Source: a virus
Strand: one strand, 5' to 3'
Length of the DNA stretch: 60,124 nt
IMG/VR virus record: IMGVR_UViG_3300038552_000146
Coordinates: 1-60,124 of that record
Shown: piece by piece, positions 1 to 60,124 of the stretch
Layout of the letters: every line of letters begins with the position of its first letter
Position numbering within the stretch: position 1 is the stretch's first letter
Program-made: the position numbers and the translations under genes
The notes under the pieces: generated by a model
The model's database searches: none
What the model saw: only the letters and a program-made list of their open reading frames with translations
What the model was told of the DNA's origin: nothing

Positions 1-162
1 ACTCCTGATCAAAATCCACCTCGACCACGTAGAAGTCCCGGGACCTATTAGAGATGTAGCAGGCCAGCCAGCCTTTACGGAGACCAAGAATCCCCATCTG
101 CCACTGAATCTGGGCCTGGTATGACAGCGGTGCGCGGCCGGTACCCTGGCCCCCCGGTGTGA
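1..162. repeat. Terminal redundancy, left copy
   Basis: Identical to 59963-60124 apart from one base (g127 versus a60089). The nuclease reading frame continues across the joined ends, so this is an assembly overlap of a circular or circularly permuted map, or a short direct terminal repeat. The single mismatch suggests population variation or assembly of two reads. Confidence 0.95.
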
Positions 163-667
163 TGTTGCCCGACTCCCACTCGTCATCATCCCCAGCAGTC
201 TTGCACTCGATCACACCGAGTGCTCGCCAGGACCGATGTTTGGTGACGAACCGGTCCGGAGTCACCCGCAGGAAAGGCTTCTCCCGACTGGCCCATAATC
301 CACCGGCGAACCGCGATACTAGGCCGATCACCTGGGCAGCCTCTTCAGCCACCGCATCTTCGAACCGGTGTCCCCACTTCACGGCAGGTACTTCGCTGAG
401 ATCCTTGCCGCCCCGCTTCTTCGTGTTGTAGACGCTGAACGGGGTCTCGTACTCGGACACGCCCACCAGCGCGCCCACCTCAGATCCGCCGACACCCTCC
501 TGGCGCGCGGCCAACCATGCCTCGGTCCCGGCGCACTCGGGGAGAATGATCTGGGCCGGACTGTCTGGCACCTGAGCAAATCGATGGACCGGATGGGGGC
601 ACGCCAGGCGGCCCCCAGAGCGGGAGAAGTAGTAATCCACCATGCCCGCTCCTAGAATCTTGCTCAT
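1..667 (-). CDS. YqaJ / lambda-exonuclease-type recombination nuclease, N-terminal part
   Basis: N-terminal 222 codons of a 367-aa protein whose remainder is at 59526-59962; joining the ends keeps the frame. Visible motifs: GGSEVGALVG near 60, WGHRFED near 98, TPDRF near 136, IECKT near 153 and YQAQIQWQM near 183. These fit the PD-(D/E)XK core of the YqaJ family (likely D138, E154, K156), which resects double-stranded DNA for phage recombination. The ATG at 667 overlaps the upstream stop as ATGA. No annealing protein was recognised next to it, though two OB-fold genes lie at 57-58.6 kb. Confidence 0.9.
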   Translation of the reverse strand, partial: MSKILGAGMVDYYFSRSGGRLACPHPVHRFAQVPDSPAQIILPECAGTEAWLAARQEGVGGSEVGALVGVSEYETPFSVYNTKKRGGKDLSEVPAVKWGHRFEDAVAEEAAQVIGLVSRFAGGLWASREKPFLRVTPDRFVTKHRSWRALGVIECKTAGDDDEWESGNITPGGQGTGRAPLSYQAQIQWQMGILGLRKGWLACYISNRSRDFYVVEVDFDQE

Positions 668-855
668 GAGTCCAGGACCTCCACAGTCACCACGATCCGT
701 ACCGGACGCCCACCGGTGTACCCGGCTTTGGCGAGCTGGTCCTTGCGGACGTACAGGTCCGAGATCACGTGATCCCGGCGACCCTCGGTGAACCCGAACC
801 GGTACGCGCCCGGGGTCTCCTTACTCAGTGGCAGGTCCAGCGTGACCTTGTCCAT
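664..855 (-). CDS. Small phage protein of unknown function, 63 aa
   Basis: No family recognised. The start is the ATG at 855, which shares one base with the upstream TGA, and the stop overlaps the nuclease start, so it is coupled on both sides. It begins MDKVT, the same five residues that begin the upstream gene, because a 19-bp direct repeat covers both starts. The rest is a mixed sequence ending in a beta-like stretch (VRIVVTVEVLD). A role beside the nuclease is inferred only from position. Confidence 0.7.
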   Translation of the reverse strand: MDKVTLDLPLSKETPGAYRFGFTEGRRDHVISDLYVRKDQLAKAGYTGGRPVRIVVTVEVLDS

Positions 856-858
856 CAC
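840..858. repeat. 19-bp direct repeat, copy 1
   Basis: Same 19 bp as 1376-1394 (gcgtgaccttgtccatcac). Each copy covers a start codon and the first five codons, so the DUF4406 gene is bracketed by the repeat, as expected of a cassette gained or lost by homologous recombination. Confidence 0.9.
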
Positions 859-1391
859 GGGTGCTCCAGTCCGATGCATCCACACTCCGGGATCACGCAC
901 ACCCGGGGGATGCCACGCTTAGCGGCGTACTCCGAAACCTCCGCCAACAGATCTTCGTCATCCGGCCCATCCTCTACGGCTTGTTGGCCGTCAACGCCAA
1001 CAAACACCTCAGCAGGCACAGCCTCGACCGGCATCCCGCACGCGACAGCAACCCGACGTTCGAGGGTGGCCCCAGCCGACGACCCCCAGCCCGGTAGCAG
1101 CAGTACGGCATCGCACTTCAGCATCACCAGCAACGACGCGCGCAGCCAGCACGCGTGCGGGTGCGCTCCCGTCACCCCGCCATGAGTGGCCATCTGAAGT
1201 GGGCCCGGAGGACACGGGCCATCATGGCTGACGATCGTGTCCTGTGGTGACACCGGCTCCCAGCCACGCTCGCAGGCCCATCGGCCCGCTGCGGCAAACG
1301 CTGGCCGGTTCCAGTCCGCATAGCCGGTCATTGGGCCAGCGATATAAGCGCGTCGAACCGTCGCAACAGCACTACGCGTGACCTTGTCCAT
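855..1391 (-). CDS. DUF4406-type nucleoside deoxyribosyltransferase-like protein
   Basis: About 178 aa. The N-terminus carries YIAGPMTGYADWN, the DUF4406 signature of a Rossmann-like fold related to nucleoside 2-deoxyribosyltransferases, followed by CDAVLLLPGW and SAGATLERRVA, which match the nucleotide-binding half. Such proteins are frequent in phages and may act in nucleotide salvage; the substrate is unknown. A C-terminal extension (about 125-178) is cysteine-rich near its end. ATG 1391 overlaps the resolvase stop; a GTG one codon earlier is possible. Confidence 0.75.
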   Translation of the reverse strand: MDKVTRSAVATVRRAYIAGPMTGYADWNRPAFAAAGRWACERGWEPVSPQDTIVSHDGPCPPGPLQMATHGGVTGAHPHACWLRASLLVMLKCDAVLLLPGWGSSAGATLERRVAVACGMPVEAVPAEVFVGVDGQQAVEDGPDDEDLLAEVSEYAAKRGIPRVCVIPECGCIGLEHP

Positions 1392-1394
1392 CAC
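1376..1394. repeat. 19-bp direct repeat, copy 2
   Basis: Second copy of the repeat at 840-858; see that entry. Confidence 0.9.
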
Positions 1395-1906
1395 CCCTCC
1401 ATCCTGATCTTGTTAAGTGACTCCCGGTTGACAGCCGGCATCTTCACCGGACACCGGTCCAACCCCACCAAGTAGTCAATCGCGGCTACCCAGAGCCACC
1501 AGGCATCGCATTCGTTGTCGTTAGGGAATTCCACCCCACCGCGCTTGAAAGCAGCCATAGCCATGTCCGTCTTGGTCGCTCCACCTCTGCCGGTGGCGTA
1601 CTTCTTAAGACTCGCTGGCATGAGCGTCCCGTACGGAACGCCCATGTCCATGAGCTGGAGCCGGACCACACCGTGGACCATGCCTGAGATGACCGCGCTA
1701 GCAGACCGCGCCGTGGGAGCTTCGATCAGTGCCAGATCAGCACCTTCGCCAAACTCCCGGACAGCCCTCCGGATATCTGCCAACCGGAGGTCCCCGTCCT
1801 TGTCGCGGGTCTTGACCGTGCGGGTCACCGCCTCATCGTTCGCCGTTGTGTACGCCAAGCCAGTCCCGGTGATCGAGAGGTCTAGGCCCAGAACCTTGAC
1901 GGCCAT
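1391..1906 (-). CDS. RuvC-like Holliday junction resolvase
   Basis: 171 aa, usual length for phage RuvC-type nucleases. RNase H-fold acidic residues are visible: D9 in GLDLSITGTG, E62 in LIEAP and D134 in NECDAWWLW, with the KKYATGRGGATKTDM loop before the last. It should cut branched DNA from recombination or replication so that concatemers can be packaged. The start shares one base with the upstream stop. It sits in one operon with the exonuclease, forming a recombination module. Confidence 0.9.
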   Translation of the reverse strand: MAVKVLGLDLSITGTGLAYTTANDEAVTRTVKTRDKDGDLRLADIRRAVREFGEGADLALIEAPTARSASAVISGMVHGVVRLQLMDMGVPYGTLMPASLKKYATGRGGATKTDMAMAAFKRGGVEFPNDNECDAWWLWVAAIDYLVGLDRCPVKMPAVNRESLNKIRMEG

Positions 1907-2475
1907 CAGTACGGGCGCCCGGTATAGCCGTCCAGTACGTCGCCAGAGTCATCACCACGGCGACTGTGGACCGGGCATGCCGGGTGTGGCCCCAGCTCCG
2001 GCGCGCGGAACCCGCACTTACAGGGCGCCTGATCAGCCGCGTACGGGCCCACACTCTGGCACCCGTCCGCGAACGTGCGCACCGGGTCCGCGCCCTCGAA
2101 CGCGCTCGGGGTCTCGCGCACCACGGGCGAGCCATGGTCACACGTCACCCGCTCAGCGGCGCGCACCGGATCAGCCACGTTTCGTACGGCCTCCAGGCGG
2201 TCCGGGAGCGCGTCCGGCGTGAGGGCGGCCGTGGCCACCATCAGCGCGTCCGGCTGGTGGCGCTCGATCCGCTGGAGCTGGGTCATCAGCGCGATGAACG
2301 CCCGAACGGGCATCTCGACGCGCCGACCACCCGTGACCTCATCAGGAATGTCGATCTCGAATTCGACGTACACACGAACCGCTTCCTCTGGCATGTCGTA
2401 TCCCGCCGGAAGCGCCCTCAGAACATGCTCCCACTGTCGAACCGTCAAGTCCGTAACCTTGATCCGGGTCCGCAT
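1906..2475 (-). CDS. Phage protein of unknown function, 189 aa
   Basis: First gene of the operon running to the recombination nuclease. ATG 2475 follows a strong GGAGG site and the promoter at 2504-2532. The N-terminal 75 residues look structured (DLTVRQWEHVLRALPAGYD); the C-terminal part has several cysteines (CDHG, CKCGF, CPVH) that could bind zinc. No family recognised. Confidence 0.75.
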   Translation of the reverse strand: MRTRIKVTDLTVRQWEHVLRALPAGYDMPEEAVRVYVEFEIDIPDEVTGGRRVEMPVRAFIALMTQLQRIERHQPDALMVATAALTPDALPDRLEAVRNVADPVRAAERVTCDHGSPVVRETPSAFEGADPVRTFADGCQSVGPYAADQAPCKCGFRAPELGPHPACPVHSRRGDDSGDVLDGYTGRPY

Positions 2476-2503
2476 TCGACGGCCCTCCTTCCTGTCTCCT
2501 GAG

Positions 2504-2532
2504 ACCTTACAGTCCTAACGGCAAGGTGTCAA
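2504..2532 (-). promoter_or_regulatory. Phage consensus promoter
   Basis: TTGACA, 17-bp spacer, TAAGGT. One of about 29 related copies; it drives the nuclease/resolvase operon. Confidence 0.8.
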
Positions 2533-2771
2533 CCCGGGGGAGGCGAGACCACGAAATGACCCGCTGTGATCTGGTCGTTCTCATCCGTCTCCAAGCCCTC
2601 CACCTGGCCAAGAACGCGGAACGAGCACGCCGAGCACGCCAGCTCCCAGCCGCGCCAGGCCGAGACCTTCATTTGGGCACCGGCCAGCGAGAACGTGCCC
2701 AGGGGCTTGGCCACTATCACGGGCCGGAGCACCACCGTGCCGGCCGCTCCGCACTCCGGGCAGGGCTTCAC
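2529..2771 (-). CDS. Zinc-ribbon protein, 80 aa
   Basis: Two CxxC pairs, CPEC at the N-terminus and CSAC in the middle, suggest one bound zinc. GTG 2771 overlaps the upstream stop as GTGA. The 3' end overlaps the -35 of the next promoter. Function unknown. Confidence 0.7.
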   Translation of the reverse strand: MKPCPECGAAGTVVLRPVIVAKPLGTFSLAGAQMKVSAWRGWELACSACSFRVLGQVEGLETDENDQITAGHFVVSPPPG

Positions 2772-3247
2772 GGCATTTTCCCGATCTGGTCCCCGACATG
2801 GCGCACAACCGAGGCCAGCGCCACGCCGAGCGAGCGCGTCTCCGGTTCACGCTCGATACGGTCCGCGTGCTGATAGACCTCCTGAGCGAGCCGGGAACGC
2901 CAGTGAGCCTCGGCATCCGGCACGCCGGGCCACGGGTACGCCAAGAGCGCGCTCAGATCGTACTCGACGCCATCCGGAACACCCTCAGCGTGAATCCGAT
3001 CCACGTACTGCTGAAGTGCGTCCTGGAGCGTAGTGGGCTCGCCCTTGATCAGGTCCGTAACTGCCTTATGGTGCATCACGTCCATCGCGTCCATCGCGTC
3101 CATGACGGTCTGTCGATCCTCGCCGCTCGCGGCCATTAGGTCACGGATGGTAGTTTCCCGGATCAGGGCGTCCCGAGCCGCGTCTAGATCCTTGATCTCA
3201 GACATCACGTGCCGGAGTTCGTTCTGGCCATACGTCACGTAGTCCAT
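2768..3247 (-). CDS. Phage protein of unknown function, 159 aa
   Basis: ATG 3247 with GAGGA 3 nt upstream. Mostly helical and charged. A short 9-bp DNA repeat encodes MDAMDAMD around residue 50. First gene after the promoter at 3290-3318 and coupled to the zinc-ribbon gene. No family recognised. Confidence 0.7.
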   Translation of the reverse strand: MDYVTYGQNELRHVMSEIKDLDAARDALIRETTIRDLMAASGEDRQTVMDAMDAMDVMHHKAVTDLIKGEPTTLQDALQQYVDRIHAEGVPDGVEYDLSALLAYPWPGVPDAEAHWRSRLAQEVYQHADRIEREPETRSLGVALASVVRHVGDQIGKMP

Positions 3248-3289
3248 CAGTCCTCTTGTTCCAATGGCGGGCCTCTCCCACCGCGTATT

Positions 3290-3318
3290 ACATTACAGTC
3301 ATAGCTACGAAGTGTCAA
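3290..3318 (-). promoter_or_regulatory. Phage consensus promoter
   Basis: TTGACA, 17-bp spacer containing ACAGTC/TATGACTG-like core, TAATGT. Confidence 0.85.
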
Positions 3319-3330
3319 GCCGCACACGTA

Positions 3331-3361
3331 AGCGGCCCGCCCCGGGGAGGGACGGGCCGCT
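3331..3361 (-). terminator. Hairpin terminator
   Basis: Stem agcggcccg / cgggccgct just downstream of the SprT-like gene; no long T run. Confidence 0.7.
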
Positions 3362-3370
3362 GACAACCGA

Positions 3371-4573
3371 TCAGGCCGTGAACAACTCCCCACACTCATC
3401 ACACCGGACCACACCCAGATCCAGCACCTTCCGGCTCAGCCGGATGATCAGCGGCTCCGAGCACGAACACGTGGCCTTGAGGTTGCCACTCTGAATCGTG
3501 GTTCCCTCAGCTTGACGCTTGCGGCCCCCGCCGATGAACTCGCCGCCCTCGGTATCCTCGCCCTCAGGCGTGGCCGTCCCCTTCAGAAACCAGGGGAGGT
3601 CAACCACCAGCCGGATCTCACGATCCAGTTCGTTCAGGAGATCTGCGTACTCGGCCTCGGTCCCGGCGGTCAAGGTCACGAACGAGAACCCGTGCTGGGT
3701 GTCCGCACTGGCTCCCTTGTGCTCCAGGCCCATCTCCTCAGCCAGCGAGCGGAACACCTTGTTGTGCCATCGACCCTGGCGGCTGGTGTCCTTCAAGTCC
3801 CGAACCCGGGCCAGAACGTGGGCAGCCTCATGAAGCATGGTTTGGAGCACCTGGCGAGCGCCCTTAGCCATCGTCTCCCCTGCCATGAACATCTCGCCCA
3901 GGGCCAAGTTCGTGGCGGCTGCTTCGCCCTCGGCCCGAGCCATCCAGCCATTCGCCCGGAAGTGGCCCCAGCGCGCCGGGCCGATCATTCCGGTACCGGT
4001 CACGATCACCACGTCCGGGAGTTCCGGGTGGTTCCCGCGAATGCGGTTCCAGACCTCTTCCATCAGCCTGACAACGGCAGAGCCGGTCATGTCACCAGTC
4101 TGAGTCGATGCGGTGGTCTCATCCTCCTCAGGCTGCCCGTCCTTGGCGGCTTCGTGCTCCTCCTCAGCCTGGATTTCCTCGTCTGAGGGGTACTCCTCCT
4201 CATCCATATCTTCAGCAGACTGCCCTACCAGCGGAGCCGGAATCTTGATCCGGGAAACAAGGACCGCCGTGTCAAAAACCCGGACGCCAGCTCCCCCCGG
4301 GTTACGCAGCGCCCAGTCAACTTCCCTGTCCGTCGTGTAGACCACCGACACCTTGACCCGGCCCACTTTGGCTACTACGCCGCGCCGGAGCCGACTCCAC
4401 CCGTTCAATGTCCAGACGTGGACGATCTGACCAACGGTCAGCTCGTCCACTGAACGCGGCGAAACCCATCCGTTCGGCATGCGCTCCAGAGCTTCAATCA
4501 GGCTGATCAGATCGAAGTTCTTGCCACCTATCTCGAACTCGCGAGCCTGGCTGATAGTCAGATACTGGGCCAT
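3371..4573 (-). CDS. SprT-like zinc metalloprotease
   Basis: 400 aa. HEAAH at 248-252 with a third ligand near H270 fits the SprT/Spartan zincin fold. A C-terminal zinc ribbon uses C369, C371, C391 and C394, as in SprT-family proteins. The N-terminal 110 residues form an SH3-like segment (VGQIVHVWTLNGWSRLRRG), then an acidic linker (120-155). Family members digest DNA-bound or other proteins; the phage substrate is unknown. ATG 4573 follows GGGGAGG. It is a monocistronic unit between its own promoter and terminator. Confidence 0.8.
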   Translation of the reverse strand: MAQYLTISQAREFEIGGKNFDLISLIEALERMPNGWVSPRSVDELTVGQIVHVWTLNGWSRLRRGVVAKVGRVKVSVVYTTDREVDWALRNPGGAGVRVFDTAVLVSRIKIPAPLVGQSAEDMDEEEYPSDEEIQAEEEHEAAKDGQPEEDETTASTQTGDMTGSAVVRLMEEVWNRIRGNHPELPDVVIVTGTGMIGPARWGHFRANGWMARAEGEAAATNLALGEMFMAGETMAKGARQVLQTMLHEAAHVLARVRDLKDTSRQGRWHNKVFRSLAEEMGLEHKGASADTQHGFSFVTLTAGTEAEYADLLNELDREIRLVVDLPWFLKGTATPEGEDTEGGEFIGGGRKRQAEGTTIQSGNLKATCSCSEPLIIRLSRKVLDLGVVRCDECGELFTA

Positions 4574-4613
4574 CGGTCTGTCCTCCCCGGTCGTTGTCTC
4601 GTTGGAGAGCACA

Positions 4614-4642
4614 ACTTTACAGCCGTGACGTTAAGGTGTCAA
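4614..4642 (-). promoter_or_regulatory. Phage consensus promoter
   Basis: TTGACA, 17-bp spacer, TAAAGT, upstream of the SprT-like gene. Confidence 0.85.
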
Positions 4643-4653
4643 CCTGGGGACGA

Positions 4654-4687
4654 CAAGAGGCCCCGGTGCGGGAACCGGGGCCTCTTG
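4654..4687 (-). terminator. Hairpin terminator
   Basis: Perfect 14-bp stem (caagaggccccggt / accggggcctcttg) with a 6-nt loop, just after the HTH gene. Confidence 0.85.
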
Positions 4688-4701
4688 ACCAGGGGGAACT
4701 G

Positions 4702-4941
4702 TTAGGCGACGGACGGAACAAGATCCGTCCGTGCGCCCTGGCCGGGTCTATCCGCCTTCCAGCGGTCCAGCTCCTCCCGAGTAAAGACCGGAAGGTTGTA
4801 CTGTCCATCCACTTCTCGCCGGTCGATAGCCGGACCGATGCCGCGCGCCACATAGCTAGAGAGCGTGTTTCGCCTCAGACCCAGGTACTCGGCGGCCGGA
4901 CCGTAGCCCATGAACTCAGTCGCGTTGTCCAGGATCGTCAT
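4702..4941 (-). CDS. MerR/excisionase-type helix-turn-helix protein
   Basis: 79 aa. MGYGPAAEYLGLRRNTLSSYVARG is the helix-turn-helix of the HTH_17/excisionase family, followed by LPVFTREELDRWKADRPG, the typical wing and helix. ATG 4941 follows AGAAGGTG. It is transcribed away from the NlpC/P60 gene from a divergent promoter pair. It could regulate the nearby promoters or be a recombination directionality factor, but no integrase is present, so a regulator is more likely. Confidence 0.75.
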   Translation of the reverse strand: MTILDNATEFMGYGPAAEYLGLRRNTLSSYVARGIGPAIDRREVDGQYNLPVFTREELDRWKADRPGQGARTDLVPSVA

Positions 4942-4985
4942 AGTTTCACCTTCTCTCATCGCTCACATGGGCGGTCTTCCGTCCC

Positions 4986-5015
4986 ACTATACAGGCACGC
5001 CTTCTGAACTGACAA
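4986..5015 (-). promoter_or_regulatory. Divergent promoter for the HTH gene
   Basis: TTGTCA, 18-bp spacer, TATAGT; a divergent member of the phage promoter set. Confidence 0.65.
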
Positions 5016-5043
5016 GCCGAGAGATCGCTATCCGACCCCACCC

Positions 5044-5071
5044 TTGACAAAGGTAGTCATGACTGTAAAGT
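5044..5071 (+). promoter_or_regulatory. Phage consensus promoter
   Basis: TTGACA, 16-bp spacer with GTCATGACTG, TAAAGT. Drives the secreted NlpC/P60 gene through a leader with GGGGAGG. Confidence 0.85.
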
Positions 5072-5102
5072 TAAAGGCGGTTGATGAGAGGGGAGGACGG
5101 AA

Positions 5103-5552
5103 ATGATCCGTTCAGTGGCAAGGGCCGTCATCGCGGCCACCCTGCTTACCGGGGTAGTGGTGATCCCCGCTGACCAGGCTGACGCGGCTACCACGGCGCA
5201 GAGGTCCGCGATCGTGCGGGAGGCCAAGAAGCACGTGGGCAAGCCGTACCGGTACGGTGCGGCCGGGCCCGACCGGTTCGACTGCTCGGGCTTCACGCTC
5301 TACGTCACGCGCAAGGCCACCGGCAGGAAGTTGCCTCACAACGCCGATCGGCAGATGAGAAGTTCCTTGCTGAAGTCGATCACCAAGGGGCGGGCCCGGC
5401 CGGGAGACCTCTTGTTTTTCACCTCGGGGGGTCGCGCGTACCACGCCGCTATCTACGCCGGTGGCGGCAAGATGTGGGACGCCGGTACGTCTAGGGTCAG
5501 GTACCGATCCATCTGGACGTACTCCGGTGTGAGATGGAGAACACTACGCTAG
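5103..5552 (+). CDS. Secreted NlpC/P60 peptidoglycan hydrolase
   Basis: 149 aa. Residues 1-29 form a Sec signal peptide (two Arg, hydrophobic core, cleavage likely after QADA). The NlpC/P60 domain shows DCSGF with C61 and YHAAIY with H114, the catalytic pair; such enzymes cut gamma-D-Glu/meso-DAP stem-peptide bonds. It has its own promoter, Shine-Dalgarno and bidirectional terminator and lies opposite to its neighbours, away from the holin/endolysin genes. That suggests a moron acting on the host wall, or an accessory lysin. Confidence 0.85.
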   Translation: MIRSVARAVIAATLLTGVVVIPADQADAATTAQRSAIVREAKKHVGKPYRYGAAGPDRFDCSGFTLYVTRKATGRKLPHNADRQMRSSLLKSITKGRARPGDLLFFTSGGRAYHAAIYAGGGKMWDAGTSRVRYRSIWTYSGVRWRTLR

Positions 5553-5564
5553 CTAGGTACCTGA

Positions 5565-5603
5565 AGTGACGCGGCTCCCGGAACATCCGGGAGCCGCGTC
5601 ACT
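5565..5603. terminator. Bidirectional hairpin terminator
   Basis: Perfect 17-bp stem with a 5-nt loop between the NlpC/P60 gene and the convergent membrane protein gene. Confidence 0.9.
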
Positions 5604-5616
5604 TTCTCCGCGTGCC

Positions 5617-5879
5617 TCAGCTTCCGCCACTGGCCCGGATGGCCCATGCGATGACAAGGCCTGCGGCTCCGGTGGCTCCGGTGGCAGCGAGCCAGGACTG
5701 GGCGCGGTACCTGACCCGGAGAGCCAGAGCCTGAGAAAACCCGGTCCCAACATCGTGGCCGCGCTGATCAACATCAGGGGCCATGGACCGGCGGTTACCA
5801 CGGTGTACGTCCCCCACGTCCCCCCAAGGACCAAGAACACTAGGTCCCGGTGAAACGGTGGTAATGCTCTCCTGGTCAC
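5617..5879 (-). CDS. Small membrane protein, probably read through a -1 frameshift
   Basis: GTG 5879 opens a frame with the hydrophobic stretches LVFLVLGGTWGTYTVVTA and LMLISAATMLG. At 5735-5741 (minus strand) lies GGGTTTT, phased as G GGT TTT. A -1 slip there enters a frame encoding AATGATGAAGLVIAWAI, another membrane-like stretch, and stops at 5617, just before the terminator. The unshifted frame instead reads through the terminator to 5553. Either programmed frameshifting, a mutation or a homopolymer error is possible. Holin-like or superinfection roles are guesses. Confidence 0.55.
5735..5741 (-). promoter_or_regulatory. Candidate -1 frameshift heptamer
   Basis: GGGTTTT in the phase X XXY YYZ required for tandem slippage. 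The frame entered ends at a stop placed sensibly before the terminator. Confidence 0.5.
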
Positions 5880-5912
5880 GCACCGCGCCTACCTTTCTGA
5901 ACGGATCTTGAC

Positions 5913-6614
5913 CTAGCGTATCCGAGAGGGCCCGGAACGCTGGGCAGTCCGTCTCGCCAAGATTGGGTCCGTCACTTCGCCGTTGGACCAGGACAGATCC
6001 AGCGCTGAGCCGGGATACCACCGGCGGGCCACCCGGTCATGTGCCCGGTGCTTGGTCAGGCTGGACACTCGCCGATGGTCTACCAAGGAAGGCCAGGTGT
6101 ACCAGACCTCGCGCCCGGTCCTCTCGGCCCATCCTGCCACCCGCATATCATCCGGAATGCCCGCGCGCCGGTCGGCTCGCTCGATCATCTCCGGGATGAG
6201 CCGCACGGGGAGCACGACACACACCCCCCACATCAGCTTCTGGGTTCGCACCCAGCTAGCACCGGCCGACTCAGCGGCGCGCGCCAGAGCCTCCCAGCGG
6301 ATCGGCACGGTGCGACCGGTCCCGAGATAGCCCGACACCACAGCGTCCGGCGGGACGTGCTCCAGAGCCAGCTCCAGCCCGGCCAACAAGTCCTGGCAGG
6401 CCAGAGCGTCATCCTGGATCAGCACGTGCCAGTCAGCGGCCGGATCCGCTAGATCCCACGCGCCGCGCGCCGTGCGCCAGACCCGATCGGCCTTGCCCGA
6501 TGGCGGCCCTTCATCGTCCCAGTGGACCGGAACCTCCCGGTCCAAGGACGCAAGGAGTTGTTCCACCTCCCCGGACCGGGCGGGGTGGGCCATCACGGAG
6601 GCCGAAAGCTTCAC
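5913..6614 (-). CDS. Glycosyltransferase-like protein, 233 aa
   Basis: HVLIQDDALAC near residue 63 is a DxD-type metal/nucleotide-sugar motif after a short beta-alpha N-terminus, and the later part holds the acceptor region (ADRRAGIPDDMRVAGWAERTGREVWYTWPSLVDHR), like small glycosyltransferases of the GT25/GT2 type. It overlaps the upstream gene by 4 bp and closes a three-gene sugar-modification cassette. Virion protein or DNA modification is plausible; the acceptor is unknown. Confidence 0.7.
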   Translation of the reverse strand: MKLSASVMAHPARSGEVEQLLASLDREVPVHWDDEGPPSGKADRVWRTARGAWDLADPAADWHVLIQDDALACQDLLAGLELALEHVPPDAVVSGYLGTGRTVPIRWEALARAAESAGASWVRTQKLMWGVCVVLPVRLIPEMIERADRRAGIPDDMRVAGWAERTGREVWYTWPSLVDHRRVSSLTKHRAHDRVARRWYPGSALDLSWSNGEVTDPILARRTAQRSGPSRIR

Positions 6615-8275
6615 CGACCCGTCCGGAGAGCATCCATGATCTCAGCCCGCTTGTGGGTCCTCGATCCGAGAACGACGCCGCGAGTCTTGGCCAACATGCG
6701 GAGCTGCGCCACGGTCAGCTCTTCGATCGGGGTCCCCTCTGCGACACCCCTCAGCTCTTCCCCAGCCACCACGTTCCGATTGAACTCGTGCAGCTCAGCG
6801 GCCGATCGTTCGAGCGCGGCCACGCCCTCAGGATCAACCTCGCGCCACTCGGCGCGGTCCGGTTCCGGGGAGGGGTGAACTCCCTCGCTGGTCACAGCGG
6901 TAGTCGGGCCAGGAACGACGCCGCGCGTCTCGGTCAGCCGGGTAACGGCGAGGTGATCGTGGAAGACCTCCACCGGCACCAACACGCCCATGGCCACCAG
7001 ATCGTCCAGCGCCTCCTTGACGCCGGGCCAGTCCGGGTGTTCGTAGTCGTCCACGGCGATCCGCGCGCCCTCGGCCAGGCGCGGAGCCCAGTTCATGACG
7101 TCGCACATGGCCCCATCTTTGGAGTGATCTCCATCGATGAATAGCAGGCCCACCGGCGGACCGTTGTACTGAGCCGCCGCGTCGTGCGAGAACGCGTGGA
7201 TCAAGGTGATATCCCTGGTGAATCCGAGACTCTGGACGTGGTGGTATGCCCAACGTCGCGAACCGGGGTCAGTGAACGGCGGCCCGTATGTGTTGCCCGG
7301 AAGGTCCCAGGGGTCCACAGCGGTCACATGCGCGCCGTGGCCCTGGCGCGCTCCCCACGCAAGCTGAAGGGCGGTCCGACCGTGGAACACGCCGATTTCC
7401 ACGATCTCTTGATCCGCCGGAACCTGGGTGGCGAAGTCCGCGAGAGCCATCATCACTGGCTCCGGCGTAGCGGCGCGCACCTGCTTGAAGAACCTCGGAG
7501 GTTTCATCGTCGCCCTTCCCTGTTGTCTGGCGGTACGAGGCGGCCGGGCGGGTTTGACCGGCTGCATGTGACGTCGGAGCGCCTGGATCTTCGCCGCCTG
7601 CCCCGGCAACGTCATAGCCTGCCACTTGCGGAACGTACGTTGGTCCCGACCCATCTGGTCCCGGCTGTTCACGCGTTCATACTGGCTGTCACTGACAGCT
7701 TTCCCGGCGTACGGGTGCCGATGCTCGATCCGGATCTCTGGAAGATGCCGGATGGCTCCGACCATCGTGAACAACTCCATGATCGCGTTATCACAGAACA
7801 TATGTTCTACCGGGGCCGGGACCATCCGGCCAAGCGCGCGCACCGCATCCGAGGTCACGGCCCACTCGGTGGACAACTTGACCCCCTGGTACCCATCGTC
7901 CCCGTAGACCATCCCGGTCCCCAGTTCACGAAGGACGGTCAGGTACCGAGCCGCCCAACCGATGGTCTGGGGGAGGTGATCATCACCGGCGAACCCTACG
8001 GCCCAGTACGTCTCCGCCGCTGTTCGGGCCGCTAGGTCCAGCTTATGGACCATCGGAATCCATCGCTCTATGTGAACGATCTGGAGCCCCCGGCAGCCCG
8101 CCTCTACGAACTCCCGGAGGATCTGGTGGTACCCGTCCACCTCGGGATCGTCCGCATCCACGACCAAGATCAAGTCCGCGCTGTCCCAGGCGTTGGTGAA
8201 GTCCCACGCGCCGATCAGGCGCCGGATGTTCTCCGGGCGGCCCCGGGTCGGGACAATGACGGCCAGATCAGGCAT
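6611..8275 (-). CDS. Fusion: family 2 glycosyltransferase + SAM methyltransferase + SAP/Rho-N-like tail
   Basis: 554 aa. Residues 1-230 are a GT-A domain: LAVIVPTRGRPENIRR, then LVVDADDPE and FAGDDHLP acidic motifs. Residues 270-430 form a class I methyltransferase of the Methyltransf_24 type: IVEIGVFHGRTALQLA for SAM and LLFIDGDHSKDGA. Residues 515-554 (ELTVAQLRMLAKTRGV ... HKRAEIMDAL) resemble a Rho-N/HeH helical tail. A basic linker joins the first two domains. The start ATG 8275 overlaps the upstream glycosyltransferase by 8 bp. It probably builds and caps a methylated sugar. Confidence 0.8.
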   Translation of the reverse strand: MPDLAVIVPTRGRPENIRRLIGAWDFTNAWDSADLILVVDADDPEVDGYHQILREFVEAGCRGLQIVHIERWIPMVHKLDLAARTAAETYWAVGFAGDDHLPQTIGWAARYLTVLRELGTGMVYGDDGYQGVKLSTEWAVTSDAVRALGRMVPAPVEHMFCDNAIMELFTMVGAIRHLPEIRIEHRHPYAGKAVSDSQYERVNSRDQMGRDQRTFRKWQAMTLPGQAAKIQALRRHMQPVKPARPPRTARQQGRATMKPPRFFKQVRAATPEPVMMALADFATQVPADQEIVEIGVFHGRTALQLAWGARQGHGAHVTAVDPWDLPGNTYGPPFTDPGSRRWAYHHVQSLGFTRDITLIHAFSHDAAAQYNGPPVGLLFIDGDHSKDGAMCDVMNWAPRLAEGARIAVDDYEHPDWPGVKEALDDLVAMGVLVPVEVFHDHLAVTRLTETRGVVPGPTTAVTSEGVHPSPEPDRAEWREVDPEGVAALERSAAELHEFNRNVVAGEELRGVAEGTPIEELTVAQLRMLAKTRGVVLGSRTHKRAEIMDALRTGR

Positions 8276-8942
8276 AGGGGCTCCAAGAGAAGTACGGGCT
8301 GGTGACGGCGGGCCGCTCGCCCTGAGCGACGATCCGGCTCGGTAGCTCCCAACGCGAGCCCAGGCCGACATCACGGCTGGTGGAGTACAGGTAGTGGTAC
8401 AGGATCCGAGGGACCACGGCCTGCTTGCGCAGCACGCGCATACGGCGCAGTTGGTCCGCCCAAACCCGGTCCTCCGCACGACCAGTGCGCGCTGCAGCAA
8501 AGCTGGCCTTCAGTGCTAGCTCGCGCCTGATCGGGTTCAGGTGGGAGATGTCGCGCTCGAACCGGCCAGAGAAGTTGCGCCATCGGCGGAACTCCAGCGA
8601 GTGGTACGCCACGCCGATCGGGGCCCCGTCTGAGTAGCACTGGACCTGAAAGCCCACGTAGTCCGGCCGCTGGTCCAACGCGGCCATGATCTCGGCTACG
8701 TAGTCCGGGGTCACCAGATCGTCATCGTCCACGAACGAGATGTACTCGCTTCCGGCGGTCTCCACCATGCGTTGGCGGATCTTGGGTAGCGGCGGGCTTC
8801 CGTTGTTGAACCAGCCGATCACCCGGACCTGCCCAGCGTACGGATCAAGCTGGGGGAGAAGCCCTGTCATCAGCCGCTCGAACAGCACGCGTCGCTCCCC
8901 CAGGGTCGGGACGAGGATCGACCACAACGGCACGGCTGTCAT
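8268..8942 (-). CDS. Family 2 glycosyltransferase
   Basis: 224 aa. ILVPTLGERR starts the GT-A fold and YISFVDDDDLVTPDYV carries the DxD nucleotide-sugar motif; AARTGRAEDRVWADQL fits the catalytic-base region (ED). First gene of the cassette. ATG 8942 lies 7 nt after TAAGGT, so the message may be leaderless, though the -35 is poor. Cassette genes overlap tightly, so one modification pathway is likely. Confidence 0.8.
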   Translation of the reverse strand: MTAVPLWSILVPTLGERRVLFERLMTGLLPQLDPYAGQVRVIGWFNNGSPPLPKIRQRMVETAGSEYISFVDDDDLVTPDYVAEIMAALDQRPDYVGFQVQCYSDGAPIGVAYHSLEFRRWRNFSGRFERDISHLNPIRRELALKASFAAARTGRAEDRVWADQLRRMRVLRKQAVVPRILYHYLYSTSRDVGLGSRWELPSRIVAQGERPAVTSPYFSWSPYA

Positions 8943-9162
8943 GTACCCCACCTTACAGCAGTCCGGAAGCTACCGGGATGGACCTGGTCAACGGGGGAAC
9001 GAGGGGACCGGGGGGACACCCTCCAGACCCCCGCCACCTTTACATACGTGCCCCTCGCGCACGCGTGCACGCGCATGCGCGCATCACGCGTGGAACACAG
9101 AGGGGACTTTTCAACACGCGTAGGGGGTGAGGGTCTCCCCGGTCCCCCCGTCCCCCCAACGA
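8943..9162. other. Noncoding interval with giant imperfect stem-loop (element B)
   Basis: No gene seen. G-rich arm 8992-9032 and C-rich arm 9122-9157 are near-complementary; between them is an alternating purine-pyrimidine tract (acgcgtgcacgcgcatgcgc at 9061-9080) and then aggggacttttc. The arrangement matches element A at 37144-37280. Candidate replication, packaging or termination site. Confidence 0.7.
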
Positions 9163-9858
9163 TCACGAGACCTCGACCCCTGCCCCGGCGTACTGACTGG
9201 CCGGCCCGAGTGGTGTCAGCATCAAGTATCGCGGCGAATTGGTCCCGGCCCACAGGTTCACCGTGCCGGCAGAAGCGGAAGCGGTGAGCACCACCGTGGC
9301 GGTTAAGTCAGTGGTGGCGGACCTTATGAGGGGGATCATCGCGTTCACTTGTATTCCCTGTCCGGCCCCTGTCCCGACCACTTCCATCCGGCCAAACTCT
9401 CCCCAGTCAGTACCAGCCACATTCGTCTTTCTCAATCTGAAATGTGCCAGCCTCCCGGCAGCATCCCCATACACAGCGCACCTGCACCATGCCGCGTATG
9501 CCCACCCAGAACGGAATACGAAATCAGATATCGTGGCTACCGTCTCTTCTGAAGTAACAGCCTCAGTGGAGGTGGAGGTGGCGACATCTCCGACCGGATA
9601 AGACGGCGCTGGACTGGACGACACACCGCCAATAACGAGAAGAGATCCCCGTAAAGAGATCACCTGAACATTCATTCCTGAGAATACGTTAGCTGATTCC
9701 AGCTTGGGTATGTCGGGTACAACCACGCCACTGTTCATCAGAAGATCAACAGTGCCGTCCGAGTTCACGGCGTCCACGGTGGCAGTCCGGAGATGGGTGG
9801 CCGGCTCCCCATCTGGCTCCGGAACCAGTTTCTTCCGCAACCTGGTGTAGTCGATCAT
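9163..9858 (-). CDS. Minor tail protein, 231 aa
   Basis: Last gene of the tail operon. The N-terminus (residues 1-70) has a small beta fold with RTATVDAVNSDGTVDLLM, like phage baseplate OB-type domains; the rest is a beta-rich, Ser/Thr/Gly-rich region (about 80-231) resembling tail-tip adhesion domains. ATG 9858 is 2 nt from the upstream stop. A peripheral tip or fibre role is inferred from position. Confidence 0.65.
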   Translation of the reverse strand: MIDYTRLRKKLVPEPDGEPATHLRTATVDAVNSDGTVDLLMNSGVVVPDIPKLESANVFSGMNVQVISLRGSLLVIGGVSSSPAPSYPVGDVATSTSTEAVTSEETVATISDFVFRSGWAYAAWCRCAVYGDAAGRLAHFRLRKTNVAGTDWGEFGRMEVVGTGAGQGIQVNAMIPLIRSATTDLTATVVLTASASAGTVNLWAGTNSPRYLMLTPLGPASQYAGAGVEVS

Positions 9859-9860
9859 GG

Positions 9861-10934
9861 CTATAGCTCCCGAACCTGAAGGCTGGTATCGCCGGTGAGA
9901 TTCAAGGTCACGGCATCTACGGCCAACGCCGAACCGTCCAAGCTCACCACGTCACCGGAGCTGATCGTCGGATCGTACGGCCGGACAAGGGTGTACGTGG
10001 CGCCAGCTCCTACCCTGCCTGCCAGGATCGTGTTAGCGGCAGCCTGAGCTTGGCCCACGGTTTCCAGGAGGGGGGAGGCGAAGAACTCGGTCACGCGCCC
10101 GTACGGGCTGGTTCCTGGCCCGGTCCCGGCGTACGTCGGGCTTGACGGGTCATCGTCAATCGCCGTGGCTTGAACCGGCGCGTTTCCGTCCTGAGGCTCA
10201 CCACGTGCCACGATCACGTTCGGTGGCCGAGTGTCATAATCCGCCGACAATGACGTCAACGCGTCCAGTGGGTACGCCGTGGCTTGATCCGGTATGGCCG
10301 TGCCCACCTGGATCTGACCGACTCGGTCGTACCATGCGGTCCGGCTGAAACCTGCCAGCACATCCAGAATTTCGGCCCATGGAGCCGTGGCAGTCTCCAG
10401 CCCGAAGATCCTGGCCACACCGAGCGTCGCTCCCACTGCACTGACTCCGGGATTCACGCCGGTCCGGTTGGTCACCACAGTGTTGATCATGTCACCGAGG
10501 TCCGTACCGGACGGTACGGTCAGCGCGTTCTCGAACCGATAGCGCTGCACACGATCCGACACATCCATCAGACCTACGTCCACCACACGCTCACCCGCGT
10601 CAACCCGGGTCCGCGCGGACGCGATCTCGTACGTGCCATAGGGAACCGTTGACACTGAACCGTCAAGAAGCTCGATGCCTAGTTCCACCTCCAGCCGTGT
10701 CCCGAACGGCGTGAGAAGATCACCCGGCCGCCGGGGGAGAAGCGCGTCACCGGTGAACGTAAGCCGTCCGTCCCAGCGTGCGTTCCGCCGGGCGTCTTGG
10801 GTCAGCGAACCGCTGGTAGGTTCCAGCTCACGCGTGAGACCTCCGCGCGAGAACGTGAAGCGGGACCATCGCCGGTACCCGGTCGGCGTGCTGAGCGCGG
10901 CCTGATGGCGCGCGGAGCTGAATCTCGTGGCCAT
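9861..10934 (-). CDS. Minor tail protein (DUF5047-like)
   Basis: 357 aa. Sequence character (RFTFSRGGLTRELEPTSGSLTQDARRNARWDGRLTFTG at the start as a beta repeat; FSRTAWYDRVGQIQVG; a C-terminal SSGDVVSLDG segment) matches the DUF5047-like tail proteins of actinophages, thought to sit in the baseplate hub. It directly follows the collar-domain protein gene and precedes the 231-aa protein. Confidence 0.65.
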   Translation of the reverse strand: MATRFSSARHQAALSTPTGYRRWSRFTFSRGGLTRELEPTSGSLTQDARRNARWDGRLTFTGDALLPRRPGDLLTPFGTRLEVELGIELLDGSVSTVPYGTYEIASARTRVDAGERVVDVGLMDVSDRVQRYRFENALTVPSGTDLGDMINTVVTNRTGVNPGVSAVGATLGVARIFGLETATAPWAEILDVLAGFSRTAWYDRVGQIQVGTAIPDQATAYPLDALTSLSADYDTRPPNVIVARGEPQDGNAPVQATAIDDDPSSPTYAGTGPGTSPYGRVTEFFASPLLETVGQAQAAANTILAGRVGAGATYTLVRPYDPTISSGDVVSLDGSALAVDAVTLNLTGDTSLQVREL

Positions 10935-13745
10935 CTACAAGAACTCCCCCGGCTCGGGTGTCTCCGGCCAGTCCTGCCGGACCATCGTCACACTGACTAC
11001 TTTCACGTTCGGAGCTGGAGCGCGCACGCTCCATCCGGCCGGAGCGACCCAGCCGGGAGTCCCGCCCACCGGGCTCCAATACACACGGTCATTGGTCAGC
11101 ATCTCCTCCAGCCGGTTGATCGCGGGCAAGCCCTCAGCCGCGATGACCAGGCTCAAATCCTCTCCGGCCAGCGTGGTAGACACCGACTGGAGCCCCCCAC
11201 CCAGTTGCACCGTCTCCACCACCAGCCGAGGGAAAGCATGGGACCGATCAGTAACAACCGCCATCCGGTCCGTGAACGAAGAAAGCCGGTCCAAGTCATC
11301 CTCGTGCGTGAAGCTGGGCACGGTAACCGAAGCGAAGTCTGAGACCTTCAGCTCAGGCACGGGGAGCGGGCCGCCGGATACCGTCCCGTCCAGTCGGACA
11401 AAATGAGCCTCCCGATATGGCGGGATGTGGTTGCCGCTCCCCGAGGTCCCGGATCCGGTGCTGGATATCGAGGGAGTGGTCAGGGCTGTGTTCCCCGATG
11501 AATGCGTGTGGCCGGTGGTAGGGGAGTCCCCGAGGTCACCGAATGACGGGGCTTCGTACGATCCTGTTCCACTCACACCCACGTTCGTATCGTGCTGGTG
11601 CGCGCCGATGCTATGGGCGTGAGTAGGAACTGAGTGAGTGTGCGTGCTTGACCCACCAATGGAGTTGACCGAGTCAGATCCATCGTCCCGAGCGAAGTAT
11701 GTCCGCATGTCCGGCGTGCCGTTGTTCCCGTCGCACAGCGTCAAGAGCGGGTCTAGATCACCAGCCGCACCCAGGTACAGTCCGATAATCCGGGTCTGGG
11801 TCCCCCCACCAGTGTTGCGCAAAACGCGTAGACGCCGGTTCGGTGGCTCCAATGTCCCGGATCCGGTTGTACCGCCACCAGCCGATACAAGGTTGCCGAT
11901 GCCTACAGAAGTTGATGTCATCGGGTGGGTGTGTCGTGGCAACCATCTGGGAGTACTGACACCGGACCCGGCATCTACGCCGAGAGGAACACTGGTTGAC
12001 GTGTTGTTCAGCGTATGGCTATGACTGAACCCAGTGTGAGAGTGGCTGCTGACCGCATGAGTGTGCGTGCTGGCCCCAGAGCTTGAACCACCGTTCCCGG
12101 CCGCCGGAGCACCCCTCAGGAATCGACCGGCACTGTCTCCGTCGTCCGTCCATCCGGATACGCTCTCGGTCGCCCATCCCAGGACTCCGGCCGGATACGC
12201 GGCCTGGGCCCCGTCCGATTCGATCCATATCACGGTCCACGTCGGCGGGATGTTGTCTTCCGCGTCAGTTCCGGGTGCGGATGAACCGGAGTTTCCCGCC
12301 GGGTACGAGTGGGTGGCACTGGGTCGTACGTGGTAATGAGGCTGATTCGCCTGGGTGATACCGGCGTTGTTGTACCTGGCCGATGTGGTGGAACTATTGC
12401 TGGTCCCCGTATTACCGCCTAACGAGTGACTGTGCGCACCGATGACGTGGGCATGGTTGGGAGTCGTGTGGGTGTGGCTGGACGTTCCACCGGTAGCGGT
12501 TGGCGCGGCCGTGGTACTCGCTCCCATGGGGTACCGGTCGTCCAGTGCCGTGACGCGGGTCCAACCGCTTGGGATACTCGCGGCCGTGCCAGGCCAACCC
12601 AGAATGAGATCCGCCGGGATGGTGGAGGGGAGTTCCACGAACGTCGACACATACCCGTGATAGCGGACCCGGTACGTGATGTCGCATGGCTCGCTTGACA
12701 CTTCACAGTCAGGGCCGGCTACTGGCTGGGGATCGAGCTGGGGAATCGCCAGATCCAGGTACGTTCCGTTCAGCCCGTCCGGTACGGTGGCGATGCGCTG
12801 ACTTCCGGTGCAATCATCGCGCCAGACTTCGGCTACTACATAATCGTCGTCCCAGGTCTGACCACCGGGACTGCTCCAATTAACCCGGTAGCCACCAAAC
12901 TCAGGCTCTACGGTGACCAGGGGAGGCGAGGGCGGCGGGACGGTATTCTCAATACCGAACGCGAGTGTCTGGGTGTGCTCGAATGGGTCCGCTCCCCGGA
13001 TGGTGGAGCGAACCGTAAACTCCGCTGTGTACGAGTCATCCGGTAGCCCCGTGGTGGTCACATCAGTGGGCGGAGTGCCTGACCCTGAAGTAGAGAACAC
13101 GACGACCAAGGCCGCGTTTCTCACAGTCACGGACCAGTTGAGCGCTGGAAGACCGTCATACCCGACAGTGCCAAAGTAAAGATCTGGCTGGTTGGTGTCG
13201 GTAACCGTCCCGCCAGTCTGATCCACCCCGGCGTTGTCGCGGATCTCCGGTGAGTAATCAGGTCGGGCCCGACAGTCGATATCCACGTAGCACTCAGATG
13301 TACGAAGCTCGGTCAGTCCACCGGCCTCGTTGTTCGGCCAGCCCCCGCCGATGTTCAGGTCCGCCAACGCTCCGGCCGTGTCCAGACCGTATTCAGCAGT
13401 TTGGTACCAGTTTCCCGCGCGTTCCGTGAACGCGGTGTCTACGGCGACCGAGTCATATTCAATATAGTCCTCAGTCCCTCGGCCAAGATCGATATCGTCG
13501 GTTGCCGTGCCGACATCACCTCGGATACGGATACGACCCCTGATCCGGTGACGCTGGTGGTCGGCTGGAGGAGTGTGAGAGGCGACCCTGAGGTTCCAGT
13601 TATCCCCGTAATCCGAAAAATTGAAGTCAATGTATGTCGCATCGGAATCATCGTCAGTGACAGAATCCAGCGTCCCGGAAGGCACGGCTGTCCCGGCTCC
13701 GGACTTGCGCACGGAGATCGGTCGGAGAACGTCAACGACAGCCAT
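10935..13745 (-). CDS. Tail fibre / receptor-binding protein with three tail-collar modules
   Basis: 936 aa. Residues 1-300 are homologous to the N-terminal half of the next tail protein. Residues 385-850 hold three diverged collar modules, each with a W/L-G-W or CDG start, a His-rich loop (SSHTHTTPNHAHVIGAHSH; STHTHAVSSHSHTGFSHSH; STHTHSVPTHAHSIGAHQH) and an IPP/EPP strand before the end. HxH loops of this kind bind metal in T4 gp12-like fibres. The C-terminal 85 residues are separate. Likely the host-binding tip. Confidence 0.75.
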   Translation of the reverse strand: MAVVDVLRPISVRKSGAGTAVPSGTLDSVTDDDSDATYIDFNFSDYGDNWNLRVASHTPPADHQRHRIRGRIRIRGDVGTATDDIDLGRGTEDYIEYDSVAVDTAFTERAGNWYQTAEYGLDTAGALADLNIGGGWPNNEAGGLTELRTSECYVDIDCRARPDYSPEIRDNAGVDQTGGTVTDTNQPDLYFGTVGYDGLPALNWSVTVRNAALVVVFSTSGSGTPPTDVTTTGLPDDSYTAEFTVRSTIRGADPFEHTQTLAFGIENTVPPPSPPLVTVEPEFGGYRVNWSSPGGQTWDDDYVVAEVWRDDCTGSQRIATVPDGLNGTYLDLAIPQLDPQPVAGPDCEVSSEPCDITYRVRYHGYVSTFVELPSTIPADLILGWPGTAASIPSGWTRVTALDDRYPMGASTTAAPTATGGTSSHTHTTPNHAHVIGAHSHSLGGNTGTSNSSTTSARYNNAGITQANQPHYHVRPSATHSYPAGNSGSSAPGTDAEDNIPPTWTVIWIESDGAQAAYPAGVLGWATESVSGWTDDGDSAGRFLRGAPAAGNGGSSSGASTHTHAVSSHSHTGFSHSHTLNNTSTSVPLGVDAGSGVSTPRWLPRHTHPMTSTSVGIGNLVSAGGGTTGSGTLEPPNRRLRVLRNTGGGTQTRIIGLYLGAAGDLDPLLTLCDGNNGTPDMRTYFARDDGSDSVNSIGGSSTHTHSVPTHAHSIGAHQHDTNVGVSGTGSYEAPSFGDLGDSPTTGHTHSSGNTALTTPSISSTGSGTSGSGNHIPPYREAHFVRLDGTVSGGPLPVPELKVSDFASVTVPSFTHEDDLDRLSSFTDRMAVVTDRSHAFPRLVVETVQLGGGLQSVSTTLAGEDLSLVIAAEGLPAINRLEEMLTNDRVYWSPVGGTPGWVAPAGWSVRAPAPNVKVVSVTMVRQDWPETPEPGEFL

Positions 13746-13777
13746 GATGCCCTCTCAGTCCAGCTCACAGTGACACC

Positions 13778-15940
13778 CTATGTTCCCACGTCCGCGACTT
13801 GAGGAGGCGGCTCCGGGCCGGTACCGGTGAACGCGGCGGTGACCTGGCGGATACGACCCGCCCTAACGATCTTGACAGACTCCTGAACCGGCGCTCCCCA
13901 GACCTCGCTGGCGTCGCTCGGGCTGATCAGGACCAGTGGCCGGGCCAGAACCGCACGAAGACTTGCCAACTCCGCCTCGCTCTGCACGGCGGCCGTCATG
14001 CTCAGGTTCCGGCCACCGGGCGGAGCCGAGGTCACGAACCGCGCCCCGTTGACCCCGGTGGCGGCCGTGAACGGCCGATCCACGGTCCAGTCGAGCTTGC
14101 CCAGGGCCACGGCGTACATCGGCCCGTCCAACCCCGTGGTGCGGATCAGATGCTCGTCCTCGCTCCACGTCAGGCAGAACAGATCCGGACCGGAGTCAGC
14201 GGACCAGTCCGAAACCAGAAGCGAGCCGTCTGACTGAACGATGGTGCGCGCCCGGTAGTACGAGCAGCACTCATCCGGTTCATGATCACATGTACGGCCA
14301 ACCCCGGACCGGGGGATCGTGAAGTCCACCCAGGTGGCGCACTCATCGGTTGTCAGCGGCCCGAGGATAGCCAGGCTGGTCAGAGTCTGGGAGCTAGTAA
14401 GCGACGCCGGAGCGTGGATGTCCCAGACGTTGCCCTGATCATCAGTAAATGTCTGAGTTCCGACCATGTGATCGGTGAAGTCCGGTGAAGCCAGGATCTC
14501 CCCTGCATGACCTACGCGGACCTGGAGTGAATAGATTCGTCCGGTCCAGCGACTTAGCGCGCCGGAGTCCCCGATATACGCGCCCACTGTGAGGTCCGCT
14601 GTACTGGATGGATTCAGTGACGTAGGGGGGTCACCGGTCACCGGCTCACCTACTGACTGCCACACTCCATCCCCATCCAGGTATTCAAATGTGACGGTCC
14701 ATCCACCCACCCCATTGTCCACGTCCAAGTGGACACGGAGATGAACCCGGCCGTACGGGTCGATCGGTGCCCGGTCGGTGGCGTATGCCGTGACGTTACC
14801 CGCCACCGTGCCGTCCGTGCTCCAGACCAGTACAGGACGACCGGCCAGTGCTGGATCTCCTTCCCCATCCGCGTCCAAGCTCAGCCGCCATGCCCGCTGA
14901 TCCCCGGTGGTCAGGTAATTCGCGACCAGAGTCTCATCTTCGGCCGGATGCCAACCATCATCCCGAGCCGCCAGGACAGTAATCTCCAGGTCCTCTACCT
15001 GAACCGGGCCAACCGTAGACGCGTACGATCCAGTCGTTCCCGGTAAGAGCAGATACCCGCCCTCGGGACAATCCACCCGCTGGATCTCTACCCAGCCCAC
15101 CGAACCATCGAACTCCGTCACGTCCGGGGCACAGACCTCGATCGAGTAGAACGGGACCTGAGGTGTAACAGTTGGCATGTCCGGGGCCGGGATCGCTCCA
15201 ACCGAGACCGTGAACTCCAGAACCCCCTCATCACTGGCGTATGCCGTGTTCGCGCCTAATGTAGACCAGACCATCAGGTGTGCTACATAATCGCCATTGT
15301 CTAGCGGAACGGTCTGCCGGTTGATCGGAGAACCGGAAACTGTGCCGGTGTCCCAGACGATCGCACCGTTCAGGGTGACCCAATACCGATACTGGCGCGC
15401 GGCCAGATCGTCCAAATCCAGAGCGTCCGCCCGGATGGTCGGCTGAGCCGTGTCGCTCACCATGGTTGTACTCGACCCAGATCCATCCAGAATCTGAGGC
15501 GTGAACGTCGGGGCCAGTCGCGAGTCCATGTCCAGATACAGCTCTGTAATCCGAACACCAGAGGTCTGACCGGTCACATAGCAACTGAGCACGGTGGAGC
15601 CATCCGCCGGTGCGCCGGTGCCCCATGAGCCCGTGACAGTCTCCGGGGAGGCACCGAACAATGCGGCGGCTCCGGCCACAAGGTTCCCGGCGGAGAGCCG
15701 AACCGCCCACCATGCGTTTCCGTCTTCACCGCGCGCTCTGAGCCGGACCTGGTGGCGTCGCTCTCCAGCCGGTGGTGAATCGACGGGGGTAGCCAGGATC
15801 AGCGCCGATCCATCGCCGGACCACGTGGCATACGTCGTGTCGTTGTCGTCCGACGTGACCCCGTGCAACGTGCCAGCACTGGGCGTCCATCCGACTCCGG
15901 AAGAGGTGGCGGACGGGCGAAGTGTCGTTATCGTGCCCAT
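13778..15940 (-). CDS. Large minor tail protein with LamG-like region
   Basis: 720 aa. The first 300 residues parallel those of the collar protein (LRP start, DDNDTTY, PPAGERRHQVRLRARG, RITELYLDMDSR). Residues 350-500 look like a concanavalin/LamG sandwich (WRLSLDADGEGDP, VHLRVHLDVDNGVGGWTVTFEYLDGDG as separate strands). A cysteine cluster (CDHEPDECC) lies near 555. Comes right after the tape measure in transcription order, as distal tail proteins do. Confidence 0.7.
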   Translation of the reverse strand: MGTITTLRPSATSSGVGWTPSAGTLHGVTSDDNDTTYATWSGDGSALILATPVDSPPAGERRHQVRLRARGEDGNAWWAVRLSAGNLVAGAAALFGASPETVTGSWGTGAPADGSTVLSCYVTGQTSGVRITELYLDMDSRLAPTFTPQILDGSGSSTTMVSDTAQPTIRADALDLDDLAARQYRYWVTLNGAIVWDTGTVSGSPINRQTVPLDNGDYVAHLMVWSTLGANTAYASDEGVLEFTVSVGAIPAPDMPTVTPQVPFYSIEVCAPDVTEFDGSVGWVEIQRVDCPEGGYLLLPGTTGSYASTVGPVQVEDLEITVLAARDDGWHPAEDETLVANYLTTGDQRAWRLSLDADGEGDPALAGRPVLVWSTDGTVAGNVTAYATDRAPIDPYGRVHLRVHLDVDNGVGGWTVTFEYLDGDGVWQSVGEPVTGDPPTSLNPSSTADLTVGAYIGDSGALSRWTGRIYSLQVRVGHAGEILASPDFTDHMVGTQTFTDDQGNVWDIHAPASLTSSQTLTSLAILGPLTTDECATWVDFTIPRSGVGRTCDHEPDECCSYYRARTIVQSDGSLLVSDWSADSGPDLFCLTWSEDEHLIRTTGLDGPMYAVALGKLDWTVDRPFTAATGVNGARFVTSAPPGGRNLSMTAAVQSEAELASLRAVLARPLVLISPSDASEVWGAPVQESVKIVRAGRIRQVTAAFTGTGPEPPPQVADVGT

Positions 15941-15954
15941 GTCTCACCTCCCCG

Positions 15955-18150
15955 TTATCGCGCCAGCGTTGCTTGCCCCAGCCGCTCCAAGACGGCTTCA
16001 GCGGCTTCTATACCGGCCTCGCGCCCACTGACACCTGAGACGTGGACGTGGATCTCTCCAATGCTTAGCGACTGGCCCAGACTGGCCCCATCGCCACCAC
16101 GCGGTCGTCCGACTGTGAAGCTCGGTAGGTCTGCGGTCAAGCCCTCAAGGGTCTTCTGGACACTGGCGAACCGGCTTTCCAGACCGCGCTCAAATCCAGC
16201 CATGACCAATTCGCCGGAGCGCTCCAAGATGCGCCGGTCCACCTCGGCGGGGCCCTTCCAGCTCGGCAACATCGAAGTCAATGAGTCGAGAACACCTTTT
16301 ACCCTGCCAAACCCGCTCTTAATACCTCGAATTAGCCCGTCGATGATCGCCCGGCCTGCCGAGACCAGCCAAGATCCGGCAGCGGCGAACGCGCCCCGGA
16401 TAGTGTTCGCCAGGCCAGTCACTACGGACCGTATCGTAGCGGCGGCGGCGCGCACGGTCGAGATCATTCTGTTCCAGCCGGCCACCCACACTGACCCGAG
16501 GGCCGAAATACCGGCTTTGACCACCGCGAACGAACTACTAGCCGCAGCGGACATCCCGCTCAAACTAGCGGACCAAGCCCCTTTAATGGCCGTGATAGCC
16601 CCGGTGATGACACCTTTTATACCGTTCATAGCCGCCGTGACAATCGACCTTATGTTCCCCCATACTGCAAAAATAACGTTCTTGATACCGGCCCAAGTCC
16701 CAGCCCAGCTACCGGATATAGCGGCCGAGACAGCGGCCATTACGCCTTTCACTACGGCGATACTGGTGGACACCGTTGACGTGATTATCTGCCACGCCGC
16801 ACTCACCGCGCTAGATATGGCCTGCCACATCCCGGAAAAGATCGGGGTCAGGGGGGCCAATTTTTCAGCGACCGAAGCAACAAAAGAACTGATCATGGAC
16901 CCTATTGTGGAGAAAAACCCTGCTATCGCGGGAACAGCAGTGCCGGTAATCCAGTCGATTGTAGCGGATCCAGCATTGCGTATCGCATTCCACGCTATGA
17001 TCAGGCCATCCAGAACTTTGGACAGGCCGTATATTACCAGAGCTACGTTCATGACAGATGACGCAAACGCGCCAAACAACAGACCGATATTTCGGACGTT
17101 GTTTTCATTGGACGCGAACATCGCGAACACTTCGCCGAAAAGAGTTCCGAGTCGGGGAAGATTCTCGCCAACGGCGATTAGCGCGTCACGCATTCCTTCC
17201 AGCGTTTTTGGATCGGCAGTGAGAACCTTCAAGAACTCTTCCACAAATCCGGCCATGCCGTCAGTGAGCGGCTGGATGGCCGGAGCCAACCCGGTGAAGA
17301 TCTTTTTGAGAAGTGGCTCGATCCGTTCCGCCGCTTTGGACAGCGAGTTCAATGCAGCAGTGAACGGCTTGATAAGAGGGCTGGCCGCGCGCTGACCTAC
17401 TTCCTTCAGCGTGTCACCAAGACGTTTCAGAGAACCATCCAGCTTCTCAAACGCGGCGTTGTCCTCTACGGCTGCTTGGGCCTTAGCCAGCTCCGCGCGG
17501 GCCTCAGCCAGTGAGCGCTTCGCAGCGGCCGTGCCTGACTTCGCCCGTTCTTGCGCCTTGCGGACGCGCTCCTCAGCCTCGTCTAGATCCTTCTGAGCTT
17601 CGTCCCTGGATTTCTTCGCACCAAACAGTGCGGCGGCGCCGATACCAAGGAAGACCGCACCGAGTCCCGCCGTAGCAATAGCCGCCGCGAACGCAGCCAC
17701 GAACGCGACAGCGGCCGTCCCAGCTACGGCTGCCACGGCAGCGCCTACAGGGGTAGAAAGTGCCGCCGTGAGTGGCGCACGAAGCGCATCAAACGCGCCC
17801 TTGTGAGGCTTGAACGCATTAGCCAGGAAACTGGAGAACTTGCCCCTGCCCAGACTGTCCCCGACACCCTTACCGACACCTTCACCAGCAGCACGACCAG
17901 CTTCCTCGCCGGACTTGACGAACTTCCCACGAGAATCCCGGAGCCTGCCATCCGCACCTCGGGTGATGCCCTCCCCGAGTTTGGCCCCAGCTTCCTCACC
18001 TGACTTGCTGATTCCCTCAGTGTCTACCGGGACTTCCAGCGGGTCTAACTTGATCTTTGACAGTGCGGAGTCAAGGTCTTGTTGTGTCTGCCGAGCGAAG
18101 TCGCGTACATCCCCCTTGACCTCAACCTCAGCGCGGCCTACATCTGTCAC
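15955..18150 (-). CDS. Tape measure protein
   Basis: 731 aa, among the shorter tape measures, predicting a short tail. N-terminal coiled region (VRDFARQTQQDLDSALSKIK), a hydrophobic stretch (AAVAAVAGTAAVAFVAAFAA, about 130-170), then helix with Lys/Glu/Ala heptads, and repeated Trp-containing motifs of about 15-20 residues (for example SGSWAGTWAGIKNVIFAVWG) across 440-620. It lies between the chaperone-like gene and the minor tail genes. Confidence 0.85.
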   Translation of the reverse strand: MTDVGRAEVEVKGDVRDFARQTQQDLDSALSKIKLDPLEVPVDTEGISKSGEEAGAKLGEGITRGADGRLRDSRGKFVKSGEEAGRAAGEGVGKGVGDSLGRGKFSSFLANAFKPHKGAFDALRAPLTAALSTPVGAAVAAVAGTAAVAFVAAFAAAIATAGLGAVFLGIGAAALFGAKKSRDEAQKDLDEAEERVRKAQERAKSGTAAAKRSLAEARAELAKAQAAVEDNAAFEKLDGSLKRLGDTLKEVGQRAASPLIKPFTAALNSLSKAAERIEPLLKKIFTGLAPAIQPLTDGMAGFVEEFLKVLTADPKTLEGMRDALIAVGENLPRLGTLFGEVFAMFASNENNVRNIGLLFGAFASSVMNVALVIYGLSKVLDGLIIAWNAIRNAGSATIDWITGTAVPAIAGFFSTIGSMISSFVASVAEKLAPLTPIFSGMWQAISSAVSAAWQIITSTVSTSIAVVKGVMAAVSAAISGSWAGTWAGIKNVIFAVWGNIRSIVTAAMNGIKGVITGAITAIKGAWSASLSGMSAAASSSFAVVKAGISALGSVWVAGWNRMISTVRAAAATIRSVVTGLANTIRGAFAAAGSWLVSAGRAIIDGLIRGIKSGFGRVKGVLDSLTSMLPSWKGPAEVDRRILERSGELVMAGFERGLESRFASVQKTLEGLTADLPSFTVGRPRGGDGASLGQSLSIGEIHVHVSGVSGREAGIEAAEAVLERLGQATLAR

Positions 18151-18222
18151 AACCTCAGCGTACGGGCTGGAGAGTGCCCCGTCATTCTAAATCAAGGTGA
18201 CATCTCGACTAGAGTGCCCTGT

Positions 18223-18651
18223 ATGGACGTGTCCCGTGCCCAGCTCACCAACACCGGGCAGATGATCCAACTAGTGGATCCAGAGTTTCCTTGGACCGTA
18301 GACGTGTACCTGGTCCCAGAAGCCGACCGGCCAAAGGTTCGCGGCCTGGTGGTGTGGGCACGCGAGGATGATCCGATCACGTCCAGCGTCCTGGCCCAGA
18401 TCCCGGTCCGCCAGCTAGCTACCGTGGCCGCTAGTGCGCTAAAAGGGGAGGGGGAAGCCCAGTACCGGATGTTGGCTCGTCCGCGCCCTCAGGGCTCGCG
18501 GAGCTGGCCACCCGATCATTTTGAACGCGTGGCCCGTGTAGCCGCGTGGGCGAAGCAGACCGGGCGGCCCGGCGGGGCGGCTGGAGCCGTGGCCGAGTTC
18601 TGGGGCGTTCACTACCGGACCGCTCGGAGGTGGCTACGGCACCAGTCGTAG
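18223..18651 (+). CDS. HTH protein encoded opposite to the tail operon
   Basis: 142 aa. The C-terminus (HFERVARVAAWAKQTGR ... AVAEFWGVHYRTARRWL) is a helix-turn-helix of the kind found in small actinobacterial regulators; the N-terminal 70 residues are a beta-rich domain. ATG 18223 lies exactly 7 nt after TAGAGT, suggesting a leaderless message, although no good -35 is seen. It overlaps the convergent minus gene by 221 bp. Probably a regulator or moron inserted between chaperone and tape measure. Confidence 0.7.
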   Translation: MDVSRAQLTNTGQMIQLVDPEFPWTVDVYLVPEADRPKVRGLVVWAREDDPITSSVLAQIPVRQLATVAASALKGEGEAQYRMLARPRPQGSRSWPPDHFERVARVAAWAKQTGRPGGAAGAVAEFWGVHYRTARRWLRHQS

Positions 18652-19189
18652 GCCGAGATCCCGCCATCGCCTCGAACTCGCTCATGATCTTCTCACGGTC
18701 GCGATCCCTGCGCTTTCCGGTGGCGGTCAGGGATTCGTTCTCCAAAAGCGCCAGGAATTGGTCCAAAGCGTCTTTTTTCAGCCGCTCCACGATCACGGTA
18801 TAGACCGCGTCCAACGCCGCACTCAGCGGTTGCTGGTCCCATCGGAATCCAGCCAGGGCCAACGCGCCGCCGACAGCGGGCCACTGACGGTTCGCCACGG
18901 TGGCCAGCACAAGAGCCGCGTGGAACGAGCGCCCGGCAGTCTCCTCAACCGCATCGGTCAGAGCCTCGGTCAGCTCCTCCGCCGAGAATTCGCCGGACAG
19001 AAGGAGATCATCCACGTTGCGAGGATCATCCGGTCTTGACTCAATAAAGTCAAGAATGCGATTCACGTCTCCCGAGGTCAGTACCGGCCACCATTCGATA
19101 GCCGGAAGGGCCGGGATCTCGTACGCCCGGCCCCCCAGCTCGATCTCTACGGCCCAGCACCGCATAGACGCGGCCGGGTCCACGTTCAC
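18431..19189 (-). CDS. Tail assembly chaperone-like protein, C-terminus overlaps a convergent gene
   Basis: 252 aa as read. Residues 1-175 look like a folded chaperone-type domain (ELGGRAYEIPALPAIEWW, helices to EFEAMAGSRP). After about residue 175 the sequence becomes Arg/Ser/Pro-rich and is simply the antisense of the plus-strand HTH gene. The true product may end earlier, for example by frameshift, or the insertion may have extended the ORF. Position just before the tape measure fits gpG/gpGT-type chaperones. Confidence 0.6.
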   Translation of the reverse strand: MNVDPAASMRCWAVEIELGGRAYEIPALPAIEWWPVLTSGDVNRILDFIESRPDDPRNVDDLLLSGEFSAEELTEALTDAVEETAGRSFHAALVLATVANRQWPAVGGALALAGFRWDQQPLSAALDAVYTVIVERLKKDALDQFLALLENESLTATGKRRDRDREKIMSEFEAMAGSRPTTGAVATSERSGSERPRTRPRLQPPRRAARSASPTRLHGPRVQNDRVASSASPEGADEPTSGTGLPPPLLAH

Positions 19190-19192
19190 GGC

Positions 19193-19639
19193 TCAGCTCC
19201 GAGCCTGGGCGGCCCCAGCGAAATCGTCCCAATACTTCAGCTTGTAGTGGTACGTGATGGTCCCGGTGGGAAGGTTGATGCCGACGATGAAGTACCCGTC
19301 GAACATCGGATCTCCGTCTGGATGGTGCTGCTTGCTACGCCACGAACTGAAGCCCATAGCGCGGCACAGCGCGGCCGTGAGTGCGCGCCGGTGGTCGTAC
19401 AGCTCATCGAACGTGTGGAATCCGTCGCTGATCTTGGACGCTCCGCCTGGAAGCGCGCGGAGCGTCTGGTTCAGCAACGCGCGGATCGTGTCTGCCTCGT
19501 GGTTACTCGCCACGTGAAGATTCAGCGGCTCCAACTCGGTGGCAACCACGTAGGCGTACGGCATCCCGTTCGCAAGTGCATCCAGAACCGTAGATTCCGC
19601 GTCGTCCTCTGGAGCGTAAGTCTTGTGGTACTCAGTCAT
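19193..19639 (-). CDS. Conserved phage protein, 148 aa
   Basis: Carries the pattern FHTFDELYDHRRALTAALC ... SKQHHPDGDPMFDGYFIVGI ... ITYHYKLKYWDDF, which I recall from many tailed-phage proteins of unknown role. ATG 19639 overlaps the upstream gene by 8 bp. It stands in the tail operon, but the same family occurs outside tail modules in other phages, so a virion role is uncertain. Confidence 0.6.
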   Translation of the reverse strand: MTEYHKTYAPEDDAESTVLDALANGMPYAYVVATELEPLNLHVASNHEADTIRALLNQTLRALPGGASKISDGFHTFDELYDHRRALTAALCRAMGFSSWRSKQHHPDGDPMFDGYFIVGINLPTGTITYHYKLKYWDDFAGAAQARS

Positions 19640-20144
19640 GGTCACGCCTAGAAAGACCAGCCTTGTCAGCCCAGTCCAGATCGAGGAACGAATTGTCTGG
19701 GCTGGAGACCAGATTCTCCGCGATCGCCTGTCCGCGACCAATCTCAAACCCGTACGCCCGAGCGTTTCGATCGATCTCACGGGAAACATCCCGGCCCACC
19801 TCGAATACCGGCGGCTCCACCACGGTCTGAGGCCGGGGCACCGAACCGGCACGACCGGTGCTGTCCCTGATCCCGGCCCGGACCGCTGAGTCCTTGGCCT
19901 CGATCAACTTGTTCAGCGCCGTAGTTAGCTCCGCCGAGTCCGTGAGGATCGCCCGGACCAGCTCCACGGCCGCCGCGTAGAACGGCTGGGAGTAGACCTG
20001 AAGGCCCTGGGGGAGGTGGGAGTATGTCAGCCACTGGAGCGCGGACTGGACGCCCGGGTGACGGCCTACGGTGACGCTCTCGGCGTGCTCGCGCGTACCC
20101 GGGACGCTGGACGGGTCGATCTCGCGATTCCCCACCTTCATCAC
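19632..20144 (-). CDS. Conserved actinophage protein, 170 aa
   Basis: Middle segment (SALQWLTYSHLPQGLQVYSQP ... ELTTALNKLIEAKDSAVRAGI as separate motifs) is a familiar small helical domain of actinophages with unknown function. The C-terminal half is charged and less conserved in look. GTG/ATG at 20144-20141 follows GGAGAG. Function unknown. Confidence 0.6.
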   Translation of the reverse strand: MMKVGNREIDPSSVPGTREHAESVTVGRHPGVQSALQWLTYSHLPQGLQVYSQPFYAAAVELVRAILTDSAELTTALNKLIEAKDSAVRAGIRDSTGRAGSVPRPQTVVEPPVFEVGRDVSREIDRNARAYGFEIGRGQAIAENLVSSPDNSFLDLDWADKAGLSRRDHD

Positions 20145-20229
20145 CGTGCGCTCTCCTGGCGCGGCCCGGAGGGTGTGATCGGGCCAGGGTCCGGGCCCGG
20201 ATGTTGTGGGCCGGTCGGATGTGTCTTGG

Positions 20230-20670
20230 TCACTTTGCCGCCTTCCTAGTGGGGACCTTGCGGGCCGCCTTCTTAGTAGCCTTCTTGGCCGCGCGACGCT
20301 CGGGCCGCGTGCCGCTCTCCGCGCGCTCTGCCTCAGCCGCTTCCGCGAACGCCGAAACGGTCAGGTTGATGATCTGTGCCGTACCGGCCAGATCTATCTT
20401 TCGCTCTAGCATCTGGTCATCTAGCCAGTTCGAGTCCGCTGAGTGAACGAGGACGGAATCTATGATCTTGCGCGTGCGTTCCAGAGCCGCCATCACCTGC
20501 TCAGCATTCCAGCCCTGGATATCCGCGTCCTGAAGCTGGTTCAGCGTTCGCTTCCAGACGAGGATCTGTTCCGGCGTAAGCATCCGGACCCACAAGCCTC
20601 TCCCCATGAACTGGATCTCCAGCTCAGGGACCAGAAGAACAGGGGCCTGGTTCTCAGCCCGTTCGGTCAT
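20230..20670 (-). CDS. Probable tail assembly chaperone, 146 aa
   Basis: N-terminal beta/alpha part (LVPELEIQFMGRGLWVRMLTPEQ) followed by helices, then a Lys/Ala-rich tail (KKATKKAARKVPTRKAAK). Size and place between the neck genes and tape measure suit a gpG-like chaperone. No slippery site was recognised at its end. Confidence 0.5.
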   Translation of the reverse strand: MTERAENQAPVLLVPELEIQFMGRGLWVRMLTPEQILVWKRTLNQLQDADIQGWNAEQVMAALERTRKIIDSVLVHSADSNWLDDQMLERKIDLAGTAQIINLTVSAFAEAAEAERAESGTRPERRAAKKATKKAARKVPTRKAAK

Positions 20671-20707
20671 GCTGCCACCGTACCCCAGAGTGACAGGGCG
20701 TTTCGAC

Positions 20708-21124
20708 TCAGCCGATAGTGACCGTGAATCCTTCCTGGGGGGCTACCTCGCGGAGGGCCTGGGCAAGGTACGGCCTCCCCTTGCGCGCCTTCTGGTGGAC
20801 CTGACGCGCGTAGACCACACGGCCATCCACCACGAACCGGAGCCGACCGCCAGGCCGTTTCGCACGGATGGTCAACGCGCGTCGCCCCTCATGGACAGCC
20901 GCCGCGTACTCGGCCGTATAGGCCACACCCCCGATGACCAGCGCGCCGTTGACCCGCGCGAGATCAGGGCGCCCAGACGCACGTAGAGGCCCGTCGTCCA
21001 CCGGGACGAGGATCTGACTCCGGGTGAACGTTCTCCTGACCGCGCGGTTCACGCGTTTACGAGCCTCTTCGATGCCTATGCCTTGGAGCTTAGCCCGATC
21101 AAGCTGGAGCCGGTACGCCACCAT
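20708..21124 (-). CDS. HK97 gp10-like neck/tail completion protein
   Basis: 138 aa. N-terminal helix with basic residues (IEEARKRVNRAVRRTFTRS), then VPVDDGPLRASGR, VIGGVAYTAEYAAAVHEG and GRPYLAQALREVA at the end; this order is typical of the HK97 gp10-like family at the head-tail joint. ATG 21124 has no Shine-Dalgarno. The 370-bp upstream interval holds two promoters pointing the other way. Confidence 0.75.
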   Translation of the reverse strand: MVAYRLQLDRAKLQGIGIEEARKRVNRAVRRTFTRSQILVPVDDGPLRASGRPDLARVNGALVIGGVAYTAEYAAAVHEGRRALTIRAKRPGGRLRFVVDGRVVYARQVHQKARKGRPYLAQALREVAPQEGFTVTIG

Positions 21125-21141
21125 GCCGCGAGCATATCGCT

Positions 21142-21170
21142 TGACACGTCCCCGTGATGCCTGTAAAGTC
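21142..21170 (+). promoter_or_regulatory. Phage consensus promoter without an ORF
   Basis: TTGACA, 17-bp spacer ending TGATGCCTG, TAAAGT. No start codon lies 7 nt downstream and no ORF follows; it points against the structural operon. Confidence 0.8.
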
Positions 21171-21172
21171 AT

Positions 21173-21355
21173 CCCTGTCGGCGAGGCCCCCGGTGGAGAC
21201 GGTGGCTACACACCCCGGGTAAGTCCCCGCTGACAGCACCACGGCTGACAGGCCATCAGCCGTACCGGGGGGCCCGCGCGATGTCGTGGTGCCGACTGGG
21301 GGATGCAGGAACCGCATCGAAGCGGATCCTTAGCGGAAACCCCCGGGCCTCCCAC
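21173..21355 (+). ncRNA. Candidate structured noncoding RNA 1
   Basis: Predicted transcript from the promoter at 21142. Helices by eye: gcccccggt (from 21187) with accggggggc (near 21263); gcaccacg with cgtggtgc (near 21291); acggctga with tcagccgt; and a later ggggg/ccccc pair enclosing hairpins gatgc/gcatc and ccgc/gcgg, where loop agga could pair with tcct. The helices nest. No ORF or known RNA family recognised. Antisense to the 5' region of the gp10-like transcript. Confidence 0.5.
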
Positions 21356-21404
21356 CAAACAAGCTTTTGCCGGTTACATCGAGTCACGCATAGATCTGTG
21401 ACCG

Positions 21405-21433
21405 TTGACACATTCACGCGATGACTGTTAGGT
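21405..21433 (+). promoter_or_regulatory. Phage consensus promoter without an ORF
   Basis: TTGACA, 17-bp spacer ending GATGACTG, TTAGGT; again no start codon follows. Confidence 0.8.
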
Positions 21434-21437
21434 TCAA

Positions 21438-21500
21438 CAGCAGGAACAGCGGCGGCCCCCGGCTGGTTCGACTCCCCCGGGGGCTGCCTGCCGTTTAGGA
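21438..21500 (+). ncRNA. Candidate short noncoding RNA 2
   Basis: Short unit after the promoter at 21405. An 11-bp stem gcggcccccgg / ccgggggctgc encloses a loop with ggttcgac, the sequence of a tRNA T-loop, but no acceptor or anticodon arm is found, so it is not a tRNA. It may also terminate the transcript. Confidence 0.45.
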
Positions 21501-22040
21501 AGATACCGGGCCAGACTCGGCACAATCGCACGCGGGCCCCAGGATAGTGACCGGCAAGATACCTCCGACACATCCGCCCTGAACGTCGATCGGTTGCCAG
21601 ACCCCGGGAAGAACCCGACGCGCCCGGCCTTGACGCGCGTCGATGAAACAGCAGATCGCACGCCTCATCGCGGCGGCATCGTCCATCACAGCCTGAACCG
21701 TGGCCTCCCACTCAGCCCCGGTCGGGATCGAGTCCTCATCCCCAGTCGGGGCGCACCGGACCGCGCCCATCTCCAGCGTGACCGCCCATGCCAGCGTGCC
21801 CTTAGGTGGGGGAGCCGCATCCTGAACCGGGAATGCACCGGAGCTGGGATAGAACGCGGAAGGCCGCACCCAAGCCAGGCCCTGGCAACATTCATCCTCG
21901 TACGTGCTCAGAAGGTGAGCCACCACGTTTCCCGCGCGGAGCTGGACGAACTCCGGCGGACTGGCCACCTTGGCTACTTCTTGGTCTAGGCAAGCCAGAA
22001 GCTCCTGAGCAAGCGGCATCACCAGCGGGTCCGCGATCAT
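21495..22040 (-). CDS. Head-tail connector-region protein, 181 aa
   Basis: Not recognised by family. N-terminal helix (LAQELLACLDQEVAKVA) then a beta-rich body with several cysteines (DECCQG, CDCAES). Lies between the adaptor-like gene and the gp10-like gene, where stopper or tail terminator proteins are expected. That role is inferred only from order. Confidence 0.55.
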   Translation of the reverse strand: MIADPLVMPLAQELLACLDQEVAKVASPPEFVQLRAGNVVAHLLSTYEDECCQGLAWVRPSAFYPSSGAFPVQDAAPPPKGTLAWAVTLEMGAVRCAPTGDEDSIPTGAEWEATVQAVMDDAAAMRRAICCFIDARQGRARRVLPGVWQPIDVQGGCVGGILPVTILGPACDCAESGPVSS

Positions 22041-22041
22041 G

Positions 22042-22260
22042 TCAGCCTCTCTCCAGTCGCTCGATCCGGCGCGTACTTTCGATGGCCACGTCAGAGATGT
22101 TCTTGTGCCACTGGCTATGAGCGTCGGCCAGCTTCCTCGCCACTAAAGCGCCACAAATGAAACAAATACAGTTGTCGGTTGAAGCAGGCGACAAGGGTGT
22201 ATCAGCCAGTGGCGGGATGGTGGCAGATTCAACCATCTCACTTCCGCGCATACTTCCCAT
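22042..22260 (-). CDS. Small zinc-finger-like protein, 72 aa
   Basis: CICFICGALVARKLADAHSQWH has the spacing of a C2H2-type zinc-binding turn, followed by a charged C-terminal helix. The ATG at 22260 is 1 nt from the preceding stop and the gene is tightly packed in the connector operon. Function unknown. Confidence 0.65.
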   Translation of the reverse strand: MGSMRGSEMVESATIPPLADTPLSPASTDNCICFICGALVARKLADAHSQWHKNISDVAIESTRRIERLERG

Positions 22261-22261
22261 G

Positions 22262-23074
22262 TCAACTCCCCGCCGGGACCACGGTCATCCGGTCACACGC
22301 TTCGGGGAGGTCCAGCGAAAGCACGACCGGGGGCCGCTGCCGCTTGCTTGGATTCAGGGCCTGAATCACGTCATCCACCTCACGGATACCGGTCCGCCCG
22401 TCCTCCGGACTCGGCGGCTCCAGCTCCACCTCCACACCCTGGCGGGACAGCCGGGTCATCTTGGTAGGCAGCTTGCACGGACCGCCAGTCAGACTCTTAG
22501 CGTACTCGCACGCCAAGAGCGCGGTTGCCACCTGGAGCGCAAGGGGGAGGGCGAGTCCGTACCCGTACGTCACCACGAACGCACCAGTCTCATCCTCCCC
22601 AGCCGTGAAGTTCTGGCACGTCGGCCAGCACAGGCCATCGATGCGGACCAAGAGGTACGCGCCGCCGGTCACGTCCACGCGGTACGCACTGGCCGGAATG
22701 ACCGTCCCGTCCACCAGCACCTCATCCACGCTGTGGACCGGCCCTCGGAGCACCACGGCGCACGCCTGGTTTCCGCAACAGGCCGAGGAACACCCGGTGT
22801 TGTACCAACGGCCGCCGAACAGGAACGGGCTACCGGGTCGCCCGAGACCGTCATGGCCAGGAAGGACCGCGTACTCCTGGTACGCCACCTCTGGGCCGCG
22901 CGGTTGACCCGGCCGAATCGTCACCGTGCACACGCCGAACCGGCGGCCGGTCGCACCCCAGAGGAACGTAGAGGCCAGCTCCAGCGCAGTCTCCTGGATG
23001 GCCTCGGGGTAGTCCGCCCAACCAGAACACACGCCCAGGGCCACAGGGTCCACGTTCCAGTCGCATGGTGCCAC
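22262..23074 (-). CDS. Head-to-tail adaptor-like protein, 270 aa
   Basis: The start (DYPEAIQETALELASTFLWGATGRRFG) and VDEVLVDGTVIPASAYRVD followed by ALQVATALLACEYAKSLTG match the helical HK97 gp6/SPP1 gp15-type adaptor organisation seen in actinophages, here with extra cysteine-rich loops. GTG 23074 follows AGGAGG. It would sit under the portal. Confidence 0.7.
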   Translation of the reverse strand: MAPCDWNVDPVALGVCSGWADYPEAIQETALELASTFLWGATGRRFGVCTVTIRPGQPRGPEVAYQEYAVLPGHDGLGRPGSPFLFGGRWYNTGCSSACCGNQACAVVLRGPVHSVDEVLVDGTVIPASAYRVDVTGGAYLLVRIDGLCWPTCQNFTAGEDETGAFVVTYGYGLALPLALQVATALLACEYAKSLTGGPCKLPTKMTRLSRQGVEVELEPPSPEDGRTGIREVDDVIQALNPSKRQRPPVVLSLDLPEACDRMTVVPAGS

Positions 23075-23140
23075 GGTGGCCTCCTCAGCTTGTCAGTGCT
23101 CAGCGTACAGGGACAGCTTCAAAGTGGCCAGATCCAGAGC

Positions 23141-23169
23141 TTGACACTTCACAGTCATGCCGGTAATGT
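23141..23169 (+). promoter_or_regulatory. Phage consensus promoter (leaderless gene)
   Basis: TTGACA, CTTCACAGTCATGCCGG, TAATGT; ATG begins 7 nt later. Confidence 0.9.
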
Positions 23170-23176
23170 AGCTCGC

Positions 23177-23392
23177 ATGACAGGGATGAAGCGCAACAAG
23201 ATCATAGACGAAGCGAAACAACTCGTACTGAGCGAAGGTCCGAGCAACATCCTAGAATTCGGCGATGAATACGTTGCCGACAGGCAAAGGGGTGCCAACT
23301 GGACCAATGACGAGGCAAAAGCCATCCTAGAAGAGGCCGTACGCCAGGCCAGGCGAGTTTACAACTTTCTCGGCTATGACCCAGTTTGGTAG
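23177..23392 (+). CDS. Moron-type small protein, 71 aa
   Basis: Mostly helical, charged (IIDEAKQLVLSEGPSNILEF ... DEAKAILEEAVRQARRVYNF). Unknown family. It has its own promoter with the ATG 7 nt after the -10 box and ends shortly before a 24-bp perfect terminator stem, and it is oriented against the structural operon. Confidence 0.75.
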   Translation: MTGMKRNKIIDEAKQLVLSEGPSNILEFGDEYVADRQRGANWTNDEAKAILEEAVRQARRVYNFLGYDPVW

Positions 23393-23406
23393 TAATCACC
23401 ACGGTA

Positions 23407-23460
23407 AGCTACAAAGTGAGGACTCCCGGGAAGATGCCCGGGAGTCCTCACTTTGTAGCT
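23407..23460. terminator. Bidirectional hairpin terminator
   Basis: Perfect 24-bp stem with a 6-nt loop between the 71-aa plus gene and the convergent tail tube gene; longest perfect terminator-like stem noticed here. Confidence 0.9.
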
Positions 23461-24151
23461 ACGACGACAAGGACTGGCACCCGCACTCGGGCTCCGGCGG
23501 AGCGAGTTGGGTCCAGATCGGGAGGTGATGCGTGTCGGTCGGGATGGCCGTGAACAGCGGCGAAGGATCGCCGTTCAGGTCCAACACCACGTCGTATGGG
23601 CCGACTCCCCACGGCGTACCCTTGCGCGTGCGGCCGGCGATCGTGAATGTGATCAAGTCGTTGGCCAGCACGATGTCTTCGGTCAGCATCCCCTCGACAA
23701 CCCACGGCAAGAGGTTGTACCCGTAGAACGGAAGCGGGTCACCGGGCAGGCACTCCTCTTCGGAGTTGCCCATCCACATCTCCAGCGCGAAGTTGGCCGT
23801 GGCGAAATCGGACTCCGTGACCGGGAACCCGATGACGCGGCCCTGGTCATCCTCGTACGGGGGCAGCCCGGTCAGGATGGTGAACAACTCCGGATCCACC
23901 TCTTGGAAGACGGCGGACACGTCGTACCAGTTCAGGTCCGGCCGGCCCCTCTCATTGACGATGGCGCGGCCCCGAGCGTTGCGCTGGAGGAACCGTTCAC
24001 CTTCCTCGACGTTCGGGGTTATCGTGACCGACACATACCCGTCCGAGACTCCGTACGCGCACTCCCCATACTCGGAGTTGCCGCACTCGTCCAGCCGGGT
24101 CGCACGAATGGTTTCCCCACGAAGAGGCTTCGCGCACACCAGATTAGCCAT
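23459..24151 (-). CDS. Putative major tail tube protein, 230 aa
   Basis: RATRLDECGNSEYGECAYG, YVSVTITPNVEEGERF, a VDPELFTILTGLP turn and FALEMWMGNS resemble phage tail tube proteins, with a cysteine-rich CGCQSLSS end. It follows the 371-aa virion protein with a TAATG overlap. Position before the connectors is unusual for a tube protein, so a different virion role remains possible. Confidence 0.55.
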   Translation of the reverse strand: MANLVCAKPLRGETIRATRLDECGNSEYGECAYGVSDGYVSVTITPNVEEGERFLQRNARGRAIVNERGRPDLNWYDVSAVFQEVDPELFTILTGLPPYEDDQGRVIGFPVTESDFATANFALEMWMGNSEEECLPGDPLPFYGYNLLPWVVEGMLTEDIVLANDLITFTIAGRTRKGTPWGVGPYDVVLDLNGDPSPLFTAIPTDTHHLPIWTQLAPPEPECGCQSLSS

Positions 24152-25266
24152 TACGATCCCACCTCTTCCAGCGGATCGAACTCCGCCCGACCGGCGAAGC
24201 ACTCGAATGCAACCGAATACGCGCGCTCGGCTACCAGAATCACTTCGTTCGAAATCTGATCGAACGAGTTGTAAATCTGAATCTCCGGCGCACGCCACAC
24301 AGCGGTCTGGCCGGTAACAATCACCGACCCAGCCGGATAGGCCCCGAAGGACCAGATCGAACCCAACGGCGTGATCTTGCGCGGACCATCGGGGATGACC
24401 AGGCCTGCTTCAGCGGCGAATGCCGCCACCTCCACCGGCGCGTGAATGTACGCCGCGCCCCCGTAGCCGGTGTCCGTGTAGGCGTAGCGCTCCAATGCGC
24501 CCACCACGTCCGTGATCAGTGCGGGATTGTAACCGGCCGACAGATCACGCGTCTCAAACGAGGCGATGATGCCTGGTCCGGCACCGCTGATCGTAGCGTG
24601 AACACCGCTGGTGAATACCAGGCCGTCATCGGAATACCACGCCGTGGTCTCGTCCTGAGGAACGTCCAGCGTCAGAAGGACGGTACCTCCAGCGCCGTCA
24701 CGAACCTCCAACTTTCCCGCGCCCGAAGCGGCGCCGTTGGTGGACGAAAGGACCGCCGATTTCAGGATCGTCGGGCCAGCTACCGCGAGCCCAGTAGCCG
24801 TGGCCTGGGTAAGCGAAGTATCCGAATCATCCGGGCCGACGATATCCGTAGCCTCGGCATCCAGGCTGAGGATGCCCAGAGAGTTTCCCTCGAAATCGAG
24901 TCCGGACCAGAGCGCGCGTTCTACAGCCGCCTGTTCGGTGAACTCCAGACGGCGGAGAACCTTAGTCCGGAACTCCTCATCCGTGTAGCCAACCGCGCCA
25001 CAGTTCAACGTGGCCAGCACCACGAACACGCCTGAGGAGATCTCTTCGTTGTCCGTGTCCAGTGGCTTGGTCGGCGCAACCACTTCACCGGTGTAGCAAT
25101 TCACGCCGTAGGCGTACGCCTCTCCACACGTGACCGGAACGTACCGGACACCCCCACCCTCCCCGTGCGTGGGGAGGTCAATCGGGCCGGCGGCGGCATC
25201 GAAGAGGCCATACCGGCGGCGCAGTGGTTCCGGTGCCGGGACGATCCGGCCGGGAATCAGGACCAT
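24151..25266 (-). CDS. Virion protein of unknown role, 371 aa
   Basis: Directly follows the capsid gene after a hairpin. EFTEQAAVERALWSG, YAYTDTGYGGAAYIHAPVEV, WSFGAYPAGSVIVTGQTAVW and NEVILVAERAYSVAFECF give it the look of a capsid-type beta/alpha fold, so a second capsid-like or decoration protein is possible. ATG 25266 is chosen because AAGGTG lies 7 nt upstream; an ATG two codons earlier is too close. Confidence 0.55.
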   Translation of the reverse strand: MVLIPGRIVPAPEPLRRRYGLFDAAAGPIDLPTHGEGGGVRYVPVTCGEAYAYGVNCYTGEVVAPTKPLDTDNEEISSGVFVVLATLNCGAVGYTDEEFRTKVLRRLEFTEQAAVERALWSGLDFEGNSLGILSLDAEATDIVGPDDSDTSLTQATATGLAVAGPTILKSAVLSSTNGAASGAGKLEVRDGAGGTVLLTLDVPQDETTAWYSDDGLVFTSGVHATISGAGPGIIASFETRDLSAGYNPALITDVVGALERYAYTDTGYGGAAYIHAPVEVAAFAAEAGLVIPDGPRKITPLGSIWSFGAYPAGSVIVTGQTAVWRAPEIQIYNSFDQISNEVILVAERAYSVAFECFAGRAEFDPLEEVGS

Positions 25267-25295
25267 TACCATTCACCTTCTTTGATACTCGGTCG

Positions 25296-25330
25296 AGCTT
25301 CCAGCCAGACAAGTTGTCTGGCTGGAAGCT
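25296..25330 (-). terminator. Hairpin after the capsid gene
   Basis: Perfect 16-bp stem with a 3-nt loop just downstream of the capsid stop; may lower expression of downstream genes. Confidence 0.8.
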
Positions 25331-25340
25331 GAGAAGGTGA

Positions 25341-27032
25341 TTAGGAGCAGCACGCCGTGATGCCCGCAGGGTTCACGTCGGTCGTGTACAGCCGCGAGTC
25401 CGAACACATCTTCATGGCGCTCAAGCCATCCTCGACGAACAGCGCTGTGAACTGGTTCTGGGTCAGCATCGCGTTGTCGTACACGGTATCGATGTTGATC
25501 ACGTCCTGCTCGCCCTTGACCCAGGTGCCGGCCGGGTACACCAGGAACGTCACCGTGGTCGGGAATGCCGTAGCACTGGCTGAACCACCGAATGCTCCCC
25601 CGGAGAACGCGTCCTGCCAGTCGTAGACGAACTGGACCCGGGCGCCCCTCGTGGTGAACCAGGAGACGATCTGGGCGTCAGGGACGGCCATCTCCGCCAC
25701 ACCCTGACGACGCGCCATCGCGGCCCGGATCGGGCCGATCACCCATGCCGGGAACACAACCTCCACGGTGGAGTTCATGGACATGCGGTTCCGATAGCGC
25801 ATGTCCATGATCGCCAGCTCTACCGCCGCGAGAACGTTGCTCGCGGCATCGTCGGAGCTGGCGGGCTCCGCGATGACGGCGGGGGCAGTGGAGCCGGCCA
25901 CCAGTCGGGCGATCATGGATTCGTTGACCTTATGGGCCAGGGCCGTGATCGCTTCCTGAGTGAACTGGGTCACCGCCTCGGGGTAGCCGCGCTGCTGGAG
26001 CAGGTTCCCGGTCAGGCAGAGGTACGCCACGTCCAGACGAATATCCACGAAGTCGGGGCACGGGACCTCGACACACACCTTCTCGGCGCCGTTCTGGACT
26101 TCGTACTCGGTGAGGATAACGTCCCCGCTGTCTCCGATCAGATCGTAGATCGTAGCGAAGTTCGGGCCACCGTCCTCCGGAATCTGGAAGCCACCCCGAC
26201 TGGCCTGGAGGGTTGGGATGTCCAGCATCCCGTCCATGGTCGACAGGGAGCACAGATCGTACAAGATCTCGGATGGCGCGCACCAACCAACGGCGGCCGT
26301 CAGGGAGCGACCGGCGTCCACCTGGCGTTGGGCGGACTGGGCCAGCGAACCACCGGGGAGGCGGCGTTCATCGCGCACGTGCGCCAGGACCCGGTTCGCG
26401 TCGCCCGGCGCGACGATGCGGAATTCCTCGGGGTACTCCCGCTGGATCGCGGCGATACTGTGCCGGATCATCGACCGGCCGCCGACACGGAACCGGTTGC
26501 CGCCCATCCGGCGCGCGGCCCGGTTGCTGATCCCCTGGCTGGGCCGCCCGTAGCGGCTGAACTGGGTGTCGAGCAGACGCCCCACCTCATTGAAGTCGTT
26601 CAGCTCTCCGCGTACACCGGGCGCGTCGGCGGACGCCACCAGCACACCGACCCGAGGGGGGTTGTTGGGAGCCGGATCCAGGGTGGAGCCGGACGGCGGG
26701 GTCGGCGGGGCGGAGACCGGGGCCGGCTCGGGGGTCGGCGGGGCAGAGACCGGGGCCGGCTCGGGGGTCGGCTCCGGCTCAGTCGGAGCGAGACCAGCGG
26801 ACAGCTCGGCGCGCGCCGTCTGGGCGGCAGCGGCCAGCTCGGTCCGGCGGGTCTCCTCAGCGGTCACACCGGCGAACAGTTCACGGGTCGCCACCAGAGC
26901 CTCAGCACTGGCGCCCTCGTCCTGGAGCGTGGTCTGAGCGTGGGTCCGGACCTGGGCCGCGAACGCGACGAACTCGTCCGCGCTGAGCGCGGTCAGATCG
27001 GCCGGGACCTCGAACGGGAACTCGTATCCCAT
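25341..27032 (-). CDS. Major capsid protein with N-terminal scaffold-like domain
   Basis: 563 aa. Residues 1-85 are helical, 90-135 form a Pro/Ala-rich linker with a tandem repeat (PEPAPVSAPPT twice), and about 150-563 is the capsid body with FPAWVIGPIRAAMARRQGV, FVYDWQDAFSG and FLVYPAGTWVKGEQDVINID, typical of HK97-fold capsids. The N-terminal part probably acts as delta/scaffold domain removed by the protease encoded at 29996-31453. Unusual cysteine-rich end (TACCS). Confidence 0.85.
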   Translation of the reverse strand: MGYEFPFEVPADLTALSADEFVAFAAQVRTHAQTTLQDEGASAEALVATRELFAGVTAEETRRTELAAAAQTARAELSAGLAPTEPEPTPEPAPVSAPPTPEPAPVSAPPTPPSGSTLDPAPNNPPRVGVLVASADAPGVRGELNDFNEVGRLLDTQFSRYGRPSQGISNRAARRMGGNRFRVGGRSMIRHSIAAIQREYPEEFRIVAPGDANRVLAHVRDERRLPGGSLAQSAQRQVDAGRSLTAAVGWCAPSEILYDLCSLSTMDGMLDIPTLQASRGGFQIPEDGGPNFATIYDLIGDSGDVILTEYEVQNGAEKVCVEVPCPDFVDIRLDVAYLCLTGNLLQQRGYPEAVTQFTQEAITALAHKVNESMIARLVAGSTAPAVIAEPASSDDAASNVLAAVELAIMDMRYRNRMSMNSTVEVVFPAWVIGPIRAAMARRQGVAEMAVPDAQIVSWFTTRGARVQFVYDWQDAFSGGAFGGSASATAFPTTVTFLVYPAGTWVKGEQDVINIDTVYDNAMLTQNQFTALFVEDGLSAMKMCSDSRLYTTDVNPAGITACCS

Positions 27033-27160
27033 GATAGATGTCCGTCCTTCAGTCGAAAGATCATCGACCTCCGGCCGGACCGAATCCTGACGCCGGTGCG
27101 TCAAGCATGATCGTAGCACCGGAACGGCCAACTCAGTCCGAATGTCCGCCCTCCTGGCGC

Positions 27161-27189
27161 TTGACACCTCACAGTCATGACGGTAACGT
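27161..27189 (+). promoter_or_regulatory. Phage consensus promoter (leaderless gene)
   Basis: TTGACA, CCTCACAGTCATGACGG, TAACGT; ATG 7 nt later. Confidence 0.9.
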
Positions 27190-27196
27190 AGCTCCC

Positions 27197-27379
27197 ATGA
27201 CGAACACGGACCGGTTGAACAAGATGGTCGAGAGGGCATCAAAGGCCATCAGCGGAGAACAGATGGTCATCAAGGTAGCCGGACGACTCGGTCTTCGGTG
27301 TGACTCGTTCCTCCAAGCCGCTCAGGCACTGGCCCGGGAAAACGTCAGTTTCGAAGAGGTGTGCGAGATCTGTTCGTAA
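27197..27379 (+). CDS. Moron-type small protein, 60 aa
   Basis: Helical (NKMVERASKAISGEQMVIKV; ASN-free C-terminus with FEEVCEICS). No family known. ATG 7 nt after TAACGT; followed after 8 bp by the promoter of the next gene. One of five small plus-strand genes between capsid and sulfotransferase. Confidence 0.75.
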   Translation: MTNTDRLNKMVERASKAISGEQMVIKVAGRLGLRCDSFLQAAQALARENVSFEEVCEICS

Positions 27380-27387
27380 CGAGCCTC

Positions 27388-27416
27388 TTGACACTTCACA
27401 GTCATGGCGGTAATGT
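27388..27416 (+). promoter_or_regulatory. Phage consensus promoter (leaderless gene)
   Basis: TTGACA, CTTCACAGTCATGGCGG, TAATGT; ATG 7 nt later. Confidence 0.9.
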
Positions 27417-27423
27417 ATTGGTC

Positions 27424-27633
27424 ATGGCGCGGTTCAAGAAGATGCGGGACGGACGCTATCTAGAGCCTGAGTCCGGGATCGAGCTGATCAAAGGTATCGA
27501 CGACTCAGACGGGTGGGATCGCATCGAGTGGCAAGTCTGGACCGCGCAGATGGGTGAGTGCATCGGCGTCCGCTCCACCCTGGGAGAAGCCAAGAAACTG
27601 GCCAGGGCAAAGCTTGACACTTCACAGTCATGA
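27424..27633 (+). CDS. Moron-type small protein, 69 aa
   Basis: Begins with a basic segment (MARFKKMRDGRYLEPESG) and a WDRIEWQVWTAQMGE core. Unknown family. Its last codons (KLDTSQS and the TGA) are the DNA of the next promoter: TTGACACTTCACAGTCATGA reads both as coding end and as -35/spacer. Confidence 0.75.
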   Translation: MARFKKMRDGRYLEPESGIELIKGIDDSDGWDRIEWQVWTAQMGECIGVRSTLGEAKKLARAKLDTSQS

Positions 27634-27642
27634 CGGTAACGT
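27614..27642 (+). promoter_or_regulatory. Phage consensus promoter embedded in a coding 3' end
   Basis: TTGACA, CTTCACAGTCATGACGG, TAACGT. Overlaps the last seven codons of the preceding gene. Confidence 0.9.
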
Positions 27643-27649
27643 AGTCCGC

Positions 27650-27670
27650 GTGAGGGGGACAGGCCCCTAG
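27650..27670 (+). promoter_or_regulatory. Leaderless mini-ORF and hairpin leader
   Basis: GTG lies 7 nt after the -10 box and opens MRGTGP-stop; the same DNA forms a gggg/cccc hairpin. Related GTG-AGG-GGG leaders occur at 42478 and 38807. Confidence 0.5.
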
Positions 27671-27691
27671 AACCGGGAAGGACCATCGACA

Positions 27692-28357
27692 ATGATCATG
27701 ACACAGACCGCTTACCGGGGCATTGAGGTTCCGTCGCTGCGCAACTTAAGCGTGATCTCTGGGGAGGGAGAAGACCTCTTGGATCTCGTTCCGGCGGACC
27801 ACGTGGCAGACCTTCGCTCCGAGGGCCAGGCCAACTTCATGGAGACCCTGATCGCAGAAGTGACCGCGCTGGACGCGGAACTCGGCCGTCAGGCCCGCGA
27901 GTACACCGACCGGATGACCGAGGCGGGACGCTGGACCCCGGGCCGCGAGGGCAACGCCAGCGCGTGGATCACCCGGCTTCTGGCCAAGCTGAGCCAGCTC
28001 CGCGCGGCGGTCCGCGCGGCCCGCCCGGTGTCCCCTGCTCCAGCCGTTGAGATCCCGGCGGGCCGGTACGCGATCGAGACGGATGAGGTCCAGTGCTACT
28101 CGATCGAGTACGGCCGTAAGGGCACGCGTTGGGAGGGCTTCCTTTTCCTGAACCGGATCTCCTCAGACAACTTGTTCCCGATCAGGAACCGCGCCGAGAA
28201 GGCCCGCATCTTGGACGCCATCGCGGCGGACGTGACCGCGAGCGCGATTCTGGCTGGGCTCACGCTACGCAAGTGCCGCCGGTGCGGCCGGACGCTGAGC
28301 GACACCAAAAACCCGTTCTTCTCCGTGGCCTTAGGTCCGGAGTGCGGGGCCAAGTAA
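27692..28357 (+). CDS. DUF6011-type zinc-ribbon protein, 221 aa
   Basis: C-terminal CRRCGRTLSDTKNPFFSVALGPEC is the DUF6011 zinc ribbon of actinophages. The middle (SAWITRLLAKLSQLRAAVRAAR) is helical, then PAGRYAIETDEVQCYSIEYG starts a beta domain. It resembles proteins often called small DNA-associated or unknown. ATG 27692 follows GGGAAGGA. Function unknown. Confidence 0.75.
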   Translation: MIMTQTAYRGIEVPSLRNLSVISGEGEDLLDLVPADHVADLRSEGQANFMETLIAEVTALDAELGRQAREYTDRMTEAGRWTPGREGNASAWITRLLAKLSQLRAAVRAARPVSPAPAVEIPAGRYAIETDEVQCYSIEYGRKGTRWEGFLFLNRISSDNLFPIRNRAEKARILDAIAADVTASAILAGLTLRKCRRCGRTLSDTKNPFFSVALGPECGAK

Positions 28358-28368
28358 CCAACATGACC

Positions 28369-28401
28369 GGCCGGGGGACCTCCGATGGAGGTCCCCCGGC
28401 C
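28369..28401 (+). terminator. Hairpin terminator
   Basis: Perfect 15-bp stem with a gat loop just after the DUF6011 gene. Confidence 0.9.
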
Positions 28402-28438
28402 ACTGTGTGTGATCCGCAACTTGTTGAAAGGGGCGCCC

Positions 28439-28834
28439 ATGAACTCTCCTGAGCGGTACCTGAACGTACAGGTGCCAGAGGACGTACGAGCGTTGTGGCA
28501 CCGGTGGGAAGGTGCTGAATGGCGTAAGGCACGGCACCGGGACCAGAACAACATCTATCCGCCTGACCAGCGTTTCAATGTCAGGCCGCCGGACGGCATG
28601 TGCCGGGTGCATCGAAAAATGTGGATAGATTGGCGGAATCATCAGATGGACTCGGTCAGCGCCAATCGTTGGCCAGGCCACCCGGGAAGCCCCTTCGTTC
28701 CGGTAGGCGATATCGCCACCCTGTTCGAACGGCGAAGGTGCGAATGGGATGAAGAGACCATCGCTCAGATGCAGCTCACAGAGCGGATCTGCTTGTCAGG
28801 GACCTCCCCGCAGTGTGACCGCACACGGGCTTGA
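28439..28834 (+). CDS. Moron-region protein, 131 aa
   Basis: Unknown family. N-terminal helix with LNVQVPEDVRALWHRWEGAE, many Trp, Arg and Asn. The stop codon TGA is inside the TTGACA of the next promoter. No promoter of its own was seen; it may be read through the terminator or from an undetected promoter. Confidence 0.65.
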   Translation: MNSPERYLNVQVPEDVRALWHRWEGAEWRKARHRDQNNIYPPDQRFNVRPPDGMCRVHRKMWIDWRNHQMDSVSANRWPGHPGSPFVPVGDIATLFERRRCEWDEETIAQMQLTERICLSGTSPQCDRTRA

Positions 28835-28859
28835 CACCTCAGAGTCATGACTGTAAAGT
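28831..28859 (+). promoter_or_regulatory. Phage consensus promoter with leader hairpin
   Basis: TTGACA, CCTCAGAGTCATGACTG, TAAAGT. The leader forms gtagttctc / gagaactac (28858-28888), then GGAGG before ATG 28910. Confidence 0.9.
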
Positions 28860-28909
28860 AGTTCTCGCAAGACGACGTTGAGAACTACATAGCGGAGGGA
28901 TCGTCAAAG

Positions 28910-29140
28910 ATGACCGAGCGGACCGCAAAGATCATGGTCAGCCTGTCCACCAACCCCAGTGTCAGTGGGCGGTACTTCGTCGATGTACGGGATACGACCG
29001 GTGGCCGCAACCGGCAACTGACCACCCGGACCAATGACGCGGATTACGTTCTGGACTTCATCCGCCAAGCTAAGGGGCAGTCCCAAGCCCAAGGCATCAA
29101 TCTCACGGTGGAGGACCGGACCGGCGAACTGGTGCTCTGA
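28910..29140 (+). CDS. Small protein, 76 aa
   Basis: Beta-rich with IMVSLSTNPSVSGRYFVDVRD and ADYVLDFIRQAKGQSQAQG. Unknown family. Ends before a bidirectional terminator; last of the plus-strand island. Confidence 0.75.
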   Translation: MTERTAKIMVSLSTNPSVSGRYFVDVRDTTGGRNRQLTTRTNDADYVLDFIRQAKGQSQAQGINLTVEDRTGELVL

Positions 29141-29154
29141 GCCACCGATACACC

Positions 29155-29182
29155 TGAGGCCCCCGGGAAACCGGGGGCCTCA
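29155..29182. terminator. Bidirectional hairpin terminator
   Basis: 12-bp stem tgaggcccccgg / ccgggggcctca between convergent genes. Confidence 0.9.
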
Positions 29183-29198
29183 CACTGTCTGAACGGGA

Positions 29199-29345
29199 TC
29201 AGGCAGGCTTGATCACCGTAGAGCCTGGATGCTTGGCCGCGAACGCCAACGCGGCTGCCTCGGTAGTCTTTGTGATCTTCAGACCACCTGGCAGTTTAAC
29301 TGTGTAGATCTTGCGATTCTTAGCCTTACCGCAAGCACAGGCCAT
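29199..29345 (-). CDS. Small actinophage protein, 48 aa
   Basis: MACACGKAKNRKIYTVKLPGG, then KTTEAAALAFAAKHPGS, matches a small CxC/beta protein I recall from Streptomyces phages. ATG 29345 follows GGAGGG and overlaps the sulfotransferase 3' end by 20 bp. Function unknown. Confidence 0.7.
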   Translation of the reverse strand: MACACGKAKNRKIYTVKLPGGLKITKTTEAAALAFAAKHPGSTVIKPA

Positions 29346-30003
29346 CGTCCAGCCCTCCCTCGATCCGGTACCCCAGTGTCCCAGCCAGGACCTGGGCACG
29401 GCCCGCTAGCTCCGGATCATGAAACTCCCAGCTCGACTCCCACGTCACGCCGGTCCGCTCCCGGGATCTCTCATGACGGTTGCACGCAGGCTCATGTAGC
29501 GCGTACTGAGAGAGCTGGCCGGAGTTCAGCTCCACGCCGGTCCAGCGGAGAAGCCGCGCGAACATCTCCCTATCCTGGCGAATCAACTCAAACCGAAGGA
29601 TCAACTCCACCCTGGTCAGCGCGGCACTGTTCAGACAGACCCACGCTTGAAGCGCCCGGTCCTGAGGCGTTTCCCGGTCATACACCTCGGGGAACGCGAT
29701 ATGGAGCGGCTTATGGTATGGGTTGTCCGCGTCCCAGGTGAAGAATCCGATCTCCACCCAGCTCTTGACCACGGCCAAAGGATGACGGATCAGAAGCGCC
29801 ACCGGTACATCGAACTCATCCACACGATTCATCTGGCACGCGGCTACCCAGGAAGAATCCCCCTGGAGATAGTCCGGCCATTCCGAATCTCCCGGGTTGA
29901 ACACGGCTTCGTGGCCAGTAGCCACACCGGCGCGCGTAAGTGCCCTAGCCATCCAGGTAGTTCCACACCGGCCCGAGCCAGTGATCACGAATCGACTACG
30001 CAT
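29326..30003 (-). CDS. PAPS-dependent sulfotransferase-like protein
   Basis: 225 aa. P-loop GSGRCGTTW (9-17) binds the 5'-phosphosulfate and LIRHPLAVVKSW (71-82) fits the 3'-phosphate motif of PAPS sulfotransferases. ATG 30003 overlaps the protease stop by 8 bp, so it belongs to the head operon. Together with the glycosyltransferases at 6-9 kb it suggests modified virion glycans or a modified host surface molecule; the acceptor is unknown. Confidence 0.8.
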   Translation of the reverse strand: MRSRFVITGSGRCGTTWMARALTRAGVATGHEAVFNPGDSEWPDYLQGDSSWVAACQMNRVDEFDVPVALLIRHPLAVVKSWVEIGFFTWDADNPYHKPLHIAFPEVYDRETPQDRALQAWVCLNSAALTRVELILRFELIRQDREMFARLLRWTGVELNSGQLSQYALHEPACNRHERSRERTGVTWESSWEFHDPELAGRAQVLAGTLGYRIEGGLDDGLCLR

Positions 30004-31453
30004 CAGCCATGCCCACCACCCTGGCCAACGCGGCGCGCTCAGCCGCACGGGCCGGCTCCAGGTCAGCCGCCAACGCGGTTCGGGCCGCCTCGGTGGCAGC
30101 ACGCGCCGCCTGACGACGCTCCAGCGCCTCGGCCAACGCGTTCACGTCCACCAGGGCGCTTACGTCGATCTCTCCCCGCGTGACAAACGTCAGGTCCTCC
30201 TGTCCAGACTCCGGCCCCAGCGCGGCCGTGAGCGCCACCTGACGGCCCGCACGGCTGAAGGTTGCCGGGATCGGGAACCCGGGCTCCGCGTAGGCTCGCG
30301 GCCCCGGGGAGAGAGCGAGCACCTCCACCAGGCTCAGCCCGGCCGGGGTCTCGCGCCAATCGCCGGAGACCTTGCGCCGAGCGAGCACCGAGCGCGCGGA
30401 ACCGTCCAGCCCGGGACGGATCACACCCGCGACCACGATCCCATGCGTGTCCGTGTAGGCCCGCACATCGGCCGCCACGGTCTTCCCGTCGTACTGGGCC
30501 ATCGTGGTGGCGGCCGTAAGCGCCAGCCCGGGGTGCCGCCCGCCCACCGTGATCCGGCCCGCCCAGATGGTCCCCCCGTCCTCGGTTTCCACCGGGAACC
30601 GGTTGAACCAGGTGTATTCGCCGGTCTCGTCTCGCGGCGCGGTTACGCACACGTCCGCGTACCCGACGTGGCAGGTCTGCCAGGTAGCGATGTGCCCGAA
30701 CACACGGCCGGTCTCCCAGTCCCAGGTGATCGGCGTAGGCCGATCCAGCTCGGGGAGGGCGAACGCGGCCACCGGTGCGAGCGGGGCGGTACCCACTGAA
30801 GCCACCAGCGCGGCGGCACGCTCGGTCTCGGCGGCGGCCTGGGCGGCGGCTTCAGCCTCATCCTCGGGGACCTCAGCGGCCACCAGCTCCAAGGGCCGGG
30901 AGGTCTCTTCGAACGCCGGGATCGACACCAGCGTGGCGGCCCGTACGCGCCCGGCGGTCACAAGAAGCTCGATCGCGGGTTCCTCGCCGGTCTCTTCGTA
31001 GATCTCTTCGTACCGCTCCCAGGTGACCTCTTCGTCCGTCCCGGCGATCACCGGAACGCCTTCAAACGAATCCAGGTCCACGGACGGCCCGAGCGTGCCG
31101 GCACCCATCAGGTGCATGGCCTCGGCCACGTCCTCGGCTAGCCGGGGCATCTCCTCACGGCTCACCCCGTCGAACAGTTCCCCGCGCGCCCACACGGCCA
31201 CCATCGCCTTATCCAGGCCCTTGGCGTTGTCGGGGGAAACGTACTCCTGGGCCAGCGCATCCTCGACGCTCAGGATGGCAGCCTCTTGGACCGCGCCCAC
31301 GACCACAGCACCGTCGTGACCACCCTCGCGCGAGCGGGCCCACTCAATCGGGAACGGCGCGTCCGCCAGCTCGATCGCACCATCAGCGAAGCGGCGGCCG
31401 TCACCGGTGGATAGGCCGATCGGTGCGAGCATCGTCCGGAAGCTAGTGCCCAT
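29996..31453 (-). CDS. Capsid maturation protease / scaffold-type protein
   Basis: 485 aa. Residues 20-170 (GAVVVGAVQEAAILSVEDAL, MHLMGAGTLGPSVDLDSFEG, VTAGRVRAATLVSIPAFEET as separate motifs) are protease-like as in actinophage prohead proteases. Residues 230-400 have a second beta-rich domain (IATWQTCHVGYADVC, SGDWRETPAGLSLVEVLALS). The C-terminal 50 residues form an Ala/Arg coiled coil. ATG 31453 lies 7 nt after TAACCT. Confidence 0.75.
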   Translation of the reverse strand: MGTSFRTMLAPIGLSTGDGRRFADGAIELADAPFPIEWARSREGGHDGAVVVGAVQEAAILSVEDALAQEYVSPDNAKGLDKAMVAVWARGELFDGVSREEMPRLAEDVAEAMHLMGAGTLGPSVDLDSFEGVPVIAGTDEEVTWERYEEIYEETGEEPAIELLVTAGRVRAATLVSIPAFEETSRPLELVAAEVPEDEAEAAAQAAAETERAAALVASVGTAPLAPVAAFALPELDRPTPITWDWETGRVFGHIATWQTCHVGYADVCVTAPRDETGEYTWFNRFPVETEDGGTIWAGRITVGGRHPGLALTAATTMAQYDGKTVAADVRAYTDTHGIVVAGVIRPGLDGSARSVLARRKVSGDWRETPAGLSLVEVLALSPGPRAYAEPGFPIPATFSRAGRQVALTAALGPESGQEDLTFVTRGEIDVSALVDVNALAEALERRQAARAATEAARTALAADLEPARAAERAALARVVGMADA

Positions 31454-31480
31454 GAGAATCAGGTTACAGGGCACCCCGCG

Positions 31481-32197
31481 TCAGGGAAGTATCCGGAACA
31501 GCCTCTCTACGGCCAGACGTCGGTTGTCCCCTGCCTTCAGGGCCACGCGCTTGTCGCGCTGCCAGATCACCCGGTGCGGGACATCATCAGGCACTTCGTA
31601 CTCCGATACGTACACGAATCGGTCAACAGCCCACTTACACAGTGTATGGTAAAAATAGTCGTAATCGAACGATCCGGTAGAATAACCGGTAGTGCTCGCA
31701 TACGGTGGGTCGCAGTAGACCACCGAGCCGATCGGGGGGACCACGCCGAACTCCCGGCAAGCGAACGTCACGTCGTAGTGACGGAACACAGCGGCCTGGC
31801 GCATCATCACTTTCCTGGTCCCCGGGTACACGTGCCCGTGAGGGTGCCTGGCATCGACCTTCTGTACCCCGTACCCGCCGAACCACTTCCCCCCGAAGCT
31901 GGCGCCAAATCCGACCAACCCTCTGAGCCAAGACGGCTCCGCGCGCCGGAGGGCCCGGTACTCCTCATAGCTGATCGTCTCCGGGATCTCTCCCCCAGCT
32001 GTCACGTGCCGCCACAACATGATCAGATCGGGATGGATGTCGGTGCCGAAACTCCGGGCGAAGTGCGGGGCCGCGTGCTCCATGACGTTGGCCCCGCCCA
32101 CGAACGGTTCGTACCAGATGTCCCGTACCGGAGTGTCCGCCAAGATTGCGGCCACCAGGTGACGAGCAATCTGAGCCTTCCCGCCCATGTACTGCAT
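31481..32197 (-). CDS. D12-class (Dam-like) DNA adenine methyltransferase
   Basis: 238 aa. YMGGKAQIA (SAM site), YEPFVGGANVME (motif I) and VVYCDPPYASTTG (motif IV DPPY) identify a D12-class adenine methylase. It lies among head genes without a partner nuclease, so it more likely protects phage DNA from restriction or marks it for replication than forms a restriction system. Expressed with the protease operon or from an unrecognised promoter; 32198-32230 has a degenerate promoter-like sequence. Confidence 0.85.
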   Translation of the reverse strand: MQYMGGKAQIARHLVAAILADTPVRDIWYEPFVGGANVMEHAAPHFARSFGTDIHPDLIMLWRHVTAGGEIPETISYEEYRALRRAEPSWLRGLVGFGASFGGKWFGGYGVQKVDARHPHGHVYPGTRKVMMRQAAVFRHYDVTFACREFGVVPPIGSVVYCDPPYASTTGYSTGSFDYDYFYHTLCKWAVDRFVYVSEYEVPDDVPHRVIWQRDKRVALKAGDNRRLAVERLFRILP

Positions 32198-32230
32198 GGG
32201 GTGAGACTACACAGTCATTACGTCAATGTC

Positions 32231-32259
32231 TACCGGTCGCGCTGCACGCTTGACACTTC
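32231..32259. repeat. 29-bp direct repeat, copy 1
   Basis: Identical to 32523-32551, spanning the region before and into the -35 of two promoters. With the 26-bp MuF-end repeat it frames a duplicated moron cassette. Confidence 0.9.
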
Positions 32260-32278
32260 GCAGTGATGGCGGTAATGT
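32250..32278 (+). promoter_or_regulatory. Phage consensus promoter (leaderless gene)
   Basis: TTGACA, CTTCGCAGTGATGGCGG, TAATGT; GTG 7 nt later. Confidence 0.9.
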
Positions 32279-32285
32279 AAGGCCT

Positions 32286-32489
32286 GTGACGAACGCAGAC
32301 ATCATCCAGAAGGCCCTGACGGATCTTGGCTCTGGCTGGCACACGTCGCGTCAGGTGATGTGGCAAGCACGCCGCAACGGTTGGCAGATGACCACGGACA
32401 AGGCTCGGGGAGTGTCCAAGGTTCTGGCTCGCCAGGGCAAGGCCCGGATGCTGATGGACGGCAAGCGGGACCTATTCAAGATCATCTAG
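32286..32489 (+). CDS. Moron-type small protein, 67 aa
   Basis: Begins with NADIIQKALTDLG and continues through GWHTSRQVMWQARR, KARGVSKVLARQGKARML: a winged-helix-like DNA-binding pattern. GTG 32286 is leaderless. Unknown function; lies between the methylase and MuF genes on the opposite strand. Confidence 0.75.
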   Translation: MTNADIIQKALTDLGSGWHTSRQVMWQARRNGWQMTTDKARGVSKVLARQGKARMLMDGKRDLFKII

Positions 32490-32497
32490 TATCGCTT

Positions 32498-32523
32498 CCC
32501 CTTGAACTGGCGATTGGACAGAT
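32498..32523. repeat. Orphan copy of the MuF gene 3' end
   Basis: 26 bp matching 32976-33001 with one mismatch. The second copy is the real end of the MuF coding region, so this one marks a duplicated junction. Confidence 0.85.
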
Positions 32524-32541
32524 ACCGGTCGCGCTGCACGC

Positions 32542-32570
32542 TTGACACTTCACAGTCAAGACTGTATAGT
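32542..32570 (+). promoter_or_regulatory. Phage consensus promoter (leaderless gene)
   Basis: TTGACA, CTTCACAGTCAAGACTG, TATAGT; ATG 7 nt later. Confidence 0.9.
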
Positions 32571-32577
32571 TCCAGGT

Positions 32578-32967
32578 ATGACGTACTTCCGAGTTCAGAG
32601 CGCTGACCGTAACGTAGCCGATCTGCTCGACCCTGGGTATCAGTTCTCGCACGCCTGGTCCGGTGACTCGGCGCACGATCGAGTGGGTGTCAGCGTTTGC
32701 GACGACGTAGAAGATCTAGCGATGTATCTGGCCAGCCATCTGGGCGAAGGTATCGAGGTTCACGAAGGATCTTGGGTACTGGTCGAGCTGGAAGCTGACG
32801 TAATCCAGGGTTCTCGTCCGATCGATCCAGAATTTGAGATCTTGGTCCGTCCGACTGAAATCGTCGCCATCACGCCCGTTGGAGATGACTTCCTGGCCAT
32901 GGTGGACGAGGCCAACACTGAACTGACGGCCTGCTTCCACGACTCCACTGCTGACTTCGACGACTGA
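32578..32967 (+). CDS. Moron-type acidic protein, 129 aa
   Basis: Acidic (SCDD, DDVEDLAMYLASHLGEG, FDD end) with beta strands such as WVLVELEADVIQG. Unknown family. ATG 32578 follows the -10 by 7 nt. It ends 5 bp before the convergent MuF stop. Confidence 0.75.
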   Translation: MTYFRVQSADRNVADLLDPGYQFSHAWSGDSAHDRVGVSVCDDVEDLAMYLASHLGEGIEVHEGSWVLVELEADVIQGSRPIDPEFEILVRPTEIVAITPVGDDFLAMVDEANTELTACFHDSTADFDD

Positions 32968-32972
32968 GATCA

Positions 32973-33806
32973 TCACCCTTTGAACTGGCGATTGGACAGA
33001 TCCACCGATTCTCCCTTTTCGACCAAAAGGGGCGTGCACCTACATTGTATGACCTCTTGGGGCGGACCGGTGGGGTCGCCTGGAAACGCCAGTGGAAACC
33101 CGCCCACGATGAACGGGGAGGTGAGAGGCACCCGCTGGCCATCAGCCAGATCATGGGTCTCGCGCGTGCGTCGATCATCCGTACTGAGCCATATGCGCTC
33201 GTAGTCTGTATCAGTGTCCTCTTCAGCTATTGTGAGGAAAGCTTCAGTTCGTCCGAAATTCAGTGCGCCGATGGTCTCGGTGCGCGCGATGACCGTGGCT
33301 CGGTTCGGCCAACGCTCTGACTTGGTGGTTGACAGCACGTCGTCAACCCTGTCCCTGATCTTCGGTATGCCCTCACCCAGGTTGGCCCCAGCCGCCACCT
33401 CCCCTGCCACCAGGTCATACACCTCATCCGGAACCCGAACCAGGCGGTTATGGACCTCGGTCAGGTACCGGGTGACCGCCGGTCGCTGATCGACCGGGTA
33501 CCCCGGTCCGAAGATCTTCCGGAATGCCAGGCTCACCGCCTTGAAGACCTCACCGCGAACGATCAACTCCACCAGCTCACGCCAGCGTGGCTCTAACGAC
33601 CACACGGCGGTCAGGTCGATCGACGCGCCGGAGCGCAGCAACCGACGCTCCAGCGCCACCAGCCACTCAGACAGCGCGGCCCACACGGCGGCCCGAATGT
33701 CACGCTCCGTACTGGCTGCTTCCAGCCGCGCGTCCAATCGGGCGGGAAGCCACGGGTCCCGGCCGCGCCCGTCCCAGACCGGGCCGGTCACCAGCGGCAC
33801 CGACAC
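32973..33806 (-). CDS. MuF-like head morphogenesis protein
   Basis: 277 aa. The Ph_Mu_F pattern is clear: ARTETIGALNFGRTEAF, then WLSTDDRRTRETHDLADGQR and EVIQCRCTPLL. N-terminal 140 residues are helical. It should bind inside the portal and be packed or act in head assembly. GTG 33806; overlaps the upstream membrane protein gene by 19 bp. Confidence 0.85.
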   Translation of the reverse strand: MSVPLVTGPVWDGRGRDPWLPARLDARLEAASTERDIRAAVWAALSEWLVALERRLLRSGASIDLTAVWSLEPRWRELVELIVRGEVFKAVSLAFRKIFGPGYPVDQRPAVTRYLTEVHNRLVRVPDEVYDLVAGEVAAGANLGEGIPKIRDRVDDVLSTTKSERWPNRATVIARTETIGALNFGRTEAFLTIAEEDTDTDYERIWLSTDDRRTRETHDLADGQRVPLTSPFIVGGFPLAFPGDPTGPPQEVIQCRCTPLLVEKGESVDLSNRQFKG

Positions 33807-34153
33807 GGTTCACCCGCCGCGTGAGCTACCGCGTGCGAAGCTGGGCTATCCGTGTAGCTCGGTGACCTTTTGGGCTTCTTGATCATCTCATACCGAGGCT
33901 GGCCCTCGGGCGTGAAGGTCAGCCGGGCGTACCGCGCGCCACCGGAGCTGGCCACCTCCACCAAGATCAGGAACGGGAGCCAGAGTCCGAGGGTGATAAC
34001 CAGGAGGACCAGGTGGACCCCGGCGGAGATCCCGCTGCCCGAGCCACGCTGAACGAAGTCGGCCCCGTCCGCGCGCCGGGCGTACAGTGCCCATCCGCTA
34101 GCGATCATGAAGTGGACCTCACGAAGCAAGCGGTCATCCTGGCGGGTCATCAT
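33788..34153 (-). CDS. Membrane protein, 121 aa
   Basis: One membrane segment (VHLVLLVITLGLWLPFLILVEV), a helical N-terminus and a basic region FTPEGQPRYEMIKKPKRS after the membrane. Probably cytoplasmic-side function. ATG 34153/34150 follows GGAGG. No family recognised. Confidence 0.6.
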   Translation of the reverse strand: MMTRQDDRLLREVHFMIASGWALYARRADGADFVQRGSGSGISAGVHLVLLVITLGLWLPFLILVEVASSGGARYARLTFTPEGQPRYEMIKKPKRSPSYTDSPASHAVAHAAGEPCRCRW

Positions 34154-34185
34154 GACTGTGATGTTACCTCCCTCGCACCAGCCTG

Positions 34186-34368
34186 CTAGATGATCATTCC
34201 GAACTCTTGCGGGGCCTCGAAAGTCACGTTGTTCGGGTGGCCAGCCAGCCTAATCACCGAGTCCGGTTCACTCGCACCTTCGTAGATCCACGCGGTAAAC
34301 GCATCTTTGTCCTGCTCAGGGACTAGATACCAGTGACCATCATCATCGTTGTCGAGTAGGTACCTCAC
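34186..34368 (-). CDS. Small protein, 60 aa
   Basis: Begins RYLLDNDDDGHWYLVPEQDK: a compact acidic beta sequence. GTG 34368 overlaps the portal stop as GTGA. Unknown function. Confidence 0.65.
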   Translation of the reverse strand: MRYLLDNDDDGHWYLVPEQDKDAFTAWIYEGASEPDSVIRLAGHPNNVTFEAPQEFGMII

Positions 34369-36281
34369 GCTGCCACCATCCCTTGACCCCGGTTGGCCAC
34401 GTTGAGCGCGGCGAACAGAAGATCATCGTGGTGCCGGACACCCCGGGTCAGAAGCTCGTGGACGTACCCAGCCAGAAGATGATGAAGATCATCAGAGTTC
34501 ACGCCCAGGTCCGAAGCCACCAGGCTGACATGGTTCCAAGCCCCCTCGGTGACCTTGCGCGCCTTGTCCGGGGTGATCGGTCCCACGTGATGGTGGAGTT
34601 CGTGCCGGGGCACGTCACGCCACCGGCCGCGCCGCTCTTGCGGCGTGGTGAGCCGCCCGCCGGCCAGCTCCAGCGCGCGCATCACCATCAGCTTGGCGCT
34701 GGCATTGAACACCGCCTCAGGGGAGGGTGGAGCAGTCACCCGCGTAGCGGCCAGCTCGATCCGGCGATCCAGCGCGGCCGTGATCGCCCTGGCGGAGTCC
34801 TCGGGTTCCTCGGGATCCCCGTCGTTGGGGGGACCTTCTCCGGTCCCCTCGTCCTCGTCCGGGCCCTCCTCATCCGGGCCGGCTACAGGCGCGCGCTCCA
34901 CCTGGGGCAGGCCCAGCGATGCCTGGATAGCCGGGTCAAGGATGAGGTCCGGCTGACTCTGGACCAGCTTCAGCAGGATCTGGGCAGCACGCTCGGTGAC
35001 CGAGGGCATCTGGTCCGGGTCGAACGCACCGGCCTTCACTACCTCTTCGTCCCTGATCAGAAAACGATCATGGAGCTGTACGGCCTCATCCAGTCGGTTG
35101 GGCTTGGCAGCCAGGGCGGACGTGTCGAACGCGAACGCGAAACGCTCAGGGCCGGCCACGCCCATCGATTCCAGCGCGCGCCGGAGGAACCCCCGGGTGA
35201 GCGCGTCCGCCACCAGGCCGAGGTAACCGCGAATCCAACGGATCCCCTCGTCCGAGATCAGCCAGGCAGTCCAGTGGTTCGCATCCGAGATCCCGGTCAG
35301 AACCTCAGCCGGGATCTCAGCCATGCTGGCCACGCGACTAATCGCACGGTCCTTGAGGGGCGTGATCTCAGCGGACAGCTCAGACCAGAAGTTGACCGGC
35401 TGAACCTTGTCCAGATGCTCGATCATGTGGTCCGGCACGGTGGCCATGATCGGAACCATGCTCCGGGCATCACCCTGGTTGGTCATCGACGCGGCGGCGG
35501 CACGCTGGATGTACGCCATGAACCCAGACAAGCCCTCGGGGTCATCCTCCTGACGAGGAAAGTCGATACCTTCGGGGAGGAACATGATCCCGGCCCCGGT
35601 CAAGCGGCTGTCCAGCTCCGCGAACTCGCGCTTGGTCAGAAGCTCGATCTCCCGTAGCGGCACGATCGCGGAGCGCGTGAAGCTGTCCGCCTGGTCCGTG
35701 TCGTTCGGGTGCGGGCGCCAGCACCGGATCAGGATGTCCGTGCCGTCCCGCAGCGTGAGCTTGTCTCCACCCCGGATCTGGGGCCGCCGGACCTGGAGCT
35801 GGCCTCCTAGACGGCTGAACGCCGCGCCGGTGACCACGAACCAGGAGCCTTCAGCCGCCTCAGGCGTAGTAGCCGCGCCCTCGCCCACGATCCAACACTC
35901 CCCGCCCACAGCGAGGTCGATCCCGGCCAGACGGAGGTTGTCATCCCGCTGGCTACCGGTGCCGAGCGGGACAGCGGCCAGTCGCTTGATCCGTTCGTCC
36001 TCGGTTTCCCCCTGTTCCTCGCCTGTCTCATCTACCTCGGTCACGTAGAGTCGGGCCTGGGCCACGCTGTCACCGACCCGACCACCCAGCTTGTGCAGCT
36101 CACCGACGATGTCGTAGAGCCGCCACGCCTCGGTCTGCCAGTCCCGGTTACCGAACTTCCAGGTGCGCCAGGAGGAACCCCCGCCAAGATCCACAATCGC
36201 CGTCGCACCGGCGAGTGCGACGCGGCGATCCACCTCGCGGGTACCGAGTGGATCAGGATTACGCGGACGACGGAGGGCCAC
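34365..36281 (-). CDS. Portal protein
   Basis: 638 aa. Size and sequence fit actinophage portals: LLTKREFAELDSRLTG, EHLDKVQPVNFWSELS, AEIPAEVLTGISDANHW and WIRGYLGLVADALTRGFLRR are recognisable portal stretches. Residues 480-510 are an acidic/Gly linker (EEGPDEDEGTGEG) and the last 100 residues form an alpha-helical tail not needed for the core. GTG 36281 follows GGGGAGG. Confidence 0.85.
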   Translation of the reverse strand: MALRRPRNPDPLGTREVDRRVALAGATAIVDLGGGSSWRTWKFGNRDWQTEAWRLYDIVGELHKLGGRVGDSVAQARLYVTEVDETGEEQGETEDERIKRLAAVPLGTGSQRDDNLRLAGIDLAVGGECWIVGEGAATTPEAAEGSWFVVTGAAFSRLGGQLQVRRPQIRGGDKLTLRDGTDILIRCWRPHPNDTDQADSFTRSAIVPLREIELLTKREFAELDSRLTGAGIMFLPEGIDFPRQEDDPEGLSGFMAYIQRAAAASMTNQGDARSMVPIMATVPDHMIEHLDKVQPVNFWSELSAEITPLKDRAISRVASMAEIPAEVLTGISDANHWTAWLISDEGIRWIRGYLGLVADALTRGFLRRALESMGVAGPERFAFAFDTSALAAKPNRLDEAVQLHDRFLIRDEEVVKAGAFDPDQMPSVTERAAQILLKLVQSQPDLILDPAIQASLGLPQVERAPVAGPDEEGPDEDEGTGEGPPNDGDPEEPEDSARAITAALDRRIELAATRVTAPPSPEAVFNASAKLMVMRALELAGGRLTTPQERRGRWRDVPRHELHHHVGPITPDKARKVTEGAWNHVSLVASDLGVNSDDLHHLLAGYVHELLTRGVRHHDDLLFAALNVANRGQGMVAA

Positions 36282-36284
36282 GGA

Positions 36285-36431
36285 CTACCTCCCCGGCTTC
36301 ATAATGCGCAAGCGCCAACGACCGAGCGCGATGAACAGGGGGTCATGATCGCGCCAGAGTAGTTTGCGGCGCGATTTTGGTGAGCGCCACAACCCAGTCT
36401 CTCGCGTCGCCCCGATGAACGGCACGCTCAC
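36285..36431 (-). CDS. Small basic protein, 48 aa, between membrane protein and portal
   Basis: GTG 36431 overlaps the upstream TGA; stop TAG lies just before the portal start. Sequence is Arg/Trp-rich (LWRSPKSRRKLLWRDHDP). Too short to classify; coding is inferred from coupling and placement. Confidence 0.55.
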   Translation of the reverse strand: MSVPFIGATRETGLWRSPKSRRKLLWRDHDPLFIALGRWRLRIMKPGR

Positions 36432-36739
36432 CTCCCGAGATTCGAGACCATGCCGGCGAACTGGCTAAGGGCCAACATCAGCGCCGGGATCAGCATGACG
36501 GGTGAGTCCCCCCAGGCCCAGACCAGGGGAGCGGCGAGGACCGATACCCACACCCCGGCGCACCAGGAGCATGTGATCAGCTCAGCCAGGTACGCGCCCA
36601 ACGTCTTGGGTCTGTCGTCCAGCCACAGGACGATCGCGTTCCGGGCATCCTCCGAGATGGAATCCGTGGTGATGAGTCCGGTCACGCGCGCCACGGCGAG
36701 CGCGTAGATCAGGAGCTGGAGTGCGACCGGGATCGTCAT
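36428..36739 (-). CDS. DUF1360-like membrane protein, 103 aa
   Basis: Two to three membrane segments (VALQLLIYALAVARVTGLI; VSVLAAPLVWAWGDSP) around ELITCSWCAGVWVS, the DUF1360 signature. Start ATG 36739 lies 7 nt after TACGAT, a candidate leaderless start. Role unknown; possibly membrane-associated during infection. Confidence 0.7.
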   Translation of the reverse strand: MTIPVALQLLIYALAVARVTGLITTDSISEDARNAIVLWLDDRPKTLGAYLAELITCSWCAGVWVSVLAAPLVWAWGDSPVMLIPALMLALSQFAGMVSNLGR

Positions 36740-36812
36740 GTGGACCATCGTACGGCCACAAGAGGGCATCTCGGCTCAACCGTCCCGGCTCTCCCGGCCC
36801 GACACTTCACAG

Positions 36813-37091
36813 TCATACGACCCAGGCCACGATCTGATGGCCCCGCCCACGGTATCCCCGTCCAGCTCCACCCACGGTCATCTTGACCCGTTTCATCCCC
36901 AGCCTGGCGAACGCCTGACCGAGCGCTACCGGATGGCCCGGCTCTCGGCCCGCCTCACGCGCCACGTCAGCGTACCGCTTATAGAGATCACCGGCCGCGT
37001 ATCGCGCGCCACGGTAAAGCCCGTTCAAGGTCGCCCGGACATCCTCATCCAGAACCGCGCCGTACCCGCCCACAGGTTCAATATCCTTCAT
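36813..37091 (-). CDS. Winged-helix-like protein, 92 aa
   Basis: Ends with LGQAFARLGMKRVKMTVGG, GRGYRGRGHQIVAWV, a winged-helix pattern like those at the end of phage primases. The start, ATG 37091, lies 7 nt after TAGAGT. It may bind the adjacent repeat-rich noncoding region, by position only. Confidence 0.6.
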   Translation of the reverse strand: MKDIEPVGGYGAVLDEDVRATLNGLYRGARYAAGDLYKRYADVAREAGREPGHPVALGQAFARLGMKRVKMTVGGAGRGYRGRGHQIVAWVV

Positions 37092-37143
37092 GACCCCTAC
37101 TCTACCCTGTGGACCCCCAGCCCCCTTGACCCCAAGCATCACC

Positions 37144-37280
37144 GGGGGAGGTGGGGGGACATAGGGGACCCCCCACCCACCCCTCCTTTACGCGCGTGTC
37201 ACGCACGTGCGCGCAAAGAGAAGGGGTTTTCTCTAACGCGCATAGAGGTGGGGGGTCCCCTATGTCCCCCCACCTCCCCC
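37144..37280. repeat. Element A: 32-bp perfect inverted repeat
   Basis: Arms 37144-37175 and 37249-37280 are perfectly complementary over 32 bp around a 73-nt centre with CpG-rich alternating sequence and agaaggggttttc. It resembles element B near 9 kb. Confidence 0.9.
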
Positions 37281-37337
37281 CATGATTTGGGACAAAACGA
37301 CTTGCCGTGATTATGGTGCGCCTGTGAGGTGACACCC

Positions 37338-37500
37338 GGTTCAAGACCTAACCCCCTAACAGTTGTTGAGCGGTGAAGGTGGGGGCTTCGCCGAAGAATC
37401 GAAGGTGAAGGTGGGGGCTTCGCCGAAGAATCGAAGGTGAAGGTGGGGGCTTCGCCGAAGAATCGAAGGTTCAAGACCTAACCCTCTAGTAGAGGTTGAG
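37338..37500. repeat. 33-bp direct repeats flanking the iterons
   Basis: ggttcaagacctaaccc begins both copies (37338-37370, 37468-37500) and gttgag ends them. The three 32-bp repeats lie exactly between. Confidence 0.85.
37372..37467. repeat. Three tandem 32-bp repeats (iteron-like)
   Basis: Starts at 37372, 37404, 37436; each copy is ggtgaaggtgggggcttcgc followed by cgaagaatcgaa, and includes the small palindrome cttcgccgaag. Spacing is exact. Confidence 0.95.
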
Positions 37501-37518
37501 ACTTTTACCGGTAAAGAA

Positions 37519-37575
37519 GGCGCGGTCCGCCTGGTGTCCGGGACATCTGTCCCTTGACCTCAGGCGGACCGCGCC
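37519..37575 (-). terminator. Hairpin terminator
   Basis: 15-bp stem ggcgcggtccgcctg / caggcggaccgcgcc with a 27-nt loop; terminates the HNH unit. Confidence 0.8.
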
Positions 37576-37581
37576 ATCGAG

Positions 37582-37689
37582 TTACCTCAGCGCGCATCCC
37601 AACGCGCACGCCAGCACCGGCAGGACGACCACCAGCCAGAGCAGGCAGCAGGCCACGACGACCGGCGCCCATCTACGGTCCCGCCTCAT
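37582..37689 (-). CDS. Tiny membrane protein, 35 aa
   Basis: RRDRRW then one membrane helix (VVVACCLLWLVVVLPVLAC). ATG 37689 overlaps the HNH stop. Micro-protein of unknown role. Confidence 0.65.
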   Translation of the reverse strand: MRRDRRWAPVVVACCLLWLVVVLPVLACALGCALR

Positions 37690-38183
37690 GATCCCTTCCT
37701 CCTCTTGGTAGCGCCGGTGGAGCTATTACACCTGGCGCACGCAGGTCTTATATTCGACCGTCGATATGTGCCGCCCTGGCACCCGGGAATGATCCGGTCC
37801 ACGGTGACCGTGTCGACCGTCAGGAGCTTGCCGCACCGGTAGCACCGACACGCTGGTTGTCCCCGTCCGGCCACGGTGTCCAGATGGATCTCCGTTCCGT
37901 TGCCGAGCCGGACCACCAGCACATCTAGGTCGGCTCGGAACGTATCCACCAGCCACGCCCGGCGGCGTTCGCGGTCCGCGCTGCTCCCCCGGGTGTTGCC
38001 GTTGGTCGTACCGCGCCGAGCGAGCGAACGTTTTGCCAGCTCAGGGGACGTGACCTCAGTCCCCTCGGTAAGGGGGAGGGTCAGAGCCCGCTCGTTACTG
38101 TCGCCGGTTATGATCGGTGGAGCGCCCATGATTTCGTTCACCTTGCGCTGGAGCGCGCTCGGGTCTGGGAAGCCCATCATCAC
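37686..38183 (-). CDS. HNH endonuclease
   Basis: 165 aa. CYRCGKLL, VDRIIPGCQGG and SNIRPACARCNSSTG give the zinc-bound HNH fold (two CxxC, catalytic His replaced by the typical D-R-I-P-G H-N region, GGxxxxSN). Basic N-terminal half probably binds DNA. Such enzymes often aid terminase in packaging, but it lies 6 kb from the terminase, so homing or nicking are alternatives. It overlaps the CxxC gene by 4 bp. Confidence 0.75.
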   Translation of the reverse strand: MMMGFPDPSALQRKVNEIMGAPPIITGDSNERALTLPLTEGTEVTSPELAKRSLARRGTTNGNTRGSSADRERRRAWLVDTFRADLDVLVVRLGNGTEIHLDTVAGRGQPACRCYRCGKLLTVDTVTVDRIIPGCQGGTYRRSNIRPACARCNSSTGATKRRKGS

Positions 38184-38413
38184 TGACTCTCCAGGAAGCG
38201 CGGTGTGTTCTTGGCGGTCTTGCGGCCCTTACCTCGCGGCATGTTCTTGGTCCGTCCGGCGTGCCAAGAGCCACACTGGTTACAGAAGTAGGTGTTCGAT
38301 CGGGAAGGCTGCCAGATTCCGATCCGGATCAGCTTCCTGCGGTGTTCCTCGGCGTCGCCCTGAGTGGGGTGCCGTTTCTTCCGGCCGCACTTAGCCAGGT
38401 ACCCGGCGCTCAT
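38180..38413 (-). CDS. Small basic zinc-finger-like protein, 77 aa
   Basis: CNQCGSWHAGRTKN contains a CxxC with nearby His, and the flanks are Lys/Arg-rich (KCGRKKRHPTQGDAEEHRRKL). ATG 38413 follows GGGGAG. It precedes the HNH gene with a 4-bp overlap; maybe a nucleic-acid-binding partner. Confidence 0.7.
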   Translation of the reverse strand: MSAGYLAKCGRKKRHPTQGDAEEHRRKLIRIGIWQPSRSNTYFCNQCGSWHAGRTKNMPRGKGRKTAKNTPRFLESQ

Positions 38414-38514
38414 CCCCAGATCACTCCCCACACGATCACGATCGCGTCCAGAACCACCAGAACGGCGATCACCGGCCAGGTCGCGCGTAGCGCGTCGATC
38501 AGGCGCCTCATCAT
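38410..38514 (-). CDS. Tiny membrane protein, 34 aa
   Basis: RRLIDALRATW then a hydrophobic helix VIAVLVVLDAIVIVW. The stop overlaps the next start as ATGA. GAGAGAGGA precedes the start. Role unknown. Confidence 0.65.
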   Translation of the reverse strand: MMRRLIDALRATWPVIAVLVVLDAIVIVWGVIWG

Positions 38515-38539
38515 CTGTTCCCGTCCTCTCTCCTCATGC

Positions 38540-38572
38540 GAGGACCTCCGGAGCATCGCCCCGGAGGTCCTC
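38540..38572 (-). terminator. Hairpin terminator
   Basis: 12-bp stem gaggacctccgg / ccggaggtcctc downstream of the 62-aa gene. Confidence 0.85.
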
Positions 38573-38579
38573 ACCGTGA

Positions 38580-38768
38580 TCAGATCTCGTTGTCCTGAAC
38601 GATCATCCAGAAGGTGTCGTGGTCCACGTCGTTGAAGTCGTACCGGGTCTTGGCCACCTCATTGAGCTGATCCACGATGGTGTCCACGTCGTACTCAGAT
38701 GCGTCAGTGACGCCGGAGTTCTCGATGCAGTGGGTGACGAACTGCTCCGCGTCGGTCCTGGTGTTCAT
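38580..38768 (-). CDS. Small acidic protein, 62 aa
   Basis: Sequence such as DAEQFVTHCIENSGVTDAS and NDVDHDTFWMIVQDNEI; unknown family. AGAAGGAGG precedes ATG 38768. An in-frame GTG at 38807, 7 nt after the -10 box, could give a leaderless longer form beginning MRGSGP. Confidence 0.7.
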   Translation of the reverse strand: MNTRTDAEQFVTHCIENSGVTDASEYDVDTIVDQLNEVAKTRYDFNDVDHDTFWMIVQDNEI

Positions 38769-38814
38769 CCCGGTCCTCCTTCTTGGTCGGGGGCCGCTCC
38801 CCCTCACAAGGAAT

Positions 38815-38843
38815 ACATTACCGTCATGACTTCAAAGTGTCAA
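38815..38843 (-). promoter_or_regulatory. Phage consensus promoter
   Basis: TTGACA, CTTTGAAGTCATGACGG, TAATGT. Leader with ggggg/ccccc hairpin and GTG at +7. Confidence 0.9.
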
Positions 38844-39520
38844 CCTTGAGGCGTGATTATCTGGGTGTCCTCCTCACCCTGGTCCCGGGGAGGCAAGGGG
38901 ACCCCCACCCGGCCCGTGCCGGAGGGCCGGACCGCCCTCCAGGGCCGCTCGGGATCGGCCACATACCCCAGAGGTCCCAACCAGGTCTCCGGCAGTTGGT
39001 CCGCCGCGCGGGTCACCGTCTCCTGGGGGGCCACCCATCCTTGACGCTGGTGGTCGTACACCCACCCCCGACTTTCCGTGGGCGCGTACCCGTTCGGGTC
39101 CAGCTCCTCATCCAGGTACCTGGTCACAGACTCGTCTACGGCCCGCCCAACCGGGTCGTACTCCGGCGGGTACATCGGTGGCACGACCGGCGGGTGGTCG
39201 GCGTATCGGTCCGATCCCGATGCACCCGCCAGGCCTCGACGCTCCGCCTCCTGGAGGTCAGCGAGACGGCGTAGCGCCTCATCCACCTCCCGCTCAGCGA
39301 GATCGAGCCAGACGCGCTCCACCGTTCTGTTCGCCGTGAACTGCATGGTGAACCCGATCAGCACCATGCCCATCAGACCGCCCACCAGTTCACGGACGGT
39401 CATCCCGGGCCCACCGATCACGTAGAGCGTGCCCAACATGCTGCCCGCCATCATCAGCACTCCGGCCACGATCGAGCCTTTCGTGGGTCCCTCCTGTGTA
39501 CGCTGGATGTGTCGGCTCAC
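38840..39520 (-). CDS. Membrane protein, 226 aa
   Basis: Two membrane helices (VAGVLMMAGSMLGTLYVIGG; LVGGLMGMVLIGFTMQFTA), a helical acidic region, then a long extended, Pro/Arg-rich tail. GTG 39520 follows GGAAGGGAGGG. No family recognised; a signalling or exclusion function is only a guess. Confidence 0.6.
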   Translation of the reverse strand: MSRHIQRTQEGPTKGSIVAGVLMMAGSMLGTLYVIGGPGMTVRELVGGLMGMVLIGFTMQFTANRTVERVWLDLAEREVDEALRRLADLQEAERRGLAGASGSDRYADHPPVVPPMYPPEYDPVGRAVDESVTRYLDEELDPNGYAPTESRGWVYDHQRQGWVAPQETVTRAADQLPETWLGPLGYVADPERPWRAVRPSGTGRVGVPLPPRDQGEEDTQIITPQG

Positions 39521-39548
39521 GCCGCACCCTCCCTTCCTGTTCGGTCGC

Positions 39549-39577
39549 GGTCCGGTCTCGACAGGAGACCGGACCGT
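39549..39577 (-). terminator. Hairpin terminator
   Basis: 12-bp stem cggtccggtctc / gagaccggaccg, loop gacag. Confidence 0.85.
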
Positions 39578-39587
39578 TGATCGTTGG

Positions 39588-39809
39588 TCACAGCGAGAAC
39601 AACTCGTTCATCCGCCGGTCCGACTCACACTGGCGTGCGATCGTGCCGGCACGGGTCAGCCCGCCACCGTCCCCGATCAGTCCGGCGGTCCTCAGCTCGC
39701 CCCAGACTCCGCCCGTCGCCGGGACTACCGCGCCCTGACGGTTGGTGCCGGTGTCGATCAGCGCGCGCAGCGCGGCGTGACTCAGTTCGGTGATTATGGT
39801 GTTGCCCAT
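39588..39809 (-). CDS. Small protein, 73 aa
   Basis: Residues 1-40 are helical (ITELSHAALRALIDTG), then WGELRTAGLIGDGGGLTRAG and a C-terminal charged helix: a winged-helix look, common in phage regulators. ATG 39809 follows GGGGAGGG. Divergent from the 112-aa gene; they share one operator region. Confidence 0.65.
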   Translation of the reverse strand: MGNTIITELSHAALRALIDTGTNRQGAVVPATGGVWGELRTAGLIGDGGGLTRAGTIARQCESDRRMNELFSL

Positions 39810-39840
39810 CGTTGACCCTCCCCGGATCGGTGTCTCCGGG

Positions 39841-39874
39841 TTGTACGTTACCGGCATGACTGCTAGGTTTGCAA
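39841..39874. promoter_or_regulatory. Divergent double promoter
   Basis: Minus strand: TTGCAA, 18-bp spacer, TAACGT. Plus strand: GTTGTA, GCATGACTG, CTAGGT. The central CAGTCATG sequence is shared, so the site seems able to face both ways. Confidence 0.6.
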
Positions 39875-39912
39875 TAGCCCCGGCGGACAGATCGGGGAGG
39901 ACGGGAGAAGAC

Positions 39913-40251
39913 ATGCGAGCATTGGTCAGGCGTGACACGACCGAGCGGATCATCACGCTGGACTTGTCTGGTACGCCGGATGTGGACGTCGCGGAGAACT
40001 GGCACCGTCAGACCCGGCTGATCCGGCCGAACTCCGTGACCATCCGCTTGAGAGACGCGGAGGTCTATGAGGTCACGGCCATCGGCCCGATCACGCGCAA
40101 GGACGGCAGCCCCGGCGACCGGTACGGGAGCATGTCCTGGCGCGCCGGACGCCGTGAACAACGCACACTGGATGGCGCGCCGGACTGGATCCACACGCTG
40201 GTTCGTTACGCCCTCACGGGCGCCACGAACTGGGACCAGCCCGCAGATTGA
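39913..40251 (+). CDS. Phage protein of unknown function, 112 aa
   Basis: Two-domain look: VRRDTTERIITLDLSGTPDV, then WIHTLVRYALTGATNWDQP. ATG 39913 follows GGGAGGAC. TTGACA of the next promoter overlaps the stop region. Unknown family. Confidence 0.65.
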   Translation: MRALVRRDTTERIITLDLSGTPDVDVAENWHRQTRLIRPNSVTIRLRDAEVYEVTAIGPITRKDGSPGDRYGSMSWRAGRREQRTLDGAPDWIHTLVRYALTGATNWDQPAD

Positions 40252-40276
40252 CACCTAACAGTCGGTGCTGTAAAGT
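40248..40276 (+). promoter_or_regulatory. Phage consensus promoter
   Basis: TTGACA, CCTAACAGTCGGTGCTG, TAAAGT. Leader contains the palindrome ggaggtacctcc. Confidence 0.85.
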
Positions 40277-40318
40277 AATGGACGTCCGGGGGAGGTACCT
40301 CCAGCGGAAGGGATCGCG

Positions 40319-40477
40319 ATGAGCAAGAGGACCAAGCACTACGGCCGCCAGACCGGCGGTTCATCGGACAAGGGCCTCAGCCCCCAGCACCCGTACACCG
40401 GGGACGGCAGGACCACGCGCCAGCCCCACGACCGGGTGGAGCTGGACCGGCCTGCCCCGGACCCGAATCAGTCCTGA
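40319..40477 (+). CDS. Very short basic/polar protein, 52 aa
   Basis: MSKRTKHYGRQTGGSSDKG start, Pro- and Gln-rich C-terminus, no predicted fold. ATG 40319 follows GGAAGGG. Ends 11 bp before a bidirectional terminator. Coding supported by its promoter, ribosome site and stop. Confidence 0.65.
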   Translation: MSKRTKHYGRQTGGSSDKGLSPQHPYTGDGRTTRQPHDRVELDRPAPDPNQS

Positions 40478-40487
40478 CGCGCGACAA

Positions 40488-40526
40488 CCGAGGCCCCCGT
40501 CCGGATCGATCCGGCGGGGGCCTCGG
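40488..40526. terminator. Bidirectional hairpin terminator
   Basis: 12-bp stem ccgaggcccccg / cgggggcctcgg between convergent genes. Confidence 0.9.
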
Positions 40527-40549
40527 TTGGTCAGTGCGATCCGTTCAGC

Positions 40550-40918
40550 CTACCTGACGGTCTTGTTCCCATCCACGGTCAGGTGCGGCCTGGGGCTGGC
40601 CACCGGGGTCACCTGGGGCCGTACGCCGAACAGCGCGAACACGGCCAGGATGACCGCCCCGAGCCCCGTCACGGACGCGTCGGACCAGTGCATTCCGTAC
40701 TCGGCGAACATCGCGGCCAGCGCGCCCACGGCCGCCACGAACAGACCCGGCGCGACCGGCCGCGTGGCGACCGCGATCACCACCCCAGTGACCGCGCCAG
40801 TGATCGCCACGGCCTGACCGGCGCTCAGGAAATCGAGGTTGAACCCGGCGAGCCAGGTCAGAAGCGCGCCGATCAGCGCAAGCCAGAGCGCCGGTTCACG
40901 GCCGAAGATTTTGATCAT
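40550..40918 (-). CDS. Holin-like membrane protein, 122 aa
   Basis: Three or four membrane helices (LWLALIGALLTWLAGF; AVAITGAVTGVVIAVAT; GLFVAAVGALAAMFAEYGM; VTGLGAVILAVFALFGV) and a polar C-terminus. Overlaps the endolysin stop by 4 bp, the usual lysis cassette order, so it likely permeabilises the membrane to time lysis. Confidence 0.75.
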   Translation of the reverse strand: MIKIFGREPALWLALIGALLTWLAGFNLDFLSAGQAVAITGAVTGVVIAVATRPVAPGLFVAAVGALAAMFAEYGMHWSDASVTGLGAVILAVFALFGVRPQVTPVASPRPHLTVDGNKTVR

Positions 40919-41709
40919 CCGGTCCCCTCCTCCTGGGTCGTCACGCGCAGCGTGCCGCCCTCAATGGTGAACGTGCCGGTGAGCGCGCCCTCCGGGGCCC
41001 ACCGGCGCACCCACAGAACGGAGATGAAGATCGCCTGGGCCGCCCCGTAGGTCTTCCCGTCCACGGTCGAACCGTTGAAAGACTTGATCGCGGCTGTCAG
41101 GGCCTTAGCGGTGGTGTCCCCGTACTTCCCGTCCGCCCCGGCCGCGCCGAGGTTGAACCCGAGGTTGTGGAGCTGGTACTGAAGAAGCCGGACGGCCTCC
41201 CCGCGATCTCCGTACTTGCAGAACATCTGCCCTCCAGTGGCGCTTGCACCTCTGACCGTGGCCAGGCCCAGCGATCCGGTCCAGTTGTCCCCGACCTGGC
41301 TCCAGGCCCCAGAGAAGTGGGCGTGCTTGTCATGATCGTTGGCGCCGGTGTAGACCCTGGTCCTCCACCCATCCGAGCGGGACCATATCCGGCGCTTGTA
41401 GATGATGTACTCGAACGGGATGTAGTACCCAGCCCTGGCCCTGCGAATCAGGTACTGGACGACCAGTTCCATCCAGTCCGTGCCCGAGCCCCTGACCAGA
41501 TCACGGTCCACGTCGATGGCGCGGACCTCATCCAGCGAGTCCCCATCCCTGTGCTCGGAGCGGCCGGTGAGGTCTGGGTTGTGGCCGGAGATGGTCAGCT
41601 CGTGCGGCCGGTCGCCCTTGGACCCGTCGCTGGCCTTGTCCCGCCCGGGAAACACCTCATTGAACTCGCCGCGTACGACGGTCAGGCCTCGGGTCAGCAC
41701 CCATGCCAT
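40915..41709 (-). CDS. Endolysin: M15-type peptidase + peptidoglycan-binding domain
   Basis: 264 aa. N-terminal domain has H-rich metal motifs (SGHNPDLTG, SEHRDGDSLDEVRAIDVDRD, HDKHAHFSG) matching the M15/VanY-type zinc peptidases of actinophage endolysins. Residues 165-235 (YGDRGEAVRLLQYQLHNLGF, DGKYGDTTAKAL) are a peptidoglycan-binding helical domain. No signal peptide, so release needs the holin. Start shares a base with the upstream stop. Confidence 0.85.
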   Translation of the reverse strand: MAWVLTRGLTVVRGEFNEVFPGRDKASDGSKGDRPHELTISGHNPDLTGRSEHRDGDSLDEVRAIDVDRDLVRGSGTDWMELVVQYLIRRARAGYYIPFEYIIYKRRIWSRSDGWRTRVYTGANDHDKHAHFSGAWSQVGDNWTGSLGLATVRGASATGGQMFCKYGDRGEAVRLLQYQLHNLGFNLGAAGADGKYGDTTAKALTAAIKSFNGSTVDGKTYGAAQAIFISVLWVRRWAPEGALTGTFTIEGGTLRVTTQEEGTG

Positions 41710-41879
41710 CAGTCGTCGTCCATGTTCAGGTGGGCGGTCACCCAGTCATCCTGCTCTGGGTCGTCCCACGGGTCTTCGATCACGGAGCCGACGTGATTCA
41801 AGGGATGCTCGTCCGGATCGTTCGCGTGCGCGTCGGTACCGTACGTGATCCGCTCGTCCACGGTCAGTTCGTTGTCCAT
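41709..41879 (-). CDS. Small acidic protein, 56 aa
   Basis: Strongly acidic (MDNELTVDERITYGTDAHAN, DDPEQDDW, NMDDD). ATG 41879 follows GGAGGGG. First gene of the endolysin-holin unit. Could mimic DNA or bind a basic host protein; speculation from charge. Confidence 0.65.
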   Translation of the reverse strand: MDNELTVDERITYGTDAHANDPDEHPLNHVGSVIEDPWDDPEQDDWVTAHLNMDDD

Positions 41880-41901
41880 GCTCCCCTCCTCTTCCTCCGT
41901 C

Positions 41902-41930
41902 ACTTTACAGTAGCACCTTCAGCGCTCAGC
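41902..41930 (-). promoter_or_regulatory. Weak phage-type promoter
   Basis: GCTGAG, 17-bp spacer, TAAAGT; -10 and spacing fit, -35 poor. Confidence 0.5.
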
Positions 41931-42128
41931 TCACCTCTGGCGCGACCGGCGGGTTCTCGCCGCGCGCCGGGCCATCCGGGAACGCTGAGCGCGGGTCACA
42001 CCGGCGTTACTGATCTGGGCCGACCGTTTCTTGCTCAGCCCTTTACGCCGAAGGGCCTTGTACGCACGATGCCTCGATCTCGCGACATATCCCTTGCGTC
42101 CACCTGCGCTGCTAACCGTTGGACCCAC
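41931..42128 (-). CDS. Small very basic protein, 65 aa
   Basis: SRHRAYKALRRKGLSKKRSA and RRAARTRRSRQR: a DNA- or RNA-binding-like basic helical protein, close in look to small actinophage proteins with a KYEALRxKGMSKxRAA pattern. GTG 42128 is the furthest start and its ribosome site is overlapped, so the start is uncertain. Confidence 0.6.
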   Translation of the reverse strand: MGPTVSSAGGRKGYVARSRHRAYKALRRKGLSKKRSAQISNAGVTRAQRSRMARRAARTRRSRQR

Positions 42129-42197
42129 CCCCTCTAAGCGGCGTGGTGAGTGCCCTCTCCACGCTCCTCACTTCCAGTGTCTACCGGGGTCGGGGCG

Positions 42198-42235
42198 CCG
42201 AGAAGCCCCGGCACATGAGCACCGGGGCTTCTCGG
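42198..42235 (-). terminator. Hairpin terminator
   Basis: 14-bp stem ccgagaagccccgg / ccggggcttctcgg downstream of the 58-aa gene. Confidence 0.9.
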
Positions 42236-42245
42236 ATCGGCCGGA

Positions 42246-42422
42246 TCAGGCGAGTGCGGTACGAAGGATCTGGCGGGCCTCGCGGCGGAACCGGCGGTTG
42301 ATGGCGCGCTTGACGTGCCTGACCTCTCCCCGCTTCCAGACCAGCTCACGCCGGTGCTCGATCGCGTCGATCTCCAGGCCGCTCTTGGTAGTGGGCCGGA
42401 TCGGCATAGTCTCGATCATCAT
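42246..42422 (-). CDS. Small basic protein, 58 aa
   Basis: Arg-rich (IEHRRELVWKRGEVRHVKR, AINRRFRREARQIL); nucleic-acid binding likely. ATG 42422 (one codon choice upstream of 42419). Preceded by a leader peptide/hairpin element. Confidence 0.65.
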   Translation of the reverse strand: MMIETMPIRPTTKSGLEIDAIEHRRELVWKRGEVRHVKRAINRRFRREARQILRTALA

Positions 42423-42448
42423 GGCTGATGGGCCTCTCTGTGTAGTTT

Positions 42449-42478
42449 TCAACCTCTACGGGGGCTTCGCCCCCTCAC
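42449..42478 (-). promoter_or_regulatory. Leaderless mini-ORF and hairpin leader
   Basis: GTG is 7 nt after the -10 box and opens MRGRSPRRG-stop. The DNA also folds as gggggcgaagccccc. Same start GTG-AGG-GGG as at 27650 and 38807. Confidence 0.55.
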
Positions 42479-42485
42479 GAGAACT

Positions 42486-42514
42486 ACCTTACCGCCATGA
42501 CTGTGAAGTGTCAA
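42486..42514 (-). promoter_or_regulatory. Phage consensus promoter
   Basis: TTGACA, CTTCACAGTCATGGCGG, TAAGGT. Confidence 0.9.
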
Positions 42515-42517
42515 CAT

Positions 42518-42562
42518 GAAAGCGGCCCCCGGGGGAGGGAAGAACCTCCGGGGGCCGCTTTC
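42518..42562 (-). terminator. Hairpin terminator
   Basis: 15-bp stem gaaagcggcccccgg / ccgggggccgctttc. Confidence 0.9.
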
Positions 42563-42569
42563 AAGATGA

Positions 42570-43022
42570 TCAGTACTCGGCCGGGTCTACCACGAACTTC
42601 CGCCCGTCCCAGATCTTGCGACTTAGATCCAGCGCGTCCACCATGGCCTCGGCGTGTACCTCCGGCGCGCACAGGTGATGTGTCGCGGCGGTCTTCACTG
42701 TGTCGGTCTTGGCCACAGTCGCTATCAGTTCAGCCCGGGTCTGCTGGCTCGCACCGATCATCTTCATGAACCAGTCGGCGGCCGGGGCGACGCCGGTCCC
42801 ACCGGCACCGCGCGGCCCGGTGAACCTCTCGCCCACGGCCGCTACCATCGCGTACTCCAGGCTCGCGTACAACTCGCCCAGCTTGGGCGATCCCTTGAGG
42901 GTCTCGGCGTTGCCCACAGCGAACCCGTACAGCGGCCGGTCGGTCAGCTCCCCGGTGAACCCGTGGTTCGTCACTTCGTAGAACGTCCACTGACCTACGG
43001 TGCCCATCATGTCGTAACGCAT
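42570..43022 (-). CDS. Phage protein of unknown function, 150 aa
   Basis: Begins GTVGQWTFYEVTNHGFTG; the middle (GVAPAADWFMKMIGASQQTRA, KTAATHHLCAPEVHAEAMV) is helical. ATG 43022 follows GAAGGGAG. Unknown family. Confidence 0.65.
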   Translation of the reverse strand: MRYDMMGTVGQWTFYEVTNHGFTGELTDRPLYGFAVGNAETLKGSPKLGELYASLEYAMVAAVGERFTGPRGAGGTGVAPAADWFMKMIGASQQTRAELIATVAKTDTVKTAATHHLCAPEVHAEAMVDALDLSRKIWDGRKFVVDPAEY

Positions 43023-43067
43023 CGTCCATGCTCCCTTCAGCGCCGGATAGCGCGATCTCCGCCTGTT

Positions 43068-43096
43068 ACCTCACTGTCATTACTGTGAAGTATCAA
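43068..43096 (-). promoter_or_regulatory. Phage consensus promoter
   Basis: TTGATA, CTTCACAGTAATGACAG, TGAGGT. Confidence 0.8.
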
Positions 43097-43117
43097 GCGC
43101 CCTCGGAAGAGGTTTGG

Positions 43118-43564
43118 TCAGGGGGTGTCGTTCGGGTCCAGCTTGGCCAGATGATCCGCCAGCTCGATCTCCCGGCCGCGCCACGGAGAGCCTGAGCGGA
43201 AATCGATCCCGTGATCCTGGAACACGGCCATCGCCCAGTCCTGGGTCTCATCCCATGCGTGCTGATCGAGCGTAGCGAAACTGGCATTTGAGCCGCTGTA
43301 CTGGGTGCCCTCATCCTGACGGTCCATCCTCATCCGCCACCCACGCGGCGTACGCCCGTCAGACTCCTGGCTTTCCAGGTCCGCCCAGACCCGGCCCACC
43401 CTGGTCACCACGGCCGGGATGTACCGCTGTTCGGCCGGGCGTCTGATCATGTCGTTCTGGCTCCGGCGTACCATCACGGGCTGGCCAGGCTCCAGCTTGC
43501 CCATCTCCGGCCGCTTGCGGGTGACCCGGGGGTACACCGTGTGTCGATCTGTCTCAGCAGTCAT
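43118..43564 (-). CDS. Phage protein of unknown function, 148 aa
   Basis: Start ATG 43564 lies exactly 7 nt after TAACGT, so leaderless. A small beta domain (LEPGQPVMVRRSQND, IPAVVTRVGRVWADLE) is followed by helical segments ending ELADHLAKLDPNDTP. Precedes no neighbour on its strand; it is separated from the terminase gene by its own promoter. Confidence 0.7.
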   Translation of the reverse strand: MTAETDRHTVYPRVTRKRPEMGKLEPGQPVMVRRSQNDMIRRPAEQRYIPAVVTRVGRVWADLESQESDGRTPRGWRMRMDRQDEGTQYSGSNASFATLDQHAWDETQDWAMAVFQDHGIDFRSGSPWRGREIELADHLAKLDPNDTP

Positions 43565-43571
43565 GAGAATA

Positions 43572-43600
43572 ACGTTACCGTCATTACTGCAAGGTGTCAA
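43572..43600 (-). promoter_or_regulatory. Phage consensus promoter (leaderless gene)
   Basis: TTGACA, CCTTGCAGTAATGACGG, TAACGT. Confidence 0.9.
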
Positions 43601-43616
43601 CCCTGACGCTGGAATG

Positions 43617-45095
43617 TCAGCGGCCACCGAACGGAGACAAGCCGGTTGCGGGCATCACGCCCACCGGTTGCGCGAATGTCCCGGTGCCCTGCATTCGGTC
43701 AGCCCACATCGCCATGGCCACGGCGTCCCCCCGGTCCGGTGAGCGGCCCAAACGCTCCATGACCTTCTCTTTGGGCTCCACCTGGATCTTAGGTGGGATG
43801 CCGGTAGCGATGGTCCACGTGGGTGTGGTCAGATCCGAGATCATCAGGTCATCCGGGGGGAGCATGAGCACCGGCTCATACGCCGGGTCCAGCAGTTCAC
43901 GGAGATGGTAGTACGCCGCGCTCCGGGTGTTGGTGAACCCGTACTTGCGTGACCGGTCGCGGACCGGGGTCTTGCCCGAGCCCACATACGCCACGGCCTT
44001 GAGGCCTACCTCCCTGCCCCGGTCGTACACTCCGGCACCCACACCGATCACATCAACGATCGGTCGGCCCTCCAGGCCCTGGAGCATCGCCACCGTGGCC
44101 ATCGTGTCGCGCTTGCGATGGCCTTCCAGCCGCAGCGCCGGGCCGTCCCGGTGCGCCAGGACCGTCTCATCACCTCCCCGGCCCACATCCACGCCGGTCC
44201 AGAGCGGACCCCCGCAAGGGGGTCGACCGGCGCGGTCCCAGACGTACCAGCGTTCGATCGCCGCTTCCAGCCACGCCAGCGGGATCACGCTGTCCTCATC
44301 AGAAGCGTGGAACTCGCCCAGCACGCGGTTGTGGTATACTGCGCTGTCCTCCCCCCATTGCTGGCGCCGCTGTTCGGCCCACTCACGCGAGATCCGCCCG
44401 CCGGCCATCGCCTCTTCCAGCGTGACGTGACGAACCCACCAGTCCTCATACCCGGGCGCACGCCGGTGGATGTCGTAGAACCGGCCTGCAGGCGCCCCTG
44501 GGGTACTCATGGCAAAGGCATAAGCGTTCTGTACGGTATCCGACCCGGCGCCGGAGAACGCGCCCTCGATCGAGTCCCAGGTGGCGGGCGGGACGATCTT
44601 GGCTTCATCCAGGAGATACAACAACTCGTCCGCGTGGGCGCCCTCGATCCGCTCGGGTTCGTTGCTGGCTACTGCCGTGGCGGCCCCGTGGTACAGCTTC
44701 AGTCTCAGGTCCAGCAGTTCGCGCCGGGGGTCATACGGTGAGCGGCCCAGCGTGGCGAAGTCAATCCGGTCAGCCCACTTGTGGATCTCCGGCCAGAGGT
44801 AGACCTCCAGGTGACGCCACGCGCTGGCGGTGGTAATGATCTTCCAGTCCAACCCCGCCAGGTCCCGCGTGGTGGCGAACCAGTTGACCAACAAACTTCC
44901 TAGGAAACTCTTGCCCAATCCGTGTGGACCGCGTAACGCTACGCGATGACGTTCGGGGAGGGCATCCAGAACTTCCGACTGGTAATCGGCCAACCGCACG
45001 CTGGGTAGGCAGTCGTGGGTCCAAGCCACCGGCGAATGCATCCACCGGGCGATCCGGGTCCGACCAAGCACCTTGGACGCGAGATCAACGATCAC
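43617..45095 (-). CDS. Terminase large subunit
   Basis: 492 aa. Walker A GPHGLGKS at 56-63, ELLYLLDEAK Walker B near 156-165, and the RNase-H-type nuclease acids in LWTGVDVGRGGDETV (near 300), VDVIGVGAG and RGDAVAMAMW near 468. ATPase pumps DNA into the prohead and the nuclease cuts concatemers. GTG is absent; the ATG 45095 overlaps the 44-aa gene by 11 bp. Confidence 0.9.
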   Translation of the reverse strand: MIVDLASKVLGRTRIARWMHSPVAWTHDCLPSVRLADYQSEVLDALPERHRVALRGPHGLGKSFLGSLLVNWFATTRDLAGLDWKIITTASAWRHLEVYLWPEIHKWADRIDFATLGRSPYDPRRELLDLRLKLYHGAATAVASNEPERIEGAHADELLYLLDEAKIVPPATWDSIEGAFSGAGSDTVQNAYAFAMSTPGAPAGRFYDIHRRAPGYEDWWVRHVTLEEAMAGGRISREWAEQRRQQWGEDSAVYHNRVLGEFHASDEDSVIPLAWLEAAIERWYVWDRAGRPPCGGPLWTGVDVGRGGDETVLAHRDGPALRLEGHRKRDTMATVAMLQGLEGRPIVDVIGVGAGVYDRGREVGLKAVAYVGSGKTPVRDRSRKYGFTNTRSAAYYHLRELLDPAYEPVLMLPPDDLMISDLTTPTWTIATGIPPKIQVEPKEKVMERLGRSPDRGDAVAMAMWADRMQGTGTFAQPVGVMPATGLSPFGGR

Positions 45096-45219
45096 GGCTC
45101 ATCCTGACCGACCTGGCCAGATCTTGGACAGCTTCCGCCAACAGGGTCAGAGACCTGGCCAGTCGGTTGACAGCCTCGGCTATCCCACCAGTGTCGGTCG
45201 GGCGGCTCCGGATCCTCAT
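45085..45219 (-). CDS. Small coiled-coil protein between terminase genes, 44 aa
   Basis: One amphipathic helix (AEAVNRLARSLTLLAEAVQD). ATG 45219 overlaps the small terminase stop (ATGA) and its stop overlaps the large subunit start by 11 bp. Coupling suggests real translation; role unknown. Confidence 0.5.
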   Translation of the reverse strand: MRIRSRPTDTGGIAEAVNRLARSLTLLAEAVQDLARSVRMSRDR

Positions 45220-45977
45220 GCCCGACCCGGCCGATGGCCCTTGCCGTCCCCGTCTCCGGCCAGGCTCTCCATATCGACGGCCCCGAGGTGGGTTTGGATC
45301 AGCTCCGGGACCCGGGCCTCCTGGGCGGGGGTCAGCTCCAGCCCAGCCAGGATGAGTGTGATCCGCCCGGCTACGATGTCCCCCCACCGTTCGGCCAGAT
45401 TGGTCAGTCGCTCGCTGATACCCATGTCGTGGGCGGTCTTGGCGTATTTGACCACACGGTCCCGCTCCTGGGATTCCAGCGCCACCAGGGCGCGGATCTC
45501 TTCGCTGACCGCGTAGATGTGCCCATCCTTACCGGCCGCACCGTACCGGTGACCGATCAGGCCCGACGACTCAGACACGGCCTCGGGGTCGAAACCCTCG
45601 TGGTCCGGCTCCGGCGGAGCCTCGGTAACCACTTGTTGCCGTAGCAACTCCCCGTACGCGGCGGCCCGGAGCCAACTCATTTGAAGCATCCCGAGCACGG
45701 CCATGCCGGGCTCCAGTTGCTGGCCCCCGGCCGGCCGTCCTATAGCTGTCCATGCCGTGATTCGGGCCTCCCCCTTGGCCCGCAACACATCCAGTCGGGC
45801 TCCGCCATGGGTCTTGCACGTGTTGGTTCCCCGGACGGCCGCCGCGTGACACTGACCTCCACCCTGACGCGCACTGCGGCGCTTGGTGCATTCCAGCTTG
45901 CCCCCGTGCTCAGCGCACACGCGCGCTCCACCGGGATTGTTCGCGGCGTCCAGACGTGGAGGTTTCCAGCGGCTCAT
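45216..45977 (-). CDS. Terminase small subunit (HGG-type)
   Basis: 253 aa. The Cys/His cluster (CAEHGGKLECTKRRSARQGG, CHAAAVRGTNTCKTHGGA) followed by a long helical part (VVKYAKTAHDMGISERLTNLA) is the form seen in actinophage small terminases. The zinc-binding part may recognise pac/cos DNA. ATG 45977 stands 6-7 nt after TATGAT, a second candidate -10. Confidence 0.75.
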   Translation of the reverse strand: MSRWKPPRLDAANNPGGARVCAEHGGKLECTKRRSARQGGGQCHAAAVRGTNTCKTHGGARLDVLRAKGEARITAWTAIGRPAGGQQLEPGMAVLGMLQMSWLRAAAYGELLRQQVVTEAPPEPDHEGFDPEAVSESSGLIGHRYGAAGKDGHIYAVSEEIRALVALESQERDRVVKYAKTAHDMGISERLTNLAERWGDIVAGRITLILAGLELTPAQEARVPELIQTHLGAVDMESLAGDGDGKGHRPGRA

Positions 45978-46012
45978 ACTGTCATCATATCCCGGAGTAC
46001 GAGGGCACCTCG

Positions 46013-46041
46013 ACCTGACCGCTATCACGGTGAAGTGTCCG
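46013..46041 (-). promoter_or_regulatory. Weak phage-type promoter for terminase
   Basis: CGGACA, CTTCACCGTGATAGCGG, TCAGGT; spacer well conserved, hexamers weak. Confidence 0.5.
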
Positions 46042-46053
46042 GGCCAAGATGCG

Positions 46054-46100
46054 CCGAGACCCGGCTAGGGGATGGGGAGGCCAACCTAGCCGGGTCTCGG
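46054..46100 (-). terminator. Hairpin terminator 1
   Basis: Perfect 16-bp stem ccgagacccggctagg / cctagccgggtctcgg. Confidence 0.9.
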
Positions 46101-46105
46101 ACCGG

Positions 46106-46133
46106 CGGACGCTCGTGCCCATGCGAGCGTCCG
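46106..46133 (-). terminator. Hairpin terminator 2
   Basis: Stem cggacgctcg / cgagcgtccg, in tandem with terminator 1, separating the membrane-protein unit from terminase. Confidence 0.8.
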
Positions 46134-46145
46134 CGTCTCAGTTGG

Positions 46146-46343
46146 TCATACGACCATGATCAGCGTCGCGATAACTGCGCTGGACGCCCCTGTTACCGTA
46201 GCGATCGCACCGAATACGAGCACCGCACATCCACCGTCATTGCGAACCTGACGACGCATCTTTCTGCTCGTATACTTCGGCGCGAACGGTCCGGGTCCGG
46301 TACGGCCTTCCCGCTTCCACTTGGGTGTCCCCCACTCGGGCAT
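46146..46343 (-). CDS. Small membrane protein, 65 aa
   Basis: Basic N-terminus (TPKWKREGRTG, SRKMRRQVRND) then one membrane helix (VLVFGAIATVTGASSAVIAT). Start shares a base with the upstream stop. Looks like a weak paralogue of the next gene, both basic then hydrophobic. Confidence 0.65.
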   Translation of the reverse strand: MPEWGTPKWKREGRTGPGPFAPKYTSRKMRRQVRNDGGCAVLVFGAIATVTGASSAVIATLIMVV

Positions 46344-46549
46344 CAGATCGCCCTCCCCACGATTGCGACAATTGCCATGCAGACCGTCAGTACTGGAGCG
46401 GCCACCCACACCAGGCACCCGTCAGAATGACGCCCCTTGGGAGCACGGCTGACACTGCCCCTGGATAGCTGCCTGGCCGTTCGACGCGCGGCCTTGCGCG
46501 TCGGATACTTCACGCTTCTACTACCAGGCTGGTTAACCCACCACCCCAT
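46343..46549 (-). CDS. Small membrane protein, 68 aa
   Basis: Basic N-terminal half (PTRKAARRTARQLSRG) and a membrane helix at the end (CLVWVAAPVLTVCMAIVAIV). ATG 46549 follows GAGAGGGG and the promoter at 46578-46606. Unknown function. Confidence 0.65.
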   Translation of the reverse strand: MGWWVNQPGSRSVKYPTRKAARRTARQLSRGSVSRAPKGRHSDGCLVWVAAPVLTVCMAIVAIVGRAI

Positions 46550-46577
46550 GCTGTTATCCCCTCTCTTACCCCCGATC

Positions 46578-46606
46578 ACTTTACCGTGATCGCTGCGAGG
46601 TATCAA
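46578..46606 (-). promoter_or_regulatory. Phage consensus promoter
   Basis: TTGATA, 17-bp spacer, TAAAGT. Confidence 0.8.
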
Positions 46607-46630
46607 CCTCGGGGAGGCGGCAAGCTTCCG

Positions 46631-47014
46631 TCAGCTTGTGAACGTGGTCCGGCGACGTCGTATGAGTAGCACCAGGAGCGCACCGGAGCCGAGCGCGGCG
46701 AGTCCGGCCAGCGCGAACCAAAGCGGCGTGGAGCCGGTCACCGGCAGGGACGGCACCGGTGCGGCGCCCCCGGTCGGCTCGGGCGTGGCGGTTATCGTGG
46801 GCTCCGGCGTGATGGTCATCGTCGGCTCCGGCGTGATGGTCATCGTCGGCTCCGGCGTGATGGTCATCGTGGGATCGGGCTCCACCGTGGCGGTTGCCGT
46901 GGGATCGGGCTCCATCATGGCGGCGGCCGGACCCGTGATCCCGGTGGCCAGCATGATTGCGGCGACCAGTACCAGGCCGAACCTGGCCAACGCGGTGGCC
47001 AGTCGGGTCATCAT
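46631..47014 (-). CDS. LPXTG-type cell-wall-anchored surface protein
   Basis: 127 aa. Signal peptide (LATALARFGLVLVAAIMLAT, AAA site near 30-32), then a Pro/Thr/Glu linker of repeats (EPDPT, TITPEPTM three times), sorting signal LPVTG at 90-94, a membrane helix (LWFALAGLAALGSGALLVLL) and tail RRRR at 119-122: a complete sortase substrate. The repeats come from 24-bp tandem DNA repeats. Lacking a globular domain, it may mask a receptor or block superinfection. Own promoter at 47052-47081. Confidence 0.8.
   Translation of the reverse strand: MMTRLATALARFGLVLVAAIMLATGITGPAAAMMEPDPTATATVEPDPTMTITPEPTMTITPEPTMTITPEPTITATPEPTGGAAPVPSLPVTGSTPLWFALAGLAALGSGALLVLLIRRRRTTFTS
46795..46890. repeat. 24-bp tandem repeats inside the LPXTG gene
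   Basis: gtgatggtcatcgtcggctc plus ccgg-type bases recur every 24 bp and encode the TITPEPTM repeats; copy number may vary between phages. Confidence 0.8.
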
Positions 47015-47051
47015 CAAGATCTTCCCTTCGTCGGAGCTTGAACAGCAAGAA

Positions 47052-47081
47052 ACCTTACAGCATCGCCGGGAAAGTAGTCAA
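47052..47081 (-). promoter_or_regulatory. Phage-type promoter for the LPXTG gene
   Basis: TTGACT or TGACTA, 17/18-bp spacer, TAAGGT. Confidence 0.7.
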
Positions 47082-47356
47082 CCGGGTAGCGACATGAACG
47101 CGGCCAGGCTGATCACGATCAGCGCGATGCCCACGGCCACGGTAACCACGGTCCACGTCGGCAGGCCGTGCCGTCCGGTCCATCCGTGCTGAACCGCCAG
47201 GTCTTGTTCTACCCGACTGGCCAACGGCGGCGACCCGGGACTGTCCCAGGGCCGCTCGTACGCGCCGGGGAGAGCTGGCGGCTCCCCCCATTCTGCCAAC
47301 GTCCGCACCCAATCTTGCCGGGGCGACCGCTCAACGGGGCCCATCTCTTCCTTCAT
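47078..47356 (-). CDS. Small membrane protein, 92 aa
   Basis: Cytoplasmic N-terminal region (RQDWVRTLAEWGEPPALPG) and C-terminal membrane helix (WTVVTVAVGIALIVISLAAF). ATG 47356 has no strong ribosome site; an ATG five codons later is possible. Next to repeat array 1. Unknown function. Confidence 0.6.
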   Translation of the reverse strand: MKEEMGPVERSPRQDWVRTLAEWGEPPALPGAYERPWDSPGSPPLASRVEQDLAVQHGWTGRHGLPTWTVVTVAVGIALIVISLAAFMSLPG

Positions 47357-47390
47357 CAACCCATCTTTCTGACGATTTATTGTCAATGGT

Positions 47391-47640
47391 GAGCGTGGGT
47401 GCCAGGGGCTTGAACCCCAGTGCCTGCCGGCCACCCGCCTTGTACCCCATGCCTTGCCGTGCCACACCTAGCTCGACCGCGCCTCACCCGGCCACGCCAA
47501 GCCACGCCGTGCCTAGCCAGGCCGCGAACGTAGGTGCCGAGGGCTCGAACCCCGGTGCCTGCCAGCCACCCACCTAGTACTCCATGCCCTGCCGTGTCTT
47601 GCCCTGCCATGCCGAGCCGTGCCATGCCGCGCCCTTCCCG
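47391..47640 (-). repeat. T-arm-like hairpin / pentamer array 1
   Basis: Noncoding. Contains units 1 and 2 of seven (47391-47439, 47525-47574). On the minus strand each unit reads GGGTG, spacer, CACCGGGGTTCAAGCCCCTGG-like hairpin, CACCC, so the outer pair GGGTG/CACCC closes on the inner T-arm-like hairpin. Between units lie degenerate GGCNN pentamers. See findings. Confidence 0.8.
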
Positions 47641-47671
47641 GCCCCACTGTGACAGGCCAAGCAATGGACGC

Positions 47672-48181
47672 TCATACAGCCTTTTCGGACCGCGATTCAA
47701 TCATTCTCTTCAGGTCGGAGATATTGGAACTCCGGCGCCCAGAGACCTCTGCAGCCATCTGGGCGGAGAACACCACGCGGTCCAGCCGCTCCCGTTCGAA
47801 CTGGCTCAGCTCCTCCCGGCGGCTGTTCAGCGCGGATGCTCCCCGGATCACTCGGCCTGCCGCGCGTCGGGTCTTGGCCAGGCGGCGGTTCACTTGTTGC
47901 AACTCCTTGGACGCATCCAGGACGATCCAGCCGAACCGCGCCACGGTACCCACCGTGCGCTCTCCCCGGGCTTCCAGGTTCTTCTGCGTGTCGCGCATAG
48001 CGGCTTGCACGATACGCAGCGTCCGGTCCGTTAGCTGCATGAACCCGAGGGCTTCACCGGCCTCCCGGTAGGTCACCTCATCCCCAACATTCTTGGCGCT
48101 CACCAGATCGGCGAGCTTGCGCCAGCGGGGGGAGACCCCATCTACTGGCTCGAATAGCTTTCGCTCCACTTGATCTCCCAT
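47672..48181 (-). CDS. Conserved phage protein of unknown function, 169 aa
   Basis: Helix-rich: EVTYREAGEALGFMQLTDR, DASKELQQVNRRLAKTRRA, RRSSNISDLKRMIESRSE. The N-terminal part has a helix-turn-helix-like look. ATG 48181 is preceded by GGAG, and by repeat array 2 in its leader. Sits downstream of the polymerase gene, so a role in replication or its control is possible. Confidence 0.6.
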   Translation of the reverse strand: MGDQVERKLFEPVDGVSPRWRKLADLVSAKNVGDEVTYREAGEALGFMQLTDRTLRIVQAAMRDTQKNLEARGERTVGTVARFGWIVLDASKELQQVNRRLAKTRRAAGRVIRGASALNSRREELSQFERERLDRVVFSAQMAAEVSGRRSSNISDLKRMIESRSEKAV

Positions 48182-48184
48182 CTC

Positions 48185-48855
48185 CGTTGTACTCCGTGCC
48201 CTGCCGCGCCATGCCTAGCCACGCTTCACCTAGCCGCGCCTGGCCGCGAGCGTGGGTGCCAGGGGCTTGAACCCCGGTGCCTGCCAGCCACCCTCCTTGT
48301 TGTCCCATGCCCTGCCGCACCTCGCCTAGCCGAGCCATGCCCTGCCACGCCATTCCGAGCCGCGAGCGTGGGTGCCAGGGGCTTGAACCCCGGTGCCTGC
48401 CGGTCACCCGCCTGTTGTCCCATGCCTTGCCCAGCTTTGCTGAGCCGCGCCCAGCCCTACCTAGCCGTGAGCGTGGATGCCGGGGGCTCGAACCCCGGTG
48501 CCTGCCGGTCACCCTCCTTGTTGTCCCATGCCTTGCCGTGCTGTGCCCGGCTCTGCCAAGCCCTGCCTAGCCCTGCCTCGCCTTGCCATGCCTGACCGTG
48601 CCAAGAGCGTGGGTGCCAGGGGCTCGAACCCCGGTGCCTGCCAGCCACCCGCCTTGTGCCCCATGCCTTGCTCAGCCCAGCCCCACCTCACCTCGCCTTG
48701 CTACGCCAAGCCGTACCGAGCCGCGAACGTAGATGCCGGGGGCTCGAACCCCGGTGCCTGCCGGTCACCCACCTGGTACTCCATGCCTTGCCATGACCCG
48801 CCATGCCAGGCCGTGCCTTGCCCAGCCTTGCCATGCCGAGCCCTGCTAGGCCGTG
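48185..48855 (-). repeat. T-arm-like hairpin / pentamer array 2
   Basis: Noncoding 0.67 kb between the 48.9-kb and 48.2-kb genes. Holds units 3-7 (48247-48296, 48363-48412, 48469-48518, 48604-48653, 48724-48773), each with a ggttcRag T-loop hairpin, set in GGCNN pentamers such as GGCATGGCAAGGC. Units vary in the closing stem, but G-C and G-U pairs are kept (CACCC, CATCC, CATCT opposite GGGTG), supporting an RNA structure. Confidence 0.8.
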
Positions 48856-48860
48856 AACGC

Positions 48861-49433
48861 CTACTTCACCTCGGCCGAGAAACGACCGTAGAACCTGCGG
48901 TAGTCACCGACACCGACCGCCCGGCCCGCTTTCTGCGCCAGCATCGCGAAGTGCTCGGGGTTCAGCACCTCATCATCTACCAGCACGTCGAACGCACACG
49001 ACCACTCGGGAAAGATCGGCCGAGTGACCGGGATACGGACCCGGTTGACAGCAGCCAACCGGCGATCCACGAACCGACCGGTTCCGTCTCCCCAGAGCGT
49101 GCCCAGATCCCGGGGGCCGGGGTACTCTAACCGCGCCCGATCGGCCTGGAAGATCACGCCGCGCTCGACCTTCTTACCGTCACGGGTCATCGATCCGGCC
49201 TCGATCAGGCACCGGAAGATGTTGGCGGCCGGCAGGTACGGGCCGTACGCGTCGTCCCAGTACAGACCGGCGATGAACTTCAGCCGGGAGATCTCCATCT
49301 CATCCGCGTCGGTCTTGTTGGTGCGCTTCGCCGTGATCTCCTTGATCGCCCTCGCATACGGGTTGAGCGGATCCGCCGTCTGCGCGTTGTGCATGATCAA
49401 CGGGGTGGTCCCCGTCATGGTCAGAGTCATCAT
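48861..49433 (-). CDS. Conserved phage protein of unknown function (RAMP-like look), 190 aa
   Basis: MTLTMTGTTPLIMHNAQTAD start, ALYWDD-type core (AGLYWDDAYGPYLPAANIF), LEYPGPRDLGTLW and VGVGDYRRFYGRF at the end. This pattern recurs in unrelated actinophages. A Gly-rich end resembles RAMP/Cas7-like folds, but that similarity is only an impression. ATG 49433 follows GGAGA. Lies between the polymerase gene and repeat array 2. Confidence 0.65.
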   Translation of the reverse strand: MMTLTMTGTTPLIMHNAQTADPLNPYARAIKEITAKRTNKTDADEMEISRLKFIAGLYWDDAYGPYLPAANIFRCLIEAGSMTRDGKKVERGVIFQADRARLEYPGPRDLGTLWGDGTGRFVDRRLAAVNRVRIPVTRPIFPEWSCAFDVLVDDEVLNPEHFAMLAQKAGRAVGVGDYRRFYGRFSAEVK

Positions 49434-49444
49434 CGTCTGGTCTC

Positions 49445-49515
49445 CTGTCTCCGTGGTGCTCCGTGCCTTGCCGAGCCATGCCAAGACCTGCCTCGCCCTG
49501 CTAAGCCCTGCCGTG
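49445..49515 (-). repeat. Short pentamer repeat without T-arm unit
   Basis: GGCNN-type repeats (tgccttgccgagccatgcca, + strand) in the leader of the 190-aa gene, between its promoter and start. Similar cggagtacaacggag-like ends occur before the 169-aa gene. Confidence 0.7.
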
Positions 49516-49523
49516 CGGTTCAA

Positions 49524-49553
49524 ACCTTACCGTCATGCCGGCGAGGTTGTCAA
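49524..49553 (-). promoter_or_regulatory. Phage-type promoter
   Basis: TTGACA with an 18-bp (or TGACAA with 17-bp) spacer, TAAGGT; upstream of the 190-aa gene. Overlaps the polymerase gene stop. Confidence 0.75.
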
Positions 49554-52500
49554 CCCTTGACGTAGCACTGCCCCCATGAGGTCCCCGGACGGCTGACATC
49601 CGCCAGGATCGGTACGCCGTCCAGATCAAAGGACAACGCGTCCACCACGGCCTGACCCACCTCTCTCACCTCACGCTCCGGGACAGACAGGACTATTTCA
49701 TCGTGGATCTGCGCCCGAAGCATCGGCAGAATTCGCGCGTCCAGCCGAAGAAGACCGTGCATCATAATGTCCCTGGCCGCACCTTGACCCATCAACGCCG
49801 GAGCCTGAGTATGGGCACGCTGGGGATCAGCACGCATCAGTCTTCCAAACCCATTGTCCAAGAGGTGGCCATTCTCAGCCAGCGTACGAACCTCACCCTG
49901 CCACTCCACCAGCCTGGGGAAACGCTCGCGCATAGACGAATCAAACTGACGAACCAACGATGGCTCGATATCGTGGCTTTCACTAATAGCCTTAATACCC
50001 CGGCCATAATTCCAGCCGTGACCAATTGCTTTCGCAATTTCACGCTTACCCGCGTCCCCGAATAGCTGAATGGCGATTTGCGTATGCGGATCCTCGTGAC
50101 CAAGCATGTCAATGTACGCGGCATCCTGACTTAGCCAAGCTACCGCGCGCATGTCCACCTGAGACAGGTCTGCTGAAATCAGTACCTCACCGGGATCGGG
50201 GAGGAGGACGTCTCGCTCTACGTGCCGTCCGCCCCGCTTGCCCAGCACGGTCAGGCCCGGCGAGGTGACCGACCATCGCCCGGTAGCCTGGGCGAAACTG
50301 ATCCGAGGGTGGACCCGGCCGTCCGGACCGGTGTGATCCGAAATGGTCTGGTAGACCGAGCGTGCGCCAACGATCCGGTACACGTTCTTAGCTATCTCCC
50401 GCACCCGGGGAAGATGGGCATACTCGCTGGCCAGATGCTTCATGTGCTCGCCCGAGGTATCCAGATCCTGGCTCTTCCCGGTACGCCAGAGCGAGGTAGC
50501 CCCGGCCGCCCGGAGGGCGGTTTCCAGGGCTGCCTTGCCATTCTTGGTGGCCAGGGGGCTCTTGTACGGCTTTCCCTTAGCGTCGGACAGCGGGACCCCA
50601 GCATTCTTGGCCAGCCACGCGAGGCTCTGAGCCTTCCGTTCGTCCACCTCGGTCACGCGCTTGGCCAACAGTTCTGGATCTACCCGGAACCCGTTGTAGC
50701 TGATCTGCGTGGCCAGAGCCGCTACGCGGTGTTCTCGCGCCAGGTACTCGGGCACCGTGCCACCCAGCCACGCCAGGAGCGTGCGGTACAGCCTGCGGCT
50801 CAGCTCCACATCCTGAACCATGTATCGAACGAACTCAGTCGCGTCCGCCGCGCGCTCGGGGTCCGGGTCAGCCGTGTCGATCGGGATCAGACCCCATCCC
50901 CCGTACTTCTTGGCCAGGGCCTTAGACACGTCGGTCAGCTTCTCGCCCAGGCCGTACTGCTGTCCGAGCGCACCAAGATCATACTTTCTGGTGGCGTCTA
51001 CGCCCTTGTCTCTCGCCATGGGCGGATCCAGGTACCGCGCGGCAAGGATCGCATCGAACAGCCGCCCGTCAGCCGCGAGCTGGTGGACCTCGGTCATGGT
51101 CAGCGCGCCCTCGCGGACCAGCGCGGGCAGGTCGAACGCCATGATGTTGTGCCCGGTGACCACCGCGCCGGTCCGGACCGCGTGAGCGGCCAACGCCGGG
51201 GCGCCGTCCCCGGCCGCCACGGTGACCGGCCGGTCCTCCCGGGCGGCCCCCGCCAGGCGGATGTAACCCGGACCGTTCCGGTACAGCTCATCCGCGTGAC
51301 CGGTCTCCAGGTCGAACGCGGCCACGCCGCCAACCCCGCCACGGGCTATTCCGGGGACCTCTACCGCGTCAATCAGGTCGGACATGTCCACCTCTATCGA
51401 TCCGGGTGAACCGTCCACAGGTTTGTCCACAGGCTGGGGATTCTCCTCCCCGGTTGACGTGTCAGTGTCAACCGGTGGCCGGACTTCATCGTGGCCCCGC
51501 CCGTCCGTGTCCTCGGGAGCCGGACCGCGTGCCTCGGCATGCTCGTTCTCCGGCGGCGGCTCAGGCTCCGGGTTGCCCTCGGTCGGCCCGTCCTCGTCAT
51601 CCTCGAACACGGCCCAGACACTCACGTGGCCGTGGGCCGATCCATTGCGCTCGATCCACAGTCCGTCATACCGGCGCCCCCGCAGGCGCGAGTACGCCTC
51701 CCCGAGCGCCTTGCCATACCCCTTCTCACTCGGGTCATCCAGCTTGGGGGGAGCGAGATACCCAGGTGGGTCCGTCATCGCCTTCTCGCGGACCTGAGCG
51801 GTCCGGAACGGCTGGTCCCCGAACACGTCTCTGAGCCAACGGAGATGGCCGGCCCAGTACTGGGTATCGAAGTCCGATTCGGAGCGCCAGACCTTCAGGT
51901 TGCCCAGGAACCCGGCCAGTCCAGCGGTTTCCACGATGCCGCCCGCGATCTTCTCCCAGATCTCAAACGATCCAAACGACACGCCGCGCACCGGCCGTGG
52001 TGAACCGGCCGCGAACCATGCCCTGATCAGGGTCAGGATCGACGCCATCAGCTCGCGCCGGTTGTCCCGGGTCCAGCTCCCTAGATCGAGGCCTGATTGG
52101 CCCGGGTGCCGGAACGAACTGGCCGGACGATCCTGAGGGTTGGCATAAGTCGGCCGCAGCGCGATCCGGTAGACCCGACGCGTGAGGTCTCCCCGGACCT
52201 GCACCTGGTTCCCGAGGCTGATCCAGGTGATCACGTTCGGGAAGTTGGCCATCGTGCTGACCCCGAGAATCCGATCTTGCCAAGTGGCGGCCGTCAACGC
52301 CTGGGCCAGCGGGGCACCCTCGATCGTGTGGGCTTCATCGAACACGAAGAACTCCGCGCCGGTACGGAACGCGGCCGTGATCTGCTTTCTGAGTTCCTCC
52401 GCCTCGGGAACCCAGTTCATCGGTTCGGCCGCGCCGCCGGTGTAGACCATCAAGAGGCTGTCCGCCAGAAGGTTCTTGCCCACACCCATCTGAAGACCAT

Positions 52501-53848
52501 CGATAACCGCCAGCGGCACCTTAGGAACCATGCCTCGAATAGCTGGGGTGACGATCAGCGCCAACACGTTGGCCCGATCAATGTCCGATTCAAACGGGAA
52601 GTCACCCAACCACTCCTCCAGCAACAGCCCACGTGCCGCCATGATCTCGGCCGGACTCGGATCCTCCGGCACCTTCAGGCCCTCAAACACCGGGTCCGGG
52701 AGAAGCATGGTCCGGGTCTGTTCGTCGTATCCTGGCTCAGTGACCACGGTCCCGTCGCTACGTACAAATGGCGCGTGAGCGATCCGGTCTAACGCGGCGA
52801 ACCGGTCAGCTCGACTCAAGACGGCCGCCATAGAATTGGGGTCCGGCCAAGAATAGGAGTATGTGGTCCCGTTCGCACCCTCGTTCTCGTTGACTGTTAT
52901 TGCTGTCTCTTGAACCACGTCGTTGAATGAGCCCTTATCTACCGGGTGCATCCCATCACGCTTACGTCGGGAGATCACCCCGCCGTGATTGAACAGTTCC
53001 ACGGCGTTCCACCGGCTCAGCAGCGCATCAGTAAGATCGTTGATCACGGTAAAACGATCTCGGTTGACCACGATCGTGGTGCGCCCATCATCCGATTTGG
53101 GAGCCTCGCGAGTTTTCTTCCTGCCGGTCGGCTTCTGGTCAGATGGCTTGGGTCGGGCCTTGTCGATGACCCTGGCCAGGTAGTCCGCGCGCCGATCGGT
53201 CGGGCGTGCCCCCAATACATCGTCCAGCCCTGACTTACCTCCCCCGGGGAGGCGGCCGAACACAACCTTGTTCGCGCCCTCCATCGCCAGGGCCTCGGCC
53301 AGACCCGTCCCAGCCTCATACACCTGGGGGTTCTCGGCCGCGTCCGCGTCCAAGATCACTACCACATCGCGGCCGTCCGCCACCACGAGATCCGAGATCG
53401 GCCGTCCCTCGACCTGCCACATGCGACACCCGGCGATGCCGTACACGCCTACACCCGGCGGTGCGTAGCTCGCAGCGGACAGGCACTGCTTGGTACCCTC
53501 CACAATCAAGATCCGCTCAGCCGTGGCGACCGGACGCACGGCCCAGAGGACCGGGGTCATCTCCTTGCGAAACACGTACTTGCGCTCCCGGCCGCGCCCG
53601 TCCTTGGTTGGGTTGTCCGGCCGGACCTGAAACTCCACGTCCCCGGCCTCGTTGGTCCAAGGGAACAACAGCGCCGGATGGTTCGCCCAGTTGCCCCATA
53701 CGCCCTCCTGAGGGTTGTCCTCGCGGCTCATCAGCGAACGCACGCCGAGTGATACGGCCAGCTCCACGTCTACGGCCTGAGCGGTCAGAAATTCCGCGTG
53801 GTCCTGGCTGAGCTGTCCTATCGGCCGCCCCGTGTTATCGTTTGCCAC
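49550..53848 (-). CDS. Primase (TOPRIM) + ATPase + family A DNA polymerase fusion, 1432 aa
   Basis: GTG 53848 follows GGAGGG (11 nt). Residues 1-235: TOPRIM/DUF3854-like domain with E117 in ILIVEGTKQCLSA and D167/D169 in VVVILDADAAENP. 255-750: ATPase with Walker A LQMGVGKN (near 452-459) and Walker B FFVFDEAHT (500-508). 755-820: acidic, disordered linker. 840-1025: DEDDy 3'-5' exonuclease (AAFDLET with D846, GHNIMAFDLPAL with D906, YMVQDVELSRRLY with D1013). 1030-1432: Pol A palm with D1227 in motif A, KREIAKAIGHGWNYG motif B (His at the Taq F667 position) and IHDEIVL (D1383, E1384). It could prime, unwind and copy DNA as one polypeptide. Confidence 0.9.
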   Translation of the reverse strand: MANDNTGRPIGQLSQDHAEFLTAQAVDVELAVSLGVRSLMSREDNPQEGVWGNWANHPALLFPWTNEAGDVEFQVRPDNPTKDGRGRERKYVFRKEMTPVLWAVRPVATAERILIVEGTKQCLSAASYAPPGVGVYGIAGCRMWQVEGRPISDLVVADGRDVVVILDADAAENPQVYEAGTGLAEALAMEGANKVVFGRLPGGGKSGLDDVLGARPTDRRADYLARVIDKARPKPSDQKPTGRKKTREAPKSDDGRTTIVVNRDRFTVINDLTDALLSRWNAVELFNHGGVISRRKRDGMHPVDKGSFNDVVQETAITVNENEGANGTTYSYSWPDPNSMAAVLSRADRFAALDRIAHAPFVRSDGTVVTEPGYDEQTRTMLLPDPVFEGLKVPEDPSPAEIMAARGLLLEEWLGDFPFESDIDRANVLALIVTPAIRGMVPKVPLAVIDGLQMGVGKNLLADSLLMVYTGGAAEPMNWVPEAEELRKQITAAFRTGAEFFVFDEAHTIEGAPLAQALTAATWQDRILGVSTMANFPNVITWISLGNQVQVRGDLTRRVYRIALRPTYANPQDRPASSFRHPGQSGLDLGSWTRDNRRELMASILTLIRAWFAAGSPRPVRGVSFGSFEIWEKIAGGIVETAGLAGFLGNLKVWRSESDFDTQYWAGHLRWLRDVFGDQPFRTAQVREKAMTDPPGYLAPPKLDDPSEKGYGKALGEAYSRLRGRRYDGLWIERNGSAHGHVSVWAVFEDDEDGPTEGNPEPEPPPENEHAEARGPAPEDTDGRGHDEVRPPVDTDTSTGEENPQPVDKPVDGSPGSIEVDMSDLIDAVEVPGIARGGVGGVAAFDLETGHADELYRNGPGYIRLAGAAREDRPVTVAAGDGAPALAAHAVRTGAVVTGHNIMAFDLPALVREGALTMTEVHQLAADGRLFDAILAARYLDPPMARDKGVDATRKYDLGALGQQYGLGEKLTDVSKALAKKYGGWGLIPIDTADPDPERAADATEFVRYMVQDVELSRRLYRTLLAWLGGTVPEYLAREHRVAALATQISYNGFRVDPELLAKRVTEVDERKAQSLAWLAKNAGVPLSDAKGKPYKSPLATKNGKAALETALRAAGATSLWRTGKSQDLDTSGEHMKHLASEYAHLPRVREIAKNVYRIVGARSVYQTISDHTGPDGRVHPRISFAQATGRWSVTSPGLTVLGKRGGRHVERDVLLPDPGEVLISADLSQVDMRAVAWLSQDAAYIDMLGHEDPHTQIAIQLFGDAGKREIAKAIGHGWNYGRGIKAISESHDIEPSLVRQFDSSMRERFPRLVEWQGEVRTLAENGHLLDNGFGRLMRADPQRAHTQAPALMGQGAARDIMMHGLLRLDARILPMLRAQIHDEIVLSVPEREVREVGQAVVDALSFDLDGVPILADVSRPGTSWGQCYVKG

Positions 53849-53878
53849 AGTTTGGTCTTCCCTCCAAGGTTGATCTCT

Positions 53879-53914
53879 CCGGGCCAAGACCCCCTCACGG
53901 AGGTCTTGGCCCGG
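53879..53914 (-). terminator. Hairpin terminator
   Basis: 13-bp stem ccgggccaagacc / ggtcttggcccgg at the end of the coiled-coil gene; a TTG start for the polymerase at 53887 would lie inside it, so GTG 53848 is preferred. Confidence 0.85.
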
Positions 53915-53944
53915 CTCCGTCCCATGACCCTACGCCTGTGACGT

Positions 53945-54946
53945 TCAGTCGGCGGGAACCTCGGTAACGGTGGTCGGGGACTCCAGCTCATCCCGGACCT
54001 TCTGGAGAGCCTCAGCCATGAGTCGGGGACCCCATGTCTCCGCGTCGGAGATCGAGCGGAGCTGGGACTCCCGCCTGTCAATGATCTTCAACGCTTCGGC
54101 CAGATCGACTCCCAACTGAGCCGCGTTGCGCTCGGCACGTTCGGCCCGCTCGCGGTTCTTTACCCTGTGCTCGTTCGCGTCAGCAATCTGGCTGCAAAGC
54201 TCGGCGATTTCCTTCCGGCCGTTGACAGCCTCTTCCTTGGCCCTGGCCAGGAGACGATCCCGAGCATCGACGCTCTGTCGGGCCTCGGCCAGTTCACGCG
54301 CTAGCTGGGACACGCGGAGGTTCAGTGCGGCAGCTCGGTCGATCTCCCGATACGCCCGGTTCTTGAACGTCTCCCGCTCGTCCTCAAGTTCCTCGATCCG
54401 ACCCTTCCGATGGATCAACCGAGCCAACTTAGCCTCAAGTTCCTCGACCCGGCGACGAAGCGGAGCACTCACCAGCTCAGCCTCGCTGACCTGCGCGTCC
54501 ACCAGTTGATCCCACGTGTACAGCCTGTCCTTTCGACCCCACGTAGGGCTCCCAGGACCTTCGCTGTTGATCTGATCAACGATGCCTTGCCGGGCCTCGG
54601 CCAGTTCACGCTTTAGCTGGACCTTTGCCAGAGCCAGCTCCTGACGCGCTGTTTCAGCAGCCCGGCGCGCGGAGGTTTCCTTGTCCCGGTCTGCCATCAG
54701 TTCCGTGACCCGGCGCTCCTGACCGGCGCACGCCACTTTCCACTCATCCCGCTCCTGGGTCCGCTTGGTCAACTCAGCCTCAAGTTCCTCGACCCGGCGA
54801 CGAAGTGGAGCACTTACCAGCTCAGCCTCACTGACCTGGAGGTGAGCCACCTCGGTGAAGGTGTACATCCGCTCCCCGTTGACCTCGACCCTGACCCGAC
54901 CGTCCTCGATCTCCTCAACCGTCTTGACATGGACTGTGGCAGCCAT
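53945..54946 (-). CDS. Long coiled-coil protein with internal duplication, 333 aa
   Basis: Nearly all heptad-like Glu/Arg/Ala/Leu (RRRVEELEAELTKRTQERDE). QVSEAELVSAPLRRRVEELE occurs near residues 40 and 155 with VSEAELVSAPLRRRVEELEA repeated, showing an internal duplication after a T-W/F tail. ATG 54946. May be a structural tether or regulator; its promoter lies at 55011-55039. Confidence 0.65.
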   Translation of the reverse strand: MAATVHVKTVEEIEDGRVRVEVNGERMYTFTEVAHLQVSEAELVSAPLRRRVEELEAELTKRTQERDEWKVACAGQERRVTELMADRDKETSARRAAETARQELALAKVQLKRELAEARQGIVDQINSEGPGSPTWGRKDRLYTWDQLVDAQVSEAELVSAPLRRRVEELEAKLARLIHRKGRIEELEDERETFKNRAYREIDRAAALNLRVSQLARELAEARQSVDARDRLLARAKEEAVNGRKEIAELCSQIADANEHRVKNRERAERAERNAAQLGVDLAEALKIIDRRESQLRSISDAETWGPRLMAEALQKVRDELESPTTVTEVPAD

Positions 54947-54963
54947 CAGACCTCCCCATCCTT

Positions 54964-55008
54964 GGGGGGACCGGGGGGACCTTCCAGTCCTCCCGGTCCC
55001 CGGGTTCA
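54964..55008. other. G-rich/C-rich leader element (similar to element B arms)
   Basis: ggggaccggggggac followed by cctcccggtccccggg is a G-rich/C-rich pairing that resembles the arms of element B near 9.0 kb. Lies in the leader of the coiled-coil gene; may fold in the RNA. Confidence 0.55.
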
Positions 55009-55010
55009 TA

Positions 55011-55039
55011 ACCTTACAGCCTTGCCGCTCAAGTAGCAA
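55011..55039 (-). promoter_or_regulatory. Phage consensus promoter
   Basis: TTGCTA, 17-bp spacer, TAAGGT. Overlaps the end of the zinc-ribbon gene. Confidence 0.75.
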
Positions 55040-55229
55040 GATGGCTCGGCGTTAAGCCGCCCCATTGATCAACAATCCATCCTTCTGTGGTTGTCTTCGG
55101 TCCGCTGGACACGTCATATTCGGGGCTCTCTGACCACCCACATAGACATCCCCATGGCCCGAACATGATCCCAACCCCTACATCCACTTCATCGCGCCAG
55201 CACTCCGAGTCGCATTTCGGGCACCGCAT
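55029..55229 (-). CDS. Small zinc-ribbon protein, 66 aa
   Basis: CPKCDSECW and GCLCGW cysteine pairs suggest one zinc. Start shares TAATG with the helicase stop. Unknown function. Confidence 0.65.
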   Translation of the reverse strand: MRCPKCDSECWRDEVDVGVGIMFGPWGCLCGWSESPEYDVSSGPKTTTEGWIVDQWGGLTPSHLAT

Positions 55230-56935
55230 TAGGCGTTGACCCCCAGCTTCTTGACCGCGCGGCGGCCCTGGATGCGGGTCAGCAGATCAGCGGCCTCGCC
55301 CCGAGTCCGTACCCGAGGGAGCGCCTTCTCCGGCAGGCCCTCACGCAACAGGCGGCCCCGCTGGAGGTCCGAGACCGGCTGATTCAGCCAGCGCGCCGTA
55401 CGCTCCACCAACTTCTGAAACGCCTTGGCCCGGTCTTCACCGATGCCCATGGCCCAGTCCACCGGGATTTCCTCGTGGAGTACCTCGATCCGGCCGCCCT
55501 TGTACGTGGCCAGCTTCCACGTGTCCAAGCCCTCAGGGACCACGACCACTACCTCTTGGCCGGCGCCCAGCACCCATGCCGGTCCAACCGGGAGCCAGCG
55601 GAGCCGGGATTCACCGAACACGTCTACCTTGCCGCCGGCTCCCGCGTGGCAGTTGTCGTGCCGCGTCTGGCCCTCAGACACCAGGCGCCGGGGGAGGAAG
55701 CGATGGCACAGCTCGCATCGGTGATGCGAGGCGGTGCACTGTGATCCGGGAAGGTCGCACGAGGGGCAGTCCTGCTCCTCAGACTCCTCCCGCTTCTCGC
55801 GGGGACCATCCAGGTCCAGCCCGAGATCTACCACGCCCACCAACTCATGGCGGTTGCTCGCACCCACGATGTCTAGGACCAAGAGATCCTTCTTACCCGG
55901 GTAGAGCCTGGTCCCCCGACCCACCATCTGGACGTACAGCCCGTGGAACCTGGTCGGCCGCGCGACGATCACACACGATATCGACGGTTCGTCAAAGCCC
56001 TCGGTCAAGACCGCGCAGTTCACTACCACCGTCGTTTCACCAGAGCGCAAGCGACGCAGGATGGCCCGTCGCTCCCCGCTCTCGGTACCCCCATCCACGG
56101 CCTCAGCGGCCACGCCGCGCGCCTGGAGCGCCGCCGCGAGCGCGTGTGCCGTGGCCACGGTAGGCGTGAAGGCCACGGTCTTCCGGCCTTCTCCGTGCGC
56201 CACATAGGCATCTGCGATTTGAGCGATAGCGCCGGACTCTTCCAGCTCGCGCCCGAGGTCCCCATCCGAGTAGTCCCCGCCGGTCTTGCGGACCCGGCCC
56301 AGATCCATCTCGGTCTCTACCACCACGGCCGGAAGGATCGGAACCAGGTACCCTCCCTGGTGGCCATCCTTCCCCTGTTTCCCGTCACCGTAGATGGCCT
56401 CCCTGATTGACATGTAGGAAACAACTTTCTCCCACACGCCCAGAGTCTTCCCGTTGTCACGCTCTGGCGTGGCCGTGAATCCAATGGTCAGCGGCCCGTA
56501 CGGGGAGAAGGAGCCCAGGGTGGTCAACACCTTGGTCCAACTCGGAGCCGGTGCGTGGTGGGCCTCATCCACCACCACGGTTTCAATCGGCCCAGCGGCC
56601 AGGAGCGCGGCCAGTCGCGCATTCCGCTGGAGGGTCTGGACGCTGCCCACCACCACGTCCGCGTCAATCTCATTGCGTTCAGCCTTGACCACGCCGGTCT
56701 TCAGGCCCGGTGCGATGATGGCCAGCTTCTGGCAGGTCTGATCGGCCAGTTCCTCGCGGTGGACCAGGACCAGCGAGCGACCCAGCGCGGCGCGGCGCTC
56801 GATCGCGTGGCTGAACGTGACGGTCTTACCGGTGCCGGTCGGGTGGACCACCAGCGGGCGCCGGACGCCCTCACGCTCAGCCTGTTCGATGGCCGCAAGC
56901 GCCTTACGCTGGTAGGGCCTAAGACTCAGAGCCAT
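55229..56935 (-). CDS. SF2 DEAH helicase with zinc insert
   Basis: 568 aa. HPTGTGKT (31-38), DEAH (123-126), FTATPERD, VNCAVLTEGFDEP and QMVGRGTRL give all main SF2 motifs. A zinc region between (CPSCDLPGSQC, CELCHRF) and a C-terminal TRGEAADLLTRIQGRR tail follow. ATG 56935 follows a ribosome site GGGAGTG. It may remodel replication or recombination intermediates. It precedes the zinc-ribbon gene with coupling. Confidence 0.9.
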   Translation of the reverse strand: MALSLRPYQRKALAAIEQAEREGVRRPLVVHPTGTGKTVTFSHAIERRAALGRSLVLVHREELADQTCQKLAIIAPGLKTGVVKAERNEIDADVVVGSVQTLQRNARLAALLAAGPIETVVVDEAHHAPAPSWTKVLTTLGSFSPYGPLTIGFTATPERDNGKTLGVWEKVVSYMSIREAIYGDGKQGKDGHQGGYLVPILPAVVVETEMDLGRVRKTGGDYSDGDLGRELEESGAIAQIADAYVAHGEGRKTVAFTPTVATAHALAAALQARGVAAEAVDGGTESGERRAILRRLRSGETTVVVNCAVLTEGFDEPSISCVIVARPTRFHGLYVQMVGRGTRLYPGKKDLLVLDIVGASNRHELVGVVDLGLDLDGPREKREESEEQDCPSCDLPGSQCTASHHRCELCHRFLPRRLVSEGQTRHDNCHAGAGGKVDVFGESRLRWLPVGPAWVLGAGQEVVVVVPEGLDTWKLATYKGGRIEVLHEEIPVDWAMGIGEDRAKAFQKLVERTARWLNQPVSDLQRGRLLREGLPEKALPRVRTRGEAADLLTRIQGRRAVKKLGVNA

Positions 56936-57088
56936 CTATTCCACTCCCATCGACGCTAAGCGATTCTTGATCTCTTCGAAAAGTTCAATCTCGCAGGTCA
57001 CGGTGTAACCCTGTCCTCCGGCGGTACACTCCGCCCCATACGCCTCGATCAACTCAATCAAGGTCAAGCGGTCAAAATTCTCTGTCAC
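56936..57088 (-). CDS. Small acidic protein, 50 aa
   Basis: GTG 57088 lies exactly 7 nt after TAAGGT (leaderless). NFDRLTLIELIEAYGAECTAG, then a helix ending GVE. Stop abuts the helicase start. Possibly a small regulator or translation-coupling ORF. Confidence 0.65.
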   Translation of the reverse strand: MTENFDRLTLIELIEAYGAECTAGGQGYTVTCEIELFEEIKNRLASMGVE

Positions 57089-57095
57089 GTATCCA

Positions 57096-57124
57096 ACCTT
57101 ACCGTCTCGCCTGTGAAGTGTCAA
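57096..57124 (-). promoter_or_regulatory. Phage consensus promoter (leaderless gene)
   Basis: TTGACA, CTTCACAGGCGAGACGG, TAAGGT. Confidence 0.9.
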
Positions 57125-57132
57125 ACGGGAAA

Positions 57133-57161
57133 GCCCGGTCTCCTCCCCAAGAAGACCGGGC
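57133..57161 (-). terminator. Hairpin terminator
   Basis: gcccggtct / agaccgggc; nearly the same sequence recurs degenerately at 57587-57613. Confidence 0.75.
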
Positions 57162-57169
57162 CTGAGCGG

Positions 57170-57541
57170 TCAGTGACCGTGCTGAACGTTTGCACTGAAG
57201 CACTTGTACGGCTGACCAGCCCATCGGCCACTCTCGACCTTCCGCTGCCCGTCGTATCGGATCTGGAGCCGGTCCCCGATCTGGGGCGCCGCGCCATCGA
57301 GTGCGTGCCGGAGCGATTCCCCGAACGCCTTCACGCGGATACGGCTGAACCCACCTAGCCACAGGTCCACGAAAGGTGTTAGACCGAAGTTGGTAGCAAA
57401 TACGCCCTGGCGGAGAACCACGCCGGAAACCTCATCCCCGGCAGTCTCAGGCTTCCACGTGGTAGATGGGTCACCTTCAGTCAATGCGCGGACCGCGCAC
57501 ATGAGGCAGTTGTCCTGGCGGTCGTGCTGTTCGATCGTCAT
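57170..57541 (-). CDS. OB-fold, SSB-like protein 1, 123 aa
   Basis: GDEVSGVVLRQGVFATNFG, then FSRIRVKAFGESLRHALDG and IGDRLQIRYDGQRKVESGRW fit an OB fold like single-strand-binding proteins; N-terminal CLMC adds two cysteines. ATG 57541 is 7 nt after TAAAGT (leaderless). Homologous to the 147-aa gene two genes upstream. Probably covers single-stranded DNA in replication or recombination. Confidence 0.7.
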   Translation of the reverse strand: MTIEQHDRQDNCLMCAVRALTEGDPSTTWKPETAGDEVSGVVLRQGVFATNFGLTPFVDLWLGGFSRIRVKAFGESLRHALDGAAPQIGDRLQIRYDGQRKVESGRWAGQPYKCFSANVQHGH

Positions 57542-57548
57542 GCGGTCA

Positions 57549-57577
57549 ACTTTACCGCCCCGCCTGTGAAGTGTCAA
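57549..57577 (-). promoter_or_regulatory. Phage consensus promoter (leaderless gene)
   Basis: TTGACA, CTTCACAGGCGGGGCGG, TAAAGT. Confidence 0.9.
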
Positions 57578-57586
57578 ACGAGGAAA

Positions 57587-57613
57587 CCAGGTCTCCTCCC
57601 CAAGAAGACCGGG
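57587..57613 (-). terminator. Degenerate hairpin after the 131-aa gene
   Basis: ggtct / agacc plus flanking pairs with one mismatch; shares cctccccaagaag with the terminator at 57133. Confidence 0.5.
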
Positions 57614-57619
57614 CCAGTT

Positions 57620-58015
57620 CTAGTACGTGACCGGGGGCTCGTGAACCGGGTCTCCGGCGGACTTCCCGCACTGGTCCCCCGAGCCATCCGGGGCCTGGAT
57701 CATCGCGCCGCACACCATCCCGGAATGACTGGCTTCGAACCGGTGCTTGGACCAGAGCGTCATAGTCTTGGTCACGGTCTCGACCCAGACCACTTCCCGG
57801 TCGTCGCTCTCTAGCCACCGTTCTACGGCCTTCCAGCCAGCGGCCTGAGGCGTGCGGCCCGCACCAGTTACATACCAGTACCCACCGGCCTTAAGCATCG
57901 CGTACGTATAGATATTAGGATTTTCACCCTGGCCACGGCATACGTATCGAATACCGAACAACAGGACCGCCCCATCTGGGATTGTCCGGCTGTCCAGCTT
58001 GAACTTGACAATCAT
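57620..58015 (-). CDS. Phage protein of unknown function, 131 aa
   Basis: Beta-rich with a Cys-containing region (LLFGIRYVCRGQGENPNIYT; WYVTGAGRTPQAAGWKAVE) and a C-terminal CGKSAGDPVHEPP. ATG 58015 with a weak ribosome site. Between the two OB-fold genes; no family known. Confidence 0.65.
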   Translation of the reverse strand: MIVKFKLDSRTIPDGAVLLFGIRYVCRGQGENPNIYTYAMLKAGGYWYVTGAGRTPQAAGWKAVERWLESDDREVVWVETVTKTMTLWSKHRFEASHSGMVCGAMIQAPDGSGDQCGKSAGDPVHEPPVTY

Positions 58016-58040
58016 TCGTCAACCATTCCGAGAGATGGGA

Positions 58041-58071
58041 CGGGCCGCCCGGCGGGATGTGCCGGGCGGCC
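58041..58071 (-). terminator. Hairpin terminator
   Basis: 12-bp stem gggccgcccggc / gccgggcggccc after the second OB-fold gene. Confidence 0.9.
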
Positions 58072-58151
58072 CTGTTGCTTCCCCTGGTCAAACCCTGATC
58101 TATCGCCTCAGGCAGCGAACTACGGCGTACCGAGAAACCAGGGGAGGCGTA

Positions 58152-58595
58152 TCACGCGCCCTTGCGCCGGACGACCACGCCGAAGTGCCGGTACGGCTTG
58201 CCCGCGAAGCGACCCTTCTTGATCGGCTTCTCCCCGAAATATTTCACGGCGATCCTGTCGCCCACCCGGGGGTCCGCGTCGATCAGCTCACGCTTCAGGA
58301 CCGCGCCGTATCCAATCACGCGGAACTTGTCCCCGCCCCTGGTCTGGATCGTGACGGTAGGAACCATCGGGTTCTCACCGTCGTTGGCGAAGTCGGAACG
58401 CGTCTCGCCCACCTTCACCACGATTCCCGCGATGCCCTCACCCTTTTCGGTAGGGACCCATCCTTCGGAGTCGTCCTCCACGACCTGGTCAAGAAGGTCA
58501 TCGACATCGGCGAAATCGTCGTCATCCGGAGCGTCCGCGCCGAACAGTTCGTCTACCTCATCCTGGCCGGTATTCTTGGTCTTGCTGGGGGCCAT
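58152..58595 (-). CDS. OB-fold, SSB-like protein 2, 147 aa
   Basis: Acidic N-terminus (DELFGADAPDDDDFADVDDL), then GEGIAGIVVKVGETRSDF ... VGDRIAVKYFGEKPIKKGRF AGKPYRHFG: same order as protein 1 (GxxxxGxVxxxG, VGDR, Y-G, GR-AG-PY). ATG 58595 follows GGAAAGGCGG. The two may act on different substrates or stages. Paralogy is by visible motifs. Confidence 0.7.
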   Translation of the reverse strand: MAPSKTKNTGQDEVDELFGADAPDDDDFADVDDLLDQVVEDDSEGWVPTEKGEGIAGIVVKVGETRSDFANDGENPMVPTVTIQTRGGDKFRVIGYGAVLKRELIDADPRVGDRIAVKYFGEKPIKKGRFAGKPYRHFGVVVRRKGA

Positions 58596-58642
58596 TAGGA
58601 CCCGCCTTTCCTGATCAGTAGCTAGTGAGCTAGTTGTGTTGT

Positions 58643-58694
58643 GCCAGGTGGGGGGTCACCACGCAGTCGGCACAGAGACAATCCCCCACCTGGC
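58643..58694 (-). terminator. Large hairpin (possible terminator)
   Basis: 12-bp stem gccaggtggggg / cccccacctggc, 28-nt loop; at the end of the noncoding unit. Confidence 0.6.
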
Positions 58695-58811
58695 GCCCGT
58701 CTATCCGGGCTGTCGCTCCCTCTGGGAGCCGTCACGCGGATAGAGGTAGCCGCGTCCACCATGGTTCCAGCGCGTTGATCTTTGACCTGCCGGTCACCAC
58801 AAACCTGTCTC

Positions 58812-58885
58812 GGTCGCGCCCTGCCACGGAATCGAACCGTGGCCCTCTCACCCGGGGGTAAGAGTCTGCGTGCCAGCTCAGGGCT
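58812..58885 (-). tRNA. tRNA-like element, probably degenerate
   Basis: T arm CACGG-TTCGATT-CCGTG and a 6-bp acceptor fit a tRNA, but the D arm is too short and the anticodon loop is 6 nt, so decoding function is doubtful. No anticodon is assigned. Confidence 0.35.
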
Positions 58886-59115
58886 ACCGCCCGTCTCTCC
58901 GGGCTGTCACGGCACTACCTTCCGTCCTCGGGGACCTAGTTTCCCGGTCGGCGCATCGTCGGCCCGGTCCTTACTTCCGGGCTCGCCCTCATGGCCGAAC
59001 CTTGTTGCCGGTCGTACCCCGTGGGAGGGTCGAACTCCCTCCTGGTCCTCCGGTCCCGACACATTCCAGCTCGTATTGGCCTGGCGACGGGTCTTGCTCC
59101 AGCGGGGCTAGCGCC

Positions 59116-59142
59116 GGGGGCCGCGCCGCGAACGCGGCCCCC
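59116..59142 (-). terminator. GC-rich hairpin inside the noncoding unit
   Basis: Stem gggggccgcg / cgcggccccc with a 7-nt loop. Confidence 0.7.
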
Positions 59143-59300
59143 TCGGAATGGTTGAGCCCGTCCGTCCCGGTCTCCCGGCGGGCTAATCTAACCGCCCGTC
59201 AAGGCGGTCAAACACCAACGGGCCTCGCCGCAAGCGACTACTACCATGGATATTGGCCCGATGCTCGCCGGCCGGGGGTCCTGACCAGCTCACGGCTACT

Positions 59301-59329
59301 ACGTTACAGCTATTCCGGCGAAGTCGCAA
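59301..59329 (-). promoter_or_regulatory. Phage-type promoter with no ORF
   Basis: TTGCGA, CTTCGCCGGAATAGCTG, TAACGT; upstream of the noncoding unit and overlapping the end of the 69-aa gene. Confidence 0.8.
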
Positions 59330-59519
59330 CCGGAACACAGGTGAGATGTGCCGGTCCGATCAAGGGGGAGGTAGCCCGCGTGCGCTCCTCCTCAGGACGG
59401 ATGACGTACCTACAGTAGACGCACACAACCGCTGCTATCGACAACGATCGTTGATCCTTACCCCTGCGTCCCGTCAGGGTATTTGGTACGCGGCGAGGAT
59501 TGATAGAAACGTGTCCCAT
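59310..59519 (-). CDS. Small CxxC protein, 69 aa
   Basis: CVYCRYVIRPEEERTRATSP, then GPAHLTC: cysteine pairs like small zinc-binding phage proteins. ATG 59519 follows GAGGGGG after the nuclease stop. Its 3' end contains the promoter of the noncoding unit. Confidence 0.6.
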   Translation of the reverse strand: MGHVSINPRRVPNTLTGRRGKDQRSLSIAAVVCVYCRYVIRPEEERTRATSPLIGPAHLTCVPVATSPE

Positions 59520-59525
59520 TGACAA

Positions 59526-60124
59526 TCACCCCCTCATTTCCTTGGGGACTGTGATGGTCAGTCTCCGATAGGAGGACCGCACAGTCACCTTTTCGGCCAC
59601 CTCGGGAAAGTCCCGCTTCAAGGCTTCCACGTCGATCCGAGAAGTATTCACCACCGGGTAACTGACAACCTTGCGCTCCCCCAGGTATCCAGCCCCGGCG
59701 TCGCCGGTCCACATCCTGAAGAAATTTCGAGCTGCGTCCAGATCCGCATTCGCCTTCTCAGCGGCTACCTTGGCCAGCCAGTAATCCCGTAGCCACTCGT
59801 CCGCGTTCTCGGGCAGGTCCACGCTGGGCCGCACGACTACAGGGTGGATCTGCTTCAGCAGTTCCTCGGTCCGGGGGTGGCGGAAATCGTGCATTGGTGG
59901 ATCGTCGCCCAAGATGTTAGCGACCCAGAACCGCTCAGCCTCATCGGCCATTTCGTGGAACCACTCCTGATCAAAATCCACCTCGACCACGTAGAAGTCC
60001 CGGGACCTATTAGAGATGTAGCAGGCCAGCCAGCCTTTACGGAGACCAAGAATCCCCATCTGCCACTGAATCTGGGCCTGGTATGACAACGGTGCGCGGC
60101 CGGTACCCTGGCCCCCCGGTGTGA
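59526..60124 (-). CDS. YqaJ-type nuclease, C-terminal part (split by window edge)
   Basis: Continues the protein starting at 667. The visible part runs YQAQIQWQMGILG ... RDFYVVEVDFDQEWF and helices to the end KEMRG. Bases 59963-60124 duplicate the first 162 bases. Joined, the protein is 367 aa, normal for the family. Stop at 59526 and the next small gene follows at once. Confidence 0.9.
   Translation of the reverse strand, partial: TPGGQGTGRAPLSYQAQIQWQMGILGLRKGWLACYISNRSRDFYVVEVDFDQEWFHEMADEAERFWVANILGDDPPMHDFRHPRTEELLKQIHPVVVRPSVDLPENADEWLRDYWLAKVAAEKANADLDAARNFFRMWTGDAGAGYLGERKVVSYPVVNTSRIDVEALKRDFPEVAEKVTVRSSYRRLTITVPKEMRG
59963..60124. repeat. Terminal redundancy, right copy
   Basis: Same 162 bp as 1-162 with one mismatch; see that entry. 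Confidence 0.95.

Follow-up and report, generated by a model that had tools for sequence, protein, structure and literature searches.

A viral VIPR guide array whose guides alternate with tRNA-like mini-hairpins, putative cleavage sites for host tRNA enzymes

Gene content and guide tracts of the locus

The window, i.e. the whole 60,124-nt stretch of the IMG/VR virus record IMGVR_UViG_3300038552_000146 that we analysed, carries on its minus strand a primase-polymerase fusion gene followed, in this order, by a first tract of pentamer repeats, the vipr gene, tracts 2-7 with mini-tRNAs 1-5, gene B, tracts 8 and 9 with mini-tRNAs 6 and 7, and a gene for a 92-aa protein (Table 1). There are nine pentamer tracts, each with 9-15 GGY-NN units, eight of them delimited by script and one by eye. 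Of the 99 units in total, 91 have G at position 1, 96 have G at position 2 and 97 have C or T at position 3, the last two positions being variable. By script, the window strictly alternates between a tract, 10-13 nt, a mini-tRNA, 6-8 nt and the next tract. The tracts are followed by a short conserved tail, GGCAY-GGRRYACNA, and vrRNAs 1 and 7, from which the mini-tRNA is absent, keep its GGRRYAC part. A sequence-only reading of this DNA had described hairpins spread through degenerate pentamer repeats between 47391 and 48855; the two are in fact separate, regularly alternating modules and, although eight of the tracts do lie in that interval, the ninth (vrRNA 1) lies outside it, upstream of vipr. 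Elsewhere in the window, at 37372-37470, there is a perfect 32-bp tandem repeat of 3.1 copies (GGTGAAGGTGGGGGCTTCGCCGAAGAATCGAA) with the flanks GGTTCAAGACCTAAC.

Table 1. Features of the VIPR region, in minus-strand order (window coordinates; scores in bits are those of the R1 model)
Feature	Position	Strand	Remarks
Primase-polymerase fusion gene	49550-53887	-	Nearest relative Actinoplanes phage phiAsp2, 72% identical
vrRNA 1 guide tract	49463-49512	-	10 GGY-NN units; flanked by the primase-polymerase gene and vipr; without mini-tRNA
vipr gene	48861-49433	-	Vipr RAMP protein, 190 aa, phrog_4652; profile, fold and PHROG matches
vrRNA 2 guide tract	48783-48852	-	14 units, by script
Mini-tRNA 1	48729-48772	-	GTGGGTG / accGGcaggca / CCGGGG ttcgagc CCCCGG / CATCTAC; 58.1 bits
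vrRNA 3 guide tract	48663-48722	-	12 units, by script
Mini-tRNA 2	48611-48650	-	60.8 bits
vrRNA 4 guide tract	48528-48602	-	15 units, by script
Mini-tRNA 3	48475-48514	-	63.8 bits
vrRNA 5 guide tract	48422-48466	-	9 units, two degenerate (AGCAA AGCTG); under script threshold, by eye
Mini-tRNA 4	48370-48409	-	62.5 bits
vrRNA 6 guide tract	48307-48361	-	11 units, by script
Mini-tRNA 5	48254-48293	-	60.7 bits
vrRNA 7 guide tract	48196-48245	-	10 units; next gene directly after, without mini-tRNA
Gene B	47672-48181	-	169 aa; candidate VIPR accessory (vap) gene, from linkage to arrays
vrRNA 8 guide tract	47584-47643	-	12 units, by script
Mini-tRNA 6	47530-47573	-	54.9 bits
vrRNA 9 guide tract	47449-47523	-	15 units, by script
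Mini-tRNA 7	47397-47436	-	About 40 nt upstream of the start of the 92-aa gene; 56.0 bits
92-aa gene	47078-47356	-	Downstream of mini-tRNA 7

The product of vipr matched the PDB entry 36pp_D, 'SUSP1 Vipr', with E=5.2e-44 as a profile and E=1.3e-22 as a single sequence, and phrog_4652 with E=9.9e-48. Its AlphaFold2 model had a pLDDT of 96.7, and the top PDB matches of this model in Foldseek were RAMPs of the Csm3/Cas7 type (E about 1e-5). These data clearly show that the gene encodes a Vipr RAMP protein. Array loci were collected by scanning IMG/VR for seven consecutive GGCNN units, which gave at least 120 loci, AT-rich phages among them, and a Vipr profile grown from the window protein was run on these and on 176 loci not chosen by pentamers. 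Homologues of Vipr were found in 85 of the 120 pentamer-array loci listed and in 0 of the 176 others.

As described in the main text of the VIPR preprint, a RAMP protein is accompanied by vrRNAs of about 100 nt with 9-16 YNNGG repeats, the NN dinucleotides of which read double-stranded DNA with a one-base skip, and the repeat tract is followed by an invariable structured 3' tail that is pseudoknotted in the SUSP1 clade; the array types named there are staggered, hammerhead-interspersed and single-vrRNA (PMC13142463; bioRxiv 2026.04.26.720920). VIPR is a possible ancestor of CRISPR, being a guide system proposed to predate it. Since the 99 window units match the VIPR code, with GGY conserved and NN variable, the pentamers are most probably VIPR guide RNAs (vrRNAs) and would serve as guides in this phage too; the predicted mature guides, of 64-95 nt, are in line with the length given in that text. 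Compared with the VIPR systems presented there, the locus shares the Vipr RAMP gene, several flanking GGY/NN vrRNAs, carriage by a phage and an adjoining candidate accessory gene, but differs in that its guides are separated by tRNA-like mini-hairpins. Homologues of gene B occur in 17 of the array-bearing loci tested, including L028, L082, L205, L222 and L317, which are of the tRNA type, and its motif GDxVTYxxxGxALG resembles, by eye, a winged-helix segment; no significant Pfam or PHROG match to the protein was found. In the search for guide targets, the exact 10-dinucleotide patterns of vrRNAs 2 and 9 had no match in IMG/VR, vrRNA 9 had none with up to three mismatches in 301 genomes, and nothing convincing emerged from 3.1 Mb of DNA, in which the skip-3 'hits' were arrays matching themselves.

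The regular direct repeats adjoin the primase-polymerase gene, which would suit an iteron-type replication origin with pentamers bound by an initiator protein, as the sequence-only reading had also considered. However, GGY/NN units with a hypervariable NN are not a conserved iteron, the arrays track Vipr across unrelated viruses and the hairpins between them covary as RNA (see below); we therefore give this origin hardly any credence and take the pentamers as probable guide sequence. Binding of the pentamers by a TRAP-like protein, two-tier G-quadruplexes and pausing motifs were dropped as readings once Vipr had been identified.

Structure and covariation of the mini-tRNAs

The seven near-identical hairpin units recognized in the earlier reading share the minus strand, and their T-loops lie at 48750, 48630, 48494, 48389, 48273, 47551 and 47416. 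In each, an acceptor stem of 5-7 bp is joined, across an 11-nt bulge, to a T-stem of 6 bp, which is capped by the 7-nt loop TTCRAGC. A descriptor composed of a TTCRA loop, T-stem, 5'-strand bulge and acceptor recovered all seven window units. At the cut-off used for dinucleotide shuffles it found six copies in the window compared with a mean of 0.05 in the shuffles, and it found 5-14 copies in parts of Oaker, Papyrus, phiHau3, Cafasso and Lika compared with 0-0.1 in their shuffles, which rules out chance and the low-complexity artefact that the earlier reading had named as a ground for refutation.

That reading had also taken the G-C/G-U pairing kept in the closing stem as a sign of selection on RNA. 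The exchanges are real (GGGTG pairs with CACCC, CATCC or CACCT within the window) and become full compensatory changes in relatives. The nine pairs to be tested were kept out of the anchor by which 228 distinct elements were selected; in these elements the nine were 98.5% paired compared with 66% for shuffled partners, with 28 different acceptor and 40 different outer T-stem sequences represented. For 40 diverse elements, 97.5% of cells were paired and both sides had changed in 130 cells compared with 40 in shuffles, and pairing fell to 35-55% when the registers were slid. This covariation across copies, for which the earlier reading had suggested looking in relatives, is decisive for an RNA structure.

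Several positions recall tRNA. The bulge contains GG in 42 of 43 mRNA-type and 33 of 33 array-type elements, and 3' of the stem A73 is present in 93% and C74 in 99.5%, C75 being rare. The 7-nt TTCRANN T-loop with G53-C61 is present as well, the T-loop being part of the selection. Judged by these features, the T-arm hairpins are best described as anticodon-less mini-tRNAs, made up of acceptor, 11-nt bulge with a near-invariant GG, T-arm and A73-C74. In the elbow of tRNA, G18-G19 dock onto psi55 and C56 (PMC4810234); by analogy, the GG can be seen as a D-loop mimic that would dock into the T-loop. The tRNA mimicry proposed from the sequence thus gained, beyond its T-arm and acceptor stack, a D-loop-like GG that had been missed.

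They are not tRNAs proper: a cloverleaf with D and anticodon arms is absent, both arms being replaced by the bulge, and the reading of these hits as real tRNAs was rejected because ARAGORN predictions overlap 0 of the 7 window units. Likewise, Rfam returned no family for the elements at its gathering and E-value level, the best weak match of a copy being RF01684 with 20.5 bits (gathering threshold 42.5). The sequence-only reading had known of no described phage element of this form; for the pentamers this no longer stands, as VIPR is the subject of a 2026 preprint, whereas for the mini-tRNAs it does, in that no description of such tRNA-like phage elements was found in Rfam, with ARAGORN, in the main text of that preprint or in the literature searched.

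Two further hairpins were recorded in this context. The copy at 8840 in Oaker (L076) has no bulge and forms a continuous 12-bp acceptor/T-arm hairpin, the classic shape of a minimal RNase P substrate. In the window, ARAGORN called a tRNA with an odd two-base anticodon at 58816-58904 on the minus strand; its T-arm is strong (GCCACGG ttcgatt CCGTGGC), and we may be dealing with either a degenerate tRNA or a further tRNA-like element.

Distribution and genomic placement

By BLAST, the element is present in 139 phage records, mostly from Streptomyces and Mycobacterium phages, many of them without a Vipr homologue in the DNA examined, which was not the whole genome in every case. All 43 copies mapped in five annotated phages are intercistronic and on the sense strand, and they sit in early operons, a median of 9 nt past a stop codon and 45 nt ahead of a start codon. 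A promoter-linked leader RNA, considered on account of -10-like sites in phage BroPlease, was dropped because most copies lie 5-15 nt past a stop codon. Tight clusters, e.g. 12 copies in 3.2 kb and 6 in 1.6 kb, were found when 41 bacterial genomes of the Actinocatenispora family were searched, as expected of prophage operons, and copies also occur in Bacteroidetes and Gemmatimonadota MAGs. Three of the Bacteroidetes MAG contigs (L197, L198 and L200) share the bulge ACYGGCAGRCA with differing stems (e.g. TTCCG...CGGAA), so that the element extends beyond Actinomycetota. Papyrus (L077), a Mycobacterium phage with 14 mini-tRNAs, also encodes a GOLLD RNA (RF02032, 190 bits) at 20838-21297.

Such intercistronic, sense-strand placement in early operons would also suit an element that works uncleaved, as a 5'-UTR device for mRNA-end protection, recruitment of tRNA-binding proteins or antitermination, and a second hairpin often follows it. 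In 312 mRNA-type copies this hairpin mostly starts 2-6 nt past the element, with a mean z of -1.42 compared with -0.32 for an ORF control and -0.06 for VIPR arrays, where a guide starts instead; a hairpin at this point is expected if a new mRNA 5' end lies there. Against an uncleaved device, the element also stands between non-coding guides, where there is no translation to regulate, and its tRNA-specific GG, A73 and C74 point to tRNA enzymes; a terminator fits poorly with many copies punctuating one operon. We consider this explanation unlikely, and the related proposal of the earlier reading, that the hairpins are leaders regulating translation of the next gene, gives way to their position as separators of VIPR guide RNAs.

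The form of array with mini-tRNA separators was found in the window and in about ten others among the VIPR-like viruses examined; over 11 loci the median gap is 12 nt from tract to mini-tRNA and 8 nt from mini-tRNA to tract. A mini-tRNA lies on the same strand in only 6 of the 120 pentamer loci listed, and the idea that the pentamers belong to the mini-tRNA family was rejected on this ground. On the Vipr tree the tRNA-type label changes at least three times, indicating that this form of array was gained or lost several times; L082/L196 and L317/L323 are duplicate loci, the latter pair being the Gordonia phage Trine. At the locus 4558-5361 of Trine (L323), the annotated gene 40 overlaps the guide array, begins within a mini-tRNA and may be a mis-annotation. 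No element of the mini-tRNA type was found in phiAsp2, the nearest relative.

As most tracts of the window have a mini-tRNA after them and the preprint's main text gives the vrRNA an invariable structured 3' tail (PMC13142463), the element might instead be such a tail, or handle, which would remain part of the guide with Vipr bound to it, as happens with the pseudoknotted tail in the SUSP1 clade. However, the arrays of Trine and L222 open with a mini-tRNA ahead of any tract, 8 nt past the vipr stop and directly past a stop codon respectively, and a plain 3' guide tail therefore does not describe the element. In addition, vrRNAs 1 and 7 have their conserved tail without it, phages with no detected Vipr homologue carry the same element, and within a single array its stems differ freely from unit to unit (L028 and L082). 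A retained tail is thus, in our judgement, improbable.

Proposed processing by host tRNA enzymes

Because the element marks the boundaries of both genes and non-coding guides and presents an acceptor/T-arm stack, we propose that it is a processing site for the tRNA machinery. RNase P measures this stack and will also cleave RNAs other than tRNA in which the stack is displayed (PMC4919913; PMC11143913), and it would be, as the sequence-only reading had suggested, a good candidate partner; RNase Z uses the elbow in dealing with 3' ends that lack CCA (PMC4810234). According to this proposal, the host machinery would take the mini-tRNAs for pre-tRNA. Cleavage by RNase P where the acceptor stem begins on its 5' side would free the 3' end of the preceding vrRNA, and a cut past the discriminator A, made by RNase Z or a different nuclease acting on tRNA 3' ends, would free the 5' end of the next one. 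The products would be single guides of about 64-95 nt, and the Vipr RAMP would use the nine vrRNAs so encoded. Where it occurs apart from VIPR, as in many phages, this element would serve as punctuation within polycistronic mRNA.

Some VIPR arrays are interspersed with hammerhead ribozymes according to the main text of the preprint, which refers to its fig. S19 (PMC13142463), and this argues independently that the separator position serves processing. What these arrays share with the window is a processing RNA between guides; theirs is a ribozyme that cleaves itself, whereas the mimic in the window would depend on tRNA nucleases of the host. Rfam gave no hammerhead match in the window, and hammerheads were not found in most of the array loci searched. 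Among the VIPR-like loci, there is a permuted tmRNA at 3511-3693 of L261 and a Hammerhead_II match at 7940-8010 of L314. A VIPR-like array on the minus strand of L203 alternates its guide tracts with another conserved separator or tail (GGGCCTTATTGC...GGGCGGC-TAAAAA-CCGCC...ACGTGCAATC), which differs from the mini-tRNA, and several separator types thus exist.

Engineered polycistronic tRNA-gRNA arrays carry tRNA units between guides, which are released by RNase P and RNase Z; those arrays are synthetic, whereas in the window such an arrangement would occur naturally, with a minimal mimic in place of the tRNA. The tRNA-like domain of tmRNA, which is processed by RNase P, consists of acceptor and T-arm with a D-loop that has no stem. 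The mini-tRNA shares this architecture but lacks the tag ORF and the remainder of tmRNA, measuring about 40 nt in total. The mascRNA/menRNA of MALAT1/NEAT1 (RF01684, the best weak Rfam match) share a tRNA-like fold that directs an RNase P cut, whereas the mini-tRNA copy with this match falls below the gathering threshold, and the element has no D or anticodon stem and belongs to a multi-copy punctuation of bacterial phages. More generally, a tRNA-like fold in lncRNAs leads RNase P to cut a non-tRNA transcript (PMC4810234), and tmRNA is an RNase P substrate (PMC11143913).

Several observations weigh against this explanation of the region. Of 286 elements, 232 have a stack of 11 bp, one pair under the canonical 12, and 40 have the full 12; C75-A76 are missing from the encoded sequence, and the base at position -1 is in most cases A, not U. 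The 3' ends of vrRNAs 1 and 7, which have no mini-tRNA, need another route. The searches for two window guides gave no natural target, and the restriction of this array form to about ten VIPR-like viruses examined, with phiAsp2 free of the element, also counts against it. Taking all this together, we assign a probability of roughly two-thirds (0.68) to the reading of the window as a VIPR array of nine vrRNAs with mini-tRNA separators that would be cut by the host tRNA machinery, the same element punctuating polycistronic mRNA elsewhere. Somewhat better than even, in our estimate, are the chances of the wider proposal that anticodon-less tRNAs of about 40 nt form an undescribed general family of phage RNA punctuation, which would split early operons into single-gene mRNAs and would have been recruited several times to cut VIPR arrays via host RNase P and RNase Z.

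VIPR itself is known; what appear to be new are the arrays interspersed with tRNA-like elements and the mini-tRNA punctuation family, both absent from Rfam and from the main text of the VIPR preprint, where tRNA is nowhere mentioned, although its supplement may already note a tRNA-like array type. The analysis ties an unexplained repeat to VIPR and suggests how multi-guide transcripts mature where a ribozyme is absent, and it brings out a widespread unannotated RNA element in the much-studied phages of Streptomyces, Mycobacterium and Gordonia. If the proposal is true, these would be among the smallest natural tRNA mimics, would offer a handle on the requirements of actinobacterial RNase P and could be used as they stand as compact separators in guide arrays, and these viruses would be operating tRNA-gRNA arrays of natural origin, with RNase P and RNase Z supplied by the host.
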